From contig NZ_JAENIM010000039.1 in assembly GCF_016595495.1 (NCBI RefSeq), positions 292,659 through 356,658 on the forward strand: 64,000 bases of DNA, given 5' to 3'. The DNA is from Persicirhabdus sediminis (lineage in GTDB: Bacteria > Verrucomicrobiota > Verrucomicrobiia > Verrucomicrobiales > Akkermansiaceae). The notes beneath the pieces are model-generated. The model was given only the letters and a program-made list of their open reading frames with translations, did no database searches and had not been told where the DNA came from. Both the position numbers and the translations under genes were made by a program. How positions within the stretch are numbered: the first letter of the stretch is position 1; every line of letters begins with the position of its first letter. Shown here piece by piece: positions 1 to 64,000 of the stretch.

Positions 1-1057
1 GATCAGGGGCAATGTTGAGTAGGAAGGTGCCGTTTTTAGAAACGAGATCGATCAATGTGTGGGTGAGGTACTCGCCCGGGAAATTGCCAGCGTCGTCATA
101 GCGCTCTTTGTTGAGGAACCAATAACGAACACCGATAGATTCGTCGTTCATGAAGGTCTTCTCCATCATGTTGCCTGGGCGGCCACGCTCAGTATTGAGC
201 ATGCCGGTTGGCAGTTTGGTTCCGTGTTTATGAATGAATGTGACGTCTTTGTTGTGGTCTTCAGCCCAGTTGTAGTAGTAGCTGGCTAGGTCGAGTCTAT
301 CGTCTTCTTTGAGCGCGTTGTAGAGACCGTAATCGAACCAGATTGAGTCTGGCTCGTATTTATCAATGACTTCTTTGACGAGTCCTAATTGTCTGTCTAA
401 ATACTCTCTGGTGCACGGGTCAGATTTTTTGTGAGGCTCATTGTACATGCCAACGTATTTCGGATCGCTGCCGTCATAGTCATAGCTGCCGAGGAAGCTG
501 TGCCCCCAGCTGGCCATGTTGTGGAAAGTAGTGATGAAGTTCATGCCGCGCTTGCGGTATGAGGCAGCGAGCTCGCCAGTGATATCGCGCTTAGGACCTT
601 TTTGTTTGGCGTTTACTGGGTTGATGTCACTGTTGTACATGCAGAAGTTGTCGTGGTGAATAACAACCATGCCAGCAAATCTAGCGCCTGAGTCATAAAA
701 TGTCTGAGCCCATTTTTCTGAGTCGAAATCTTTGGCTTTGAAATAATCGACCATGTCCTTGTAGCCGACTTCACTAGGGCTACCATAGTTTTCTACGTGG
801 TATTTATAGACCGGGCTATCTTTGACATACATGTTGTTATAATAGCCGATGGAGCCAGTGACAGGTAGCGTGCCCAAGAATGTTTGTGGTCCCCAGTGGG
901 TATAGATTCCAAACTTGGCGTCTTTGAGCCATTCTGGCGCATCATTTTTTACGCCGACAGATTCCCATGTGGGTTTGAATTTAGTGCTCTGCGCGCTAGC
1001 AAGTGCGATGCTTGCGGCTAGGCAAACTGATGAGCTAAGTAGTGTGGATACTTTCAT
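1..1057 (-). CDS. Alpha-L-fucosidase, GH29, exported (3' end outside window)
   Basis: Read leftward from an ATG at 1055-1057; the frame stays open to base 1, so the C-terminus lies outside the window (352 codons visible). An N-terminal signal peptide (MKVSTLLSSSVCLAASIALASA) is followed by the GH29 opening with KFGIYTHWG near residue 50 and by the nucleophile region SIWFDYGL near residue 260, whose Asp is the expected catalytic nucleophile. GH29 enzymes hydrolyse terminal alpha-L-fucose by a retaining mechanism; here probably in the periplasm or at the cell surface, on fucosylated mucin or algal glycans. It is physically separate from the GH101/sulfatase locus at 53-61 kb but fits the same diet. 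Family assignment is firm; the exact linkage is unknown. Confidence 0.9.
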   Translation of the reverse strand, partial: MKVSTLLSSSVCLAASIALASAQSTKFKPTWESVGVKNDAPEWLKDAKFGIYTHWGPQTFLGTLPVTGSIGYYNNMYVKDSPVYKYHVENYGSPSEVGYKDMVDYFKAKDFDSEKWAQTFYDSGARFAGMVVIHHDNFCMYNSDINPVNAKQKGPKRDITGELAASYRKRGMNFITTFHNMASWGHSFLGSYDYDGSDPKYVGMYNEPHKKSDPCTREYLDRQLGLVKEVIDKYEPDSIWFDYGLYNALKEDDRLDLASYYYNWAEDHNKDVTFIHKHGTKLPTGMLNTERGRPGNMMEKTFMNDESIGVRYWFLNKERYDDAGNFPGEYLTHTLIDLVSKNGTFLLNIAPD

Positions 1058-1303
1058 AAGTATTAGTGATTATTTCTAGTGCTTGTAGGCTCTTGTGCTG
1101 GATATTTCTATCAACCGTGAGGCTTTGATCATATAGAAATTATCCAGCTGAATCTCATTGTCGATATTTAAATATGAAATTTATATTCAAATATTGAGAC
1201 GGCGATTGATAATCAACATGTTTGCAATAGCTAAGTGACTGAGGTGATTGGCGGTTGCACAGTTATGGGATTTCGGCTAATTAAGTGGAAATAAATCGAG
1301 CTG

Positions 1304-2248
1304 ATGAATGACTTCATGAATGAGCATATTTTAAAAATATCTGGATTGGCAGGGATGTCGCTAATGGTGATGAGCTGTGGAAAGCATGTGCCGCCGACCT
1401 CGCCTGAAGAGGCGATGAAAAATGTGCCATCAACGATGATTGCAGGTGGAGGCATGGGCGAGCAGCAGATGAAGGTGAATGTTAGCCAGATTATCCCTGC
1501 GGAAAAATTAATTTGGGCTCCAGAGGATGAAAACGTGCCCATGGACGAGCAGTTTGAGGAAGTATGGGCCACCTCAAACAAAGATACTTGGGAGGTGAGT
1601 TATACGGTAGCGTCGCGCAAGGCGAAGCAATCTGGCAAACCATTGATGATCTGGTTCACTGATTCACGTAATAATGGAGGAAATAGTCCACGCTGCAAGG
1701 TGCTTAGTTCGGAGCTGCTAGAAACTGTTGAGTTTGAAGAGTGGGCTAACGAAGAGGCTGTGCGTTTGCGTATAGACTTGTACGTCAGAGCTGATCCAAA
1801 GGATGATCTTAACGAAGATGATAGAGTGAGAAATGTTAAGCAAGGCAGTGTGCAAGAACGCAAACAACAGTATGTGGATAATCTCAAACGCCGCTATAAG
1901 GTAAAGGGTACGCCACACATCTTTATGGTTTCGCCTAGCGGAAAGACGGTGGGGAATTATAAGGGGTTCACTACTGGTGGCGGACCGTATTTGCTAGGCC
2001 AGCTGAAGCAGGCAGCGCGTATCATTCGTGACGACTATGGTGCTTGGCGCGAGAAAATGGAAAAGCGTGGCTATCGCATTTGGACTAACCGCAGTGGCGA
2101 TCAAGTTTTGGCAAAATTGTTACGCTACAGCGATGGTAAAGTATATCTGGTAGATCCAGATGGTCGCCGAAGCCAGACGAGTGTGATGAGGCTGTCGGAT
2201 GCGGATCAGGCGTGGATTGATGCCGAGAAGGCAAAGCGCGGTTTGTAA
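1304..2248 (+). CDS. Thioredoxin-fold lipoprotein with C-terminal SHD1-like domain
   Basis: 314 residues from 1304; an alternative ATG is at 1316. The N-terminus is a lipoprotein signal (lipobox LMVMSC, Cys about residue 25). Residues ~110-240 resemble the thioredoxin_7 fold: GKPLMIWFTDS, then SPRCK where a CxxC would be expected, then KGTPHIFMVSPSG with the cis-Pro. Only one active-site-like Cys remains, so classical disulfide exchange is doubtful. Residues ~265-310 (WTNRSGDQVLAKLL...DGRR) resemble the SHD1-like domain common in Planctomycetes and Verrucomicrobia exported proteins. Stands alone and ends in a bidirectional hairpin terminator. Role unknown; probably envelope protein handling. 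Confidence 0.75.
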   Translation: MNDFMNEHILKISGLAGMSLMVMSCGKHVPPTSPEEAMKNVPSTMIAGGGMGEQQMKVNVSQIIPAEKLIWAPEDENVPMDEQFEEVWATSNKDTWEVSYTVASRKAKQSGKPLMIWFTDSRNNGGNSPRCKVLSSELLETVEFEEWANEEAVRLRIDLYVRADPKDDLNEDDRVRNVKQGSVQERKQQYVDNLKRRYKVKGTPHIFMVSPSGKTVGNYKGFTTGGGPYLLGQLKQAARIIRDDYGAWREKMEKRGYRIWTNRSGDQVLAKLLRYSDGKVYLVDPDGRRSQTSVMRLSDADQAWIDAEKAKRGL

Positions 2249-2298
2249 GTATATTTTTCTAACTAGCTGGCTGCAAATTCCAGCTAGTTTGTTAAATG

Positions 2299-2338
2299 AA
2301 AAAAATCCAGCTGGACAGACGTCCAGCTGGATTTTTTT
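2299..2338. terminator. Bidirectional hairpin terminator
   Basis: A perfect stem (AAAATCCAGCTGGAC / GTCCAGCTGGATTTT) with a 4-nt loop and A/T tracts on both sides lies between two converging genes. Both arms carry the CCAGCTGG palindrome that is iterated through the window. Confidence 0.9.
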
Positions 2339-2361
2339 GTGACTAAGTTAGATTGGTTGAT

Positions 2362-4338
2362 TTACTCAGCTTCGCGGGCGATTTGTTTTTCTAGCAATGG
2401 CAGCTCTGGGTATGAGGTCTGGCCAAGGTGAAGGAAAAGAATGCGGCGGATCTCTGCGATGGTTGCTCCTTTGCCGGTGAGTGAGTGGCCTGAGTGGACG
2501 ATTTTTTCAGACGCAGCGCCATCTAGGTGTGAGCTCCAGTAGGGCACAACACCATCGCTGCTTTCAGCTAGTGGATCATTGAGGTTTTTGCTGCCAATGA
2601 TGGAGTGGTAGGTGGTGTTTTTGCCAATGGGCATTTTGAGGACAGCTAGGTTGAATGGATTGTTGGGTTCTAGTGAAGCGATGCCGTCTAGCCGTTCAGA
2701 GGAGATTTTCACGCCTGTGGGTGTGAGGCCGTCGACCAGCGGTAGAGATGGTGGTGCTAGGCGAGTCAGCTTGGATGTGTTAGCATCTAGTGTTGCCATC
2801 TGGCTGAATGCGGTGACTGATTGCTCGATGATGTCGAATGGGATATTGATCAGCCAGCGGGCAATATCGCCAATTTTGCCAGAAGCAATATCGCTGCCGC
2901 GGTGAGGAGCTGCCGCAAAGACAACCCGCTTGATGTTTGGGTTTGGGGAAAATTCAATAATTGCCATGATGGTATCTTTTTGTTGTTGGCTCATGTCAAT
3001 TTGCTCAATCGGACGCTCAAATAATGCGTTGTAGATGTCGTCACCCGATTCACGGATTTGCATGTTAGTGAGCAGCCCGCCCATGGAGTGGCCTATCATG
3101 ACCATGTTTTTCATGTGTGGGTTAGACCCGTTAGGGTTGTAAACTTCTTGGAAGTCATCTAGCAAAATGCGCAACTTAGCGGCTGAGTAGCCAATCGGGT
3201 AGCCAGTCGGGTAGAAGAACATGACTGGCTGATATTTTTCACGTAGCACAGGATCGGACTGAATGACATTGATGGCATCTAGCCAGGTCAACGGGCTGGA
3301 CATTAGCCCGTGAACGAGAACCACGGGAATCTTGTCTGGATCGTAGTCTCTAAGTAGATAGAGGCCGGTGAATTGCTCGTATTTATTTGGGTTGAGCATG
3401 CCGCTAAAGCCAAAGTCTTCCTCTGGGCTGTAGGTTTTGATGAGCGCGAGCGCAGTGGTGAAATCGTAGGAGAGCTTCAGATCATCACCATCCAAGTTGA
3501 TGGTGTGTTTGCGGTATGAATTGAATAAGGTGAGCTGAAATGACTGGGATCCGTGGTGCATTTCATCCAGCTGGATGCATGCGGTAGCTGGAATCACAAA
3601 ACCGGTATGCGGCATGAAGGCATCTTTCTTGCTTGGCTTTGCAGGCCTTTTCATGTGGCCAGCCATGGCTGCGCCCACCGCATCGCGGCGCACACGTTCG
3701 GTGAGCATGCCCTTGATCTCTATGTAGTCAGCCGCCTTGATGCTATCGAATTGCGTTGGATCGATGGTATATTTTCCAGAACGATCCCACGAAATGGTGT
3801 AGATGCCCTCGGGGCCTTCGATGCGTAAATTGTCGCGATCAGCTACTTTTAGATCGTAAATGATACTTGTGGCTTGTGAGCATGATAGATTGTAGATGTT
3901 GCGCAGGTTTTCGATGCTTTCTGGGAGGATCGGTTTTCTGTGAGTGATGATAGCGTACTTGGCTGCGCATAGGTAATAGCCGAGAGCTTTTTGGTGTTCG
4001 CCTTCACTTTCTAGCAGCTCGGCGCGGCGCGAGCTGATTTCAGCAATGCATAATTTATTGTCGACGCTGGGAGTTTTGCGATCGAGCTCGATGAGTGCAT
4101 GGATGGCGTGGTCGGGAGATTTTTTGTAATCTTTAAGCAGCTGGTTATTATCTAGCGTCTGGCGGCTGCGGTCAGATAGATGGTGGTCGTGAGAAAGAAA
4201 TGTCGCCAGCTGGGATTCTTGGATCGGCTTAGTTAGAGTGCTTACTTCCAGCCCGCCACAGGAAATAACAAACAGCGAGATAGCTAGGAGTAGCAAGCTT
4301 TGGGGACCACGAGTGAAAAATTTGCGATTGGCAATCAT
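2362..4338 (-). CDS. Alpha/beta-hydrolase lipoprotein (lipase/esterase-like)
   Basis: The open frame extends to 4545, but that would overlap trpB; I prefer the ATG at 4338, which gives MIANRKFF followed by a hydrophobic stretch and lipobox VISC-G, i.e. an envelope lipoprotein of about 658 residues. The N-terminal third is helical and has no recognised domain. The catalytic half has an oxyanion strand VVLVHGLMSSPLTW, the nucleophile elbow GHSMGG and a late SGHS histidine, the arrangement of PGAP1/lipase-class hydrolases. Substrate is unknown. It is divergent from trpB with a short shared control region of about 100 bp. Start choice is inferred; the hydrolase call is firm. Confidence 0.8.
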   Translation of the reverse strand: MIANRKFFTRGPQSLLLLAISLFVISCGGLEVSTLTKPIQESQLATFLSHDHHLSDRSRQTLDNNQLLKDYKKSPDHAIHALIELDRKTPSVDNKLCIAEISSRRAELLESEGEHQKALGYYLCAAKYAIITHRKPILPESIENLRNIYNLSCSQATSIIYDLKVADRDNLRIEGPEGIYTISWDRSGKYTIDPTQFDSIKAADYIEIKGMLTERVRRDAVGAAMAGHMKRPAKPSKKDAFMPHTGFVIPATACIQLDEMHHGSQSFQLTLFNSYRKHTINLDGDDLKLSYDFTTALALIKTYSPEEDFGFSGMLNPNKYEQFTGLYLLRDYDPDKIPVVLVHGLMSSPLTWLDAINVIQSDPVLREKYQPVMFFYPTGYPIGYSAAKLRILLDDFQEVYNPNGSNPHMKNMVMIGHSMGGLLTNMQIRESGDDIYNALFERPIEQIDMSQQQKDTIMAIIEFSPNPNIKRVVFAAAPHRGSDIASGKIGDIARWLINIPFDIIEQSVTAFSQMATLDANTSKLTRLAPPSLPLVDGLTPTGVKISSERLDGIASLEPNNPFNLAVLKMPIGKNTTYHSIIGSKNLNDPLAESSDGVVPYWSSHLDGAASEKIVHSGHSLTGKGATIAEIRRILFLHLGQTSYPELPLLEKQIAREAE

Positions 4339-4442
4339 GACGGTGAGAGGGTGTACAAACCATTGATAGAGTAAAATGGCCACTGCTGACAATGTCATTT
4401 CCTGATGAATGCGCACTTGCACTTCGCGCCTGACGGTTATAG

Positions 4443-5681
4443 GTGTTTGTCGTGGCAAGTAACGCACCATCCTCATTACCCGACGAAAGCGGACATTTTG
4501 GCACCTACGGTGGCATGTTCGTACCCGAAACATTGATGGCTCCATTGCAGGAGCTCACAGTGGAATATGAAAAAGCAAAGGCAGATCCAGAGTTCCAAAA
4601 GGAGCTAGATTATCTGCTTAGGCAGTATTGTGGCCGTCCAACGCCGCTTTACTACGCTGAGCGGTGGACCGAGAAATTAGGCGGTGCCAAGATTTACCTC
4701 AAGCGTGAAGATCTTCTGCACACTGGCGCACATAAAATCAACAATGCCATTGGCCAAATTTTGCTCGCTAAGCGATTAGGCAAAAAGCGTATCATTGCGG
4801 AAACTGGAGCTGGCCAGCATGGCGTAGCTACAGCCACCGTGTGTGCTCGTTTTGGCATGGAATGTGTAGTCTATATGGGCGCAGTGGATATGGAGCGCCA
4901 AGCGCTTAACGTTGCCCGTATGCGTCTGCTTGGAGCAGAATGTGTTCCGGTAACAGCTGGCCAAGCGACTTTGAAAGAAGCTGTGAATGAAGCCATGCGT
5001 GATTGGGTTTCTACAGTAGATCATACTCACTACATCCTCGGCTCAGCGCTGGGATCGCACCCATTCCCAATGATGGTTCGTGATTTCCACCGTGTGATTG
5101 GCCTCGAGGCTAGAGAACAAATTTTAGAACAAGAAGGTCGTCTGCCTGACCTCTGTGTGGCCTGTGTAGGTGGTGGCTCTAACGCCATCGGCCTATTCCA
5201 TCCTTTCATCGACGACAAAGAAGTTGAGCTGATGGGGGTTGAAGCTGGCGGTGATGGCATCGTGCCTGAGCGTCATGCCGCTCGATTCCAGGGTGGTAAA
5301 CTTGGTGTTCTTCAGGGGACAAAGACTTGGTTGTTAGCTGATGACGACGGTCAGGTTGAGCTGACTCACTCAGTGAGTGCTGGCCTCGATTACGCCGCCA
5401 TTGGTCCTGAGCACGCCTACCTTAAAGACATCGAGCGCGCTGATTATACCTATGCGACCGACGATGAAGCACTGGCTGCATTCAAAGAACTATCCTGCAC
5501 TGAGGGAATCATCCCTGCGCTGGAGAGCTCACATGCGATGGCTTATGTTTCTAAAATCGCGCCGGGTATGCCAAAAGATTCTATCATCATTGCAAACCTA
5601 TCAGGTCGCGGTGATAAAGATGTGGCGCAGGCAGCTCGTTATCTGCTCAAAGATCACAACTTAGACGAAACTCAGCTGTAA
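4443..5681 (+). CDS. trpB: Tryptophan synthase beta chain
   Basis: Condenses indole with L-serine to tryptophan using PLP. The whole family length is present (about 412 residues): N-terminal [18 protein letters not shown] lysine in [10 protein letters not shown] (K98 from the GTG at 4443), and the phosphate-binding loop GGGSNAIG. The start is a GTG; other in-frame GTG codons follow closely, so the first few residues are uncertain. trpA is not adjacent, as is often seen in genomes with scattered trp genes. lpxI follows after 28 bp on the same strand and may be co-transcribed. Confidence 0.97.
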
Positions 5682-5709
5682 TTTCTAGCTAGGTCATCAG
5701 AATTTATCC

Positions 5710-6540
5710 ATGGCGACGAGAACCATTGGCATCATTGCTGGCTCAGGAGTTTACCCTGAGACATTTGTTGAGGCAGCCCGCCGAAAATGCGAAGGGGTGC
5801 GTTTGGTTGTCGCCGCGTTTGTGGATGAAACTCGTCCTGATCTAGCTGATAAAGTTGACGCCTTTGAATGGTTTCGTGTTGGCCAGCTGAGCAAGACGAT
5901 CAAATATTTCAAAAAACAAGGGGTCAACGAGGCGATCATGGTAGGGCAGATTGCACCTAGCAATCTGTTCTCACTGCGACCAGACATTCGCCTGATGGTG
6001 ATGTTAGCCAAGGTGAAAGAGCGCAATGCTGAAACCTTGTTTGGCGCCATTGCTAACGAGATGGATAAAGATGGCATCACTCTAATCAATGCCACCACAT
6101 TCCTCGAAGATATCATGCCATCAGCTGGTCATGTCATGGGGCCAAAGCTCAAACCACGTCAGTGGGAAGATGCTGAGTTTGGCTTCCGCATGGCCAAAGA
6201 AACTAGCCGGCTAGATATCGGCCAGAGCGTTGTCGTTAGACACGGAACCGTTCTCGCAGCTGAAGCATTTGAAGGCACTAATGCTTGCATCAAGCGGGGC
6301 GGCGAGCTCGGCAAAGGTAAAGATGTTACCTTGGCTAAAGTTTCCAAACCGAATCAAGATTTTCGATTCGATGTTCCTTGTGTGGGTCCAGATACCATCA
6401 AAAATTGTGCGCGATCTGGCGTCGGTGTGATCGCCATCGAGGCAGATAAAACGCTGGTACTCGACTACGATGAAGTCATGCGCCGTTGCCAGCAGGAGAA
6501 GGTGTCGTTAGTAGCTATCAGTCAAGCAGCTGGTAGTTAA
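5710..6540 (+). CDS. lpxI: UDP-2,3-diacylglucosamine pyrophosphatase LpxI
   Basis: 276 residues, the normal LpxI length. The N-terminal domain starts IGIIAGSGVYPE and continues with a Rossmann-like half; the C-terminal catalytic half has FRFDVPCVGPDTI and GVGVIAIEADKTLVLD, typical of LpxI (DUF1009). LpxI cleaves UDP-2,3-diacyl-GlcN to lipid X in lipid A synthesis, replacing LpxH, which supports a Gram-negative outer membrane. It lies 28 bp after trpB and ends 31 bp from the convergent ABC operon with no obvious terminator between. Confidence 0.93.
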   Translation: MATRTIGIIAGSGVYPETFVEAARRKCEGVRLVVAAFVDETRPDLADKVDAFEWFRVGQLSKTIKYFKKQGVNEAIMVGQIAPSNLFSLRPDIRLMVMLAKVKERNAETLFGAIANEMDKDGITLINATTFLEDIMPSAGHVMGPKLKPRQWEDAEFGFRMAKETSRLDIGQSVVVRHGTVLAAEAFEGTNACIKRGGELGKGKDVTLAKVSKPNQDFRFDVPCVGPDTIKNCARSGVGVIAIEADKTLVLDYDEVMRRCQQEKVSLVAISQAAGS

Positions 6541-6571
6541 TTTAAATCTACAAAATGGATCAGCTGCGTTG

Positions 6572-7981
6572 TTAGTTTGTTTGATCCAGATCAATGACTC
6601 GATGACTGATTTCATTGACCAAACGTCTATCGTGACTGATGTAGAGTAGTGCAGCACGATGTTTTTCAAGGTAGCTGAGCAGTGCTTTATTGACGACTTC
6701 AGCAGTGATCATGTCGAGTCTAGAAGTAGGCTCATCGGCGACGATATAGCGCGGGCGAAGTAGTAAAATGAAGAGCAGGGAGAATCGCTGAAGTTCGCCG
6801 CCAGAAAGTTGATGAGGTTTGCTTCCTAGCAGCTTCGCTGAAAGTCCGAGTTCATTCATTATCACTTCGACATGGTCTTGGTCAAAACGATGCTTTTTTT
6901 GTAAGTCAGTTAGCAGGATTTGCAGTGGGTGGTGAGCAGGGAATGTCGTTGCAGGATCTTGGCTGAGTTTGAGTACCTTCGGTCGCTCGGCAGGAAAATA
7001 ATCAAAGTGGTAATTTATGCTGCCTGACTTAGGTTTGAGCAGTTTGAGTGATAGGTCAGCTAGGCTAGATTTTCCTTTGCCGCTTTCACCAACCATGCCG
7101 ATGATTTCTCCCTCACTGATGGTTAAGTTGAAGTCGTGGAAGAGTTGCTTTGAGCCCCGAGATAGGCTGACATTTTCCAGCGTGATGATAGGTTTTGGCT
7201 GCTGTAGCTTCTCCGGTCGGTTCCATTTCTTCTTGGCGGCTGAAATGAGCTGTTGGGTGTAGCTATTTTTCGGCTCTGTTAGAACAGCTGAAGCGTCGCC
7301 TTGCTCGATGATTTGGCCATCGCGCATGATAATGATGGTGCCACCAAGTTCCTCCGCGAGCTGCAAATTGTGAGTAATGGTGATCAATCCGCCGTGATCT
7401 CTGTATTTTGCAAGCCGTTTGATCGTCGCCGCGGCATGCCGTCTATCTAAGCCTTTAGTGGGTTCGTCAGCGATGAGCACTTTGCCTCCTGCTGCTGTGG
7501 CGGCAGCGTAGGCGACTCGTTGGGACATACCTCCAGACAGTCTGCTGGGCACCTTTGCTCCGTGACCGTCTAGGTTTAGTTGAGTCAATGATTCATCAGC
7601 TGATTGAGTTGCTTTGCGGTATTTCTGTAAATGGACAAACTCAAAAACCTCTGAGATCTGCCGCCTCATCGGCATGATCGGGTTCAGTGACTTGCTAGGT
7701 TCTTGGGGTAAAAAACAAATCTCTCTAGCCCAAATCGCTTCTAGCTGGGATTGGCTTATCTTAGTTAGTGGCTTGCCGAAGAGTTTGATTTCACCAGTTT
7801 GGCAGATGCCGGACGGCAGAATTCCCAGCAGAGCTTGGGCTAAGATGCTTTTTCCAGCTCCTGATTCGCCAAGGATGGTTAGAGCTGAATTGCTAGCTAG
7901 CGAAAATGATAGATTGTCGACGAGTTTACGGCCGTGTTGATCTTGAATTGTTAGTTTTCTGGCTTCAATCAATGGCGTCAT
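6572..7981 (-). CDS. ABC transporter, duplicated ATPase (peptide/nickel type)
   Basis: One 469-residue chain carries two complete ATPase domains, like a fused DppD-DppF/YejF. Domain 1: Walker A GESGAGKS, signature LSGGMSQRV, Walker B VLIADEPT. Domain 2 from about residue 265: Walker A GESGKGKSS, signature LSGGELQRF, Walker B YIVADEPTS, and a switch histidine in YISHDRR. It energises the permeases encoded just upstream. Its ATG overlaps the preceding permease stop region by 17 bp, pointing to translational coupling. It is the last gene of the four-gene leftward operon. Substrate class (peptide or nickel) cannot be separated from the ATPase alone. Confidence 0.93.
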   Translation of the reverse strand: MTPLIEARKLTIQDQHGRKLVDNLSFSLASNSALTILGESGAGKSILAQALLGILPSGICQTGEIKLFGKPLTKISQSQLEAIWAREICFLPQEPSKSLNPIMPMRRQISEVFEFVHLQKYRKATQSADESLTQLNLDGHGAKVPSRLSGGMSQRVAYAAATAAGGKVLIADEPTKGLDRRHAAATIKRLAKYRDHGGLITITHNLQLAEELGGTIIIMRDGQIIEQGDASAVLTEPKNSYTQQLISAAKKKWNRPEKLQQPKPIITLENVSLSRGSKQLFHDFNLTISEGEIIGMVGESGKGKSSLADLSLKLLKPKSGSINYHFDYFPAERPKVLKLSQDPATTFPAHHPLQILLTDLQKKHRFDQDHVEVIMNELGLSAKLLGSKPHQLSGGELQRFSLLFILLLRPRYIVADEPTSRLDMITAEVVNKALLSYLEKHRAALLYISHDRRLVNEISHRVIDLDQTN

Positions 7982-8756
7982 TTGACCCTCCTTTCGCTAG
8001 TAAATTAAATGCTAAGACGAGTGCGAAAATGGCCAACAGTGGCTGTGCTAACACCCATGGGGCATCTGAATAATATGGGAAGAGCTCAACCATCATCAGT
8101 CCAAGCTCCGCATCAGGTGGTCGCAAGCCGACGTAGACAAAACCTATCGAAGCCAAAATTAGGATGGCGTTTCCTGCACCAAAACAAGCGAGGGTAGCCA
8201 GATCTGTTTTGATAGATGGCCATAGATGCCGCCTCAAGATGTAGACTAGATTAAACCCGTAGAGTTGTGACATCTGCACGGCGGGTTCACTCTTTAGGCT
8301 CATCACTCTGGCTCGGACAACTCGAAAGTATTCCAGCCAAAGCACAAGGCTGATGGAGAGGTAGATCATAAAAAATGAGCCAGGAATGATTGAGCTGAAG
8401 AGTAGTACGATAATGAGGCCTGGTAGGGCCATGATGATGTTGACGACGGTTGAAAAGAACCGGTCAACATGTCCGCCATACCATGCTGAAAAGAAGCCAG
8501 TGAGGGTGCCTATAGTCGATGCGGTAATGACGCAGATGCTAGCCATGCTTAGGGATGTTAGGATGGCGCTAGAAATTCTAGCTAGATTGCAGCGCCCAAA
8601 TTGATCAGTGCCCAAGGGGTAAGTTAGTGAGGGGGGATCAAAAATGCTATCTAGATTTTGGCTAGCAATGTCATTGCTTGTAAACCTATTGGCTAAAACC
8701 AAGACTAGTAAGATTAACAGGATGCCAGCACCCAGCTTTTGTTTTCTATCTATCAT
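7965..8756 (-). CDS. ABC transporter permease, DppC/NikC-like
   Basis: I use the ATG at 8756 (MIDRKQKLGAG), giving about 263 residues; the longer frame begins at a TTG at 8789. There is one N-terminal membrane helix, the TYPLGTDQFGRCNLARI segment typical of DppC-type permeases, then a five-helix inner-membrane-component domain with the EAA-like loop around LYGFNLVYILRRHLWPS. It pairs with the upstream permease to form the channel. Overlaps both neighbours by 11-17 bp. Confidence 0.9.
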   Translation of the reverse strand: MIDRKQKLGAGILLILLVLVLANRFTSNDIASQNLDSIFDPPSLTYPLGTDQFGRCNLARISSAILTSLSMASICVITASTIGTLTGFFSAWYGGHVDRFFSTVVNIIMALPGLIIVLLFSSIIPGSFFMIYLSISLVLWLEYFRVVRARVMSLKSEPAVQMSQLYGFNLVYILRRHLWPSIKTDLATLACFGAGNAILILASIGFVYVGLRPPDAELGLMMVELFPYYSDAPWVLAQPLLAIFALVLAFNLLAKGGSNDAID

Positions 8757-9699
8757 GGTTAGAGGCTGAATGGTTGATTCTTGGATCAATCAGGTAGACA
8801 GCCAGATCGATAAACGAGTTGATAGCGACAAAGAGCAAGCCCATGACCATAGCTGAGGCTTGAATCATGGGGATATCACGGCTGAAGATGGCGTGAGCGA
8901 GCGCATGACCAATTCCCGGCCATGAAAATAGTGATTCGATCATGACAATGCCCTCTATCAGGCAGATGGCTTGAACGCCCAAAAAGGGGAGGAATAATAA
9001 GGTGATGTTAGGCTTGGCGTGTCGCTCGAAAGCTTGGTTTTCGCTTAGCCCTTTGAGTCTGGCAAATTGGTAGTAGCTCGATGTTACTGCGTTATTGGTG
9101 ATGTTTTTTATCATTCTGCTAGAAAGTGCGGCCATGCTCAGGGCGAGTGCTGTCGCTGGTAGGATGATGAATTCACTGCCGCCAAAACCTGCTACGGGTA
9201 AGAGCTTGAAATGAATCGAAAATACTAAGATTAAGATTAGCCCAATGACGAAAACCGGCTGAGCCCGCAGGATCGCAGAAACAAATAAGGAAGTGTGATC
9301 AGCTAGAGAGTTAGCCCTGCGGCCACAATAAGTGCCGATTGGCACGGCGATTAAAACCGAAATGATCGTAGCTACAAGGGCGAGTTCAAAACTATGACCT
9401 AGCTGATGCTGAATCTCATGCAGCACTGGTCTGCCTGAAACAAGGGAGTTGCCAAAATCAAGTTGAGCCAAGCTGCCTAACCAATCGAAATACATGCTGA
9501 TAGCGGAGCGGTCGAGGGCGAGTTCACTTGTGACCATATCTGCGGCTTGCTGGTTGACTTGATCATAGCCATAGCGGCCAGCGGCAATTTTAAACGCCAT
9601 ATTGCCAGGGAGTAGGCGCATCATGATGAAGCTCAGTGTGCCCACAGCCCACACAACAAAAACCGCTTGGAAGAGCCTTTTGCTAATCGTTGTTATCAT
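8746..9699 (-). CDS. ABC transporter permease, DppB/NikB-like
   Basis: About 317 residues from the ATG at 9699 (MITTISKRLFQAVF); the longer frame starts with TTG at 9744 and would run far into the preceding gene. N-terminal helix with the TLSFIMMRLLPGN signature of DppB permeases, periplasmic segment, then the membrane domain with an EAA-type loop (ARLKGLSENQAFERHAKPN). The stop overlaps the next permease start, and its own start overlaps the binding-protein stop by 17 bp. Confidence 0.9.
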   Translation of the reverse strand: MITTISKRLFQAVFVVWAVGTLSFIMMRLLPGNMAFKIAAGRYGYDQVNQQAADMVTSELALDRSAISMYFDWLGSLAQLDFGNSLVSGRPVLHEIQHQLGHSFELALVATIISVLIAVPIGTYCGRRANSLADHTSLFVSAILRAQPVFVIGLILILVFSIHFKLLPVAGFGGSEFIILPATALALSMAALSSRMIKNITNNAVTSSYYQFARLKGLSENQAFERHAKPNITLLFLPFLGVQAICLIEGIVMIESLFSWPGIGHALAHAIFSRDIPMIQASAMVMGLLFVAINSFIDLAVYLIDPRINHSASNHDR

Positions 9700-11224
9700 C
9701 AAAATAGATCTCAGAGATTCGATAGTTGAGCTCGAAGGGGTCAAAGGTGAAGTTTTGCAATCGTTTGTTAATGCTCACTTGCTGGGTGTAAAAAACCACA
9801 GGGATGACTGGCATTTCAGAGGCAAATATATTGGCAATGGCTTGTTTGTGAATCCGCTGCTGCTGATCACCATTGGCCTCGTTTGTCAGTTTCAGGTGTC
9901 GATTGAGTGTGCTTGATGACCAGTTCATGTGGCCCCAGTCGCTGCCGTGGTGGCTGGCACAGTCCTGCTCTAGCAAGGCGAGTGGATCTGCAATGAGCCC
10001 GTAGTTACGAGCAATGAGAGCCATCTCTAGCGAACCATCATGATGTCCATCTGGGATTGAGCTAGAGTTTTCAATGGCGATGTTCACTTTGATGCCAATC
10101 TCTAGCAGTTGTGCCTGGATCGCTGTGGCAATGACTGTGAGCTCTGGCCGGTCAGCGTAGGTCATTAGGGTGATTTCGAATCTAGCATGATCTCGCTTTA
10201 GTAGACCATCGTCGCCCATTTTCCAGCCAGCTTGCTGCATGAGCTCTTTGGCTTTAGTTAGATCTCTTTTTGTTTGCGGGCTATGTTTGAGATGCCAGCT
10301 GGCTAATGCAGGTGGGAATAGCTGATAGGCTTCAGCGCCTTTGGTTCTGGTGATGTGCTCAGCAATGCCAGTGCGGTCAATAGCTAGACTGATAGCCATG
10401 CGCGTATTTGGCTGATTTAGAAATCGATGATCATTATTCAGCTTGATGACCACTGTTCTCGGAATGGAGCCGGTGTGGATGTTCAAGTGTGGAGAGTTTG
10501 CCAATAGTTGCTGGCTAGCTGGGTCCAGCGTATAGGCGAGGTCTGCTTGACCGCTCTGCGATTGCAACGAGCGACTCTCTGCACGGTGACCTGTGAGGTA
10601 TTGGACATGTGGAATGTTAGCTGGTTCGCTCCAGTATTGGTCAAACTTCGATAGATGAATTTTGTGTGGAGGTGCAATCAATGTTGGTCGGTAGGGGCCA
10701 GTTCCTATCAGAAATGAATTTTCTCTATGATGGTTAGGATCTGTAATGGTAATGGCTGCAGAGTAATGCGCTAACACCGCTGGAAGAGCGCTGTATTTGT
10801 GTTCTAGCTGAACAACAAGTCTATCATTACCTTCAGCATAAATCTTACTGATAGGAGTTGTCTGGAGCACGCCTGGCTTTGTCATCGCTTCAAGCAATGC
10901 GTGCTGAACGTGGTCCGCTGTCATTATGGTGCCATCGTGAAAATGGACGTTCTGGCGAATTTGAAAAGTCCACCTTAGCCCATCAGCTGACTCGGACCAG
11001 TCCGTGGCTAACATAGGAGTGATTTCACCATTTGGCGCTACCCCGCATAAGGTTTCGACTACCTGAAGTCGCGTGTATAGGTAACCGTCTTTTGATAAAT
11101 CCTGGCTGGTGAACTCAAACGGGCCGTTGATTCGCAAAGTTGTGGATTTATCGACGACGTTAAAATTGGCAACTAGCCACCAGAGCAAGCATAAGCTGAG
11201 ACTAATTAACGATAGCTTTGACAT
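9683..11224 (-). CDS. ABC transporter solute-binding protein, family 5
   Basis: 513 residues, first gene of the operon. It follows the SBP_bac_5 plan: ETLCGVAPNGEITPMLATDW near the start, a FHDGTIMTADHV segment near residue 95-110, and the late LLEIGIKVNI region. It binds a peptide, nickel chelate or similar ligand outside the inner membrane. The N-terminus is a hydrophobic helix with no usable lipobox Cys and no clear signal-peptidase site, so it may stay membrane-anchored. No ligand can be assigned from sequence by eye. Confidence 0.88.
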   Translation of the reverse strand: MSKLSLISLSLCLLWWLVANFNVVDKSTTLRINGPFEFTSQDLSKDGYLYTRLQVVETLCGVAPNGEITPMLATDWSESADGLRWTFQIRQNVHFHDGTIMTADHVQHALLEAMTKPGVLQTTPISKIYAEGNDRLVVQLEHKYSALPAVLAHYSAAITITDPNHHRENSFLIGTGPYRPTLIAPPHKIHLSKFDQYWSEPANIPHVQYLTGHRAESRSLQSQSGQADLAYTLDPASQQLLANSPHLNIHTGSIPRTVVIKLNNDHRFLNQPNTRMAISLAIDRTGIAEHITRTKGAEAYQLFPPALASWHLKHSPQTKRDLTKAKELMQQAGWKMGDDGLLKRDHARFEITLMTYADRPELTVIATAIQAQLLEIGIKVNIAIENSSSIPDGHHDGSLEMALIARNYGLIADPLALLEQDCASHHGSDWGHMNWSSSTLNRHLKLTNEANGDQQQRIHKQAIANIFASEMPVIPVVFYTQQVSINKRLQNFTFDPFELNYRISEIYFDDNND

Positions 11225-11336
11225 CGATTAGATTTTGTAACGACAAAAGATAGCGAGTGCATGCTCTAAGTATATCGTCATTAGTCGAATCTAATGGTCT
11301 GTAAAATAAGAGTGGTTCGTTTGTTTTAAAGTGAGC

Positions 11337-12176
11337 TTACGGCTCATGAGTGACTTGCTCACTAATAAATCCAAGTTGAACCAAGAATAGGTCCATGCAG
11401 TTGAGGCATTGTTCGAAGTGCTGTTGGTTTACGTTGAAGTTGAAAAAACTATGCGTAGCATTCTCAAACTCAATTAGATCGCAAATATTGCGTTTGGATT
11501 TCATCAGCTGGGTGAATTTCTTCACGTGCGTGATAGGAGCGACGACGTCTAACTTTCCATGGAAAAACAACGATGGTGGTAGCTTGCGGCGAATCCACTC
11601 AGATGGACTGGTTTTATAAGCAAAGCGACCCTTGGGGAATTTTTTATAACAGACACCTGAATGCGTGGTATCGACAATAGCGCTGAATAGGATCATTGCC
11701 TGTGGTTCTGTAGATGGCACGCCTTCACCTGATGGAGGCGGCAACATGGCTAGATCCAGCGCGAGGTGGGCACCTGATCCCGCGCCAACGGCAACCACTT
11801 TTTCTGGGTCAGCGCCAAGCACAGCTGCATTTCTGCGCAGCCAGATCATGGCGGCGCGTGCATCTTCGATAGCTTCTAGCGGAGATGTTTGATGGGTGTC
11901 TTCTAGCCGATATTCTACGACGCCAGCGATCATGCCCTGCATGGATAGATGCAGACATTGCGGGACAAATTGTGTGATCATCGGTTTGTCCCACTGGCCA
12001 CCGTGGAAAAATAAGGCGCTGGCTCGTTGGTCTGAGCTCTGGTGGTTATCAGGAAAAAATAGATGAACCTTGAGCTCGCCGTGTGCAGTTTTGTGATACA
12101 CAAAGCTCTGCGAATCCTTGAGGAGGTCGCTTGTGCGTGCTGGACTGATAGGATGGGCTTTGCTGAGGTGGTTCAT
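11337..12176 (-). CDS. Alpha/beta-hydrolase, esterase/acetylxylan-esterase-like
   Basis: 279 residues with no signal peptide. Oxyanion motif FFHGGQW, nucleophile elbow GAGSGAH (Ser about residue 137), acid region KLDVVAPITHV, and catalytic histidine in ATHSFF. This is the BD-FAE/HSL-like esterase layout, so it should hydrolyse a small ester such as acetylated sugar or carboxyl ester in the cytoplasm. It is divergent from the exported protein at 12282 with about 105 bp between. The true substrate is unknown. Confidence 0.82.
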   Translation of the reverse strand: MNHLSKAHPISPARTSDLLKDSQSFVYHKTAHGELKVHLFFPDNHQSSDQRASALFFHGGQWDKPMITQFVPQCLHLSMQGMIAGVVEYRLEDTHQTSPLEAIEDARAAMIWLRRNAAVLGADPEKVVAVGAGSGAHLALDLAMLPPPSGEGVPSTEPQAMILFSAIVDTTHSGVCYKKFPKGRFAYKTSPSEWIRRKLPPSLFFHGKLDVVAPITHVKKFTQLMKSKRNICDLIEFENATHSFFNFNVNQQHFEQCLNCMDLFLVQLGFISEQVTHEP

Positions 12177-12281
12177 GACAAATTGTGCGATATGGGGAGC
12201 GCTGCGCGATCATTCATCCAGCTGACCAAGATGTCTACGAAAAATGATTGCAGGACGCGGCAATAATTGGGACAAGCATGT

Positions 12282-13175
12282 ATGCAAATTTTCCGACTCC
12301 TTCTCTGTCTGTTGATGATGAATTTCTTACTACCGTCTTCGGCCAGTGCTGATGATGCTAAGTTGGCCAATGGTTTGTCTCAAGTCTATCAAACTTGGCG
12401 CCAGGCAATGGTGAATAAAAACTATAATCAATGGCGTGCGGTTACTTCTAGCAGTCGTCAGGTTAGTGTGCAAAACCGTCTTGTTTCTGAGAAGAAGCCA
12501 TTTCCTCAGGCATTGTTTGCGCTTCCAGCGGCGCCTCCAGCTGTCGATCAGATGAAGTTGATAGAGGTTAACCAGCGAGGTTCTACCGCCAAGGCAGTGT
12601 ACTTTGGCAAAGCCGATTTTGGTGGCGCAATCGACCCGCATAACAACCTGCTAGTGATTTCTTATCTAGCTGAAGGTGGTCGTTGGCGCTACGATGGTCT
12701 TGAGATTGTTAACCTCAGCCAGCTCAAAGATGTGCGTAGCCAGCTAGAAAAAGGTGATCTGAGCTACGTTCAAGGTGAGGCATTTCAGGCTGATGGTAAA
12801 ATGCCGCAGCGTCAGATTCCAGTGACGGGTGCTAAGTATATCGCCAAAGTTTATGCCTATTGTCCTGGCCGTGAAATTCAGGCGCAAGTGAACCGCATCA
12901 GCCGTCACAACTTCCAGGACATCATGCATTCTGAGGTGATCATTGGTGGCGCTAAAGATGGTCGCAATGAAATTAGCTTTGCTATCAAAGCGCTGCCGGG
13001 TGCGCAGGGGAATGAAGAAATGGCCCTGCGAGTTTATCTATTTTCACAAGTAGAGGGAGTGAAGCCTATCAAGGTATTTGAATATCAGTTAGCCAAAGGT
13101 GAAGTGGCCAAGCCTCATGGGACAGAATCATTTGTAGTCACTGCTGATCACGTGCGCCAGTTGATGGGCCGTTAG
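12282..13175 (+). CDS. Exported protein of unknown function
   Basis: I prefer the second ATG, at 12282, since it gives a clean signal peptide (MQIFRLLLCLLMMNFLLPSSASA). The mature ~275 residues start with a helical segment (LSQVYQTWRQAMVNKNYNQW) resembling the opening of NTF2/DUF-type folds where conserved residues describe a worker treated in a time step, and then beta-rich sequence with PVTGAKYIAKVYAYCPGREIQAQVNR. I recognise no family. Ends just before a strong terminator, so it is a monocistron. Function cannot be named. Confidence 0.7.
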   Translation: MQIFRLLLCLLMMNFLLPSSASADDAKLANGLSQVYQTWRQAMVNKNYNQWRAVTSSSRQVSVQNRLVSEKKPFPQALFALPAAPPAVDQMKLIEVNQRGSTAKAVYFGKADFGGAIDPHNNLLVISYLAEGGRWRYDGLEIVNLSQLKDVRSQLEKGDLSYVQGEAFQADGKMPQRQIPVTGAKYIAKVYAYCPGREIQAQVNRISRHNFQDIMHSEVIIGGAKDGRNEISFAIKALPGAQGNEEMALRVYLFSQVEGVKPIKVFEYQLAKGEVAKPHGTESFVVTADHVRQLMGR

Positions 13176-13212
13176 GTTGATGAAGTATTAATTCTCCAGC
13201 GCTTGGCTGGAC

Positions 13213-13256
13213 AAAAAAGAACCAGCTAGAGCATATCTAGCTGGTTCCTTTTTTTT
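13213..13256. terminator. Bidirectional hairpin terminator
   Basis: Stem GAACCAGCTAGA / TCTAGCTGGTTC (13219-13230 and 13236-13247), loop GCATA, with an A-run before and an eight-plus T-run after. It separates converging genes at 13175 and 13277. A degenerate relative of the same hairpin sits at about 47759-47784. Confidence 0.9.
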
Positions 13257-13276
13257 GTTATGAAAATGCTAGGCGC

Positions 13277-13609
13277 TTAGAATTTAAATCCGTTGAGGAT
13301 AAATTTGATCAGCAGGATAGAGCCGATAGTGCCCATTAGTAGTCCAAAGAAGGCGCGGCCCATGCCATGTTTGCGATTGCCAGTTCGCTTGCTCTTGTTG
13401 ATATCTTGGATGGCTAAAATTGAGGTGATGAAGGCTAATGGAGCAGGAAAGAGCGCTAGGCTTAAGAGGCCAAGGTAGCCAGCTGCGATCGCCCAGCCTG
13501 AACGACCGACGGGGAGAAGCATGCGTACGCCTGCTTGGTCGCCGAGGTTAGATGTTGGCATTTCTTCTGGGCTTGCTGCGGTGGTGGGTGATTGGTAAGG
13601 GTCTGACAT
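13277..13609 (-). CDS. Small membrane protein, DUF4190-like
   Basis: 110 residues. A polar Pro/Ser-rich N-terminus (DPYQSPTTAASPEEMP) precedes two membrane helices around residues 37-65 and 85-108, joined by a basic loop with GNRKHGMGRA. The pattern WAIAAGYLGLLSL...ILAIQDINKSK...GRAFFGLLMGTIG is the DUF4190 arrangement seen in many PVC and actinobacterial small membrane proteins. No known biochemical role. Upstream lies ileS with its own terminator, so it has its own promoter. Confidence 0.75.
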   Translation of the reverse strand: MSDPYQSPTTAASPEEMPTSNLGDQAGVRMLLPVGRSGWAIAAGYLGLLSLALFPAPLAFITSILAIQDINKSKRTGNRKHGMGRAFFGLLMGTIGSILLIKFILNGFKF

Positions 13610-13701
13610 AATTTGCGCCTCCTGTTACTAACATGCTTTCAGTTATGCAAGTGTCGTTTTGTTATTTAATGTCAGTATTTTAAGCCAGCTGGAAAACAAA
13701 A

Positions 13702-13735
13702 CTGGCCACTCCGGTGATGGAGTGGCCAGCTAGAT
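13702..13735 (-). terminator. Terminator after ileS
   Basis: An 11-bp perfect stem CTGGCCACTCC / GGAGTGGCCAG (13702-13712, 13719-13729) followed on the minus strand by TTTTGTTTTCC. It lies just beyond the ileS stop. Confidence 0.8.
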
Positions 13736-13754
13736 AAGTTTGTAGTGGGGAGTA

Positions 13755-16520
13755 TTACAGAGCGGCTTCGCAGCGTTCGCAGAGCACGTCTTTGATTGGC
13801 TCGTAGCGGCGGCAGCGTGGGCACATGCAGAACTCAGTTTTCTTCGCTGTAGCGACGGCTTCATCAGCTGTATCTAGCTGGAGGCCGGCGATGATGAAGA
13901 ACTCAGTAGCGAAGTCGCGGTCTTCTAGCAGGCTACGGCAGCTGTGATCTGCTGGCAGGCTGAGAGTGACGTCAGCTTCGTTATTTTTGTTGAATGCTTT
14001 GGCTTGGATTTGCTCTTCGATGGCAGTCTGGATGATGCCGCGAAGGTTGAGCAGCTCAGTGACTTTTTCACTAACTTCTGATGGCGCCCATTCTTCTTTA
14101 GCTGTTGGGAAGTCCTGTTGGTGAACGGATCCTTCGAATCCAGCGTGCTCCCATGCCTCGTCAGTGGTGTAGGCGAGGATTGGTGCGAGCAGTCTAGCAA
14201 GTGAGCTGAAGACTTCGTGCATGACAGTCTGAGTGGCGCGGCGGCGCACGCTGTCGGCTGAGTCACAGTACATGCGATCTTTGGTGGCATCGATGTAGAT
14301 GGCTGATAGGTCGTTAGCGCAGAACTGGTTGAGGGTGTTGAATACCTTGCGGAATTCAAATGCCTCGTAGGCTTTGGCGCATTCGCCAATCACACCGTGC
14401 AGTTGCTCAAGCACCCATTGATCGAGCAATGGCATGTCGGCTTTGGCTACGGCGTCAGTAGCTGGATTGAAGCCGTCCATGTTGCCTAGCAGGATGCGCA
14501 GGGTATTGCGCAGGCGGCGGTATGGCTCAGCGATTTGCTTGAAGAGATCTTCACCAAATGGCACTTCTGTTTGCCAGTCAACGCTGGATACCCAGAGGCG
14601 AACGATATCGGCGCCGTACTTGTTATAGTAGTAGGCGGCATCAATTGGTTTGCCTGACTTTTCAGCTTCTGATTTGGATAACTTGGTTGACTCACCGTTA
14701 GTTTTGCCAGCCTTCTTCGCTTTGAGTTTGTCTTGATCGACAACAAACCCGTGAGTGAGTACGGCTTTGTATGGAGCGGCATCACGAGCGCCAACAGAGA
14801 GCATGAGCGATGACTGGAACCAGCCACGGTGTTGGTCAGTAGCTTCCAGATAGAGATCAGCTGGACCTTCTAACTCAGGGCGGCGGTCGACCACTGCAAC
14901 AGATGATGATCCGGAGTCAATCCAGACGTCGAGAGTGTCGCGGCATTTTTTGTAAGTTTTTGGTAGGCCAAGGCGTTCGCAAAGTTCTTCGTCAGTTTTT
15001 TCGAACCAGATGTTGGATCCTTCTGACTCGATGAGAGCGGCGATGTTTCTAGCGAGCTCGGCATCGATGACGGCTTCACCATTGTCATCAAAGAACACAG
15101 GAACAGGAACGCCCCATGTACGCTGACGAGAAACGCACCAGTCTGGGCGAGCTTCTACGGTGCCGTGGATGCGGTTGCGTCCCCAGCTAGGTAGCCAGTT
15201 TACTTTGTCGATTTCTTCCAGAGCTTTTTCGCGCAGGCCATCTAGCGAGATGAAGAACTGCTCGACGGCGCGGAAGATGATAGGTGTTTTTGAACGCCAG
15301 CAATGTGGGTAGCTGTGAGTGATGGTTTCTTTGCCTAGCAGGTGGCCTTTGCCAGCTAGGATTTTGATGATAGGCACGTTGCAGTCAAACACGTGCTCGC
15401 CAACAAACTCAGGGATGCCCACTTCTTCAGTGAACTTACCTTCATCATCAACTGGAGAAAGGACGCCGAGACCATTTTGCTGGCCAGCAACGTAGTCATC
15501 AGCACCGTGACCCGGAGCGATGTGAACTGCGCCAGTACCGGTTTCAGTAGTGACGAAATTCGCATTGATCACCTTGGAGGTGCGATTGATAAATGGATGT
15601 TGCGCTTCGAGGCCTTCGAAGGCTGAACCTTTAACTTCCTGAAGTTTGTTTTTCAGCACAAAACCAGTTTTGTCAGCGAACTGCTCGAGCAGGTCTTTAG
15701 CGATGACAAACTTTTTGCTGACAGTTTGCTCGTTGGCAGTTTTTTCAAACTCACCGACGACGTAGTCGAAAAGCGGGTGCACGGCGATGCCGAGGTTAGC
15801 TGGCAATGTCCACGGTGTGGTGGTCCAGATGGCCATGGAGACACCTTCGCCAAATTGATCACTGAGCAGCGGAAATTCAACAAAGAGAGTGATGGATTTT
15901 TTGTCCATGTACTCAACTTCAGCTTCAGCCAGCGCTGTGTGCGCGCCGTATGACCACTGCACAGGTTTCTTGCTCTGGTAGACGTTGCCTTTGTCGATCA
16001 AGGCTGCGAATGTGCGCACGATGTCTGCCTCGTAGGCTGGGTCGAGCGTGAGGTATGGGTTTTCCCAATCACCAAAAACACCGAGACGGCGGAATGATGA
16101 TTTTTGGGTTTCGATCCATCCTTTGGCAAAATCCACACAGCGGCGGCGGATCTCAGCTGGCTCGAGGTCACGAGCGGCTTGTACGACTTTAAATTCGATT
16201 GGCAGACCGTGGCAATCCCAGCCAGGAATGAATGGAGTTTCAAATCCAGCCATGGTCTTGGATTTCAGCACGAGATCCTTGAGCACTTTGTTGAGCGCTG
16301 TTCCCATGTGCACGTCACCATTGGCAAATGGCGGGCCGTCATGCAGAATGTAGCGAGGTGCCTTCTCGTCAATACGACGCTTCTGAATCTTCGTATAGAG
16401 GTGGTTTCGCTCCCATTTATCGAGTCGTTTAGGCTCGTTTTTGACGAGGTCGCCGCGCATCGGAAATGTGGTATGCGGCAGGCTCAGCGTATCCTTGTAG
16501 TTGCTACTGTTGGCGCTCAT
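13755..16520 (-). CDS. ileS: Isoleucine-tRNA ligase
   Basis: 921 residues, the bacterial class IleRS length. The HIGH-type signature is at residues 68-73 (GDVHMG, after DGPPFAN), the editing-domain region follows (TTPWTLPANLGIAVHP, GTGAVHIAPGHGADD), the KMSKS loop is KLSKS about residue 610, and the C-terminus has a zinc-binding CPRCRR...CERC module typical of bacterial IleRS. It charges tRNA-Ile with isoleucine and edits valine. Monocistronic, with its own downstream terminator; I see no T-box leader upstream. Confidence 0.98.
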   Translation of the reverse strand: MSANSSNYKDTLSLPHTTFPMRGDLVKNEPKRLDKWERNHLYTKIQKRRIDEKAPRYILHDGPPFANGDVHMGTALNKVLKDLVLKSKTMAGFETPFIPGWDCHGLPIEFKVVQAARDLEPAEIRRRCVDFAKGWIETQKSSFRRLGVFGDWENPYLTLDPAYEADIVRTFAALIDKGNVYQSKKPVQWSYGAHTALAEAEVEYMDKKSITLFVEFPLLSDQFGEGVSMAIWTTTPWTLPANLGIAVHPLFDYVVGEFEKTANEQTVSKKFVIAKDLLEQFADKTGFVLKNKLQEVKGSAFEGLEAQHPFINRTSKVINANFVTTETGTGAVHIAPGHGADDYVAGQQNGLGVLSPVDDEGKFTEEVGIPEFVGEHVFDCNVPIIKILAGKGHLLGKETITHSYPHCWRSKTPIIFRAVEQFFISLDGLREKALEEIDKVNWLPSWGRNRIHGTVEARPDWCVSRQRTWGVPVPVFFDDNGEAVIDAELARNIAALIESEGSNIWFEKTDEELCERLGLPKTYKKCRDTLDVWIDSGSSSVAVVDRRPELEGPADLYLEATDQHRGWFQSSLMLSVGARDAAPYKAVLTHGFVVDQDKLKAKKAGKTNGESTKLSKSEAEKSGKPIDAAYYYNKYGADIVRLWVSSVDWQTEVPFGEDLFKQIAEPYRRLRNTLRILLGNMDGFNPATDAVAKADMPLLDQWVLEQLHGVIGECAKAYEAFEFRKVFNTLNQFCANDLSAIYIDATKDRMYCDSADSVRRRATQTVMHEVFSSLARLLAPILAYTTDEAWEHAGFEGSVHQQDFPTAKEEWAPSEVSEKVTELLNLRGIIQTAIEEQIQAKAFNKNNEADVTLSLPADHSCRSLLEDRDFATEFFIIAGLQLDTADEAVATAKKTEFCMCPRCRRYEPIKDVLCERCEAAL

Positions 16521-16998
16521 GATCTTAGACCGCGGACGCTAGGCAATGTGCAGGTCAGGGTCAATCGTATTTAAGTTGCAAGGTGGAAGTTTTGCTCACC
16601 TAGTCCACTTGGTGGGTTGGGAAAATTCAGTGGTAAACGAGAAATAGCAGCCATTGTGGGTGGTATGTGGCGTGATCACTGGGCAAAAAATTTGAGTTTT
16701 TTGGCCATTGTTTGCCATGCCGCTGGCTGAGGGGAATAGGGGAGATTTTTTCCATCTCAGTTGCGGTGAAATGTAAGTCGTCTGGGGTAGCAATTTTTAA
16801 TCATTGATGAGGTGGTGAGTATGATTTTTCCACCACAGCTGGAAATCTAAGCATGATGAATCATTCAACAATTTATCGACATCTAACCCAATTTATTATT
16901 TGTTGGTTTTTGGTTGGCCGCGCGCTCGTTATTTTAGCAAAAAAAATAGCTGCGAAATTATAACAGCCAAAATTAGTTTTTATCTACACCCTAACTTT
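16521..16998. other. Intergenic gap between ileS and receiver gene
   Basis: 478 bases between two divergently read genes. I see no convincing ORF, RNA or T-box features. It contains one CACAGCTGG copy of the iterated motif (about 16835) and an AT-rich stretch near 16860-16985 that probably holds the promoter for the receiver gene. Confidence 0.5.
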
Positions 16999-17391
16999 AT
17001 GAACCCAATATTAGTAGTAAATGACGACGCCTCTATCCTCTCAAGCATCACACAGTTTTTGAAGGAGGGTGGGTATTTTCACATCGCAGCATCCAGTGGC
17101 GAGCAGGCTTTGACGATGGCGTCTGGTTATGATTTTCAGTTAGCTATCTTAGATCTTAAGTTAGCTGATATGGATGGTGATGATCTCTACAGCAAGTTGA
17201 TCGATGTTGAGTCGCATTACACCTTGCCAGTTGTGGCGTTGATAGATTCATTTGATGGCGCTGAAGTGGCGGTATTAAATCGTCTGGTAACTAAGGGCAT
17301 GGTGACTTTGTTGCCCAAGCCGCTTGATTTTGCCCGCTTGCAGGAGGTGATGAGTCAGTTTGGTGTGAAGCCAAAGTGTGAGCTCGTTTAG
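16999..17391 (+). CDS. Stand-alone response-regulator receiver protein
   Basis: 130 residues from ATG 16999; a longer frame upstream has no support. It is a single receiver domain with acidic pair D9/D10, phospho-acceptor D52 (AILDLKLADMDG) and conserved K107 (PKPLD). The Thr/Ser expected at the end of beta-4 is Ile82 (LPVVALIDS), so the usual conformational switch may be altered. No output domain and no neighbouring kinase, so it may act in a phosphorelay or by protein contact. It is followed by REP and minisatellite DNA. Confidence 0.82.
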   Translation: MNPILVVNDDASILSSITQFLKEGGYFHIAASSGEQALTMASGYDFQLAILDLKLADMDGDDLYSKLIDVESHYTLPVVALIDSFDGAEVAVLNRLVTKGMVTLLPKPLDFARLQEVMSQFGVKPKCELV

Positions 17392-17422
17392 AGATGATTT
17401 TTTGTCTAGCTGACTGATCTGT

Positions 17423-17540
17423 TTCGCCCCTTCAGGGCTAGATATCATTTTGCATTGTCACCTAGGGTTGCGTTGTGCCTTCGGCGCTGCCTTACCCTAG
17501 GCTAGTCTGTTGTTCGCCTTCGGCGATATGTTGAGCCCTA
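17423..17540. repeat. REP-like palindromic element, copy 1
   Basis: Begins CGCCCCTTCAGGGCTAG, then a long inverted pair CCTAGGG (17461-17467) / CCCTAGG (17495-17501) enclosing GCCTTCGGC, a second GCCTTCGGC hairpin near 17517, and closes with AGCCCTAG, which inversely matches AGGGCT at 17434-17439. The same blocks occur at 51883-51985. This is the layout of REP/BIME elements mobilised by RAYT transposases; no such transposase is in the window. Confidence 0.7.
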
Positions 17541-17824
17541 GCTGGAGCTTCTGGCTGGGTTTTCTAGCTGGGTTTTCTAGCTGGGTTTTCTAGCTGGGTT
17601 TTCTAGCTGGGTTTTCTAGCTGGGGTTTTCTAGCTGGGTTTTCTGGCTGGGTTTTCTGGCTGGGTTTTCTGGCTGGGGTTTCTAGCTGGGGTTTCTAGCT
17701 GGGGTTTCTAGCTGGGGTTTCTAGCTGGGGTTTCTAGCTGGGGTTTCTGGCTGGGGTTTCTGGCTGGGTTTTCTGGCTGGGTTTTCTGGCTGGGGTTTCT
17801 GGCTGGGGTTTCTGGCTGGAGTTT
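17538..17824. repeat. Minisatellite, 22 tandem copies of a 13-bp unit
   Basis: Counting base by base, 22 units of consensus CTRGCTGGGKTTT run head-to-tail with period 13; one unit (17616-17629) has an extra G and is 14 bp. Terminal units differ (GGAGCTT first, GGAGTTT last) while inner ones fall into blocks of CTAG/GGGTTTT, CTAG/GGGGTTT and CTGG types. There are no spacers, so it is not CRISPR. The unit contains the AGCTGG core iterated elsewhere in the window. Confidence 0.95.
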
Positions 17825-17937
17825 GTGATGGCGTATTTTTTGCACTTGAGGGTGGTTAAAATTGTTAATGCGCTTAGTTTGATCTGAATAATCACAGAGC
17901 CCTGAACTTCGTTAGGGTGGAATTTAAATAATAAATG

Positions 17938-18819
17938 ATGAAAGCAAGGATTGGAATAGTTGGGGCGGGTAGAATGGGTGCTAACATGGCACGTCATCTA
18001 AATGACGAAGGTTACGAGGTGTCTGTTATTTACGATGTGTACCAAAAAGTGGCTGATGATCTGGCTGCGGAGTTAGGTGCTCAGCGTGCTGCGGATTTGC
18101 CAACGGTGACGGCAAATGCGGATGTGGTGCTCACTGTGGTTACTGATGATGCCGCGATGCGTGATATTTTTAAACCAGCTGGCGATACATTATTATGTGG
18201 TGCGCAGGGAGTGACATTCATCAACTGTGCGACCTTGAGTCCAGAGGTGCATATCGAGGTGGCGAATGCAGCCGAGTTAGCTGGGGCCAATACCTTGGAG
18301 GCGGCAATGGCCTCAAGTATTGACCAAGCGAGAAACGGCACGCTCTACCTGATGGTGGGCGGCGATGATGCTGTATTTGCTGAGCACAAGCAGCTGTTGG
18401 ACACGCTCTCGGTGGCGCTGCGATACACGGGCCCTATTGGCTCGGCGGCTAAGGTGAAGGCGCTAGTAAACATGGTAATGAACATGAACACTGCGGCCTT
18501 GGCTGAAGGGTTGGGGCTCGGTGATGCGCTTGGCCTAGATCTAGAGATGCTCTGCGAGGTCTTCTCACAGACAGGCGCTAACTCACGAGTGTTGGAGACT
18601 GATGCGGAGGATATGTTGGGCCGCGATCATGAATGTTATTTTTCAGCCGCTCATGCAGCTAAGGATAGTGGCATCGCCAATAGTCTGGCTAAATCAGCTG
18701 GCGTGGCTGTGCCTTTGTCTGAGGCGACTAAGGCGCAATATGAAAAGTTGATTGCGCTCGGGCGTGGTGAGTTAGATAAATCAGCGGTCTCAGAGCTGAC
18801 TTTTAAAAATAGGGCCTGA
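17938..18819 (+). CDS. 3-hydroxyisobutyrate/tartronate-semialdehyde-type reductase
   Basis: About 293 residues (ATG 17935 or 17938). The Rossmann start GIVGAGRMGANMARHL binds NAD(P); the substrate loop is FINCATLSP; the catalytic lysine is in AKVKALVNMVMN (about residue 171). This is the beta-hydroxyacid dehydrogenase family (HIBADH, GarR, Gnd-related). Substrate cannot be fixed by eye: 3-hydroxyisobutyrate, tartronate semialdehyde or succinate semialdehyde are all possible. It follows the minisatellite at about 110 bp, so the array may sit in its upstream region. Confidence 0.88.
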   Translation: MKARIGIVGAGRMGANMARHLNDEGYEVSVIYDVYQKVADDLAAELGAQRAADLPTVTANADVVLTVVTDDAAMRDIFKPAGDTLLCGAQGVTFINCATLSPEVHIEVANAAELAGANTLEAAMASSIDQARNGTLYLMVGGDDAVFAEHKQLLDTLSVALRYTGPIGSAAKVKALVNMVMNMNTAALAEGLGLGDALGLDLEMLCEVFSQTGANSRVLETDAEDMLGRDHECYFSAAHAAKDSGIANSLAKSAGVAVPLSEATKAQYEKLIALGRGELDKSAVSELTFKNRA

Positions 18820-18874
18820 TAGGCTGGCTCTCTGCTGTTAGCGAGAGGAGGGGGAGTGGGGGAATTTTTTCTGA

Positions 18875-19516
18875 CTACTCTCTTTCTACGCCAGCTGGTA
18901 GCCAATCGTCATTCAGTGATTGGATGCTTTCGCCAGGTCCAGCTTGTCCAGCTGTGTTGGGATCGTTAGGGTTGGCGGTCTGTGCTGAGGCTCGCTTTAA
19001 GCCGCTTTCAGGAGCGGTTTCGATTCGTTTGATGGTATTGTCGAGGTTAGCGACAAGGAAGCTATCGTTGCTGATGACAAGTTTGACGCGTGAGAGTTCC
19101 TCAAAGACGGCACGTGATTGTTTGTAGTTTTTGTCGGCGATGCTTATTTTGTTATCCGCTGAATCGGCGCTGGCGCCTTTAAGGATGTCTGAGGTTTGGG
19201 TATCTGAGCCGAGGTGTTGGCCCATGCGGAAGAAGATGTCCTCGATGTTGATGGCTACCTGCTGGAGTTTGCCTACGCATTGGTCGCCATCCTTGAGGGT
19301 GTGAACGCTCTCCAGTGTCGTTAGGATTTCATCCTGTTGGACGAGCATTTCGTTGTAATAGACTTTTACATCCTCGCTGGATGATGATGGCAGCTGGATG
19401 CCGTCGGCGATGGCTTGCACTTTGCCTTTGGCGGATTCAGCTAGATTGACAACCTTATCGCATGAGCAAAGAAGCAAAGCCGCGGGTGCGATGGCTGCGA
19501 AAGTAACAAATTTCAT
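18875..19516 (-). CDS. Lipoprotein of unknown function
   Basis: I use the ATG at 19516, giving MKFVTFAAIAPAALLLCSC-D, a textbook lipobox; total about 213 residues. The mature part is mainly helical (DEILTTLESVHTLKDGDQCVGKLQ, SRAVFEELSRVKLVISNDSF) and ends in an Asn/Pro/Gly-rich tail. No family recognised. It converges with the dehydrogenase gene at 18819. Probably an envelope protein. Confidence 0.7.
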   Translation of the reverse strand: MKFVTFAAIAPAALLLCSCDKVVNLAESAKGKVQAIADGIQLPSSSSEDVKVYYNEMLVQQDEILTTLESVHTLKDGDQCVGKLQQVAINIEDIFFRMGQHLGSDTQTSDILKGASADSADNKISIADKNYKQSRAVFEELSRVKLVISNDSFLVANLDNTIKRIETAPESGLKRASAQTANPNDPNTAGQAGPGESIQSLNDDWLPAGVERE

Positions 19517-19660
19517 TATGCCTAATACAAACGTGTTCGGATTGATAGACAATGAAAAAAAATCAGCCGCTGAGGGGGTGGGGGAGTCGATTTATTAACA
19601 ACTAACTAAGTGCAAATGTTTTGTATTTGTCTGACAAATAGAAATAAAATAACACATAAA

Positions 19661-19694
19661 AAAGGGGCACAGCCGATTGGCTGTACCCCTTTTT
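19661..19694 (-). terminator. Terminator after the hisG/small basic protein pair
   Basis: Stem GGGGCACAGCC / GGCTGTACCCC with a GATT loop. The single mismatch becomes a G-U pair on the minus-strand transcript, which then enters a T-run (AAAAAAA on plus), so it serves the leftward genes. Confidence 0.8.
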
Positions 19695-19719
19695 GTTAAG
19701 GTCGTAGCGACCAAGTCAA

Positions 19720-19824
19720 TTATGACTTGTAGCGGAGACGCTTCTTATGACGATTAGCCTTCATGCGCTTTTTACGCTTATGCTTACTAATCTTGGATTT
19801 ACGATGTTTTTTCAGGCTTCCCAT
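19720..19824 (-). CDS. 34-residue basic protein, AURKAIP1/COX24 (bS22/mS38)-like
   Basis: Read from the sequence: ATG at 19822-19824 to TAA at 19720-19722. The peptide opens MGSLKKHRKSKISKHKRKKR and continues with MKANRHKKRLRYKS; over half the residues are Lys/Arg/His. Length and the SKHKRKKRMKANRHKK core resemble the AURKAIP1/COX24 domain proteins, homologues of small-subunit ribosomal protein mS38/bS22. It lies 38 bp downstream of hisG and just before a terminator. Ribosome binding is inferred from family and charge only. Confidence 0.75.
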   Translation of the reverse strand: MGSLKKHRKSKISKHKRKKRMKANRHKKRLRYKS

Positions 19825-19862
19825 GATTTAGTTTTGGTTTGGGTTAATATCTAATGTCCGAA

Positions 19863-20738
19863 CTATTGGACGATTTTAGAAAGTGGGTATTCGATGATTC
19901 CCTCAGCGCCGACGAGCTTGAGGTCAGGGATAAGGCTGCGAGCAACCTTTTCTTCGATGATGGTGTCTACAGCGACCCAGCCTTCTGTGGCGAGGTGGGA
20001 AACAGTAGGTCCGTGCAGTGAAGGTAGTAGTTCAAGCAGTTCTGGCAAAGCCTTTTCTGGAAGGTTGAGCTTGAGGCCAACTTTGCCACGAGCTTCGATG
20101 CATGCTTTGAGCATGAGTACCATACGCTCCATTTTCTCACGTTTCCACTCGTTTTTACAGGCTTCTTTGCCTGCGTAGAAGTGAGGGAATGAGGTGAGCA
20201 GGGTATCAACGATGCGCAGCTTGTTGGCACGGATGGATGAACCTGTCTCTGTAACGTCAACGATGGCGTCAACGAGGTCTGGTACTTTTACTTCAGTGGC
20301 TCCCCATGAGAACTCGATTTTAGCGCTGACGCCTTTTTGGTCGAGGTAACGCTGGGTGATACCAACGCCTTCGGTGGCGATGCGCTTGCCTTCGAGATCT
20401 TCAACGGTTTTGATTGGAGAATCTTCAGGGACTACCAGAACCCATTTGGTAGGGCGAACGGTAGCGCGTGAGTAAGGAAGCTCAGCGAGGTCTTCGAGTG
20501 CATCTTCATGCTCCCATGCCCAGTCGAGGCCGGTAATACCGCAATCGATGAAGCCTTGCTCCAGGTAGCGGCCGATTTCTTGTGCGCGGATCATGTAGAT
20601 GTCCAGCTCTGAGTCGTCAGAGGATGGGCGCAGACCGCGATCAGATGTGTATACATTGTAACCAGCTTGCTTTAACAGCTTGATGGTTGGTTCTTGTAGT
20701 GAGCCTTTTGGTAAGGCGATCTTAAGTTTTTGCGACAT
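19863..20738 (-). CDS. hisG: ATP phosphoribosyltransferase, long form
   Basis: 291 residues, i.e. the long HisG with a C-terminal regulatory ACT-like domain (so HisZ is not required). N-terminus KLKIALPKGSLQEPT, PRPP-binding region GVGITQRYLDQKGV and DLVDAIVDVTETGSSIRAN, C-terminal domain ending LPSLHGPTVSHLATEGWVAVDTIIEE. Catalyses the first committed step of histidine synthesis, normally feedback-inhibited by His. It forms a two-gene unit with the small basic protein downstream. A perfect palindrome GCGATTAATCGC sits 28 bp upstream of the start (20766-20777), a possible operator. Confidence 0.97.
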   Translation of the reverse strand: MSQKLKIALPKGSLQEPTIKLLKQAGYNVYTSDRGLRPSSDDSELDIYMIRAQEIGRYLEQGFIDCGITGLDWAWEHEDALEDLAELPYSRATVRPTKWVLVVPEDSPIKTVEDLEGKRIATEGVGITQRYLDQKGVSAKIEFSWGATEVKVPDLVDAIVDVTETGSSIRANKLRIVDTLLTSFPHFYAGKEACKNEWKREKMERMVLMLKACIEARGKVGLKLNLPEKALPELLELLPSLHGPTVSHLATEGWVAVDTIIEEKVARSLIPDLKLVGAEGIIEYPLSKIVQ

Positions 20739-20963
20739 ATCAACTTTGGGCGGGCGGCTGTCTTAGCGATTAATCGCAGAGAATCAACGCAAATCTCTCA
20801 GAAAGCGCGCTTTTTATCCGAATGGGTGATGTGGGGTGACGGGCTTAGCCGTTCAAGACAAAAGTCAAATGGTGAAAATCCTTGTGGCGAGACCAGCTGG
20901 CTGGGCGGCAAAAGTTTTTTGCCGTGTGGATGTGAGTGGGTATTTCCAGCTGGCTGGACGAGA

Positions 20964-21284
20964 TTATTTTGCTTCGTCGTCGATGATTTCGCCGGCTTCG
21001 ATGGCAGCCATGCGCTGTTGCTCTTCTTCCTGAGAATGAATCTGTAAGGTGGCTGAGATGTTGTGTTTGGCAGCGGTGGCTTTGAGTAAGTTGCGAATGG
21101 CGCTAGCGGTGAATCCATTGCGGCCAATTAAGATGGCGACGTCTTCCTTGGCGAGGATGAGGCGGAAGCGTACGTGAGATTCGTCAATCTTGGCCACGCG
21201 TAGCTGTGCGTGCTCCGGGTGGTCGATAAATTGTAAGGTGACAAATTGAAGAAAATTGCGAATTTGCTCAGTGGCTATTTCCAT
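20964..21284 (-). CDS. khpA: KH-domain RNA-binding protein KhpA-like
   Basis: About 106 residues from ATG 21284. One KH domain with the GxxG loop GRNG in EDVAILIGRNGFTASAIRNLLKA and an acidic tail (EEEQQRMAAIEAGEIIDDEAK). The family (KhpA, formerly YlqC) binds RNA, often with KhpB, and affects sRNA regulation and cell division in other bacteria. The usual rpsP/rimM/trmD neighbours are absent here. An ATG at 21320 would lengthen the N-terminus by 12 residues without improving the match. Confidence 0.85.
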   Translation of the reverse strand: MEIATEQIRNFLQFVTLQFIDHPEHAQLRVAKIDESHVRFRLILAKEDVAILIGRNGFTASAIRNLLKATAAKHNISATLQIHSQEEEQQRMAAIEAGEIIDDEAK

Positions 21285-21375
21285 GACGTGGATTTGACAC
21301 TGGCTAGAGTGGATTTTCAAGATGAGAATACTATCTGGCGACTCAAATTGTCCAGCTAGCGACCTGTGGGCACAA

Positions 21376-21402
21376 AAAAGCCGCCAGAAGTGATCTGGCG
21401 GC
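21376..21402 (-). terminator. Terminator after ppc
   Basis: Stem GCCGCCAGA / TCTGGCGGC (21380-21388, 21394-21402), loop AGTGA, followed on the minus strand by a T-run. Confidence 0.85.
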
Positions 21403-21453
21403 TCGGTGATGTTTGTGTTGGGGGGAGCTAGGGGGTGGGTGCTGGGTTAGTGA

Positions 21454-24225
21454 TTATCCAGTGGTGCGCAGTCCGCTAGAGATGGCATTGATGGATAGTA
21501 GGATGCTTGGGAAGATTTCTTCAGCTTCCTTATCTTTGCCGTCGTTTTTGAGTTGGCGCCAATTTTTGATCGATTCGATCTGCTGGAGGTGGAGGACGCG
21601 TAATGGTTCCTCGCGGATTTCCAGTGTTTTGCTCATACGTGGTCGGCGCTCGGCGAAATCGCTCTGGAATACCTCGGTGAGTAGCTCTTGGGTGAGCTTG
21701 AATTCTGAGGCGATGATGGAGACGAATTTTTCGCGCAGTGCCTCGTCGGTGCAAAGTTCACCGTAGGCTTGCATCAACTCGAAGTTGGCGCTGGCTAGGT
21801 TAGTTTCCACGTTGGTCAGCACGTAGCGCAGGAATGGTGAGTTGCGCAGGTTCTGCTTGATCACTTCAAATCCATCTGGGCATTGGTTTTTCAGCTCCTG
21901 CAGAGCGGTGCCAACACCGTACCAGCCTGGAAGGTAGAAACGTGCCTGCGTCCATGAGAATACCCATGGGATGGCGCGTAGGTCGCTGATGGAGAATCCT
22001 TTTTTGCCGGTGCGGCGCGCCGGACGTGAGCCGATGCGTGAATTTTCCAGCGCGTCAATAGGTGTAGCTGAGCGGTAGAATTCGATGAATCCATCTTCGC
22101 GCAGTAGCTTCTGGTAGGCTTTCTCGCTTTCTCCGGAGAGGGTGTCGAGGAATTCAAGACATGGGTCTTGGTAGGCCTTGCCAAAGCGATGTTTGGCTGT
22201 GGTCTCAGATGCGCAAGCAACGAGGAGCTCGGCATTGAAGGTGGCATTGGTGAGGCTGGCGTATTTCTGCGCAATCGTTTCACCCTGCTCGGTCATGCGG
22301 AATCTGCCAGAGAATGACCCGTGAGGCAGTGCTTCCATGAATGAGTTGGTAGGACCAGCTCCGCGGGAAATTGTGCCGCCGCGACCGTGGAAGAAGTTTA
22401 GCTGGATATTGCGCTCGTTGCCCACTTCGGTCATTGCCGTTTGTGCGCGGTAGAGGGCCCATTGAGCTGAGAGGATGCCGCAGTCTTTGTTCGAGTCTGA
22501 GTAGCCGAGCATGACTTGCTGGTAAACGCTCTCGTCTTTGCTGTGGCGGAGTTTCAGGCTGCGTTTGGTTACCTCGTGGTCGAGGAATGGAGCGAGCAGG
22601 CTAGCTGATGCGTCCAGGTCGTCCATGGTTTCAAAAAGAGGAACCACTTCTACTGGGCAGGCTAGTCCGTCTGGTGTGTTTTCCATCAGGCCGGCTTCAC
22701 GAGCGAGCACGTAAACGCAGAGCATGTCTGAGAGTGAGCGCGTCATGGAGACGATCAGTGAGCCAATGCCATCGTTGCCGTAGCGGTCGATGTGTTTGAC
22801 CAGTACGCGGTAGCAGTCGAGTACGGCGTCGGCTTCTACACCAGCTGAAATGTCATTGTGGATGAATGGGCGGGTGGAGTTGAGTTCCTGAGTGAGGAAT
22901 TCCACACGCTTGCTTTCTTCCCAGTTGGCAAAGTTGGCGCCGTCTTCGATGCCAGCTGCTGCGAGCAGTTGGCTGACCGCTTTGTCGTGAAACTCTGAGT
23001 TCTGGCGGACGTCGACCTTCGCGAGGTGGAATCCGAAGATGCGCAGTTTCTGGCGTAGCGGTGAGAGGAATTGGTCGGCGAGCAGGGCGCAGTTGATTTT
23101 GCGTAAGCTGGCTTCGATGATGGCGAGGTCGTCATCGAGCTCCTTAGGCGTGGTGTAGCCGCCTGGACGGTTCTCTAGGTTGTAGAGAAGTTTGCCGCGA
23201 ATCAGGTAGGCGAGGTGACGCCATGGCTCCTGCTGGTTTTTCTGGCTGACTTCCTCAACCCAGTCGCGGTTGATGATTTCTTCAGAAATGCTAGCTAGGC
23301 GAGTTTTCAGCTTAGGTGTAGGTGCCTGGAATTGCTCGGAAAGTGTGAGGTGGAATGCGAGCTCTTTGAGCTCGGCGCGCAGCATGACAAATGCGTGGTG
23401 GCGCAGTTCCAGCAGGTGGCGTTCGGTGACTGCTGGAGTCACTAATGGGTGGCCGTCGCGGTCGCCGCCAATCCAGGTAGCGAAAGTTAAGCGAGGCAGT
23501 ACACCTGAGTCTGTTAGTTTTTGTTCGTCAAAACCAACATTCTCCCATGCTTCTGACAGGTGCAGGTTGACGCGCTGAACGACGGATGGGAAAATCTCAC
23601 GGATGTAGTAGAGCGCGGTGCGCAGTTCTTGTGAGAGGTTCGGGCGGGTGAGGTGGATCTCACCAGTACGCCACAGGGCTTCCATGGCTACAGTGATGCG
23701 CTTGGAAATGCGTGCTTGCTCGCGGCGGTTTAGGCTCGGGTTCTCGCTGAGAACCATTTCCTGGTAGATGGCGCGGTGACGTTCACGTACGGTTGAGCGC
23801 TTGGCTTCCGTAGGGTGAGCGGTCAATACGGGCTCAATCTGGATGTCGCCAAGTAATTTGAGAATTTCTTCTTCCTTGAGGCCCAATTTTTGCATTTCGC
23901 CAAGCGAGCGCTCCCATAATCCACGAATGGATGTGGCGCCTAACTCGTTCTCGCGCTGGCGGCGAATGGTGGCGGCGACACGCTCTTCGACCATGTTGAG
24001 GAGCTGGAAGCCAATTGAGTAAAGTTGTTGGAGGTCGTCAGGTAGCTCGCCTTTAGGAATCTCACCCTTCCATGGTAGGTAGGGGATGAGTTTTTCTTCC
24101 TGAAGGTTTTTGAGAGCATCTGAAAGACAGGCAATCAATGTAGAAAGAGTATCGTCGATCAGCGCAAATCCTTCTTCGCGTAGTCGTTCTCTCGCTGGGC
24201 TCAATTCGGTCATGCGCGTAGTCAT
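21454..24225 (-). CDS. ppc: Phosphoenolpyruvate carboxylase
   Basis: About 923 residues from ATG 24225 (the longer frame opens with TTG at 24249). Carboxylates PEP to oxaloacetate, an anaplerotic step. Conserved catalytic segments are all present: VLTAHPTEAKRSTV (catalytic His), GYSDSNKDCG, FFHGRGGTISRGAGPT, GSRPARR and DLRAIPWVFSWTQAR. The C-terminus ends ISSGLRTTG where most family members end RNTG. A monocistron with its own terminator. Confidence 0.97.
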   Translation of the reverse strand: MTTRMTELSPARERLREEGFALIDDTLSTLIACLSDALKNLQEEKLIPYLPWKGEIPKGELPDDLQQLYSIGFQLLNMVEERVAATIRRQRENELGATSIRGLWERSLGEMQKLGLKEEEILKLLGDIQIEPVLTAHPTEAKRSTVRERHRAIYQEMVLSENPSLNRREQARISKRITVAMEALWRTGEIHLTRPNLSQELRTALYYIREIFPSVVQRVNLHLSEAWENVGFDEQKLTDSGVLPRLTFATWIGGDRDGHPLVTPAVTERHLLELRHHAFVMLRAELKELAFHLTLSEQFQAPTPKLKTRLASISEEIINRDWVEEVSQKNQQEPWRHLAYLIRGKLLYNLENRPGGYTTPKELDDDLAIIEASLRKINCALLADQFLSPLRQKLRIFGFHLAKVDVRQNSEFHDKAVSQLLAAAGIEDGANFANWEESKRVEFLTQELNSTRPFIHNDISAGVEADAVLDCYRVLVKHIDRYGNDGIGSLIVSMTRSLSDMLCVYVLAREAGLMENTPDGLACPVEVVPLFETMDDLDASASLLAPFLDHEVTKRSLKLRHSKDESVYQQVMLGYSDSNKDCGILSAQWALYRAQTAMTEVGNERNIQLNFFHGRGGTISRGAGPTNSFMEALPHGSFSGRFRMTEQGETIAQKYASLTNATFNAELLVACASETTAKHRFGKAYQDPCLEFLDTLSGESEKAYQKLLREDGFIEFYRSATPIDALENSRIGSRPARRTGKKGFSISDLRAIPWVFSWTQARFYLPGWYGVGTALQELKNQCPDGFEVIKQNLRNSPFLRYVLTNVETNLASANFELMQAYGELCTDEALREKFVSIIASEFKLTQELLTEVFQSDFAERRPRMSKTLEIREEPLRVLHLQQIESIKNWRQLKNDGKDKEAEEIFPSILLSINAISSGLRTTG

Positions 24226-24409
24226 GGACGAAGTTTTTTGCCTAAACAAGCAATTTACGCGGATTATTTAAGATTTATTGCGCTTACGGGTGTTTTTTCT
24301 CCCTCCGGACTGTGCGTAAGTGTATGATTCTGCCGTGGTTTCGTGGGTTTATAGACGATTCAGTCCATTACTCTGCAGGCGCGCGAATTTGTGTGTCAGC
24401 GGCGGCTCG

Positions 24410-24766
24410 ATGGACGCGCGCCAGCTGGGTGAACTCGGTGAGCGCATTGCTTGTCACTATTTGCGCGCCGATGGATGCAAGATTTTGCGGCGAAATTTCC
24501 GCGCGCCAGGTGGTGGGGAAGTGGACATCGTGGCGCGTGACGGCAATGTTCTGTGTTTTGTGGAGGTGAAGACGCGGCGGGCTGGCGGAGTCGGGCGACC
24601 GAGCGATGCGGTTGACGAATGCAAACAAATGCTGATTGAGCGTGGCGCTGACGCTTGGTTTAAGCTTTTAGGTCGGCGAGATTTGCGCTGGCGATTTGAT
24701 GTTGTCGAAGTTGTGCTGGATGACGGCTGTCGCCCTGAGGTATTGAGGATTAATGGTTTCTTCTAG
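24410..24766 (+). CDS. YraN family (UPF0102) nuclease-like protein
   Basis: 118 residues from ATG 24410; the longer frame starts with GTG at 24320 and has no family similarity before residue 31. Typical YraN features: LGELGERIACHYLRADG, then the restriction-endonuclease-like core GEVDIVARDGNVLCFVEVKTR (D, E, K of a PD-(D/E)XK site). Role in the cell is poorly defined; possibly DNA processing. A weak GC hairpin overlaps its stop codon (24765-24782) followed by TTTAT. Confidence 0.85.
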   Translation: MDARQLGELGERIACHYLRADGCKILRRNFRAPGGGEVDIVARDGNVLCFVEVKTRRAGGVGRPSDAVDECKQMLIERGADAWFKLLGRRDLRWRFDVVEVVLDDGCRPEVLRINGFF

Positions 24767-24886
24767 CGCGCTGCGGGGCGCTTTTATCCAGTGCGACAGT
24801 GAAAATTCGCTTGTGTCGCTTTTTTACGTTCTGAAGGTTGCATTTCTTCATGGATTAATCAATGCTGCACGCACCTCTCAAAAGTG

Positions 24887-26572
24887 ATGAACGAAGAATC
24901 AACGCCTCTTTACGTAGTCGGCCATAAAAATCCTGATACAGATGCTATTTGCGCAGCCATCGGTTATGCCGACTTGCTCCAGCAAACTGGCTACCCAAAT
25001 GCCAAGGCGATCCGCTGCGGTGACGTGCCAGCGCGTACCGCGTGGGTGCTCAAGCAAGCCGAGATGGAAGCGCCGAAGTTGATTGAAGATGTGCATACCA
25101 CCGCGGGCATGATGTGCCGTCGTCAGGTGATCCAGGTTTCTCCGGGAGATACATTTTTGACCGCGTACAGGCGCATGCTGTCTAGCGGCGTCCGCTGTAT
25201 CCCTGTGGTTGACGACAATAACAAGGTGCTTGGCATTCTTCGTTATCTCGATTTGCTGCAGCTGTTGATGCCAACCGAGTTGGAAGGTCAATCCGTGAGA
25301 CATGTCACGGCTGCACCAACTAAGATTGCCGAGACGCTACAGGCGCAAAATCGCTCCGTCGAGCTGTCTGAAGAAGAGCAAGAATTCATGCTCTTAGTGG
25401 GCGCTTCTAGCGAAGACTCAGTTGAGTGGCGTTTGCTCAATGCTGAAAAGGAAGGTTACCTCAGCAAGCTCCTCGTGGTTTGCGGTGATCGTCCGAGCAT
25501 TCAGGAAAAAGCCATCGATCACGGTGTCGGCATGTTGGTGGTGACGGGATGTTTTTCCGTTTCCCCAGAGTTGCTCGCTCGTGCCAAGGTGAATGGTGTG
25601 GCTGTGTTGACTACTGATCGCGATACCGCATCAGTCACGAAGCTAGTCCGTTGTTCACGCATGGTGCGCTGTGCGATGGCAGACAACCTGCTGCTTACCG
25701 AAGAGCAGGAAGCAGTCAAAGATTTCAGTAAAAAACTGACCAAGTCAGACCAAGATCTCTACCCAGTAGTGCGCACTGGCACCCAGCAGATCATCGGGGT
25801 GATTTCTAAATCAGACCTCATTGATCCACCGCGCATCCAGCTGGTATTGGTCGATCACAACGAATATTCACAAGCCATTTACGGCGTGCGTGAGGCTAAA
25901 GTGATCTCGGTGATTGATCACCACAGACTCGCTGGTGATTTGGTTTCACGTGACCCAATCCACTACCTCAACGAACCAGTAGGTTCTACTTCTACGCTGG
26001 TGGCTCGCGAGTATCGGTACAAAAATATCGAGATGTCTAGTGGTATTGCGAAGTGTCTGCTTGCTGGAATCATCTCAGATACTCTGAATTTAACCTCACC
26101 TACGACTAGCGAGACAGACCGTGAGATCCTTCCTTGGTTGTGTGAAATCGCTGGTGTGGATGCCAACAAATTCATGCTCGATTTCTTTGCTTCTGGATCG
26201 CTGCTGGCAAACGCCGAAGCCGATGAGGTTCTAGGCACTGACCGCAAAGAGTTCCTCGAGTCTGGCTGCAATATTAGCATCTCACATGTGGAGGAAGTCG
26301 GGCACGATTTGTTCCTTAAACGAGCATCTGAACTACAAAAATATCTAGACGAGTTCGCAAAAGTTGGAAAATACGATCTTGCTTTGTTGATTGTGACCGA
26401 TATTACCAGCCATAACAGCTTGCTGCTCGCAGCAGGTGATGAGGAGCTGATTGCTTGCTTACCTTATAAAGAGGATGCAAAAGGCGCGTTATTAGCTCCT
26501 GGTGTTGTTAGTCGCAAAAAGCAAGTGTTCCCAGCTGTGAGCAATGCGGTAGCGATGATGCAACGCGGATAA
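24887..26572 (+). CDS. Manganese-dependent inorganic pyrophosphatase with CBS/DRTGG insert
   Basis: About 561 residues from ATG 24887 (a GTG lies one codon upstream). Family II pyrophosphatase: N-terminal metal site VVGHKNPDTDAI, second half DHH motif in VIDHHRLAG, and GIISDTLNLTSPT. Between about residues 65 and 300 is a pair of CBS domains split by a DRTGG-type domain, as in the nucleotide-regulated CBS-PPases of Moorella and Clostridium, so adenine nucleotides (and Ap4A) probably control activity. Hydrolyses PPi in the cytoplasm. proB follows after 14 bp. Confidence 0.93.
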   Translation: MNEESTPLYVVGHKNPDTDAICAAIGYADLLQQTGYPNAKAIRCGDVPARTAWVLKQAEMEAPKLIEDVHTTAGMMCRRQVIQVSPGDTFLTAYRRMLSSGVRCIPVVDDNNKVLGILRYLDLLQLLMPTELEGQSVRHVTAAPTKIAETLQAQNRSVELSEEEQEFMLLVGASSEDSVEWRLLNAEKEGYLSKLLVVCGDRPSIQEKAIDHGVGMLVVTGCFSVSPELLARAKVNGVAVLTTDRDTASVTKLVRCSRMVRCAMADNLLLTEEQEAVKDFSKKLTKSDQDLYPVVRTGTQQIIGVISKSDLIDPPRIQLVLVDHNEYSQAIYGVREAKVISVIDHHRLAGDLVSRDPIHYLNEPVGSTSTLVAREYRYKNIEMSSGIAKCLLAGIISDTLNLTSPTTSETDREILPWLCEIAGVDANKFMLDFFASGSLLANAEADEVLGTDRKEFLESGCNISISHVEEVGHDLFLKRASELQKYLDEFAKVGKYDLALLIVTDITSHNSLLLAAGDEELIACLPYKEDAKGALLAPGVVSRKKQVFPAVSNAVAMMQRG

Positions 26573-26586
26573 TCTAATCACAAATT

Positions 26587-27348
26587 ATGTCTCAAGGGGT
26601 AACCGTCATTAAAATTGGAACTGGTGTGCTCACCCGCACTAGCGATGCTACATTAGATAGACCATCATTGGTCAGATTAGTCACTGCGGTGGCTGAACTT
26701 GTCGCCAGTGGCACTAAGTGTGTCATGGTATCCAGCGGAGCGGTGGGGGCAGGTGTTGCCGCTCTCGGTCGCAATTCGTACCCTGAAGATGTGGCCTCAC
26801 GCCAAGCCTGCGCCGCGATTGGCCAGTGTTCATTGATGCACATTTACCAGACATTATTTCAAAACTTCGGTTTGCAGGTTGGCCAGCTGCTTTTGACCAA
26901 ACAAGACCTCAACGACAAGCGTCGCTGCCAGCGCGTGCAAGATACTTTAGAGCATCTGCTCGCTGAATCTAGCGTGGTGCCTATCATCAACGAAAACGAC
27001 TCAGTTTGTGTAAAGGAGCTCAGTGTTGGTGATAACGATATGCTCTCAGCTCGTGTTTCTCGTCTGCTTGGTGCAGAGCGGTTGATTCTTCTCAGCACTA
27101 TTGACGGGCTGGATGGTCCTAACGGCTCAGGGCTGGTGAAAGAGGTACATGACGTCAAAGACGTGGAATCATTTGCCCGCAAGGATAGTGGGAAATTCTC
27201 CATCGGCGGCATGGCTTCAAAGCTGAAGGCGGTAAAATACGCTACCGAGTCTGGAATCGAGACGATTATCAGCAATGGTCGTAAACCTAATTTGCTTGCC
27301 GATATCGTCGCAGGCGAGCCAATAGGTACACGATTTTACGCCCGCTAG
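26587..27348 (+). CDS. proB: Glutamate 5-kinase (short form, no PUA domain)
   Basis: 253 residues, one amino-acid-kinase domain. VIKIGTGVLT at the start, VSSGAVGAGVAALG for glutamate/ATP binding, PIINENDSV, and GGMASKLKAVKYATESGIETII. First step of proline synthesis. The C-terminal PUA domain of E. coli ProB is missing, as in several other phyla. It is co-directional with and 14 bp after the pyrophosphatase gene; proA is not adjacent. A terminator follows. Confidence 0.95.
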   Translation: MSQGVTVIKIGTGVLTRTSDATLDRPSLVRLVTAVAELVASGTKCVMVSSGAVGAGVAALGRNSYPEDVASRQACAAIGQCSLMHIYQTLFQNFGLQVGQLLLTKQDLNDKRRCQRVQDTLEHLLAESSVVPIINENDSVCVKELSVGDNDMLSARVSRLLGAERLILLSTIDGLDGPNGSGLVKEVHDVKDVESFARKDSGKFSIGGMASKLKAVKYATESGIETIISNGRKPNLLADIVAGEPIGTRFYAR

Positions 27349-27364
27349 GGGCCAATGTTTTAAA

Positions 27365-27396
27365 GGCAATGACGATTTGTGCATTGCCAGTTTTTT
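27365..27396 (+). terminator. Terminator after proB
   Basis: Stem GGCAATG / CATTGCC with a 10-nt loop, then AG and six T. Lies 16 bp beyond the proB stop. Confidence 0.65.
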
Positions 27397-27428
27397 GCTA
27401 GTAAAGTAGAAACAAGTCAGATGATTCA

Positions 27429-29276
27429 ATGGCTTACGGCTATTGGACGTCAAAAATTTATAAAAAACCCGTGGGAATTCTCGATATCTTAAAGCATAGA
27501 AAGCTTGCTCAAAAAGGCATGGCAAGTGCATCTACGCGTCGGCAGAAAAACGACCGCAACGTTGTCTCCACGATGGAGCAAAGTTTCTGGCTGCGTGTGC
27601 TGATCGCCTTCGTCTATGCCGCCCTGATGGTGCTGATTATCAACTTTGGTAGTCCAAGCGGCGATACCGTATTTAGCTTGCAGCGCAGTTTTGCCACGCT
27701 GGCCGTCGCTGCCAGCTCACTGGCGCTGGTGCATTTGTTTGGTGAAATCTCCAACCGCAACGGCAAGCTCGTTTTAGCCTTGGGTGGTTTGGTCATTCAG
27801 GTAGCTATCCAGCGATTGGTGAATTTCTTTGTTTTGGAAAATGGTTTCCATGGTGACTACATGTTGCTGCTCGCCCCTGTGGCATTGGCGCCGATGATTC
27901 ACTCGGTGTTGCTTGGCCGTCAAGGCGGGGCCTTTTCTGTCATCTTCGCCAGCATGTTTGGCAGTATGTTGATGCCAGAAGGTGCGGCCGTAGCCTATAT
28001 GGTTGCTTGCATGGTGAGCGGATTTGTCGCTGTGATGCTGACCCGCAACGTGCGCCGTCGTGGATCACTTTTGCGTGCCGGTTTCTACGTTGGTCTAGCC
28101 AGTGTGGTGATGGCGCTAGTTTTCAACCACATCAACCTGATGAGCGTGCAGACCACCGAAGGTGTCAGCAGTGAAGGTCTCAAGCTAGTTGTGGCGCTCG
28201 CCATCGGTATGCTCACCGGCATGATTGTCAGCGGAATTTTACCTATCCTTGAGAGTTTGTTCCAGATCACTACCGGCATTAGCTGGCTGGAAATGAGTGA
28301 CCTCAACCATAGGTTGTTGCGCAAAATGCAGCTAGAAGCACCTGGTACCTACCATCACAGCATGGTGGTGGCCACTCTGGCTGAAGCTGCCGCTGAGGAA
28401 ATTGGCGCCAATGCGAGCCTCTGTCGTGTCGCAGCCTATTTCCACGACATCGGCAAAATTGAAAAACCGCAGTATTTCATTGAGAACCAAGACGAGATCA
28501 ACCCGCACGATGATCTCACGCCAAAAATGAGCGCCTTGGTGATTATTTCTCACGTCAAAGACGGGGTGGATCTAGCGCTGAAACATAAGCTCAATCCAGC
28601 CATCATTGATGTAATCCGTGAGCACCACGGCAATTCATTAGTTGCCTTTTTCTACCACAAAGCACAGGAACTCCGCCTCGCTGAGCTACAAAAAGTGGAA
28701 GAAGGGAAAGGCAATGCCGAAGACGTCGCTGATGTTTTACAATCAAGTTTCCGTTACCCTGGGCCTTGTCCTCGTACTCGCGAGAGCGGCATCATCAGCC
28801 TAGCTGATGCGGTGGAAAGTGCTTCTCGCTCGCTGAAAAAACCGAGCTCTAAGAAAATTCAAAAATTGGTAGACGACATCGTCCGCGCCCGCGTCAATGA
28901 TAGCCAGCTAGACGACAGCCAGCTGAGTTTGGGGGACATCCGTGAGGTGAAACGTAGTTTTGTTAAGACGCTCAGCAGTATGATGCATACGCGTATTGAC
29001 TACCCAAAAGAAGCTGAGGCCAATGAAATGGCGGCTAGGGGCAAAACTGCCACATCAAAAATGCACGCAGGAAACAAGGCGCCAACATCAAAGATGAAGC
29101 CTGATGTCAAAACGGCGACAGCCAAGATGGACGCTGAGAGTAAAACTGCTACCACTAAGCTGCAAGATCAGGGGAAAAGCAAAGCAGCTACTGCTAAGCT
29201 GCAGCCCGACAATAAACCTGCAGACGCTAACAAGTTGGCTGAAAAGAAGACGCCTACCAAAAAGCTCAAAAGCTAA
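27429..29276 (+). CDS. HD-domain membrane phosphohydrolase, PgpH-like, with repetitive Thr/Lys tail
   Basis: 615 residues from ATG 27429; a GTG at 27471 (residue 15) is an alternative that better fits the LKHRKLAQKG start. About six to eight membrane helices fill residues 52-280; the large extracytoplasmic HDED domain of Listeria PgpH is absent. The HD domain is at ~305-480, with TYHHSMV, AAYFHDIGK (H339, D340) and VIREHHGNSLVAFFYH. Relatives degrade c-di-AMP in the cytoplasm. The last ~80 residues are a degenerate repeat of xTxKM/L spaced about 11 residues. ybeY follows after 17 bp, a conserved pairing. Confidence 0.9.
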   Translation: MAYGYWTSKIYKKPVGILDILKHRKLAQKGMASASTRRQKNDRNVVSTMEQSFWLRVLIAFVYAALMVLIINFGSPSGDTVFSLQRSFATLAVAASSLALVHLFGEISNRNGKLVLALGGLVIQVAIQRLVNFFVLENGFHGDYMLLLAPVALAPMIHSVLLGRQGGAFSVIFASMFGSMLMPEGAAVAYMVACMVSGFVAVMLTRNVRRRGSLLRAGFYVGLASVVMALVFNHINLMSVQTTEGVSSEGLKLVVALAIGMLTGMIVSGILPILESLFQITTGISWLEMSDLNHRLLRKMQLEAPGTYHHSMVVATLAEAAAEEIGANASLCRVAAYFHDIGKIEKPQYFIENQDEINPHDDLTPKMSALVIISHVKDGVDLALKHKLNPAIIDVIREHHGNSLVAFFYHKAQELRLAELQKVEEGKGNAEDVADVLQSSFRYPGPCPRTRESGIISLADAVESASRSLKKPSSKKIQKLVDDIVRARVNDSQLDDSQLSLGDIREVKRSFVKTLSSMMHTRIDYPKEAEANEMAARGKTATSKMHAGNKAPTSKMKPDVKTATAKMDAESKTATTKLQDQGKSKAATAKLQPDNKPADANKLAEKKTPTKKLKS

Positions 29277-29293
29277 GCGCCTTGATTTTTATC

Positions 29294-29728
29294 ATGAATA
29301 CTCAAGTTGAGATCTATCAAAACCAAGACAAACTTCCGCTTAGCGAGTCGTTGATAGAGCGCATGACAGCTGCAGCCAATGCAGCGATCCCTTTAGTTAG
29401 CAAGCTAGCTGTGGATGGTGAAGTGCTATCGCAGCTGGAACTTGTTGAAGTTTCTATTGTCGATGACGAGACTATTGCACAAGTTCACGTCGACTTCATG
29501 GATATTCCCGGGGCTACAGACGTGATCACATTTGATTACGGCGAAATCGTTGTCAGTGTGGAAACGGCCAAATCTCAGGCGCTGGAATACGGCAATGAAT
29601 TTGAGCGCGAGTTGATGCTCTATGTCATTCACGGCTTGATGCATCTAGCTGGCCACGAAGACGCAGATCCAGCTGAGGCAGCAGTGATGGCGCAGGGACA
29701 AGAATCTGTGCTCGCCGAAGTGTGGTAA
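29294..29728 (+). CDS. ybeY: Endoribonuclease YbeY
   Basis: 144 residues from ATG 29294 (a TTG at 29282 precedes it). The zinc site is HGLMHLAGHEDAD, the YbeY form of HGxLHLxGYDH, and the upstream strand MDIPGATDVITFDYGEIVVS carries the conserved TDVLSF-like segment. It matures 16S rRNA 3' ends and serves ribosome quality control. Between PgpH and ribF on one strand (17 and 17 bp gaps), so likely one transcript. Confidence 0.95.
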   Translation: MNTQVEIYQNQDKLPLSESLIERMTAAANAAIPLVSKLAVDGEVLSQLELVEVSIVDDETIAQVHVDFMDIPGATDVITFDYGEIVVSVETAKSQALEYGNEFERELMLYVIHGLMHLAGHEDADPAEAAVMAQGQESVLAEVW

Positions 29729-29745
29729 TTTTTACCTAGATATTT

Positions 29746-30672
29746 ATGCAAACCATCATCCACGGAGAGAAGAAAATTGAGTCAGAACTTCATCTGGCGC
29801 TCGGCGTATTTGATGGCGTGCACGTTGGCCACCAAGAGGTGATAAAGCGCTCGGTGGCTCGCGCTAAACAAGCTGGTGTTCTATCAGCCGTGCTAACATT
29901 TGAACCTCATCCTATCCGCGTCTTGGCACCAAGCAAGGCGCCGCGTAGGATTCTGGCCTCACTCGAGCACAAAGAAAAGCTACTGGCTGATCTCGGTGTG
30001 GATGTTTTGATTGTCGTCGATTTTACAGCTGAATTTTCTAAGTTAGATGCGGCTGGTTTTCTAGCAGCGATTCACGACTATTACCCTAAGCTGAAAACAT
30101 TGGCGATGGGGGAAGATTGGAAATTTGGCCAAGGACGCATGGGCAATGTTGGGTTCCTGCAAGAGTTTGGCGCGAAAAATCAAATTGAAATCGCCGCCGT
30201 CGCACCCGTCATGGTCGATGGTGAGCGGGTGAGCAGTACACGAATTCGCCAAGCTATTCGCGACGGCAATATCGCCAAGGCGAGTGAAATGCTCGGGCGT
30301 GTTTACACTGTGTTAGGTACTGTGGTGCACGGTCGCCAGCTAGGACGCACGATTGGTTTTCCTACCGCTAACTTGCGTGTGCAAAACGAGCAACTTCCGC
30401 CAGATGGTGTGTGGGTTGTTGAGGCCTTGGTTAATGGCAAGTGGACTCGGGGTGCGGGAAATTTAGGTAAACGACCAACCGTGGAAACTGGCGAAGCTGA
30501 GCGTCTCTTTGAGGTGCACTTGCTTGATTTTGATGCCGATATTTACGGTCAGGATATTGAAGTTAGGTTTCTCAAGTATCTTCGCGGCGAGCAAAAATTT
30601 GCATCTATCGACGAGTTGCTAGCTCAGATTATGCTAGATGTCGAAGAGTGTCGCCTTTACTCAGCTAGCTAG
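29746..30672 (+). CDS. ribF: Bifunctional riboflavin kinase/FAD synthetase
   Basis: 308 residues, normal RibF length. N-terminal adenylyltransferase: LGVFDGVHVGHQEV and ERVSSTRIRQAIRDGNI. C-terminal flavokinase: GRQLGRTIGFPTANLR and RGAGNLGKRPTVE. Converts riboflavin to FMN and then FAD. Its stop codon is only four bases from the stop of the convergent helicase gene, with no terminator seen between. Confidence 0.97.
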   Translation: MQTIIHGEKKIESELHLALGVFDGVHVGHQEVIKRSVARAKQAGVLSAVLTFEPHPIRVLAPSKAPRRILASLEHKEKLLADLGVDVLIVVDFTAEFSKLDAAGFLAAIHDYYPKLKTLAMGEDWKFGQGRMGNVGFLQEFGAKNQIEIAAVAPVMVDGERVSSTRIRQAIRDGNIAKASEMLGRVYTVLGTVVHGRQLGRTIGFPTANLRVQNEQLPPDGVWVVEALVNGKWTRGAGNLGKRPTVETGEAERLFEVHLLDFDADIYGQDIEVRFLKYLRGEQKFASIDELLAQIMLDVEECRLYSAS

Positions 30673-30676
30673 ATTT

Positions 30677-33600
30677 TTACTCGCTGAGCAATGATTGCAT
30701 AGTGTCGGCTGTTAGCTGGATGTGTTTGGTGGCGCCGTCGAGCAGGTTGTTTGCTAGAGTATTCTTTTTCCCCTGCATTTGTTGAATGCGTTCTTCCACG
30801 GTGCCAGCGCAGATGAGTTTGTGCACAAAGACCGGTTTGTCCTGGCCGATGCGGTACGCTCTATCAGTGGCTTGATTTTCAGACGCTGGATTCCACCATG
30901 GATCGTAGTGGATGACTGTATCGGCAGCAGTGAGCGTGAGGCCTGTGCCACCAGCTTTGAGTGAGATGAGGAAAATGTCAGTTTCTCCGCGCTGGAAAAT
31001 ATCGACGAGTTCGTGGCGGTTTTTTGTGCCACCAGTTAGTTTGAGGTAGCTCATATTTTGTTCAATCACATGAGCCTCGATGAGGTCGAGCATGCTGGTG
31101 AACTGCGAGAATAACAGGACCTTGCGGTTTTCTGCTTTCAGCGTGGCTAGCAAGTCAGCTAGATAGTTGAATTTTTCCGATTGCAGCGGTTCGTGTGACT
31201 CGGCAATGAGGTCCGGGTGGCAGCAAATTTGCCGCAGTTTCAGCAATGCTGCGAGGAAGACGATCTGCGACTCTCCGCCGCCAGCCATGGCAATGGCGCG
31301 ACGCACTTTTTTATCCATGGTTGAGCGCACAGTTTCGTAGAGGTCTTTTTGCGCTGGGTTGAGCGCAATGCTGTGCACAATCTCCGTTTTTGGCGGTAGC
31401 TCGGTGGCGACTTCATCTTTGGTGCGGCGCAAGATGAGTGGGCCGACTTTGCGGTTGAGTGCGTCTGAGTGCGACTGGCTGCCAGCTTCGATGTTCTTGC
31501 GGTAGCTTTCGTTGAATTTTTCCTGTGAGCCGAGTAGCCCAGGCGTGAGGAAACGCATCAAGCTCCACAGTTCGCCAAGGTGGTTTTCGATAGGTGTGCC
31601 TGATAGACAGAGTCGGTGGTTAGAATCTAGCTCGAGTAATGCCTGGGAAACTTTGGCTTGTGGGTTTTTGATGTGTTGGGCTTCGTCGAGGATGATGGCG
31701 TGGAATTTCTGCGGGATGAAATATTCTAGATCGCGAGCTAACAATGCGTATGAGCTCATGACGATGTCAGCTTGACCCATTTGCTTAAATCGTTGATGGC
31801 GGTCAGCTCCCTGAAGGATCAGGACCTCTAGGTCGGGGGCAAATTTTGCAGCTTCGCGTTGCCAGTTTTGCACCACTGAGGTGGGCGCTAGCACCAAGTT
31901 AGGTAATCCGCAGCTGTGACCATTTTCTTTCTCTGATAGGATGTAGGCGATGGTCTGCAGTGTTTTGCCTAAGCCCATGTCATCAGCTAGAATGCCGCAC
32001 AGTTGCTGGCGTGATAGAAAGGTCATCCAGCGAAATCCTTCTAGCTGGTAGGGGCGCAGTGTGGCGTCCAGACCGCGCGGTGCTTGGATGTCTGGAATGG
32101 CGTCGAGTGAGGCAATCTGTGTCGCCAGGTCAGCAACTTCAGCTGGCACTTCGAGTTCAAGTTCATCGTCGTCGGCGAGCGCAGCAGCTTCCAGTTTCTG
32201 AATTTTGATGGGTTTGTCGGGGAACTGGAACTCCAGCAGCATCTCTAGGGTTGTGAGGATTTTGCGGAAGCGACCGACGGGCAGGGCAACGGCTCGACCG
32301 TCGGGTAGGAAACAGAGGAATTCTTGTCCAGCGGGTTGATCTTTGGTGCGCTCGAGGAAATTGTTTTCTAGCAGCGCAGCGAGAATCGGCTGGATATCAA
32401 ATTGTTCGCCTTCAATTTCAAAGCCAGCTGATAGGGTGAACCAGCCGCGCCCTTCTTCGACGATTTCAGCTTTCCAGCCAGTGGATTTGAAAACGAGTGG
32501 TTTGTTGCCGACATTGTGCGCGTAGGTGATATGCCAGCCGGCTCGTTCTAGCTGCGGGGCGATTTGGTGACGGAAGCTTGTCCAGAAAACTGTATCTGTG
32601 AGTTCGTTAGGTGCATCAATTTCCGGTGCCCAGAAGGGGTTGCTTTTATCCAAACCAGGATGTAGTCCCGCCTGTTGGAGTTGTTGCAGCGCTGAAATTT
32701 CGGCCTGATGGTCGCGCGCGATGTGTTGCACACCCTCGGCGGTTTTGATCCGCAGTGCCTTCATGTTTTGCGAAGCAGTTAGTGCGCTGGTATGTTCACC
32801 GTAGCGCACGCCAGCTAGCGCGTATATCTCGGGCAGATGTTTGGCGGTTTGCGGTCGGCGTTCTACTCGCAGGTGAAATTGCGCCGCAGACGGGTCAATA
32901 AGATTTTTTTTTTGATGAGATGCGGCGGCTGGTAGCTCTGGCAGGGTGGCGGTTAGCCCGCGCGATTCACTCTCCGCAATGAGTTCGTCTGCGCTGTCTA
33001 GCGGAATGGATGGACCGTTCAGCCACGCGTGAATCAGCTCAGCTGGCTGGCTAGATTCTATCAGCCCTAACTCGGACTGTTGGGTGTCGATGTAATAAAC
33101 CTTATCTGTGTAGAGGAAATGCTGGCTGGCTGGCTGGGTCTGGGCTACGGGCTGTAGCGATTGATTTTCTTCATGCCAGCTGAGCGAAACGTCGCGCCTC
33201 TGGCCGATTGCTAGCGGGCTGAGTTTGTCGGCTTTGATGACTAAGCGATTGGTTTTAATAAGCTGGGCTAACAGGCTGTTCCAATACGGTCCGCTGATCA
33301 TCCAGCTAGAGTTTTCTAGGCTGTCATCATGCACTGGTTTTAGCTGGCTGAGAAGGTGGAGAATGTTTTCGTCAGCTGAATCAGCTAGGCTGGGCAAATT
33401 CTGTGCGGCGGCAAATTTCTGACTGAGCTGGCCGTTTTTGTTATAGCTGCCGTGGAATAGGTGCAGGGCGGCACGGCATGGCTTGTGCTCGTCTGGCTGG
33501 ATTAGGTAGAGGATGCACTCGTTGGCTTTGCTAGCTGGCTTTTCTAGCTGTTGGGCTGGCGCATTGCTGGCTGATTGTTTTTGTAATTCATCGAGCCACG

Positions 33601-34009
33601 ATTGCATTGCTTGGCTATCGACTTGCTCGTCGGCAGTTGTCTCGACGGCATTTTTCTCCATCAGCTGGCGCAAGCGTTGACCTTTGGATAGGTAGCTCAT
33701 GAGCACGGCGGCGTGCGCGCAGTTGCTTTGTACGTCACAGCTGCACGAGCAATCTTGCATCACTTGGCCGCTTTCTAACCAGAAGCTGGCAATGCTCTGT
33801 TCGATTTTGTCTAGCGGATCGGTGAGCGTGGCCGTTAGTTCGAGGTCGCCAGTTTCTAATGACTCCAGCTGGAGCTCGTCGAGCTGACATTTGCGCAGCC
33901 ATTTTTTGGCCATCATCAGCGTGGTTGGATCAAAACTAGTGGTCCATGCCTCTGAGCAGATATGGTGGTGAAGTTGATCGTAGCTAAGTTTGGTATCCGG
34001 CTGGCTCAT
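30677..34009 (-). CDS. SNF2-family helicase/ATPase with SWIM zinc finger
   Basis: 1110 residues. A SWIM-type zinc finger near residue 84 (CSCDVQSNCAH), a long variable middle, then the SNF2 motor from ~640: DDMGLGKTLQTI (motif I), LDEAQHIKNP (motif II), LSGTPIENHLGELW (III), LFSQFTSMLDLIE and TGLTLTAADTVIHYDPWWNPA (V-VI), ending in YRIGQDKPVFVHKLI. Bacterial RapA/HepA-like members remodel RNA polymerase or DNA-protein complexes. No methylase or nuclease partner lies next to it, so a defence role is not supported. Confidence 0.93.
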   Translation of the reverse strand: MSQPDTKLSYDQLHHHICSEAWTTSFDPTTLMMAKKWLRKCQLDELQLESLETGDLELTATLTDPLDKIEQSIASFWLESGQVMQDCSCSCDVQSNCAHAAVLMSYLSKGQRLRQLMEKNAVETTADEQVDSQAMQSWLDELQKQSASNAPAQQLEKPASKANECILYLIQPDEHKPCRAALHLFHGSYNKNGQLSQKFAAAQNLPSLADSADENILHLLSQLKPVHDDSLENSSWMISGPYWNSLLAQLIKTNRLVIKADKLSPLAIGQRRDVSLSWHEENQSLQPVAQTQPASQHFLYTDKVYYIDTQQSELGLIESSQPAELIHAWLNGPSIPLDSADELIAESESRGLTATLPELPAAASHQKKNLIDPSAAQFHLRVERRPQTAKHLPEIYALAGVRYGEHTSALTASQNMKALRIKTAEGVQHIARDHQAEISALQQLQQAGLHPGLDKSNPFWAPEIDAPNELTDTVFWTSFRHQIAPQLERAGWHITYAHNVGNKPLVFKSTGWKAEIVEEGRGWFTLSAGFEIEGEQFDIQPILAALLENNFLERTKDQPAGQEFLCFLPDGRAVALPVGRFRKILTTLEMLLEFQFPDKPIKIQKLEAAALADDDELELEVPAEVADLATQIASLDAIPDIQAPRGLDATLRPYQLEGFRWMTFLSRQQLCGILADDMGLGKTLQTIAYILSEKENGHSCGLPNLVLAPTSVVQNWQREAAKFAPDLEVLILQGADRHQRFKQMGQADIVMSSYALLARDLEYFIPQKFHAIILDEAQHIKNPQAKVSQALLELDSNHRLCLSGTPIENHLGELWSLMRFLTPGLLGSQEKFNESYRKNIEAGSQSHSDALNRKVGPLILRRTKDEVATELPPKTEIVHSIALNPAQKDLYETVRSTMDKKVRRAIAMAGGGESQIVFLAALLKLRQICCHPDLIAESHEPLQSEKFNYLADLLATLKAENRKVLLFSQFTSMLDLIEAHVIEQNMSYLKLTGGTKNRHELVDIFQRGETDIFLISLKAGGTGLTLTAADTVIHYDPWWNPASENQATDRAYRIGQDKPVFVHKLICAGTVEERIQQMQGKKNTLANNLLDGATKHIQLTADTMQSLLSE

Positions 34010-34064
34010 CGAGTCGCCAGCATGGCAAAGCTCGCATCATGGATCAAGCTATAGCTGAACGCAA

Positions 34065-34096
34065 AAATGCCTCGTCAGCGAACTGACGAGGCATTT
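34065..34096. terminator. Terminator after cyclase-repeat protein 1
   Basis: Perfect 14-bp stem AAATGCCTCGTCAG / CTGACGAGGCATTT with a CGAA tetraloop; lies 31 bp beyond the stop of the gene at 34128 and 56 bp upstream of the helicase start. Confidence 0.85.
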
Positions 34097-34127
34097 GCCA
34101 AATTTGATATGTCGTCTACCGGTAATT

Positions 34128-35609
34128 TTAGTGCTCGTCTTCGCCACCAGTACCTGGGAGGAAGCGGTAGTAAACTTCGAGCATGAAGATATTCAGGCAG
34201 GTGCGGTAAACTTCAGCTGATTTGTGTTGTGCGGTGAAGTATCCACCGTGTGCAATCTGCTTGCCGCCGCCTGGGATTTTCCATGAACCATCTTCGTTCT
34301 GGTTCTGGAGAACTTGGTCGCGGAAGATGGCGTTGTATTTTTCCCAATGTGATCCGCCTACGTTGATCATCGCCTGTGCGTTGTAGTAGTGGTCGTAAAG
34401 GTTACCTGTTGGGCTGTTGTAGTTGAACTTAGTCAGACCGATTATGTGGTCAGCTGCGCGCTGAGCGACACGATCATCTGAGCGTCCCCACATCTGATAG
34501 GCGAGTAGGCCGCCACCTGTGAGACCAGGTTTACGGTCAGCATTGGCGCGGTAGCCGATGGCGCCGTCACGCTGCTGGGTGTCGGCGATGTAGCGCAGTG
34601 CGCGGTTGATTGGTGTATTGAAAATACGCTTCTCCCAGATGCCTGTGTGCATACAGGCTTTGAGTGCCTGGATGTGCCAGAAGCCGATGGAGTTATCACC
34701 GCCGCGCTGGCCACGAGTATCGTAACCGTAATCCCAGCTGCCGCTGCGGTGTTGTTTGCTGAGCATCCAGTCGCCGACGCGTTTGGTGACTTCTTCGAGG
34801 TTAGGAATGGTGATGCCGAGGTTATTGCAGAATGTGTATGACTCAGCGAGTGCGTAAGCTACCATTGGTGTTTCGTATACCCATGCGTGCTGGGTGGTAT
34901 CTTTAACAAACCTGCCGTCGTTTTCTAAGCTGTAGTTGATGAGGAATGTGATGCCTTTGGTGACAGTTTCACCAAACTCACGAGAATCTGGAGTGTCGCA
35001 GTGGCCAAGGTAGGCGAGCACAGCGAGAGCTGTCATGCCGCAGTGGTTGCGGTCGCCCCAGCTACCATTTTTGTTTTGGTTTTTCTTCAGCCAGCGTAGT
35101 CCTTTGACTACAGCGGTTTCACATTCGTCAACGCCACCATTTTGTGACAGGCGAGCCATGCGGTCTTCGCGCGAACAACGAACGCGCATTTCTGATGGGA
35201 TGGCTTCAAAGGTATTGTCTGGCTGCACTTCGTTCCAGTTATCTGAAAAATCGTCGAGTTCACCAAAGTCCACAGCGAAATCAAGTGGTTCAATTTCTAC
35301 CGTAGGGATAGAAATGTTTGCGCTGGTATTGGCGGTGATGACATTGCTGACGCTAGGTGCGGCAGTTGGCTGCTGCATCGTGCGGGTGATTTGCTTGCGC
35401 TCAACGACGGTTTCTTCACGTGCTGCCGCTTGATAGGAAACAATCTGCACATCGTCCTTTTGTTCGATCTCAAGGAAGAACATGGCAAAGACAACGCCGA
35501 CTAGTGTGATAGTCAGGAGGGCAATGAAAAAGCTGCTGATCGCATTATTGCGTTTCTGCCGACGTAGATCGGCTATGACCTCAGGGGATAGCTGTGCATG
35601 TAGACTCAT
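34128..35609 (-). CDS. Membrane-anchored squalene-cyclase/prenyltransferase-repeat protein, paralogue 1
   Basis: 493 residues. Short cytoplasmic head (MSLHAQLSPEVIADLRRQKRN), one membrane helix at ~25-48, a Ser/Thr-rich linker, then from ~165 an alpha-alpha toroid made of prenyltransferase/squalene-oxidase repeats: WLKKNQNKNGSWGDRNH, WMLSKQHRSGSWDYG, YIADTQQRDGAIGY, NQNEDGSWKIPGGG. The acidic DxDD cyclase motif is not apparent, so a binding role outside the membrane is likelier than cyclisation. The C-terminus LNIFMLEVYYRFLPGTGG is almost identical in the neighbour at 36031. Function unknown. Confidence 0.8.
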   Translation of the reverse strand: MSLHAQLSPEVIADLRRQKRNNAISSFFIALLTITLVGVVFAMFFLEIEQKDDVQIVSYQAAAREETVVERKQITRTMQQPTAAPSVSNVITANTSANISIPTVEIEPLDFAVDFGELDDFSDNWNEVQPDNTFEAIPSEMRVRCSREDRMARLSQNGGVDECETAVVKGLRWLKKNQNKNGSWGDRNHCGMTALAVLAYLGHCDTPDSREFGETVTKGITFLINYSLENDGRFVKDTTQHAWVYETPMVAYALAESYTFCNNLGITIPNLEEVTKRVGDWMLSKQHRSGSWDYGYDTRGQRGGDNSIGFWHIQALKACMHTGIWEKRIFNTPINRALRYIADTQQRDGAIGYRANADRKPGLTGGGLLAYQMWGRSDDRVAQRAADHIIGLTKFNYNSPTGNLYDHYYNAQAMINVGGSHWEKYNAIFRDQVLQNQNEDGSWKIPGGGKQIAHGGYFTAQHKSAEVYRTCLNIFMLEVYYRFLPGTGGEDEH

Positions 35610-36030
35610 ATTTTTTGATTGCGTTGTTCGCTGATTGCCATTGGTTTTTGACCAAAAATTGGGCTGCTGGCTGGGTGGCGAGATTACCGTTTTAGCTATA
35701 GCGTAGCGCAGCTTTGTTTTCGTGGCAAATTATAGCAAAAAGCTACATAGTTCAGTGTGTAGTCGTTCACAAGTGATTTGTGTCACACAGATTGTTTTAT
35801 GCCAATTCTTACAAGTGATTAAGTCATACACCACATGGCTTGGCGCGCTTTTGCTTTAATCTCAGTGTTTAGCGGGTTAGATCGGCACTGTGTATTATGA
35901 TATCGTCAGGGGAATTTTTGCGGGGCATAAAAAATGGGCCGTCAAATGAATGACGACCCAGATTGGTAAGATTGATATTAAGTGAGTATTTTTTAGCCTA
36001 TAAGTTGGCCAATTTCACCCTTGTGGCTGA
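35610..36030. other. Gap between the paralogues; terminator at 35935-35960
   Basis: 421 bases. The left part is AT-rich and should hold the promoter of the gene ending at 34128; no ORF is convincing. At 35935-35960 the stem TGGGCCGTCA / TGACGACCCA forms a minus-strand terminator for the upstream paralogue (G-U pair and T-run on the minus transcript). Confidence 0.65.
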
Positions 36031-37518
36031 TTATTTGCCACCTGTGCCCGGGAGGAAGCGGTAGTAGACTTCCAGCATGAAGATGTTCAGGCATGTTCGG
36101 TAGACCTGAGATGATGATGACCCGCCGGTGAATTGGCTGCCGTGAGAAATTGACTCGCCACCACCAGGAATTTTCCATGAGCCATCTGGGTTTTGCCCAG
36201 AGAGCACTTGGTCGCGGAATAGGTCGTTGTAGAATGCCCAATCTGCGCCGCCACGGTTGATCATCGCTTGTGCATTGTAGTAGTGATCGTAGAGGTTGGC
36301 GCTGCTTGTATTATAGTCAAACTTGGTATTGGTGCGGATCCATTTGGCGCCACTACGTGCAACAGAGCTGCTGCCTTTGCCCCACATCTGGAAGGCGAGC
36401 ACGGCGCCGCCAGTGAGACCTGGTGATTTTTCCGGCTTCTTCTGGTAGCCAACTGCACCGTCGCTGCCCTGGCTGCTTTCGATGTATTCAAGAGCCTTAG
36501 GGATGACGCGTTTGAAATCATTGTCTTTCCAGAGGCCTGTGTGTTTACAGGCTTTCAGCGCTTGGATGTGCCAGTAGTTGATGGAGTTGTCACCGCCGCG
36601 TTTGCCGCTGGTATCATAACGATAATCCCAGCCACCTGAGTTGTGTTGGTGTTCCATGATCCAGTCGCCAGCTGAGCGGGTGACTTCTTTGAGGTTGGGG
36701 AAATCAAGATTCAGGCTGCTGCAGAAGGTGTATGACTCAGCAATCGCGTAGGTGCAGACCGCTTGCTCGTAACACCATGGGATGCCATTTAGGTTTGTGG
36801 AAAATTTGCCGTTATGTTTGGTGCTGAAGTCAATCAGGTAGGTGATGGCGTCAGTTACCGTCTGGCCGTATTTTGGTGACAGAGGTGTCTCACAGTGGCC
36901 AAGGAAGGCGAGGATGGCAAAACCAGTCATTGCTTGTTTGTTGGAGTCGCCCCAGCTGCCGTCAGAGTTTTGTGTGGATTGCAGCCAGTCGAGGCCTTTT
37001 ACCACAGCTGTTTCACAGGCTTCGTTGCCGCCATTAGACTTGAGGCGTTGCATGCGGTCCTGCGGTGAACAGCGTTTTTTCATGGCTGTTGGGATGGACT
37101 GGAATCCACCACCCATGCCACCGCCGTCACCGTCGCCCCAGCCGTCGCCGAAGTCGTCACCATTACCAAAATCCACGGTTGGCTCAGCAACGATCACGTC
37201 AGGCACAGGAACGGCAATAGGTGATGAAGTATTGGCCGCGATCACCTTGGCCATGGATGATGATGGTGAAGATGGCTTGGTATTGATCTGGCGATTGAGC
37301 TTTCTTGGTGGAATGTCGTTGGTGTCGCTAGCTGGTGATTGATAAGAAACGATTTGAGGTGTTTCTTTGGTCATATTGGCCACCATGAATAAGGCAAAAA
37401 CAACTCCTACTAGCAGTATGGATAAACAGGCTATTAAAATACTGGTTATTGTTTGGTTTCGTTTTTGACGTGCTAGGATCGCTAACGCTTCGGGTGATAG
37501 TTGTGCGTGTAAACTCAT
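36031..37518 (-). CDS. Membrane-anchored squalene-cyclase/prenyltransferase-repeat protein, paralogue 2
   Basis: 495 residues with the same plan as its neighbour: identical start MSLHAQLSPE, membrane helix at ~25-48, linker, and toroid repeats (WLQSTQNSDGSWGDSN, WIMEHQHNSGGWDYRYD, YIESSQGSDGAVGY, GQNPDGSWKIPGGGESIS). The linker differs: a Gly/Asp-rich run GDDFGDGWGDGDGGG replaces the acidic one of paralogue 1. Each copy has its own terminator, so the pair arose by tandem duplication but is transcribed as separate units. No DxDD motif seen. Function unknown. Confidence 0.8.
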   Translation of the reverse strand: MSLHAQLSPEALAILARQKRNQTITSILIACLSILLVGVVFALFMVANMTKETPQIVSYQSPASDTNDIPPRKLNRQINTKPSSPSSSMAKVIAANTSSPIAVPVPDVIVAEPTVDFGNGDDFGDGWGDGDGGGMGGGFQSIPTAMKKRCSPQDRMQRLKSNGGNEACETAVVKGLDWLQSTQNSDGSWGDSNKQAMTGFAILAFLGHCETPLSPKYGQTVTDAITYLIDFSTKHNGKFSTNLNGIPWCYEQAVCTYAIAESYTFCSSLNLDFPNLKEVTRSAGDWIMEHQHNSGGWDYRYDTSGKRGGDNSINYWHIQALKACKHTGLWKDNDFKRVIPKALEYIESSQGSDGAVGYQKKPEKSPGLTGGAVLAFQMWGKGSSSVARSGAKWIRTNTKFDYNTSSANLYDHYYNAQAMINRGGADWAFYNDLFRDQVLSGQNPDGSWKIPGGGESISHGSQFTGGSSSSQVYRTCLNIFMLEVYYRFLPGTGGK

Positions 37519-37880
37519 CGTGTTGTGCAGTTATGGTTTTCAGCGATTATTTATTTTTTTTGTTAATATAACAGCTCTAAATTGAGATAAATATCTGGGC
37601 TTGTGCATATTCGTCAAAACTTATGCAGCCTTCTTCATTTTTGCCTTGCTAGTGGCTGGAAATTCAATGGGTTTAGCGAATTGCTATAGGTGAACGAGTT
37701 TTTTATTAATGAATAATTAAATCTGTTTAGTTTGGTAACTTGAGCCAATCGTTAATGTTAAGAATTGACTGGGATTTGATAAGCGAATGATTTTTCTTCA
37801 AAAATCCTGAAAGATCCGATGCCAGTGTGTATTGCTCATCCAGACTTGTCATCGTAGCTAAATTGGATTACTGCGTGTGC
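37519..37880. other. Intergenic region between divergent genes
   Basis: 362 bases, AT-rich, between paralogue 2 and the oxidoreductase. No ORF or RNA recognised. A TTGACT at about 37764 could be a -35 element, but no good -10 follows. I see no Rex-type operator. Confidence 0.4.
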
Positions 37881-38822
37881 ATGATACGAGCAGGTGTAGC
37901 TGGAGCTGGATCGATGGGGCGCAACCACGCGCGGGTTTTTTCACTTCTTGAAGGAGTCGAACTGACTGCTATTTATGATCAAGATTACGACCGCGCCCAA
38001 GCGGTGGCAGAAGAGTTTGGCGGTAAAGCCGTTAGCTCATTAGAAGAATTTGTTGAGTTGGTAGATGCCGTCACCGTGGCTGTACCTACTGTATACCACC
38101 GTGAAGTTGGCTGTCAGCTGCTAGAAGCTGGCGTGCACGTGCTGATGGAAAAACCAATTGCCAACTCGCTAGACGATGCGCGTGCGCTGGTAGAGTCATC
38201 TCACAAGCACAACCGCATTCTTCAAGTTGGCCACATCGAGAGATTCAACCCAGTGATGCGTGAACTTGAGAAGCGCTTGAATTCACCAAAATTCATCGAA
38301 GCTCACCGACTTTCACCATTCCCAAATCGCAGCATGGACATCGGCGTGGTGCTCGACGTCATGATTCACGATTTGGAAATCATCCTCCACTTGGTGAATT
38401 CACCAGTTGTTAGCGTGGATGCCGTTGGTGTTCCCGTGCTAACACATCGTGAAGATATCGCCAATGCGCGTATTCGTTTCGAAAATGGCTGCGTGGCCAA
38501 TGTTACCGCGAGCCGCATCAGCCCTGAGCGCATGAGAAAACTGCGTGTTTTCCAGGGTGATTGTTACCTTTCATTAGACTACCAAAACCAGAGCGGCGAA
38601 ATGTTCTGGAAGAGCAACATGGGCATCGAGCGCGCCGAAGTTGAAGTAGAAAAAGATGAACCGCTCAAGCTGGAACTCGCATCCTTCATCGACTGCGCTC
38701 GCCAGGGGCTGAGCCCACAAGTTTCTGGCCAGCAAGGCGCCGCCGCGCTGGACCTCGCGCTTGAGATCACTCAGTTGATCATGACTGCGGAAAATCAAAG
38801 TTCAGAGCTCAAAGTCGACTAA
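37881..38822 (+). CDS. Gfo/Idh/MocA family oxidoreductase
   Basis: 313 residues from ATG 37881 (the longer frame to 37827 adds an unrelated N-terminus). Rossmann motif GVAGAGSMGRNHARVF, the EKPIAN dinucleotide/catalytic lysine segment (VLMEKPIANSLDDA), and the C-terminal substrate domain with HIERFNPVMRE and MIHDLEIILHLV. Family members oxidise or reduce sugars and sugar nucleotides; resemblance to UDP-GlcNAc 3-dehydrogenase type enzymes is possible but not proved. Its TAA is immediately followed by the rex ATG. Confidence 0.85.
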   Translation: MIRAGVAGAGSMGRNHARVFSLLEGVELTAIYDQDYDRAQAVAEEFGGKAVSSLEEFVELVDAVTVAVPTVYHREVGCQLLEAGVHVLMEKPIANSLDDARALVESSHKHNRILQVGHIERFNPVMRELEKRLNSPKFIEAHRLSPFPNRSMDIGVVLDVMIHDLEIILHLVNSPVVSVDAVGVPVLTHREDIANARIRFENGCVANVTASRISPERMRKLRVFQGDCYLSLDYQNQSGEMFWKSNMGIERAEVEVEKDEPLKLELASFIDCARQGLSPQVSGQQGAAALDLALEITQLIMTAENQSSELKVD

Positions 38823-39473
38823 ATGGCCGATAAGCCTGAAATCTCGCGCAAAGCAGTCTACCGGCTCTCTATCTACAGTCGCTGTCTCGAGCAGTTGATT
38901 GACGATGGACGAGAGCTAGTGAGTTCGACGGCACTGGCTGCGGCAGCTGGAGTGAAATCCTCCCAGCTGCGGCGCGACCTTGCCTACTTTGGCCAATTTG
39001 GCATGCGCGGCAAAGGTTATCAGGTGGAAGGTCTCTATCAGGCCATTCGCGAAGGACTGGGCAGTGATAGAGAGAGTCTCAAGCCAGTTATTCTGGTTGG
39101 TGCAGGTAACCTCGGTCGGGCGCTTTTGTGTTACGATGGATTCCGCAAAGAGGGATTTGAAGTGAAGGCGGTCTTTGATGTTGCAGCCGATGAACTCAGA
39201 GATCACGGCATTCAGGTGCCACTTTTTCATGAACGCGAGATGCTCGAGTTCGTGCGTGAAAATAAAATCAACATGGCCATTTTATGTGTGCCAGCTGAGG
39301 CTGCTGCTGAGGTGGTTGCCGACCTCGTAGCTGCTGGTATTCAAGGGATTTTGAATTTCTCGCCAGCTGTGCTCAAAGTGCCCAAATCAGTAGTCGTCAG
39401 CCAAGTAGATCTAGCATCCGAGCTGGAAAATCTGAGCTACTTTATTAGCCAGAAAAAAATATTTGAAGAATAA
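38823..39473 (+). CDS. rex: Redox-sensing transcriptional repressor Rex
   Basis: 216 residues, family length. Winged-helix N-terminus (ISRKAVYRLSIYSRCLEQL, SSQLRRDLAYFGQFGMRGKGY) and a Rossmann domain VILVGAGNLGRALL that senses the NADH/NAD ratio, ending with the domain-swapped helix LSYFISQKKIF. NADH releases Rex from DNA to turn on respiratory/fermentative genes. It is coupled with zero spacing to the oxidoreductase gene. I found no classical TTGTGA-N6-TCACAA operator nearby. Confidence 0.95.
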   Translation: MADKPEISRKAVYRLSIYSRCLEQLIDDGRELVSSTALAAAAGVKSSQLRRDLAYFGQFGMRGKGYQVEGLYQAIREGLGSDRESLKPVILVGAGNLGRALLCYDGFRKEGFEVKAVFDVAADELRDHGIQVPLFHEREMLEFVRENKINMAILCVPAEAAAEVVADLVAAGIQGILNFSPAVLKVPKSVVVSQVDLASELENLSYFISQKKIFEE

Positions 39474-39520
39474 CCAAATATTTTGGCGGCTTGATCCGTT
39501 TGACCATTGAATAACTGAAC

Positions 39521-40063
39521 ATGGAGTCACACGGAGGAGAATATGCGCAAAGCATTAGCACGATCAGTGAGCTGGTAGAATTCGCCATGAGCGAATACGA
39601 AAGCCAGCTGATTGTCTATGCTATGGGCTATATGCATGACCTCAATCGTGCGCGCGACGTGGTTCAGGATACCTATATTCGTCTCTACCAACAGGACGTG
39701 TCCAAGGTTAGGAAGAATGCTAAATCTTGGTTGTACACCGTGTGTCGCAATCGATGTTTGGATGTGCTGAGAAAAGAACAACGCATGATTCTCAGCGATC
39801 AACCCGACCTTGGTCAAGAACCCCAGCTGGTAGAAGCGCCAGATCATAAAGTCGATCAAGGTGAGCGAGTCACTCAACTCAAAGCCTGTCTTGACGAACT
39901 ACCTGAGAACCAAGCCAAAGTGATCCTGCTGAAATTTGAGCAGGGCATGAGCTACAAGGAAATCAGTGATGAGACTGGCCTGAGCGGTGGAAACGTCGGG
40001 TTTCTTCTGCATACCGGATTAAAAAAATTACGTGAAATTATACCAAGCGACCTGCTTGATTAA
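39521..40063 (+). CDS. ECF-type RNA polymerase sigma factor
   Basis: 180 residues. Region 2 (MSEYESQLIVYAMGYMHDLNRARDVVQDTYIRLYQ, WLYTVCRNRCLDVLRKE) and region 4 (LPENQAKVILLKFEQGMSYKEISDETGLSGGNVGFLLHTGLKKLRE) are both present; no other domains. Directs core polymerase to a small regulon. The next gene, 12 bp later, is its presumed membrane-anchored anti-sigma partner. Confidence 0.92.
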   Translation: MESHGGEYAQSISTISELVEFAMSEYESQLIVYAMGYMHDLNRARDVVQDTYIRLYQQDVSKVRKNAKSWLYTVCRNRCLDVLRKEQRMILSDQPDLGQEPQLVEAPDHKVDQGERVTQLKACLDELPENQAKVILLKFEQGMSYKEISDETGLSGGNVGFLLHTGLKKLREIIPSDLLD

Positions 40064-40075
40064 GCCCATAGCAAA

Positions 40076-41404
40076 ATGACAATGAAGGCAAACGATCCAA
40101 AAATTACAGCATTTGTACTCGGTGAACTGAGTGCGGACGAAGCCGCAGAAGTGCGCGCTGCCGCTGTAGCTAACGCCGATGTGGCAATGGCTGTGGAGCA
40201 AGCTCGCGCTACTGCGCAGACATTGAGCCAGCTGCTAGGGAGCGAAACTCTAGCGCTGCGTCCAGATCAGCGTGCAGCCATTCTCAATCACGGTAAAGTG
40301 GTGTCGGTCAATCAAGCGGCCAGCCCATTTCGTCGACGCAAACTCATGGCGATGGGGGCGGCAGCTGCCGTAGCTGTGAGCATGGCGGCTCTGTGGCTCA
40401 ACCAGCATTCTGCAAATCAAGGGCAAATCGCCGATGTCGATCGCTCCGAGACTCAAGAGATTGCTTGGGCCAATATTTCACTCGTGGATATGAGTTCGCC
40501 AGTGGTCTATCAGCGCCAATCTACTGAAGCTGAGCAAGATCTATCAAAATGGGTCGCCAGCTCAGTAGCGGAGAAAATCGCCGCCGAGCCAGCAGCCTAT
40601 CAAAGCAAGCTGGAAAAAGTAGCGGCTGCCAAAGGTGGCAACTTTGATGGCGTAGCTGTTTCTCGATCTGATAGTGAAGAAATCGACTGGATGATCCCAG
40701 AGCTCGGTGTGCCATTTATGGTGCCTATGTTTAATGGTAAAGCTAGCTGGTTAGAAGCCGAGTTGGCACTGCAACGCGGGGTCTTGCCATCCGCTGAACT
40801 GCGCGTCGACGAGCTCATCAATGCTTTTGATTACCAGCAGAAAAATGAGATTTTATTAGGTGGTTACCACGGGTCTCTCGAGCTTCTAGAAAGCCCGTGG
40901 AATCCTGGTTGCCTACTCGCAGCAGTGCATGTTTCCGTTGCTGATCAATGGATCGAAGGGGTAAATGTGGCGCTGCAAGTTGATGATGCCAAAGTAGCTG
41001 GCCTCAGAGTGATTGGTTATGTTGCGGGTGAATCTGGCAAGATGATTCCATCAGCTGATTTTGCTTCAGCGAGTAATCAATCTAGCTACGTGCTCTATGA
41101 GTTGAAGCCTCACGAGGATGTTGAGTTGGACGGTGATAGTGTGCAGCTACAGTTGATCTTTGATCAAAATACCGTGGCGACCGCGACTCAGGAAATCGCT
41201 CAGAGTCTATCATCTGCTTCTAACGATCTGCAGTTTGCTGCGACTTTAGTAACTTTCTGTGAGTCACTGCAGTCTAGCAACGCTGATAGCAAGATCTCCT
41301 TGTTGGTGATGTTGGATCAAGCGGAGAAGCGCAATTCTGAGAATGCTCAGCGTAGCCAATTCATCCAGCAAGTGCGCTCAGCGCTGTCAGCTAAAGCTGA
41401 GTAA
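40076..41404 (+). CDS. YfbK-like membrane protein lacking the VWA core (probable anti-sigma factor)
   Basis: 442 residues (ATG 40076 or 40082). Residues 1-80 resemble an anti-sigma-type N-terminus (ITAFVLGELSADEAAEVRAA), followed by a membrane helix at 90-107. Then come flanks known from YfbK: PSAELRVDELINAFDY (239-253), SPWNP (273-277) and RVIGYVAGESGK (311-322) of the C-terminal DUF3520 block. In ordinary YfbK proteins a VWA domain of about 180 residues with a DxSxS metal site lies between the last two; here only ~33 residues do, and no such site exists. It probably holds the sigma factor at the membrane. Confidence 0.75.
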   Translation: MTMKANDPKITAFVLGELSADEAAEVRAAAVANADVAMAVEQARATAQTLSQLLGSETLALRPDQRAAILNHGKVVSVNQAASPFRRRKLMAMGAAAAVAVSMAALWLNQHSANQGQIADVDRSETQEIAWANISLVDMSSPVVYQRQSTEAEQDLSKWVASSVAEKIAAEPAAYQSKLEKVAAAKGGNFDGVAVSRSDSEEIDWMIPELGVPFMVPMFNGKASWLEAELALQRGVLPSAELRVDELINAFDYQQKNEILLGGYHGSLELLESPWNPGCLLAAVHVSVADQWIEGVNVALQVDDAKVAGLRVIGYVAGESGKMIPSADFASASNQSSYVLYELKPHEDVELDGDSVQLQLIFDQNTVATATQEIAQSLSSASNDLQFAATLVTFCESLQSSNADSKISLLVMLDQAEKRNSENAQRSQFIQQVRSALSAKAE

Positions 41405-41546
41405 GACATGCTGGCCAGCTGGAAATCTAGCTGGCTGGAGAGTTGGTCAGCTAGCGTGAGGGTTAGCTAGCGTAAAGTCAGCTAGCTGGATTTGGCTTAG
41501 CTATTAACCGGTCGAGTTTTGGCCAGCTAGATTTTTTGCTAGCTAA
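41405..41546. repeat. Intergenic block crowded with AGCTGG/AGCTAG motifs
   Basis: 142 bases between converging genes contain CCAGCTGG (41415-41422), several CTAGCTGG/CCAGCTAG copies and AGCTAG...CTAGCT inverted pairs (about 41524-41545). These could fold as hairpins but no clean terminator with a T-run is obvious. Confidence 0.6.
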
Positions 41547-42551
41547 TTATGGTGCCGGTGTTGGGCGCAGTGATTGCACTAGAAGTGAGCACAGGCTGAG
41601 TAAGATTGCCGCGCCAACGTAGTAGGGGAATAGTTCTTTGACGTCGACGATAGTGTGAGTTTTGATCTCCGTCTTTTCTAGCTCGTCGATGGTTGCAAAG
41701 GTGTCTACTAGGTCGTCCGTAGTTTTGGCGTGGAAATATTCTGCCTCGGTGAGTTTGGCGATTTCTTGCAGCACCTCAGGGTTGAATTCCTGTTTTGGTG
41801 TCGCCTGCACGTCGCGCGAAAGTCTACCTTTTTCACTGCCGATGGCTACGGTGTAGATTTTTATATCTAGCTCTTTGGCTAGCTTGGCGGCTTCAATCGG
41901 CGAGAGTTTGCCCGAGTTGTTAGCTCCATCGGTGAGTAGCACGATGATTTTTGATTTGGCTTCGCGGCCGTCGAGTCGAGTAGCTGAAGCTGCGATAGCG
42001 GAGCCAATGGCGGTGCCTTGTTCGCCAATCAGGTCTGGGTCTAGCTCGCGCAACTTGCCTATCAGCCATTCGTGATCCAGCGTAATCGGACTGGTAACAT
42101 ATGGTCTACCGGCAAAGGCGACAATACCGAGGCGGTCGTCTTTGCGTTGCTCGATGAAATTCTCTGCGGTTGCTTTAGCGACAACCATGCGTGTGGTGCG
42201 CTGCCCTTGAACGGCGAAGTCGACGGTTTCCATGCTCTTGGAGATGTCGATTGCTAGGATGATGTCGATGCCGCTGGCTGTGCGTTCGGTGTAGCTGTTG
42301 GTCCACTGCGGTCTAGCTAGACCAATGATTGCCGCAATCAGCGCGAAAATCATCAGCGGGAATCTTATGCCGCCAGCTGCGCGTGATGGTTTTTGCCCAA
42401 GGCTGGCCAATACGCTGAGGCTGGAGAATGTGATGGTTTCCGGTGTGCGTTTGCGTCCGCGGATAAAGATCAAGCAGATCGTAGGGATGAGCAGGAGCAG
42501 CCAGCCGGGATTGGCAAATGTGAAGTTATCCAAGAATGTAAAATCAGCCAT
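41547..42551 (-). CDS. BatA-like VWA-domain membrane protein
   Basis: 334 residues. Two N-terminal membrane helices with the PGWLLLLIP start typical of BatA, then a VWA domain with intact MIDAS D102-x-S-x-S (ILAIDISKSME), T in a later loop (GEQGTAIGSAI) and LLTDGANNSG, then a C-terminal helix (YYVGAAILLSLCSLL). The family is linked to aerotolerance and to MoxR chaperone systems. Last gene of the leftward unit with DUF58 and the linker protein; no BatB or TPR BatD follows. Confidence 0.88.
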   Translation of the reverse strand: MADFTFLDNFTFANPGWLLLLIPTICLIFIRGRKRTPETITFSSLSVLASLGQKPSRAAGGIRFPLMIFALIAAIIGLARPQWTNSYTERTASGIDIILAIDISKSMETVDFAVQGQRTTRMVVAKATAENFIEQRKDDRLGIVAFAGRPYVTSPITLDHEWLIGKLRELDPDLIGEQGTAIGSAIAASATRLDGREAKSKIIVLLTDGANNSGKLSPIEAAKLAKELDIKIYTVAIGSEKGRLSRDVQATPKQEFNPEVLQEIAKLTEAEYFHAKTTDDLVDTFATIDELEKTEIKTHTIVDVKELFPYYVGAAILLSLCSLLVQSLRPTPAP

Positions 42552-42563
42552 GACTAGTTGCTC

Positions 42564-43064
42564 TTAGTTTTTTGAAAGTTGAGTAAGTAGCTCGTTAGCT
42601 TGTTTGATGAGCTCGTCTTGCGCGGCTGTGCTTTGCTGTTTGTATTTGAAAGCATTCAGGTGAGTTAGGAAATCTAGCAAGTGAGAGCGCTTGTCGTTAT
42701 CGATATTCAACAATGCATCTTCACGTAGGATGAATTCTTCGTGAGTTTGATAGATGCTAGGGTCTTGATAGGTAACATCCAAAAACCGTCGCAGGATCAA
42801 TGAAAGCTCGGTAGCGAGTTCCTTGTTGGAGAGTTCTGCGCAGCGTTCTTTGAGCGATGTTAATGCTTCGTTAGCTAGCTGGCCTTGGGATTTCCCATAC
42901 TTTTTTTGCGGTGAGCGTAGCGCCCAAATGATGGCGATAACGATGATCACGCCAGCAGCGATGGCTAGTCCGGTGGCCCATTGTGGGGCGGCGGCTTCTT
43001 GCAGGTAGCTGTCAGCATTTGTGATGTCCTGCAGGCCGCTAGGTATTGGCAGTTCTGAGTTCAC
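42564..43064 (-). CDS. DUF4381-like membrane protein of the Bat operon
   Basis: 166 residues. A short periplasmic head, one membrane helix at ~30-48 (WATGLAIAAGVIIVIAIIWAL), then a helical cytoplasmic domain with LSLILRRFLDVTYQDPSIYQTHEEF. This matches the small partner normally placed between DUF58 and BatA genes (DUF4381). Biochemical role unknown. Overlaps nothing: 2 bp from DUF58 and 12 bp from BatA. Confidence 0.75.
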   Translation of the reverse strand: MNSELPIPSGLQDITNADSYLQEAAAPQWATGLAIAAGVIIVIAIIWALRSPQKKYGKSQGQLANEALTSLKERCAELSNKELATELSLILRRFLDVTYQDPSIYQTHEEFILREDALLNIDNDKRSHLLDFLTHLNAFKYKQQSTAAQDELIKQANELLTQLSKN

Positions 43065-43066
43065 AA

Positions 43067-43954
43067 TTATCTACGATGTTTGGCTCTTTGGCGGAAAAAT
43101 TTATGCAGGGGCATGAGGTAGTCGCTCGCTGTGGATAACGAGATCGAGTCGATTTGGTGTTTTTTTAGTGTCTTGTCTACCGCTTCGCGTTGCCGGCGCA
43201 TTAGCTTTTCGTAGGCCATGCGCACGTTGCTATTGTTAGTATTCACCATTACCTCAGCACCGGTTTCAGGGTCGCGCAGGTTCACTTTGCCCACTTGGGG
43301 TAATTTCTTCTCCACTGGGTCGTAGATGCGCACGGCGATGGTTTCGTGTTTATGCGAAAGTGCGCCGATAGGCCGGTTGAGGTCGTGGTCCATGAAATCT
43401 GAAATCATGAAAACCAGTGAACGACGTTGCACCGTATGAGTGAGGAATTTGCACGCCGCTGGGATGTTGGTTTGCGGTTTGCTAGGCTCGGCTGCTAGAA
43501 TCTCGCGAATCATGCGCAGCGTGTGACGTGTGCCTTTTTTTGGTGGTAGGTAGAGCACCGGCTCACCGGCAAAAAGCAATAGACCAACTTTGTCGCCGTT
43601 GAATTTGGCGGTGAATGCTAACAATGCTGCTACTTCCGCGGCGAGTTCGCGTTTGCTCAGGTGCACGCTGCCGTAGTGGCTAGATGCTGAGATGTCGATA
43701 GCTAGAATGACTGATAGCTCGCGCTCCTCGCGGAAGGTGCGAATGTAGGGGGTGTTTTTTCTAGCAGTGACGTTCCAGTCGATGAATCGCGGTTCGTCGC
43801 CGTGTTGGTATTCGCGGAAATCTTCAAAGTCTAACCCACGGCCCTTGAATGATGAGTGATACTCGCCGCCGAAGCTTTCACTAGCTAAGCGCTTCGCCTT
43901 GATTTCAAGGCGATGCACACGCTGCATGATTTCTTCAATGGAATCAGAGGTCAT
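43067..43954 (-). CDS. DUF58 domain protein (VWA-like)
   Basis: 295 residues. DUF58 signature GRGLDFEDFREYQHGDEPRFIDWNVTARK, followed by a VWA-like fold with D87-x-S-x-S (LAIDISASS). Soluble; no membrane helix. Works with MoxR ATPases and Bat proteins in other bacteria, but no moxR lies in this cluster. Three-gene unit with the two downstream genes. Mrp is upstream with a 29-bp gap and may share the transcript. Confidence 0.9.
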   Translation of the reverse strand: MTSDSIEEIMQRVHRLEIKAKRLASESFGGEYHSSFKGRGLDFEDFREYQHGDEPRFIDWNVTARKNTPYIRTFREERELSVILAIDISASSHYGSVHLSKRELAAEVAALLAFTAKFNGDKVGLLLFAGEPVLYLPPKKGTRHTLRMIREILAAEPSKPQTNIPAACKFLTHTVQRRSLVFMISDFMDHDLNRPIGALSHKHETIAVRIYDPVEKKLPQVGKVNLRDPETGAEVMVNTNNSNVRMAYEKLMRRQREAVDKTLKKHQIDSISLSTASDYLMPLHKFFRQRAKHRR

Positions 43955-43983
43955 GGATTAGTCTGTAGATGAATTGGTTAGTC

Positions 43984-45024
43984 TTAGGCTGGGAAGCGGT
44001 CGCGGATGTCTTTTGCAATCGCTGCAAAGGCTGCGCTGGCTTTGCTTTCACTTTCCGGGCTGAGCGCTACTGGAGCGCCTGAGTCACCTTGCTGGCGGGT
44101 AGCAATCTCGATAGGAATCTGGCCAAGCAATGGCACTTTCATCTTAGCGGCTTCATCAGCGCCGCCGCCGTCACCAAAGATCGGGTATTTCACGCCGTGG
44201 TCGCATTCGAACCAGGCCATGTTTTCTATCAGTCCTAAAATGTCCACGTTCACTTTAGAGAACATAGAGATCGCTTTGCGGGCATCGATGAGCGCCACTT
44301 CTTGTGGTGTAGTCACAATGATGCTGCCGGTGAGCGCCGTGGTCTGTACGATGGTTAGCTGGATGTCGCCTGTGCCTGGAGGGAGGTCGAGAATGAGGTA
44401 GTCGAGCTCGCCCCATTCTACTTGTTGGAGAAATTGTTGGGTGTAGCGGGTGGCTAGTGGGCCACGCACGATCACTGGGCTAGCGTCTTCTAGCAAGAAC
44501 CCCATAGACATCAATTTCACACCGTGCGCTTGCAGCGGGATGATCTTGTTATCTTCAGTGGCTAGTGGGCGATCGTTAGTGCCAAACATCAGTGAAATAG
44601 ATGGGCCGTAGAGGTCGCAGTCACAGAGGCCAACTTTAGCGCCAGATTTAGCCAGCGCAGTCGCTAGGTTAGATGCGACGGTTGATTTGCCTACACCACC
44701 TTTGCCTGAGGCAATAGCGATGATGTGTTTCACACCTGGGATGCCTGATTTGCCTTGGCTAGCTTGTTCTGCCTGACTCGGTGGTTCTTGCACATCGATC
44801 TCGATGCGTGGGTATTTCACTCCCTCCATGTCGTCGAGCACTGCGTGACAGCCGTTAAAGATTTGCTCAGGAACCGTTGGGTCTTTGGTCTGTACGCTGA
44901 TGTAGACGGTGACAACGCCATCTTCAATGGTGATATCTTTGACCAGTCCAAAGGAGACAATATCTCTGGAAAATCCTGGGTAGGTGACTTGTTTGAGTGC
45001 TTCTAAGATCGTTTCTGATGTCAT
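43984..45024 (-). CDS. Iron-sulfur carrier ATPase, Mrp/ApbC family
   Basis: 346 residues. N-terminal MIP18/DUF59 domain (1-80), then a deviant Walker A SGKGGVGKST (106-115), CDCDLYGPSISLMFG, and DYLILDLPPGTGDIQLT. Inserts or carries Fe-S clusters in the cytoplasm. The CxxC pair typical of the C-terminal region of some members is not evident. It sits between the zinc-ribbon protein and the Bat-like genes. Confidence 0.92.
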   Translation of the reverse strand: MTSETILEALKQVTYPGFSRDIVSFGLVKDITIEDGVVTVYISVQTKDPTVPEQIFNGCHAVLDDMEGVKYPRIEIDVQEPPSQAEQASQGKSGIPGVKHIIAIASGKGGVGKSTVASNLATALAKSGAKVGLCDCDLYGPSISLMFGTNDRPLATEDNKIIPLQAHGVKLMSMGFLLEDASPVIVRGPLATRYTQQFLQQVEWGELDYLILDLPPGTGDIQLTIVQTTALTGSIIVTTPQEVALIDARKAISMFSKVNVDILGLIENMAWFECDHGVKYPIFGDGGGADEAAKMKVPLLGQIPIEIATRQQGDSGAPVALSPESESKASAAFAAIAKDIRDRFPA

Positions 45025-45057
45025 GGTAGTAGGAAAATGATTAGCTGATTTCTTGGC

Positions 45058-45756
45058 TTAGAGGTAGAGGATACGGCTGCAGTTTTCGCACAATACGAGA
45101 CCAGTCTCGGCTTGGATCGAACTCAGCGTATTAGGCACGAGCTTCATGTGGCACCCGCTGCACTGCTTGTCAACTACTTGAGCAATCGCTTGGCCGTCTT
45201 TGGATTTGAGTAAGCGCTCGTATAGGTCGAGATCTCCCGAATCCACTTTGGCTCCCAGCTGGGCGCGCTCTTGTTGCAGCTCATCTAGCTGGCCGCGGCA
45301 CACCTCCGCGCGCTTGTGTAATTTGCCGATATCGTCGTCGATGCTCGCTTGCACCAGCTGCATCGTTTTTTGCGTTTCGTCTACAGATTTTTGCAATTCA
45401 TCAGCAGCTTCCATCAGCTCGAGCTCGGTGGTTTCCAGCTCGTCGATGTCATTGTTATAGCGCTTGATGTCGTCGCCTAACTTGTGGAATTCTTCGTTGT
45501 TACGTGTCTCAAACTGTTGGGCTTGGAGTTTCTCTAGCGTATTGCGGCGCGTCTTGATATCGAGGTCAACTTTTTTAATAGCGACTTGTTTTTCCTGCCA
45601 ATTCTTTTTGGCTAGATCGTAGTTGGCCTTCGATTCGTTCAACTTCGCATTTGCGTATTCCTCTTGTTTAGGAATCGCTGTAAGCTCGTTATTTAATTTA
45701 ATGATGCGTTGATCGCGTTCTTGAAGAACCAAGAGTGACTCGATGGTGGCTAGCAT
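45058..45756 (-). CDS. CT398-like coiled-coil protein with C4 zinc ribbon
   Basis: 232 residues: a long N-terminal coiled coil (about 30-165, high in Lys/Glu/Gln) and a C-terminal zinc ribbon CSGCHM...CENCSRILYL. This is the CT398/DUF164 C4-type family; in chlamydiae CT398 binds sigma-54 and export proteins. Whether it does so here is unknown. It is 33 bp upstream of mrp. Confidence 0.85.
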   Translation of the reverse strand: MLATIESLLVLQERDQRIIKLNNELTAIPKQEEYANAKLNESKANYDLAKKNWQEKQVAIKKVDLDIKTRRNTLEKLQAQQFETRNNEEFHKLGDDIKRYNNDIDELETTELELMEAADELQKSVDETQKTMQLVQASIDDDIGKLHKRAEVCRGQLDELQQERAQLGAKVDSGDLDLYERLLKSKDGQAIAQVVDKQCSGCHMKLVPNTLSSIQAETGLVLCENCSRILYL

Positions 45757-45901
45757 GCTGCGAACTTAGTCAGACTGGAGCCTGCTGGCAAGTGCGAGAC
45801 GTCGAAGATTCTCTTTTTTTCGTAGTGGTAAAAAAATCTTTGAACAGATATGCTTTTTTTGACTCAAATGAGTTGGAGCCAATCCCTAAGGCCAATATCC
45901 T

Positions 45902-47446
45902 ATGATCATAGAATGTCCTAAATGTAAACAACAGTTCGACGGTACCGAAGACCTCGTAGGCAAAACCGTAGAATGCGGTGCTTGTGACCACAGGTTCAAA
46001 ATCAAAAGGCCTGAAGAAGAGGCTGATAAAAAGGTGAAGCTCTATCCTGGTGAAAAGAAAGCCGGACTCGAACGGTTCGGTCGTGGTCAGACGGTGGCAG
46101 CTCCAGTGAATTTCCAAACCACTAACTATGCTGCTGACGTTAATGTTAGCCAGGTTGGGCCAAGTTCGCTAAAGCACACTCTAATGTTTTTGACCGGCTG
46201 GGGGATGATCATCTTGGTCATCGTTTGGTATGTTATTGCCCATAGCATGGGGGCTATCTCTGATATGACTAACGAACAACGTTGGACGTTTTTGGCATTC
46301 ATTGCTCTGCTTGGTGGTGGCCTAGTTGTGGCTGGTTCATACCGTCGCCGATTGATCGGCCTTATTTGTGTCGCGCTTACCGCCTTTGCTATGTTAGCCC
46401 TGCCTATCGTCATGCCTGCTAATGAAACAGTGGTAGTAGACACTAGTGACTTTGATAGAGAAATTGTCGAGCGCGAGATCCAGCTCAGCGAAGACGACAA
46501 AATGCAAAAATACAAATACGAAATTGGCTACGAGCCAGTTGAGGCTGCGGTGAAAAATGCCAAAGTGCCTAATAGTGTTAGTGCTGTGTATATGCGTCAG
46601 GTAGGTAAATACGCAGATGTCATTGAAGGATACATCTTCTCCAAAACGGGCGAAAACGATAGGCCTATCATCTACCCACGTGGTACAGGTGATAGAGATG
46701 GCCTCATGGTGATTCTTCAGCCAGGCATTACCATGGACGACCTAGTAGACATGTGCTCAACCTACGGGCGCATCCTTGAGGTACACGAAGACCTTCGTCT
46801 GGTAGACATGATTGTTAACCAAAGCACGCTGCGCGATGCCAACCGCAGTCAGTTGATAGACGTCAATCATCCAGAGTTCTATCGTCAGAATCTAGCAGCT
46901 CTCGGTAGTCTCGATAAGCTCGCCGTGATGCAGGCAATCAAACGCCTCGCGCTGGCGCCTCCAATCAGGTTCCGTGATGAAATCCGTGTGGAGCTCAATA
47001 ACCTCCTTGAGCATCCAGATGACGACATCAAAGTGGAAGCGATCAATGCACTCACTCAGTGGGCCAACGAGGGGACCAATACTGATATGTTGGTGATGGA
47101 TGCCTGCCGTGGACTGATTGAGCGTGGGAAAATGACCTCTACATGCATGGCCTACCTCACCAAACATCAAGTCAACGGGCGTCAGGAAATGCTTGTCCAC
47201 CTGTGGACGCAATCGCCAGTCGATTGGCAAGATGAGATGAAGGAACTCGGCATCGTTGCCGAGCCTGAACTGCTCAATGTCATCGATCAGCTCGATGATC
47301 TGCATTTGATCTCCGCGGCGACAATTTTAAAGTCAATTGGTACAGCTGCCTCATTGCCTCATCTTCAGGAACTTGTCGAAATTAAAGAAGGGCACGTACA
47401 AAAAACTTTGCAGGATGCTATTGACGTGATCCAAAAACGTCTCTAG
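45902..47446 (+). CDS. Zinc-ribbon, membrane and HEAT-like repeat protein
   Basis: 514 residues. MJ0042-type zinc ribbon at the N-terminus (IECPKCKQQF...VECGACDHRFK), then three membrane helices around residues 95-170, and a soluble region to 514 that has helical HEAT-like repeats in its last ~200 residues (VKVEAINALTQWANEG, LHLISAATILKSIGTAASLPHLQEL). The fusion of a ribbon, membrane helices and HEAT repeats is typical of PVC orphan proteins. I do not know its role. tRNA-Leu follows after 27 bp. Confidence 0.75.
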   Translation: MIIECPKCKQQFDGTEDLVGKTVECGACDHRFKIKRPEEEADKKVKLYPGEKKAGLERFGRGQTVAAPVNFQTTNYAADVNVSQVGPSSLKHTLMFLTGWGMIILVIVWYVIAHSMGAISDMTNEQRWTFLAFIALLGGGLVVAGSYRRRLIGLICVALTAFAMLALPIVMPANETVVVDTSDFDREIVEREIQLSEDDKMQKYKYEIGYEPVEAAVKNAKVPNSVSAVYMRQVGKYADVIEGYIFSKTGENDRPIIYPRGTGDRDGLMVILQPGITMDDLVDMCSTYGRILEVHEDLRLVDMIVNQSTLRDANRSQLIDVNHPEFYRQNLAALGSLDKLAVMQAIKRLALAPPIRFRDEIRVELNNLLEHPDDDIKVEAINALTQWANEGTNTDMLVMDACRGLIERGKMTSTCMAYLTKHQVNGRQEMLVHLWTQSPVDWQDEMKELGIVAEPELLNVIDQLDDLHLISAATILKSIGTAASLPHLQELVEIKEGHVQKTLQDAIDVIQKRL

Positions 47447-47473
47447 CTTCCAGCCCGCAAGCGAATTGCAAAT

Positions 47474-47558
47474 GCCGCCATGGCGGAATTGGTAGACGCG
47501 TCGGATTTAAAATCCGATTCTGGTTATCGGAGTGCCGGTTCGATCCCGGCTGGCGGTA
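47474..47558 (+). tRNA. tRNA-Leu (anticodon TAA)
   Basis: Class II tRNA, 85 nt: acceptor GCCGCCA / TGGCGGT, D-arm GGAATTGGTAGACGC, anticodon stem TCGGA/TCCGA with loop TTTAAAA, long variable arm (TTCTGGTTATCGGAGT), and T-arm CCGGTTCGATCCCGG. CCA is not encoded. It borders the repeat-rich accessory stretch, but I saw no duplicated 3' end marking an integration. Confidence 0.96.
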
Positions 47559-47574
47559 TTTTTCTTCGCTTCCT

Positions 47575-47602
47575 TGCCCTTCTTCGGAAGGGCATTTTTT
47601 TT
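47575..47602 (+). terminator. Terminator after tRNA-Leu
   Basis: Stem TGCCCTTC / GAAGGGCA with a TTCG tetraloop followed by eight T. Confidence 0.9.
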
Positions 47603-48151
47603 GCCTGCGAATAAGCAACAGGTTCCTCGGCCCACTCAATTGGCATCGTTTCTGCAGTTAGAGTTATGGCTGCAGGTGAAAGCCGTTCGTTGACCAGCTG
47701 GTCTGCTTGGGCCTAAAAAGAATGCCAGTTGGCTGAGAAATATCTATCACTAGCTAGTCCAGCTAGAGCATACCTAGATGGTTTGCGTACGCGAGGCATC
47801 TGCCAGAGAGCTCGGCGCGCCATCGCTAGCTGGTTCAGCTTAAGAAAAAGTCCAGTGAGTGATAGCTAGTTTAGCTCAAGAAAACCCGGAGGGTTTTTAA
47901 GATTTTAGCCGTGGGTCAGCGAACTGGCGAGCGCCACCCACGAACGGGCCAGATAGCATGGTCTGCCGGCGGGAAGGAAGTTCGTTAGTGTTCAGTGGGC
48001 AGTTTTCAGAGCCAGGCTGTTGCAGGTAGAATTCACAGATTTCGCGATTACATAGCTGGCAAATGGCGTTATTGTTTCGAGTTGGGATTTGGAGGCTTGT
48101 GATTTACGCAATGTTTACATTTAGCCCTTCGTTATGTGGTAGGGTTGCGTC
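47603..48151. other. Gene-free repeat region after tRNA-Leu
   Basis: No convincing ORF. It contains a CCAGCTGG copy (47694-47701), a degenerate version of the 13219-13247 terminator hairpin (about 47759-47784), and one REP-like element (47878-48016). The end of the region should carry the promoter of the gene at 48152. Confidence 0.6.
47878..48016. repeat. REP-like element, family 2, copy A
   Basis: Starts AGAAAACCCGGAGGG, has the inverted pair GCCGTGGGT / ACCCACG around AGCGAACTGGCGAGCGCC, continues with GGGCCAGATAGCATGG, GCCGGCGGGAAGGAAG and ends CAGTGGGCAGTTTTCAGAG. The same ordered blocks recur three times at 49437-49877. Confidence 0.8.
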
Positions 48152-48625
48152 ATGAGATATCTATGCGCCACCATTACTTACCTCTTATTCTCTGGTTCGC
48201 TCATCGCAAATGACAAAGCTAGGATATGCAATGGGCAATTAGATATTGCAGTTTTAAGTTTCGGTGAAACGGACTTTCTTAGAGAGCACATGATTCATAT
48301 TTTTGACTCAGCTCAATTTCATCATAAGCAAGGCAGCTTGCAGCAAGTTAAGTCACGGCAAGAGATCAATAAGCTGTTGGGCGATATTAGACAGGGAATT
48401 CACCTTGAATTGATTTTAGAAGAACCAGCTAGAATCGTCGTTGAGCAGGAGGTGATTAAGCCAATTAAGCTTTGGGCAAGTGTAAGGGGTTCAGATGGTT
48501 TTGTTGCTGATTGGGTGCTTGAGGACTCCAAGGGCGGCTTAGTTTCTCTAAATAAAGTTAGAGGTGAGCTTGTTGTTCAGCTAGCTCCTTACATTCTTAA
48601 TATTCTCAATACTAACGAAGATTAA
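48152..48625 (+). CDS. Exported orphan protein
   Basis: 157 residues; N-terminal signal peptide (MRYLCATITYLLFSGSLIAND). The remaining sequence is mixed alpha/beta with no motif I know (KSRQEINKLLGDIRQGIHLELIL, WASVRGSDGFVADWVLED). Codon usage is AT-richer than ileS or ppc. It lies between REP-like copies A and B together with the methyltransferase gene. Function unknown. Confidence 0.6.
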   Translation: MRYLCATITYLLFSGSLIANDKARICNGQLDIAVLSFGETDFLREHMIHIFDSAQFHHKQGSLQQVKSRQEINKLLGDIRQGIHLELILEEPARIVVEQEVIKPIKLWASVRGSDGFVADWVLEDSKGGLVSLNKVRGELVVQLAPYILNILNTNED

Positions 48626-48724
48626 TTCTGAGACCTATTGATAGGCATATTACTTTGCTAGAGATTTCTAGCTGGCTGAGAATAGAATAGATTGACAATA
48701 TTGTTTGGTTTGGGAGTTTCAGTC

Positions 48725-49423
48725 ATGGCGATGAGATTAGAAAATGTCGTGCCTTTTGGGCGATCGTTGGATGAATATCAAAAGATGTTTAGCCTCACAA
48801 AATCAGAGCTTAAATCAAAAATTATTGGTGTTGCAGACGGTCCGGCGAGTTTCAATGCAGAGCTAAGAGCATTGGGTGGTGAGGTAATTTCAATTGATCC
48901 TATTTATGAATTTGGAGCCGATGAAATAGAAGAACGTTTTAATGCTGTAATTGATAACATCATCGCTCAGGTTGAAAATACACCTAACGATTGGGTGTGG
49001 TCATATCATGGAAGCTCTGATGGATTACGTGAGAATCGCATGAAGGCAACTCAGGTTTTTACTGATGACTATCGAGTAAATCGTCAGTCAAGTAGTTATG
49101 TGCAAGGGGCTCTGCCGAGTTTGCCGTTTGCAGATGATCAATTTGAGCTAGGCTTGTGCTCTCATTTCTTATTCCTGTATACCGATCATTATTCATATGA
49201 GTTTCATGAACAGTCGGTTTTGGAAATGCTAAGGGTTGCCAAAGAGGTGAGAATATTTCCATTACTCACTCTAATGCGTGAATATTCACCTTATATTGAA
49301 CCGTTGCTGAGTGTGTTGATAGATAGCGGATATTCCGTTGATGTTAGGGAAGTGGAGTATGAATTACAAAAAGGTGGCAACCAGATGTTGGTGATCAAGA
49401 GGGCGTCAGCGCGGTATCACTAG
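48725..49423 (+). CDS. Class I methyltransferase-like protein
   Basis: 232 residues from ATG 48725 (the track-length frame starts with TTG at 48692). A Rossmann-like core: IIGVADGPASFNAELRALGGEVISIDPIY has the Gly-rich loop and an acidic residue after beta-2, and LPFADDQFELGLCSHFLFLY is the usual motif IV position of SAM-dependent methyltransferases. Similar proteins are found widely as unnamed methyltransferases; the substrate is unknown. It is bracketed by REP-like copies. Confidence 0.7.
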   Translation: MAMRLENVVPFGRSLDEYQKMFSLTKSELKSKIIGVADGPASFNAELRALGGEVISIDPIYEFGADEIEERFNAVIDNIIAQVENTPNDWVWSYHGSSDGLRENRMKATQVFTDDYRVNRQSSSYVQGALPSLPFADDQFELGLCSHFLFLYTDHYSYEFHEQSVLEMLRVAKEVRIFPLLTLMREYSPYIEPLLSVLIDSGYSVDVREVEYELQKGGNQMLVIKRASARYH

Positions 49424-49436
49424 CTGGTTCACTTCA

Positions 49437-49582
49437 AGAAAACCCGAAGGGTGTTAAGACTTTAACCGTGGCCAGCGAGCTAGCGTGCGCCACCCACGGA
49501 CGGGCCAGCTAGCATGGATCTACCGGCGGGAAGGAAGTTTGTTAGTTTTCAGTTGGCAGTTTTCAGAGTCTGGCAGTGTTTT
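49437..49582. repeat. REP-like element, family 2, copy B
   Basis: Same block order as copy A, starting CAAGAAAACCCGAAGGG, with a slightly divergent stem and ending TTGGCAGTTTTCAGAG. It begins 14 bases after the methyltransferase stop. Confidence 0.8.
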
Positions 49583-49585
49583 GGC

Positions 49586-49724
49586 AAACCCGGAGGGTTT
49601 AAGGATTATAGCCGTGGGTTAGCGAGCACCACCCACGAACGGGCCAGATAGCATGGTCTGCCGGCGGGAAAGGAAGTTTGTTAGTGTTCAGTGGGCAGTT
49701 TTCAGAGTCAGGCAGTGTTTTGGC
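49586..49724. repeat. REP-like element, family 2, copy C
   Basis: Head-to-tail with copy B: CAAACCCGGAGGG, GCCGTGGGTTAGCGAGCACCACCCACG, then GGGCCAGATAGCATGG and GCCGGCGGG. The stem loop is shortened compared with copy A. Confidence 0.8.
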
Positions 49725-49725
49725 A

Positions 49726-49877
49726 AACCCGGAGGGTTTTAAGATTTTAGCCGTGGGTCAGCGAGCTAGCGAGCGCCACCCACGGACAGGCCAGCTAGCA
49801 TGGATCTGCCGAAGGTAGAATAGAGGGACGGGTGTCCGTTTGTGTTCTGTTGGCAGTTTTCAGAGTCTGGCTGTTGG
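49726..49877. repeat. REP-like element, family 2, copy D
   Basis: Third consecutive copy: CAAACCCGGAGGG, GCCGTGGGTCAGCGAGCTAGCGAGCGCCACCC, GGCCAGCTAGCATGG; the tail diverges (GAAGGTAGAATAGAGGG) before TTTTCAGAGTCTGG. Confidence 0.75.
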
Positions 49878-50014
49878 AGGGAGGAGCCTCAGATGGTATA
49901 GGTTATAGCATTGTTTACCCGCGTGGTTGGGGTAGGATTAACTGGAGGTGACAAGCTTGCTGTTATTTATTTTAGGGTGACTTGTTAGCTGGAATCAGTT
50001 ATGTACGTTTGGTT

Positions 50015-50542
50015 ATGATGAAGTTTGGCAAAATTCTATTTATATCATTTTGCTCTCTGTGCACTTTTTCTTGTGATTCAGAAGATGAAAACCACACAGG
50101 ATCAGTATCTACTGAGGATAAGGAAGTGGAAGATAGGAAGGCTGCTCGTGTTTTTGAGCTTGAGTCTATTGTGATTCCTGTTGTGGATTTTGAAAATACT
50201 TCAGTAGAAGAGGCGATAGATTTTTTGCGTATACGGGCTAGGGAACTAGATAGAGAGGTCGAACCATCATATAAAGGTGTTTCCTTCATCATTAGAAAAA
50301 CAAGGTCGAATGTTGAATATGAGAACACCGAGAATACTGAGGACCTGCTGTCCAGCGATGTTAATTCCACGAATGCGATAACACTGAAAGCGGAGAATAT
50401 AAAGCTTGTTGATGCTCTAGCTGAAATAGCGACTCAAACAGAGCTAGACATCTATTTCATAGGTGGTGGTTGTACACTCGTGCCCAAAGGTACTAAAATT
50501 GACAGTGCTGCAGAAGCTTGGACTGTGATACAAGCAGAGTAG
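50015..50542 (+). CDS. Lipoprotein resembling a stand-alone secretin N-terminal (STN-like) module
   Basis: 175 residues from ATG 50015. Lipobox in ILFISFCSLCTFSC-D. After an acidic linker, IPVVDFENTSVEEAIDFLRIRARELD and NAITLKAENIKLVDALAEIATQTELDIYFIGGG correspond to the paired beta-alpha-beta units seen at the start of secretins (GspD/STN) in Verrucomicrobia; the pore domain is missing. AT-rich codon choice. No secretion genes adjoin it. It may be a cut-down remnant or a periplasmic binding module. Confidence 0.6.
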   Translation: MMKFGKILFISFCSLCTFSCDSEDENHTGSVSTEDKEVEDRKAARVFELESIVIPVVDFENTSVEEAIDFLRIRARELDREVEPSYKGVSFIIRKTRSNVEYENTENTEDLLSSDVNSTNAITLKAENIKLVDALAEIATQTELDIYFIGGGCTLVPKGTKIDSAAEAWTVIQAE

Positions 50543-50785
50543 TACGTTATCGTTTTTTCACTTCGCACTTTAATCGCGGGGTCAGCTTAAGCATTTTTTT
50601 CAACAGCGTGGTGTACTTTTAAATATGCCTGTCGACAAGCAAGTGGGCATGTTGCTAGTTGAGCTTGTCTATCAAGTGGTGCGACGCAGCCTTGCTGACG
50701 ACAGCGTGTGTTATGTGAAGATCAGGTCGTAATTAACATTTTGAGGAAGTTCAATATTGAAGCATGATTGACAAGTTTAAGCTAG

Positions 50786-51709
50786 GTGGGTGAGTGTAGC
50801 CAAGTGATAAGAAAAAGACCTCACGAAATAAAGCAGTTCTATAAATACATGGAATATGGCACTGCGATAAAAGTGGCTGAGAACGCTACCCTCAGATGGA
50901 GTTCGTCAAAGATATTTAATGATCCTTTTGACGTCCCTTTAGATATTTTAGATGGTTTCGATTTTGAATCAGTGAATCAAGCTTTTCTGACTCGCTTGAT
51001 AAAACTGCTTAAAAACCCAGATGAATTAGATCTTAGCCAGTTTGGTGATGATTTTGGAACATTTTTTCATCTGTTAAAGTGTGGCGAGCAAAGTAGCCGA
51101 GAGAGGTTGATTGAATGTATATTATCATCCCCTCAGGCATTTACGGGTCATATTGGTGAGGGTTTGTTTGATGAAATTAGAAATGCATGGAAGTGTATGT
51201 ATTCTGAAAAAAGGATTTTATGTCTTTCTAAAGTTTGGAACTCCGCAGCGATGTGGCATCACTATGCAAAAGGTCATAATGGATGCGTTTTTGAGTTTGC
51301 ATGTAATGAAGAGAATGACAGTGCTTGGTTGGCAGCAGAACCTGTTAAATATATAGATGGAGATCTACAAATTAATACAGCAGATGGGTTTGTTGATGCT
51401 TTGTTAGAAGGCGGGGCTGCTGGTATAGCTAAACAAATACATGATGAATATACGTATACGAAAACTCTGGATTGGAAATACGAAGAAGAATACAGGGTTT
51501 CTACATTTAAGCGCCCGCAAGACACAGGCGATTATACTGATTATGAATTTGCGGAGGAAGATCTCTCAGCTGTGATTATGGGAGAAAAGATGGAGCCCGA
51601 AGCAAGAAGTAGAGTAGTCGATCTTATTTCCTCAAAATATCCTCACACAGTGATTTGGGTGGCCTACAAAGAGGGGGGACGTCATCTCAAGAAACGCCTA
51701 CATTGCTAA
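50786..51709 (+). CDS. DUF2971 family protein
   Basis: 307 residues if read from GTG 50786; GTG 50804 (residue 7) is an equally likely start. DUF2971 features: KQFYKYMEYGTAIKVAENATLRWSSSKIFNDPFD near the start, ILCLSKVWNSAAMWHHYAKGHNGCVFEF, and WKYEEEYRV near the C-terminus. The family is common in accessory and defence-adjacent islands but has no proven activity. AT-rich third positions suggest transfer. Confidence 0.8.
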   Translation: MGECSQVIRKRPHEIKQFYKYMEYGTAIKVAENATLRWSSSKIFNDPFDVPLDILDGFDFESVNQAFLTRLIKLLKNPDELDLSQFGDDFGTFFHLLKCGEQSSRERLIECILSSPQAFTGHIGEGLFDEIRNAWKCMYSEKRILCLSKVWNSAAMWHHYAKGHNGCVFEFACNEENDSAWLAAEPVKYIDGDLQINTADGFVDALLEGGAAGIAKQIHDEYTYTKTLDWKYEEEYRVSTFKRPQDTGDYTDYEFAEEDLSAVIMGEKMEPEARSRVVDLISSKYPHTVIWVAYKEGGRHLKKRLHC

Positions 51710-52228
51710 CGAATAGAAGTGACTTATCGGAAGCGAAAATATAAATCGGGAGCCCTAGCGAGTCTCGTTTTGCTTTTTGGGGATGTGCTTGGCTGTTGGC
51801 ATGGGCGTGGAGGTTGAGATTGATGGCTTTGATCATGGAAATAACTTGGCAACAGATTCGTTGCATTAGTTAGGCCTTGTCTCGCCCCTTCAGGGCTAGG
51901 TTTGTGTGTGGGTTTATCCCAGCCCTGCGTTGAGCCTTCGGCTCTGCCTTGGACTGGGCTGCAATGTTTCGCCCACGTTGGGGCGGAGGAAGAGGGAATG
52001 GCGAGGGGCGATGTGTGAATTCCGGGGCGATGGAACTCAAATAAAGTCGGGCAAAGGTAACTTTTTGTAATTAGAAAAGATGATTTTGCTGCAGGATTAT
52101 TAGGCTGAGCTTGGTCCGAGCTCAGGAGGATGTTGATTCACTTTATACTGACACCTATGAATTGAACGTGCCTGAGGTGGGTAGTTAGATATTGCTATCA
52201 TGTGACCTGTTGGATAGTCTGTGGCGTG
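51710..52228. other. Gene-free region containing REP-like copy 2
   Basis: 519 bases. Holds the element at 51883-51985 and nothing else recognisable; no ORF longer than a few tens of codons has support. Confidence 0.5.
51883..51985. repeat. REP-like palindromic element, family 1, copy 2
   Basis: Opens CGCCCCTTCAGGGCTAG exactly as at 17423, then CCCAGCCCTGCGTTGAGCC with TTCGGCTCTGCCTTGG and ACTGGGCTG forming the middle stem, and closes TTTCGCCCACGTTGGGGCG. The shared core with copy 1 is GCGTTG-N-GCCTTCGGC-N-CTGCCTT. Confidence 0.75.
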
Positions 52229-52519
52229 ATGATCAATAATCCTAATTACCTATTTCCTCAGGCTGAAAATACAGCGTGTTATACGAGCAAGCATATCATT
52301 GAGGATGGGAAACCAATCCTTCATGTGGTTCATGATGAGGATGGCGAATGGCAATTTATGGGTGATCAAGAGTGTGATGTGGAGGATGCTAGAATAGTGA
52401 CAATGGGGCAGATTGTTCAGCTAGACCCAAGTGTAAATGGCTTGTACGAGATGCCTTCTGGTATAGGTGCATTTCGTGAATCCGTGGGCGGCGAGTGGAA
52501 ACCGTATAAACTGCAATAA
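52229..52519 (+). CDS. Small conserved-looking protein of unknown function
   Basis: 96 residues from ATG 52229. The sequence (NYLFPQAENTACYTSKHI, PILHVVHDEDGEWQFMG, ARIVTMGQIVQLDPSVNGLYEMPSGIGAFR) looks like a family of small cytoplasmic proteins found scattered in bacterial genomes, but I cannot name it with confidence or give a role. No signal peptide or membrane helix. Confidence 0.65.
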   Translation: MINNPNYLFPQAENTACYTSKHIIEDGKPILHVVHDEDGEWQFMGDQECDVEDARIVTMGQIVQLDPSVNGLYEMPSGIGAFRESVGGEWKPYKLQ

Positions 52520-52655
52520 CTACTTTTTGGCCATTATCTATAATTGATATTCTAGGGTGGTTTGACTGCATGTAACCATGAAAGATTTCAGTCTATCAAA
52601 ATCATCTAGGCGGCAAGCGTTAGGAAACCTAAAGCGAGCCGCTGCTAAATGACAA

Positions 52656-52678
52656 AGCCGAGATGCTAAATCTCGGCT
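52656..52678. other. Hairpin without T-run
   Basis: Stem AGCCGAGAT / ATCTCGGCT with a 5-nt loop in the gap between two + strand genes. No T-run on either side, so it may be an RNA-stabilising hairpin or weak terminator. Confidence 0.5.
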
Positions 52679-52786
52679 ACTTACAAACAATTTGAAGTGG
52701 TTATGTTATTTGTAGACAAGGTGTGGCTTGTGGATCAAATTAGCGTTTGCGGATGCATGTAGATGTAAGTCAACTTTAGAGAAAAT

Positions 52787-53221
52787 ATGATGATAGTAGA
52801 AAACGTGCTTCCTGAAGATTACGAAGAAATGCTTCATGTTTGGGAGAATTCAGTTCGAGCAACTCATGGCTTCATAACAGAGGAAGATATTGAGTTTTTT
52901 AAACCCATCATCATTGAGCAAGCTTTTCCGGCTGTAACATTGAGGTGTGTGAAAAATGATAGCGGATCAATTATGGGTTTTCTGGTTGTCCACGACGCAA
53001 AGGTTGAGATGTTATTTATTTTGAACGAAGCAAGAGGTAAAGGTATTGGTAAAAATCTGCTGCAATACGCAATCGATCAGTTAGGTGTAACTAAGGTTGA
53101 TGTGAACGAACAAAATCCATTGGCTGTTGGATTTTACGAGCACATGGGTTTCAAAGTCGTTTCGCGCTCACCGCTTGATGATATGGGAAAGCCATTTCCA
53201 ATCCTGCACATGACACTTTAA
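52787..53221 (+). CDS. GNAT family N-acetyltransferase
   Basis: 144 residues. GNAT fold with acetyl-CoA loop LNEARGKGIGKNLLQYAI (R/Q-x-x-G-x-G/A) and the C-terminal NPLAVGFYEHMGFKVVSR. Close in layout to YjaB-like acetyltransferases. Substrate unknown. Last gene of the accessory stretch. Confidence 0.88.
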   Translation: MMIVENVLPEDYEEMLHVWENSVRATHGFITEEDIEFFKPIIIEQAFPAVTLRCVKNDSGSIMGFLVVHDAKVEMLFILNEARGKGIGKNLLQYAIDQLGVTKVDVNEQNPLAVGFYEHMGFKVVSRSPLDDMGKPFPILHMTL

Positions 53222-53314
53222 AGTTAGGGAGCGGTTATTGGCTGTTGTTAGCTTGGGTGATTGCAGCTAGCAGGAGTTGGGGTGCGGTGGCTGCTGCTAG
53301 CTGCTGGGTTCCTA

Positions 53315-54076
53315 CTAAAATTTGTATTCGATGCCGATGACGGGTCCGTGGGCGGTGACGTCGTAGGTAAATCCGTCGTCATGGTAGTCGGTATAGATGG
53401 CGCGGTAGCCGATGACGGCGCCGGTGCACGGGTTGATTTGCCAGCCGAGGCCGAGCATTGCTTGCCACGTTAGATCAGACGAGATGCCAAACCCGCCGAT
53501 GTCTCCAGCTGCGCGCAGGTAGAAATCTTCGTTGAATAGGTGGTTGTAGCGCAGGCCGATGATAGGGTCGACCCAGCTTTTGTCTTGGTCGATGTGGTGG
53601 TCATTGAAGTCGACGCTGACGTCTAGCCAGTTGCTACGCATGCCGCCGTAGAGTGACAAGGTGGAGCTGTTGGATTGATAGACTTCATAGCCGAGCACGA
53701 GGTTGGTGATGAGTTGTTTTTGCTCGAGGCTGATAGATGACCGCGGTGTGCGGTGGTCGCCGCTGATGTCAGCGTAGTTGAGATCTAGCAGCAGGCTCCA
53801 TCTGTCTTTGCCAATTTCCAATGAGCCCATGAAGCCGACCTCTAGATTGTCGACGAGATCTGAGAATGGCACGTTGATGTCGGCAATGTTATTGCGCACG
53901 CCGATGTCGCCGTCTAATGATTGCGCCCAGAGGTAGATGGCGGCACGATAGTACCAGCCGTCGTTAGTATTTTCTATACTCAATGGTGGCGGGGTGAGTG
54001 GCTGGCTGGATCCAGCTAGTGATAGACTGGTGGTGGCGAGAACTAGACAGCTGCAGTAGGTGATAGTTTTTTTCAT
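53315..54076 (-). CDS. Outer-membrane beta-barrel protein
   Basis: 253 residues. Signal peptide MKKTITYCSCLVLATTSLSLAG, then alternating-residue amphipathic strands (WYYRAAIYLWAQSLDGDIGV, RWSLLLDLNYADISG, AVIGYRAIYTDYHDD) and a C-terminal aromatic KF, all typical of a small outer-membrane barrel. It is divergent from the AraC gene and shares its 205-bp control region, so co-regulation is likely. Specific transport role unknown. Confidence 0.8.
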   Translation of the reverse strand: MKKTITYCSCLVLATTSLSLAGSSQPLTPPPLSIENTNDGWYYRAAIYLWAQSLDGDIGVRNNIADINVPFSDLVDNLEVGFMGSLEIGKDRWSLLLDLNYADISGDHRTPRSSISLEQKQLITNLVLGYEVYQSNSSTLSLYGGMRSNWLDVSVDFNDHHIDQDKSWVDPIIGLRYNHLFNEDFYLRAAGDIGGFGISSDLTWQAMLGLGWQINPCTGAVIGYRAIYTDYHDDGFTYDVTAHGPVIGIEYKF

Positions 54077-54205
54077 GACTGTTTGATGGTGTGGGGTGAG
54101 ATTGCTGGATCTTTGTTAGTGGGTGGTTTTGCTGCGGTGATTAGTTGCTCTTTGTGTAAAAAATGCCGACTAGTAGCTAGACTAGAATGACTTGGCGCAA
54201 AGTGT

Positions 54206-54236
54206 CAAAATGCATCGATAGCCAAAATCCGCAGTT
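54206..54236 (+). promoter_or_regulatory. Candidate AraC operator, copy 1
   Basis: CAAAA at 54206 and CCAAAATCCGCAGTT at 54222-54236, 16 bases apart (start to start). The same two blocks with the same spacing occur at 57785-57815. Direct-repeat half sites one to one-and-a-half turns apart suit AraC-family binding. It lies upstream of both the AraC gene and the barrel gene. Confidence 0.55.
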
Positions 54237-54281
54237 AATGAGCTTGAGTTTGCAGTGACGGCTGGCGCATAGTGTTTTTTA

Positions 54282-55307
54282 ATGATGATTGACGGTCAGT
54301 TGGTTGAGATGGATTTCTCTGACGCGGGGATGTTTGAACAAGCAATTTTTGGTGGTCAGCTACACCCGTGCCAGCTGAGTAAAAAGCCAAGCCGGTCGAA
54401 GCTAGTTAGGGTGTTTTTAGATGCTGGCTGTTTGGATGTGGTGAGTGCTGGCCCGCAGATGTTGTACGAGGGGGTGATGCCAGCGGATTGTTATACGCTA
54501 AGTTTGGTGTTGCGCAGTCCTAGGCCGGCGCATTCGTTTAACTTTGGGCTGGATTTTACCGCTGGCTGGCTGGGCATGTTTCCGCCGTCTGGGGTGCTGG
54601 ATTCGGCAAATTCAGCTGGCTCTATCAATGCGATTTTAACTATCCCAGTGGCCGTGTTTGAGCGCGATGTGATGCGGCATTTTCCAGAAATGTCGGCGAG
54701 TATTTTGCGCCACGGTGGTGGCTGGGATTTGGGAGCCGAATCCTTTGTTCAGCTGCAGGCATTGATTCGTCTGCTGGTGGATGCGGCACACGCGCCAAAG
54801 GGAAATAAACTGCTAGCTGCCTACGGTCGCCAGCTTTTGCCCAATCTGCTGCGCGCACTGCGTCAGCGGCTAACTGATGAGGGTGATCGCCGCGCCTCTA
54901 TTTCTATCAACCGGGCGGTGGCTGACAATGGTGAGCCGAATGGAAGTACGAGTGGGCGAGCTAGAGGGACACGCCGCTATGAGCGCTTGCGCAGGGTGAG
55001 AGATTTTGTTCACGATCATCTAGCGGAGAATGTTAATGTTAGCGACCTATGCGTGTCGTCTGGCTTGTCTGAGCGTGGGTTAGAGAATTTGTTTAAAGAC
55101 CTGCTAGGGGTGACGCCGTCGGTATTTCTGCGTCACCAACGGCTGCATCTCGCGCGCCAGTTGCTGTTGGGGTCTGAGCCGGATGTGGGCATGGTGAAGG
55201 CAGCGGCGTACGCAAGTGGCTTTCTGCATCAGGGACGCTTTGCGCATTATTACTGCGGTTTGTTTGGTGAAATGCCTGCTCAAACATTGAGCAGGCATTC
55301 AGCATAG
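54282..55307 (+). CDS. AraC-family transcriptional regulator
   Basis: 341 residues. N-terminal sensor part with no named fold (residues 1-220), then the AraC double helix-turn-helix from ~230: LRRVRDFVHDHLAENVNVSDLCVSSGLSERGLENLFKDLLGVTPSVFLRHQRL and AAAYASGFLHQGRFAHYYCGLFGEMP. It should bind direct-repeat operators and activate genes. Location between the barrel and sulfatase/GH101 genes and the shared operator-like sequence suggest it controls them. The last codons form a strong hairpin. Confidence 0.9.
   Translation: MMIDGQLVEMDFSDAGMFEQAIFGGQLHPCQLSKKPSRSKLVRVFLDAGCLDVVSAGPQMLYEGVMPADCYTLSLVLRSPRPAHSFNFGLDFTAGWLGMFPPSGVLDSANSAGSINAILTIPVAVFERDVMRHFPEMSASILRHGGGWDLGAESFVQLQALIRLLVDAAHAPKGNKLLAAYGRQLLPNLLRALRQRLTDEGDRRASISINRAVADNGEPNGSTSGRARGTRRYERLRRVRDFVHDHLAENVNVSDLCVSSGLSERGLENLFKDLLGVTPSVFLRHQRLHLARQLLLGSEPDVGMVKAAAYASGFLHQGRFAHYYCGLFGEMPAQTLSRHSA
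55272..55298. terminator. Hairpin inside the AraC stop region
   Basis: A perfect 12-bp stem ATGCCTGCTCAA / TTGAGCAGGCAT with a 3-nt loop covers the last AraC codons. No T-run follows, but its position between converging AraC and sulfatase genes suggests bidirectional termination. Confidence 0.5.
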
Positions 55308-55322
55308 TTAGGTTGATGTTTG

Positions 55323-55371
55323 CAGCTGGTTTGTTAGCTGGAAATTATTCGCCAGCTGGTTTGTTAGCTGG
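55323..55371. repeat. 30-bp tandem duplication at the sulfatase 3' end
   Basis: CAGCTGGTTTGTTAGCTGG occurs at 55323-55341 and again at 55353-55371. One copy encodes the sulfatase C-terminus PANKPA; the other lies just beyond the stop codon and in the same frame. Confidence 0.85.
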
Positions 55372-57729
55372 CATGGGTTTGGAGATTTCCACTAGCAGCT
55401 TGGGAATCTGCCCATTGAACTTGGTTTCATGTTCGTTTTTGAACTCAGCCACCACCGGCGTGCCGAGGTCGAAGCCGACGTCAGCGGTTTCATCAGCTGA
55501 GAAAATCGCAGCCTGAGTGCGTGGGATTTCTCCTTCAGCGACAAGTTTGTCGCCAACAAAGAGTTTGCCCGTGCCGCCAGCGCCTGGGCCGGTGCCATTG
55601 TTAGTAAACTCAAATCTCAGCTGTAGCTGATCACCTTCGCTGCCAGCTGGCAGTGCTTGCTCAGCCATGATGGTGGTCTGCTCGAGGCCGAGGAAATTGT
55701 AGGTATAAGCAGGTTTGCCGTCATGACAGTGGAGCGCCCAGCCACCAAATCGACCACCTTGGGCGATGATCACGCCTTCAGCTGGCTGGTCGCCCAGCTC
55801 GATGTCGGCGGTGAGTACCTTGGACATATTTTTGACGTTGAGGAAATTGCTTTCCATGATGCCAGACATGCCATCGCTGAGCGTCATGGACGTTCTGCCA
55901 GCGAGGATATCTGGGCGGTTTACAGCGGTGGCATTGAGGCGCTCAAAGACACGGTCGTCGAGCGGGTAAACGTGGTATTTCAGCGCTTCTTCAGCGAAGA
56001 GCGCCTTCATTTCTTCGACCTTTTGTGGCTGGCTCTCGGCGATGTCATTGATGCAGCTGTAGTCTTCCTTGAGGTTATAGAGCTGCCATTTTTCCTCTTC
56101 CAGCTGGGCGCGCGGCTGAGCTTCCCACGGTGCGCGGTGGATGATGCGGGCAAACCATCCATCGTGGTAAATCGCGCGGTTGCCGGCGATTTCGAAATAC
56201 TGCGTTTTGCGCAACTCTTCAGCATTGGCGTCATTGAATGTGGGCATCAGGCTGACCCCTTCCATGGGGATTTGTGGTGTGCCGTTGACGATTTTTGGTT
56301 CCGGTAGCTGGGTGGCCTCGAGGATGGTGGGGGCGACATCAATGACGTGGCTGAACTGGTGGCGGATTTCATTTTTCGCCTGAATGCCTTTTGGCCAGGA
56401 GGCGACCATGCCTGAGCGGTTGCCGCCAAAATCTGAAGGCACCTGTTTGGTCCAGGAAAATGGTGTATCTAGCGCGACCGCCCAGCCAGCAGCCATGTGC
56501 GGGTAGGTTTCTGGCCCGCCCCATTGGTCGAGGTGTTGCAGCATGTCGGAGACTTTTTCAGGCACTTGGTTGAAGTAGGTATATTCGTTGAACATGCCAT
56601 TCATGCCACCCTCGGCGCTGGTGCCATTATCGCCCGCTACGTAGATGATGAGTGTGTTTTCCAGCTGGCCAATTTCTTCGATGGTTTTCACTAGCTGGCC
56701 GATGTGGTGGTCGGCGTAGTCGAGGTAGGCGGCAAATGTTTCTACCTGACGGGTGAAGAGTTTTTTCTCATCGGCATTGAGTTTGTCCCAATCCTGAATC
56801 GCTTTGGGTTTCGGTGCGAGCTGGGTATTGGCTGGCACGATACCCATTTCCAGCTGGCGCTTTAAGGTTTCTTCGCGCATCTGGTCCCATCCTTGGTCAA
56901 ATTTGCCATGCCATTTTTTGATCCAATCATTCGGCACGTGGTGTGGTGCGTGCACCGCTCCTGGGGCGAAGTAGATAAAAAATGGTTTCTCTGGGGTGAT
57001 GGCTTTTTGGAATTTGATCCACTGGCTGGCCTGCTCGGTCATGTCGGCCATGAAGTGGTAGTTCGGGTCGTCTGGCAGCTCGACGGGGGTGACGCCATCG
57101 TATAAATACGGTGCCCATTGGTTGGTCTCGCCGCCGAGGAACCCGTAGAATTTATCAAAACCACCATTTGGGCCGGTGGGCCAGCGGGTGTGTGGGCCGG
57201 AAACGCTGACCTCCCAGGCTGCGGTTTCGTGCCACTTGCCAAAGGCAGCGGTGCTGAAGCCATTGAGACGCAGCATTTCCGCCACTGGCGCGACGGAGTT
57301 TGGAATCATGCCTGTGGCGCCGGGAAATCCGGTGGCCATCTCGGTGATGAACCCCATGTTGCAGGTGTGGTGGTTGCGGCCAGATTTGAGCGCTGCGCGA
57401 GTGGGCGAGCACAGTGCTGTGGTGTGGAAATGGGTATATCGCAGGCCATTTTCCGCTAGCTGGTCGAGCGTGGGGGTGGGAATCGGGCCGCCAAAAACGC
57501 TAGAGGCGCCAAAGCCCAAGTCATCCAGCAAGATGAGCAGCACGTTGGGCGCTCCAGCTGGTGCTTTGACATCAACACGTTGTGGCAAGTTAGCCTTGCG
57601 GGCGTCCATCTCGGTGATCACCGGGCGGGGTGGCAGCTGGATGGGTAATACCGTGCGGTCTAACTCAGCCGCCGTGAGTGAGCTGGTCAGCGCAGCCGCT
57701 GCCAGCAGTGAGGATATGGAAATTTTCAT
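55345..57729 (-). CDS. Arylsulfatase, formylglycine-type (CSPTR)
   Basis: About 794 residues from ATG 57729 (the open frame extends further without a signal sequence). Signal peptide MKISISSLLAAAALTSSLTAA; metal-site start NVLLILLDDLGFG (65-74); Cys107 in CSPTRAALKSGR, to be converted to formylglycine; then IYVAGDNGTSAEG and KWHETAAW. The C-terminal extension is beta-rich. Hydrolyses a sulfate ester, probably on glycan, outside the cytoplasm. No maturase (FGE or anSME) gene is in the window. It is divergent from the GH101 gene. Confidence 0.93.
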   Translation of the reverse strand: MKISISSLLAAAALTSSLTAAELDRTVLPIQLPPRPVITEMDARKANLPQRVDVKAPAGAPNVLLILLDDLGFGASSVFGGPIPTPTLDQLAENGLRYTHFHTTALCSPTRAALKSGRNHHTCNMGFITEMATGFPGATGMIPNSVAPVAEMLRLNGFSTAAFGKWHETAAWEVSVSGPHTRWPTGPNGGFDKFYGFLGGETNQWAPYLYDGVTPVELPDDPNYHFMADMTEQASQWIKFQKAITPEKPFFIYFAPGAVHAPHHVPNDWIKKWHGKFDQGWDQMREETLKRQLEMGIVPANTQLAPKPKAIQDWDKLNADEKKLFTRQVETFAAYLDYADHHIGQLVKTIEEIGQLENTLIIYVAGDNGTSAEGGMNGMFNEYTYFNQVPEKVSDMLQHLDQWGGPETYPHMAAGWAVALDTPFSWTKQVPSDFGGNRSGMVASWPKGIQAKNEIRHQFSHVIDVAPTILEATQLPEPKIVNGTPQIPMEGVSLMPTFNDANAEELRKTQYFEIAGNRAIYHDGWFARIIHRAPWEAQPRAQLEEEKWQLYNLKEDYSCINDIAESQPQKVEEMKALFAEEALKYHVYPLDDRVFERLNATAVNRPDILAGRTSMTLSDGMSGIMESNFLNVKNMSKVLTADIELGDQPAEGVIIAQGGRFGGWALHCHDGKPAYTYNFLGLEQTTIMAEQALPAGSEGDQLQLRFEFTNNGTGPGAGGTGKLFVGDKLVAEGEIPRTQAAIFSADETADVGFDLGTPVVAEFKNEHETKFNGQIPKLLVEISKPMPANKPAGE

Positions 57730-57784
57730 GTTTGTAGATGGTTGTTCAACCAACTGACAAAATAAGTCCTGTGGGTGAGCTAGG

Positions 57785-57861
57785 CAAAAATAATTTGTAT
57801 CCAAAATCCGAAGTTGTGCTTTCTGTCTGACGCATCTGGTTTTTTGGAACTCGCCTATAAT
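57785..57861 (+). promoter_or_regulatory. Candidate AraC operator copy 2 and -10 element of the GH101 promoter
   Basis: CAAAA at 57785 and CCAAAATCCGAAGTT at 57801-57815 reproduce the blocks of the AraC promoter with identical 16-bp spacing. Downstream, TATAAT at 57856-57861 is a perfect -10 on the + strand with no good -35, as expected for an activator-dependent promoter. The region is shared with the divergent sulfatase. Confidence 0.55.
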
Positions 57862-57923
57862 CAATTAGATCGTGAAATTCCGCTAGAGCAGTCATTCACG
57901 GGTTGTTTGGCGGTGAAATTTGC

Positions 57924-58058
57924 ATGATGAAAAAACCATTGGTTATTAAAAGTAATTTCGTATATGAACTCGGCCAGTTTGAGTGCTGGACACGCCTGAT
58001 CGATGGCACAGAAGGCGAGTTCGCTCTAACTATTTACACCAAACCAATCTATGTCTAA
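57924..58058 (+). CDS. Small ORF overlapping the GH101 start
   Basis: 44 codons from ATG 57924 (ATG also at 57927), stop TAA at 58056-58058. The first eight bases of the GH101 gene (ATGTCTAA) overlap its end, a classical coupling arrangement. The peptide (MMKKPLVIKSNFVYELGQFE then CWTRLIDGTE and FALTIYTKPIYV) resembles nothing I know. It lies 62 bp beyond the TATAAT box. It may be a regulatory leader or a chance ORF. Confidence 0.4.
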   Translation: MMKKPLVIKSNFVYELGQFECWTRLIDGTEGEFALTIYTKPIYV

Positions 58059-60969
58059 ATATTTCACACCCCAGCTGGTGGGCACAATATCCGCCTGCCT
58101 TATTGCGGCAGGCCAAGGTGCCGAGCTCAGTAACAAGAATCTATCGGTAGTGACAGATGACGCTTTTCCAAGCATCGTTAGTTACACTCACAAGCCGAGT
58201 AAGTCGGTGATTAACGGCCAGCAAAAAGCAGCAAAAAGCATTCTATTAAATGGCAAAGAGACTGATTATAAAGTCACTAGCAAATCACTTGATGCGGCCA
58301 GCGTTGAATACAAGCTGACCTTTGCAAAAGAGAAAATCACTGCCACGCTCGTCTTCACGCTGGAGGAAGATAGCCTTCTCATCACCATGACTGAGGTGGA
58401 CGAGCAGGGGGATGCGAAGTTGCACAGCTTGGATTTCCCAGAGAATACGCTCTACCAATACAAAGCTAGCCAGAAAAATAGCTCAGTGGCGATGACCAAC
58501 AGAGGTAAGGATCGTGAGATCATCTTTGAGCTGAAAGATATTGTGATTGGCAACAATTGGCGTAGCTCTGAGCAGGTTCCTGCGCTTGGCAGTTGTCGAT
58601 ATTTGTTTGGCACCACAGGCGACCTTGCGCTCGGCGTGGCTAGCAACCATCATACTGATACGCAACGCACGGCATTTGCCGCTTCCGGCAAAGGTGATGA
58701 TGCAGAATTTCGTGCGCTGATGCCACAGCTCGCGTATCGGGAAATCGACAGCGAGACCAATGAAAAGCCATTTGTACGTGTCTTCCTCACCAGTGATCGC
58801 AATGGTGATGATAAGGCGACTTGGCAGGACGCCGCTCTGGTTTACCGCGAGACCATGCCCAAGCCATTTGGCCACGAAGAGACCAAAAAGATCGTTGGCC
58901 AGAATATCGCGATGAATTTTGCCAGTGGAGCTCAGCGTCCATTTCTCAGCATGCTGGATGACATCAAGCGCGGCTATCTAGCCACCGATGGTCTGGAGCA
59001 GCAGGTGCTGATTAAGGGATTCAGCGCGGAGGGCCATGATAGTGCCAATACCGATTATTCAGGCCACTACAACGAACGAGCAGGAGGTTTGCGTGACCTG
59101 CAAGTTCTCACCGAAGAGTCTAGAGCATACAACGCGCGCATTGGTTTCCACATCAATGTCAGCGAGGTTTATCCAGAAGCTCACCGCTACGACCCAGAGA
59201 TCATTGAGATGAAAGACGGGGTGAAGAAAAATGGCTGGAAGTGGCTGGACCAATCCTACGAAATCGACAAACACCACGACATGGTCAAAGGCGACCTGCA
59301 GAAGTCATTTATCGGCATGGCTAAAGACCTGCCGGATCTTGAATTCATCTACGTCGATACCTATCACAGCAATGGCTGGCCAGCATGGAAGCTAGCTGAG
59401 CTGCATCGCAGTACGGGCTTGAGAATGGGAACTGAAAATAACTCAGCTCTGGATCCGTGGTCAATTTGGGCGCACGCGCGCAAAGAATATGGCACCATCA
59501 CTCGCTTTATTTGGTATTCTGACCGCGACATTTTTAGTGATAATGTCCTGCTGCGCAGTGGTTACGGCGCTGGTTTTATGGGGTGGAAAAACCAACATAA
59601 CTTTGAGAGTTACATCAACTCTACCTTCTCCATTGGCCTGCCATCGAGCTACCTGAGACACTATGATCTGCTTAGCTGGGAGCCTGGCGTGGAAGCGATT
59701 TTCTCTGATGGTGTGGTTGCTCGTATTGAAGGTGAAGAGGTGGTTGTGAGCCAAGATGGTCGCAAAGTCATGAGCTGGGATCTCGAGCGTGAAAAGACAC
59801 GTCTGCTGGTGCCATGGAATCCCATCACTGCAGATAAACTCTACCTGTGGGATAAAGTTGGCTGTACAAGTAGCTGGGAATTACCTGATAGCTGGCGCAA
59901 ATACGATAGCGTCTACCTCTACCAGCTGACCGATACTGGCCGCGCCAATGAGCAGAAAATTGCAGTAAATAATGGCACCATTTCGGTGAGCCCAGACGCT
60001 GCAGTTCCTTATGTGATCTACGCCAAACCAGCTGGAAAAGTCAGGGAGATGGACTTTGGAACGGCTGCGCGATTGCGTGATCCTGGATTTGATAGCTACC
60101 AGCTGGACCATTGGTCGCTGACTGGCAATCAAGCCAATTTCAAAATCGTCAATGACAGCAAACGTAACCCACAGCTCAACGTGGGAGCTGAAGCTGGATC
60201 TGCCAGCCAGAAACTGCGTTACCTGCAAGGTGGCAAAACCTACGCGGCATCCGTCTGGGTGAATGTTAGCGGTGATGAGCGCAAGGCGTCTATCACAGTG
60301 ACACCTAAGGGCGGTAAGCCTGTTAGCAATTACGTCACCAAGACAGATGTGCAAATGCGTGTTCCTAATAGCAAGTGGTCGAAGACAAATTTCAACCGCA
60401 TCAAGGTGGTCTTTGATCTGCCAGCTGGCGTTGATGAAGCCACGCTCAGCCTAGCTGCTGAGGCGGGTAAGGATGGTAGCAAGGTGATCTTTGATGAAAT
60501 CCGTGTGGTGGAATCTGGCCGCTCGGCGCAGGCTGCCAAGCACTGGTTCTACGAAGATTTTGAAAACGTCGACATGGGCTGTGGTGTTTTTGAATGGTGC
60601 TCGGGTGAGCGCAGTCATTTGGCGGAAGCCAATCCACCTTATACCAAAGATGTTATCAGTGGTCGCTTTTCATTAAAGACACGTGAGAGGAATAATTCGA
60701 CTTATGCGCGGACACTGCCGGCTACTTTGCGCTTTGCTGCCAACACCAGCTATACTCTAGTTTGTAAAACACTCACAGGTGAAGAAGCGTCGGGGAAAAT
60801 TGAAGCTCGCGATGGTAAAACGGTGCTGGCTTCAGCTGATATCAAGTCTGGTGCCAATACTGTGGAGCTGACATTCACAACTAAGTCTGAAGATGCCTAC
60901 CTGGCGCTGACTAAGCTTAGTGGCGACTGGCTGAGCATCGACGAGGTGGCCATCGACGAAGCCAAATAA
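58051..60969 (+). CDS. Endo-alpha-N-acetylgalactosaminidase, GH101
   Basis: 972 residues with a signal peptide. A mutarotase-like N-terminal domain precedes the barrel: GQNIAMNFASGAQRPFLSMLDDIKRGYLATDGLEQQVLIKGFSAEGHDSA, FHINVSEVYPEA, GWKWLDQSYEID, and the active site FIYVDTYHSNGW with D436 as likely nucleophile and E462 (GTENN) as likely acid/base. The spacing D-E is shorter (26) than in the pneumococcal enzyme. The C-terminal ~250 residues contain CBM-like beta domains. GH101 releases the core-1 disaccharide Gal-beta-1,3-GalNAc from Ser/Thr of mucin-type glycoproteins. Shorter than pneumococcal relatives, without a wall anchor. Confidence 0.9.
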   Translation: MSKYFTPQLVGTISACLIAAGQGAELSNKNLSVVTDDAFPSIVSYTHKPSKSVINGQQKAAKSILLNGKETDYKVTSKSLDAASVEYKLTFAKEKITATLVFTLEEDSLLITMTEVDEQGDAKLHSLDFPENTLYQYKASQKNSSVAMTNRGKDREIIFELKDIVIGNNWRSSEQVPALGSCRYLFGTTGDLALGVASNHHTDTQRTAFAASGKGDDAEFRALMPQLAYREIDSETNEKPFVRVFLTSDRNGDDKATWQDAALVYRETMPKPFGHEETKKIVGQNIAMNFASGAQRPFLSMLDDIKRGYLATDGLEQQVLIKGFSAEGHDSANTDYSGHYNERAGGLRDLQVLTEESRAYNARIGFHINVSEVYPEAHRYDPEIIEMKDGVKKNGWKWLDQSYEIDKHHDMVKGDLQKSFIGMAKDLPDLEFIYVDTYHSNGWPAWKLAELHRSTGLRMGTENNSALDPWSIWAHARKEYGTITRFIWYSDRDIFSDNVLLRSGYGAGFMGWKNQHNFESYINSTFSIGLPSSYLRHYDLLSWEPGVEAIFSDGVVARIEGEEVVVSQDGRKVMSWDLEREKTRLLVPWNPITADKLYLWDKVGCTSSWELPDSWRKYDSVYLYQLTDTGRANEQKIAVNNGTISVSPDAAVPYVIYAKPAGKVREMDFGTAARLRDPGFDSYQLDHWSLTGNQANFKIVNDSKRNPQLNVGAEAGSASQKLRYLQGGKTYAASVWVNVSGDERKASITVTPKGGKPVSNYVTKTDVQMRVPNSKWSKTNFNRIKVVFDLPAGVDEATLSLAAEAGKDGSKVIFDEIRVVESGRSAQAAKHWFYEDFENVDMGCGVFEWCSGERSHLAEANPPYTKDVISGRFSLKTRERNNSTYARTLPATLRFAANTSYTLVCKTLTGEEASGKIEARDGKTVLASADIKSGANTVELTFTTKSEDAYLALTKLSGDWLSIDEVAIDEAK

Positions 60970-60989
60970 GCTCGTCCGGTTCGCTAAAA

Positions 60990-61028
60990 AACGCGCTAGG
61001 CTGCAATAGCTTAGCGCGTTTTTTTTGA
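60990..61028. terminator. Bidirectional terminator after GH101
   Basis: Stem AACGCGCTA / TAGCGCGTT with A-run before and eight T after, between converging genes. Confidence 0.85.
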
Positions 61029-61043
61029 TTTAAATGGGAGAGG

Positions 61044-61835
61044 TTATTGGGCCATTTCCTCGGCTTCAGTCTCGGGGTCGTAGTTGAGAAGTTCTGCCAC
61101 CAGCTGGATATCTTCACCGCCAGCTTCGACATGTTTGCCGCCGACTTGCTTTGGCTGGAAACCGATAGAGAGTACACCGATGGCGTGGCCATTGGTATCT
61201 AAAATAGGAGCGCCGCTGAAGCCGCGTAGATCAACGGCGGGTTCGATAGAAAAGCGGAATAGGTTGCCGTGTTCGCGTTTGGTGACTTCGCCTTTGTAGA
61301 CGTTTTGGACGCTGGCTGGCTCGTCGTAGGGGACACCAACGAGGTAGACGGTTTCGCCTACTTCAGCTGGCTCGGCGCGCATGCGCAGTGGTTGCGCCGG
61401 GTAGCCGAGCGGGTTGAAAACTGTCTCCATCACTAGCCAGTCGTGAGATTCCTCGTAAGCATAGTCTTCGGTAAAGATGACGCGACCTAACTTCAGTGAT
61501 TGGTCACTGAGCGTGCGCGGGTGTACTTTCCAGCTCTCTAGCACTTCGTCTAGATAGTAACTATCAATCTCTGGGGTGACGCCGCCATTAGGGCCAAGTA
61601 GATGGCGGGCTGTAGCGCCGTATGTTAGCCCGCGTTTGTCTTGTACCAGAAAGGCGCTGGCACCGCGAAGTGGTGTATGTCCGGTGAATTTGGCCTCGTT
61701 GGTTAATACAATTTGTGGCCACTCGGAAAATGCTTTGTTGGCCCACGGCTCTGGCGTAGAGAGGTCAACGGCATTTTGTTTCTCCATATCGCAGGAGGCG
61801 AGTAGCATAGGGATGATGGCGATGAGCAACTTCAT
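61044..61835 (-). CDS. Trypsin-like serine protease lipoprotein
   Basis: 263 residues. Lipobox with C15 (LLASC). Chymotrypsin-fold triad is visible: H78 (ATARHLLG), D132 (HDWLVME) and S207 (GFSGAP). No PDZ domain follows. It should be attached to the envelope and cut periplasmic proteins, or act as a sensor of one. It is convergent with the GH101 gene and shares its terminator. Partner substrates are unknown. Confidence 0.85.
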   Translation of the reverse strand: MKLLIAIIPMLLASCDMEKQNAVDLSTPEPWANKAFSEWPQIVLTNEAKFTGHTPLRGASAFLVQDKRGLTYGATARHLLGPNGGVTPEIDSYYLDEVLESWKVHPRTLSDQSLKLGRVIFTEDYAYEESHDWLVMETVFNPLGYPAQPLRMRAEPAEVGETVYLVGVPYDEPASVQNVYKGEVTKREHGNLFRFSIEPAVDLRGFSGAPILDTNGHAIGVLSIGFQPKQVGGKHVEAGGEDIQLVAELLNYDPETEAEEMAQ

Positions 61836-62250
61836 ACAGAGGGTGATAGGTTAGAGTTAATTTTTGTGTCGAGTTGCTAGCTTTTGTCAAACTGATATCT
61901 TTGGTGTTAGTGATTGATTTTGTGTTATTTGTCTGACTTTCTCACGCTTTCGCTGAGTCGTGATTCAGGTTGGTGTCATCTTCTGATCCATCACATCAAT
62001 TAAGTGTTTCTATCTTCTGTTGGCTAGTGTATTTCCAGCTGGCTGGGAAAAATGGCTTCACACAGATGGATGATAGATTTCTCTGGCTGGTGATTTCGCT
62101 GTGCATATTATGCACGCAAGTTTGCATAATTTGTTTGTGTCTTGCTTGACTTGTTCAGACGCTCATTTTTGTATGAAGTCACACCTTGGTGAGAGCGTCA
62201 CCTCAAAGCTCTTATCAACCAAGCGACTTTCACACTTTTCAAAAACAAAC
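61836..62250. other. Intergenic region between divergent protease and cytochrome genes
   Basis: 415 bases. Contains a CCAGCTGG copy (62035-62042). A weak promoter-like pair TTGACT (near 62147) and TTGTAT 17 bases later may serve the cytochrome gene. No ORF or RNA with support. Confidence 0.45.
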
Positions 62251-62826
62251 ATGAAAACACCACTAGTTCCCACCCTGCGCCGATTGGCGATGCCTGTAAT
62301 GCTCACTTGTACTGCTGCGGCTGTGATCAGCTGCTCCGACGAAGGTAAGCTAGGTGATAACGACCTCAAGGTTCGTGATGATTTGACTCAAGAAATGGCT
62401 AGCTACGCACAAGGTGGTGCGAGCGAGGACGCTGAAGTGATCCCAGCTGAAATCATGGCTGCTGGTGAAGCAGCTTACGCAATCTGCTCAGCTTGCCACG
62501 GACCTGACGGTGCTGGACTCGACCTTGGTGGTGGCATGATGATGGCTCCAGCGCTGGCTGGATCTCCAGTAGTGAATGGCGACCCATCTCTATCTGCGCT
62601 GGTGATCCTGCACGGTATCGAAAAAGAAGGCACTGATTTTGTTGGCATGATGGCGCCACTGGCAATGGAAGACGACCAGCTGGCTGCAGTGCTTACATAC
62701 ACTCGCAACAGCTTTGGCAACTCAGCTGGCCTAGTGACTCCTGAGCAAGCCGCTGAATTCCGCGCTCAGTGGGCTGACAGAACCGCTCCAGTAAAACGTG
62801 CTGAGCTCACCGAACTCACTAAGTAA
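62251..62826 (+). CDS. Cytochrome c lipoprotein (monohaem)
   Basis: 191 residues from ATG 62251; the long frame to 62101 adds no recognisable sequence. Lipobox VISC-S with C28, an acidic linker, then one haem site C79-S-A-C82-H83 and a downstream Met-rich stretch (FVGMMAPLAM) supplying the likely axial ligand. Electron carrier at the envelope, perhaps feeding a terminal oxidase. pdxJ follows; its start lies in the terminator-like hairpin. Confidence 0.88.
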   Translation: MKTPLVPTLRRLAMPVMLTCTAAAVISCSDEGKLGDNDLKVRDDLTQEMASYAQGGASEDAEVIPAEIMAAGEAAYAICSACHGPDGAGLDLGGGMMMAPALAGSPVVNGDPSLSALVILHGIEKEGTDFVGMMAPLAMEDDQLAAVLTYTRNSFGNSAGLVTPEQAAEFRAQWADRTAPVKRAELTELTK

Positions 62827-62864
62827 TTTTAGACCATCAGCTGGCAATGACTTGCCACTGTGAG

Positions 62865-62897
62865 GCTCATGCGGTAGCTCTACCGCATGAGCTTTTT
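62865..62897 (+). terminator. Terminator hairpin of the cytochrome gene overlapping the pdxJ start
   Basis: GCTCATGCGGTAG (62865-62877) pairs perfectly with CTACCGCATGAGC (62880-62892), then five T. The pdxJ ATG (62887-62889) lies inside the 3' arm. The two-base loop means the top pairs probably open. Confidence 0.75.
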
Positions 62898-63633
62898 ATT
62901 AGGCGTAAATATTGACCACATCGCGACACTTCGTCAGGCGCGATACGCTTTACTACCAGATTCACCCAATGCTGAGCCGAGTCCGCTCGAGGGTGCCATT
63001 GATTCCATAGCTGGCGGTGCCGACTCTATCACCGTACACGTGCGTGGCGACCGCCGCCACATGCAAGAGCAAGATGTATTTGCCATCAGCGAGCAGCTGG
63101 ACATCCCGCTCAACCTAGAAATGGGCAATACCGCAGAGATGCTAGACATCGCGCTGCGCCTCAAACCTGAGTTTGTCTGCCTGGTGCCAGAAACTCGTGA
63201 AGAAGTGACCACAGAAGGCGGGCTGGACGTCGACGGCCTATTTGATTCCCTGCAGCCAACGGTAGCCCAGCTGAGAGCTGCTGGCATCAAGGTGAGCATG
63301 TTTATTGACCCAGACATCGCCCAGGTGGAAGCATCCGCTCGCATCGAGGCAGAAATGGTAGAGCTGCACACGGGATGTTTTGCCAATGCCTTTGGTGAGC
63401 AGCGCGCCGAGGAAGTCGCGCGCCTCAAGCTAGCTGCTGAGCGTGGCCACGAGCTCGGGCTGCAAGTAAATGCCGGCCACGGCATCAACTACGAAAACAT
63501 TGCCGACCTCGCTGAGGTGCCACACCTCAAGGAATTCAACATCGGCCATACCATCGTCTCGCGCTCGGTGCGTGTGGGCATGACGCAGGCCGTCGCTGAA
63601 ATGCGCACGGCAATCGGCAAATATTTTGCATAA
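62887..63633 (+). CDS. pdxJ: Pyridoxine 5'-phosphate synthase
   Basis: 248 residues, family length. Start motif LLGVNIDHIATLRQAR; GADSITVHVRGDRRHMQ; EMGNTAEMLDIAL; LVPETREEVTTEGGLDV; AGHGINYENI near the end. Joins 3-amino-2-oxopropyl phosphate and 1-deoxyxylulose 5-phosphate in B6 synthesis. An in-frame TAG at 62875 fixes the start at 62887, within the hairpin. No Shine-Dalgarno is visible. acpS follows after 16 bp, a common pairing. Confidence 0.96.
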   Translation: MSFLLGVNIDHIATLRQARYALLPDSPNAEPSPLEGAIDSIAGGADSITVHVRGDRRHMQEQDVFAISEQLDIPLNLEMGNTAEMLDIALRLKPEFVCLVPETREEVTTEGGLDVDGLFDSLQPTVAQLRAAGIKVSMFIDPDIAQVEASARIEAEMVELHTGCFANAFGEQRAEEVARLKLAAERGHELGLQVNAGHGINYENIADLAEVPHLKEFNIGHTIVSRSVRVGMTQAVAEMRTAIGKYFA

Positions 63634-63649
63634 TCAACCAGCTGGCAAA

Positions 63650-64000
63650 ATGAATTTATATGGCATCGGCATCGACGTAGTAGAGGTGGCTCGCATCGAA
63701 TCCTCACTGCAAGAATTCGGATCTCGCTTCCGTGAGAAGGTTTTTACCGCGGCTGAACGAGAATATTGCGAAAAACAGAAGCGTCCTGCGATTCATTTTG
63801 CCGCCAGATTTGCAGCCAAGGAGGCAATCGCCAAAGCATTTGGCACTGGCATCGGAAAAAATCTTGGCCTGCTCGATATTGAGATTTTGCGCAAGCCATC
63901 AGGCGAGCCAACCGTAGTTCTCAGCGGCGCTGGTCAGCAATTTGCTGAAAATCAGAACATTACCGAAATCAAAATTAGCCTGACTCACGCGGATCATTAC
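63650..64000 (+). CDS. acpS: Holo-[acyl-carrier-protein] synthase (3' end outside window)
   Basis: 117 codons visible from ATG 63650. N-terminus GIGIDVVEVARIE carries the conserved metal Asp; RFAAKEAIAKAFGTGIG contains the catalytic Glu; IKISLTHADHY is the final conserved block. Transfers 4'-phosphopantetheine from CoA to ACP. The extreme C-terminus is outside the window. Confidence 0.95.
   Translation, partial: MNLYGIGIDVVEVARIESSLQEFGSRFREKVFTAAEREYCEKQKRPAIHFAARFAAKEAIAKAFGTGIGKNLGLLDIEILRKPSGEPTVVLSGAGQQFAENQNITEIKISLTHADHY

Follow-up and report, generated by a model that had tools for sequence, protein, structure and literature searches.

Genes and paired sites at the locus

The stretch of DNA analysed, hereafter the window, is 64,000 nucleotides long and derives from Persicirhabdus sediminis. 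The leftmost gene of interest (53315..54076, minus strand) encodes an outer-membrane beta-barrel protein of 253 aa, matched weakly by the Pfam model OMP_b-brl (25.7 bits, under the cut-off of 28.7); a 56% identical protein is found in the same arrangement in the related genome G051. Divergent from it is the gene of an AraC/XylS-type regulator of 341 aa (54282..55307, plus strand), in which the HTH_18 domain covers residues 259-337 (56.7 bits against a cut-off of 33.6), and thus identifies an AraC/XylS DNA-binding domain. The nearest solved relative of the regulator profile is the AraC-type DNA-binding domain 3mn2. The N-terminal part, about 230 residues conserved among orthologs, has no Pfam match, and a search of the genome contigs with the AraC protein detected only a distant HTH match.

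Next comes a sulfatase of 794 aa (55345..57729, minus strand; Pfam Sulfatase, 197 bits) carrying the active-site motif CSPTR, which, along with the domain, marks it as a formylglycine-dependent enzyme. On the opposite strand, an endo-alpha-N-acetylgalactosaminidase of family GH101 (58051..60969, 972 aa) is securely identified by a Glyco_hydro_101 match of 260 bits flanked by accessory domains. GH101 genes are present in 4 of the 195 genomes of the family sample. A 44-aa reading frame (MMKKPLVIKSNFVYELGQ..., window 57924-58058, plus strand) runs at its end into the GH101 start in ATGTCTAA; it may encode a leader peptide or represent a small gene with translational coupling. Directly past the GH101 gene lies a strong terminator-like hairpin (60986-61024; 18 pairs followed by a T run), possibly common to GH101 and to the convergent protease-like gene at 61044-61835.

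The pattern CAAAA-N11-CCAAAATCCG-N-AGTT has two exact copies here. One (54206-54236) separates the barrel start (54076, minus strand) from the AraC start (54282), and the other (57785-57815) lies between the sulfatase ATG (57729, minus strand) and the GH101 ATG (58051). Both places are non-coding, and in both CAAAA begins 16 bases upstream of CCAAAATCCG. The two 31-bp copies, their positions and their identical spacing had been correctly described in the initial annotation, along with a TATAAT (57856-57861) for which a -35 box at usable distance is indeed missing. That such a coincidence would hardly arise by chance is also borne out. When up to 3 mismatches are allowed in the full pattern, the window holds the two sites and nothing else, against 0.03 matches expected; only these two exact copies exist in the whole 4.17-Mb genome, so that the motif is not common there, and it is present at the orthologous loci of relatives, the two points that had been named as checks. 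The short core CCAAAATCCG is by itself unremarkable, since 8 occurrences with 1 mismatch were observed against 4.8 expected. The next best match genome-wide, a third copy with 2 mismatches on contig C46, falls within the reading frame of a galactokinase and was set aside as a chance occurrence.

Layout of the element

The element, 33 bp long and read on the strand of the barrel and sulfatase genes, corresponds to site S1 at 54203..54235 and to site S2 at 57782..57814 (both minus strand). When the window is scanned with leave-one-out profiles, S1 and S2 rank as the top two. The layout is TGCG-N6-GGATA-N10-T(T/C)G-N16-18, followed by a -10-like hexamer. The regulator core is TGCGGATTTTGGCTA at 54219-54233 in S1, and TTCGGATTTTGGATA at 57798-57812 in S2. 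TGCG-N6-GGATA is kept in nearly all of 13 sites, the deviations being GGCTA in S1 and TTCG in S2. In the ungapped alignment of the first ten elements, positions T2, C4, G5, T10, G12, G13, T15, A16, T21, T27 and G29 are invariant, and T21, T27 and G29 lie outside the part used for lining up the elements.

XylS-type operators have the form TGCA-N6-GGNTA, in which one monomer touches box A and box B through its two helix-turn-helix motifs (PMC5481539, PMC4514859, PMC6205950). The invariant letters coincide with the two boxes at the same N6 spacing, so that the core has the layout of a XylS half-site, the fourth base of box A being G instead of A.

The regulator part being TGCG-N6-GGATA, the notion of a bipartite AraC operator can be retained for a conserved regulatory site linked to the barrel, the sulfatase and the AraC gene, and is not supported for its CAAAA half. 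Judged from the sequence, CAAAA more likely represents, in reverse complement, a -35 box belonging to the barrel and sulfatase promoters than a second half-site for the regulator: only two of its letters, the C and one A (positions T27 and G29 of the element), are conserved, a -10 box lies at the right distance, and no core-like repeat is found at 21 bp. In its place the target strand carries T(T/C)G, namely TTGACA in S1 (54203-54208) and TTGCCT in S2 (57782-57787). Hexamers resembling a -10 box occur 16-18 bp past the -35 on this strand, the best of all offsets tried (summed over 14 sites, shuffle p 0.0004); agreement is best in the A+T-rich genomes, and several G+C-rich relatives match poorly. 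The proposed -10 boxes are TAGTCT for the barrel (54179..54184, minus strand, 18 bp after TTGACA) and TATTTT for the sulfatase (57759..57764, minus strand, 17 bp after TTGCCT); at S1 the best score in the test belonged to the overlapping TCTAGT, 16 bp after TTGACA. As for a second half-site about 21 bp away, no offset near 21 bp scores as half-site-like across the sites, and a lone TGCA at 21 bp is seen at S1 alone.

On the other side of the element, araC-side sites in relatives repeatedly show a TTG 6-8 bases beyond its edge; S2 and the corresponding sulfatase site of G051 (G051b) lack it. This TTG is likely the -35 box of araC. In the window, the proposed araC promoter (54244..54273, plus strand) would consist of TTGAGT at 54244-54249 and CATAGT at 54268-54273. 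The end of box B is separated from the target -35 by 10 bp, and S1 from the probable araC -35 by 8 bp.

Conservation among relatives

Conservation was monitored in a family sample of 195 genomes, which is incomplete and in which several relatives are represented by draft assemblies. Near full-length orthologs of the AraC protein, about 40% identical (range about 36-45%), reside in seven of these genomes (G128, G051, G124, G041, G134, G193 and G052), and the gap upstream of araC holds one related element in each of the seven. A homologous sulfatase adjoins araC, or is one barrel gene away, in five of them (G052, G134, G041, G193 and G051). G051 has kept the barrel, the AraC gene and the sulfatase with both sites of the window, the second one again upstream of its own sulfatase. 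The element is directed at a barrel or a sulfatase gene in G051 as in the window, and likewise where it occupies an araC-sulfatase or araC-barrel gap in the other relatives. Several sites were initially chosen by eye in short gaps; in leave-one-out scans all ten rank first in their own locus or second to a sibling site, with scores of 18.8-34.9 bits against at most 13.8 for everything else. Additional elements, outside the ten-site profile, were found in G183 (two) and in G389 (between araC and sulfatase), and a weaker one lies about 120 bp upstream of a sulfatase in G124.

A model built on 13 elements retrieves nothing but S1 and S2 from the home genome at E<=1. In the family sample, matches at E<=0.01 are confined to nine genomes, all of which had supplied sites, and are absent from the other 186. 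Recovery of sites in the training genomes is circular, because most of the genomes matched had contributed to the training of the model; free of circularity are the leave-one-out ranks, the absence from the 186 other family genomes, and the outcome of a motif-only search in 73 genomes of one other genus. This search yielded one new site, in the previously unexamined genome G409 (E 0.0096). A barrel gene lies about 150 bp downstream of it, with a sulfatase next and a DUF1254 gene farther on. No close AraC ortholog was detected beside the G409 site. The inner spacing of the element is fixed across genera in which the proteins share about 40% identity. The presence of the element in 7/7 relatives, the second site of G051 and the G409 match make the predicted operator, and a regulon formed by regulator, barrel and sulfatase, well supported.

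Genes recurring downstream of, or near, the sites in relatives encode, besides the sulfatase, barrels, DUF1254/DUF1214 proteins, an Lnb_N protein and further sulfatases; in G183 an alpha/beta hydrolase and a Phenol_MetA_deg outer-membrane protein are found nearby. Between the alpha/beta hydrolase and a barrel gene of G183, behind one of the sites, resides a homolog of ligand-gated ion channels (L073 2774-3817, minus strand; Neur_chan_LBD and Neur_chan_memb domains). The home genome hosts on contig C44 a paralogous cluster of the same arrangement, sulfatase and barrel divergent from araC (L014 5534-9217). The model finds nothing in this cluster at E<=1; its gap does contain a bare TGCG-AAAAAG-GGATA, of the form TGCG-N6-GGATA, in the other orientation, toward araC. 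The sulfatase-araC-barrel group of G051 (L071 7538-15189) lies a few kb from a pdxJ-like gene, and a pdxJ-like gene is likewise near the group in the window (53315-63633, the gene itself at 62887-63633), which hints at a possible old synteny.

Probable regulation of the cluster and known systems

The AraC protein is probably a local activator of the barrel and sulfatase promoters, which it would reach through the XylS-like sites S1 and S2. According to this view, the protein would bind TGCG-N6-GGATA, the end of which precedes the -35 box by 10 bp, both at the divergent barrel promoter (S1) and at the sulfatase promoter (S2), and in the presence of an inducer, plausibly related to a sulfate ester, it would recruit RNA polymerase to both. 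It may in addition adjust expression of its own gene from S1, and is probably self-controlling, because S1 is 8 bp from the probable araC -35. A more tentative and somewhat doubtful extension is that the single half-site, set between divergent -35 boxes at 8 bp (araC) and 10 bp (target), serves as a two-way switch operated by one bound monomer. Were this true, the cluster would exemplify a distinct promoter architecture of an AraC/XylS subfamily, copied without the araC-side promoter before other targets.

The GH101 gene had been included in the regulon by the initial annotation, in which S2 serves both divergent genes, and barrel, regulator, sulfatase and GH101 form one regulon for the use of sulfated mucin-type O-glycans. 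S2 does lie between sulfatase and GH101, the identity of GH101 is secure, and the TATAAT at 57856-57861 would imply a GH101 start about 60 bp past the site, within reach of some activators of the AraC family. This extended regulon is nonetheless unlikely. The site is oriented to the sulfatase, with -35 and -10 boxes on the sulfatase strand, and toward GH101 there is no counterpart of the araC-facing -35 of S1-type sites. The related loci carrying the site all lack a GH101 gene; in G051, the only related genome to have the sites as well as GH101, two GH101 genes reside on contig C3 without a site, and both sites are on contig C1. The site is conserved beside barrel, AraC and sulfatase genes, and these members of the regulon stand; GH101 is a neighbour, and its membership is unsupported. 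The substrate fares no better. The mucin reading was due to GH101 alone; the closest kin of the sulfatase are general arylsulfatases, and among the repeated neighbours examined in relatives (DUF1254/DUF1214 and Lnb_N proteins, further sulfatases) there is no glycoside hydrolase. By comparison of relatives alone, the locus does not qualify as one for sulfated mucin O-glycans, in which GH101 would be co-regulated with the sulfatase.

Alternatively, the AraC protein might act as a repressor, blocking both araC and barrel -35 boxes by binding between them until released by an inducer. In araC-side gaps the site is indeed placed between two divergent -35 boxes at a near-fixed distance; yet it is upstream of the barrel and sulfatase -35 rather than over it, the usual place of an activator, and at S2 and G051b the sulfatase-side -35 is kept and the araC-side one is absent, all of which makes repression improbable. 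It is rather remote that the element is the target of another regulator, and that the AraC gene merely adjoins it. G183 and G409 carry the site without a close full-length AraC ortholog; still, the layout is that of an AraC/XylS half-site, strong sites are confined, G183 and G409 apart, to genomes having AraC orthologs (G389 included), and the location upstream of araC is typical of self-regulation. Hardly credible, finally, is that chance, or a recent duplication of a promoter fragment devoid of regulatory meaning, accounts for the two sites. The genome holds two copies only, but their flanks differ, and an element kept across genera at such protein distances, with fixed inner spacing, contradicts the notion.

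With activation by the AraC protein as the preferred reading, the locus offers an operator that can be tested, and a small regulon, for one sulfatase of a sulfatase-rich bacterial family. The operator may be exploited to find more targets, such as barrels and DUF1254 proteins, and, via the inducer, the substrate of the sulfatase. No description was found in the literature of the regulator and inducer of this sulfatase, of an AraC-controlled sulfatase with DUF1254 neighbours, or of a sulfatase regulon in this group. The regulon is new and the comparative evidence for it solid, the AraC/XylS regulator system itself being of an ordinary kind.

Among characterized proteins, those of solved structure that come closest to the sulfatase in sequence are AtsA of Pseudomonas aeruginosa (1hdh) and the arylsulfatase 7all, than which it is about 260-270 aa longer. 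The NCBIfam models nearest to the HTH domain include AraC regulators of the EutR, AndR and GbdR types; all matches are far under the curated cut-offs (AndR, 71 against 350 bits), and the regulator is not a member of these groups. Operators offer closer parallels. XylS, likewise an AraC/XylS-type regulator, recognizes at the Pm promoter of the Pseudomonas putida TOL plasmid the same half-site (box A TGC(A/G), 6 bp, box B GGNTA) upstream of the target -35. Pm has two half-sites, arranged as direct repeats about 21 bp apart, whereas one conserved half-site is predicted here, box B ends 10 bp upstream of the -35, and the target genes differ. CphR, which controls 4-chlorophenol oxidation in Rhodococcus, similarly has TGCA-N6-GGNTA sites between the regulator gene and its target, but as two repeats, from -35 to -49 and from -55 to -69. 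The main difference from the known cases would be a single site, predicted near -47 to -61, in place of the pairs used by XylS and CphR, the latter of which reaches -35.
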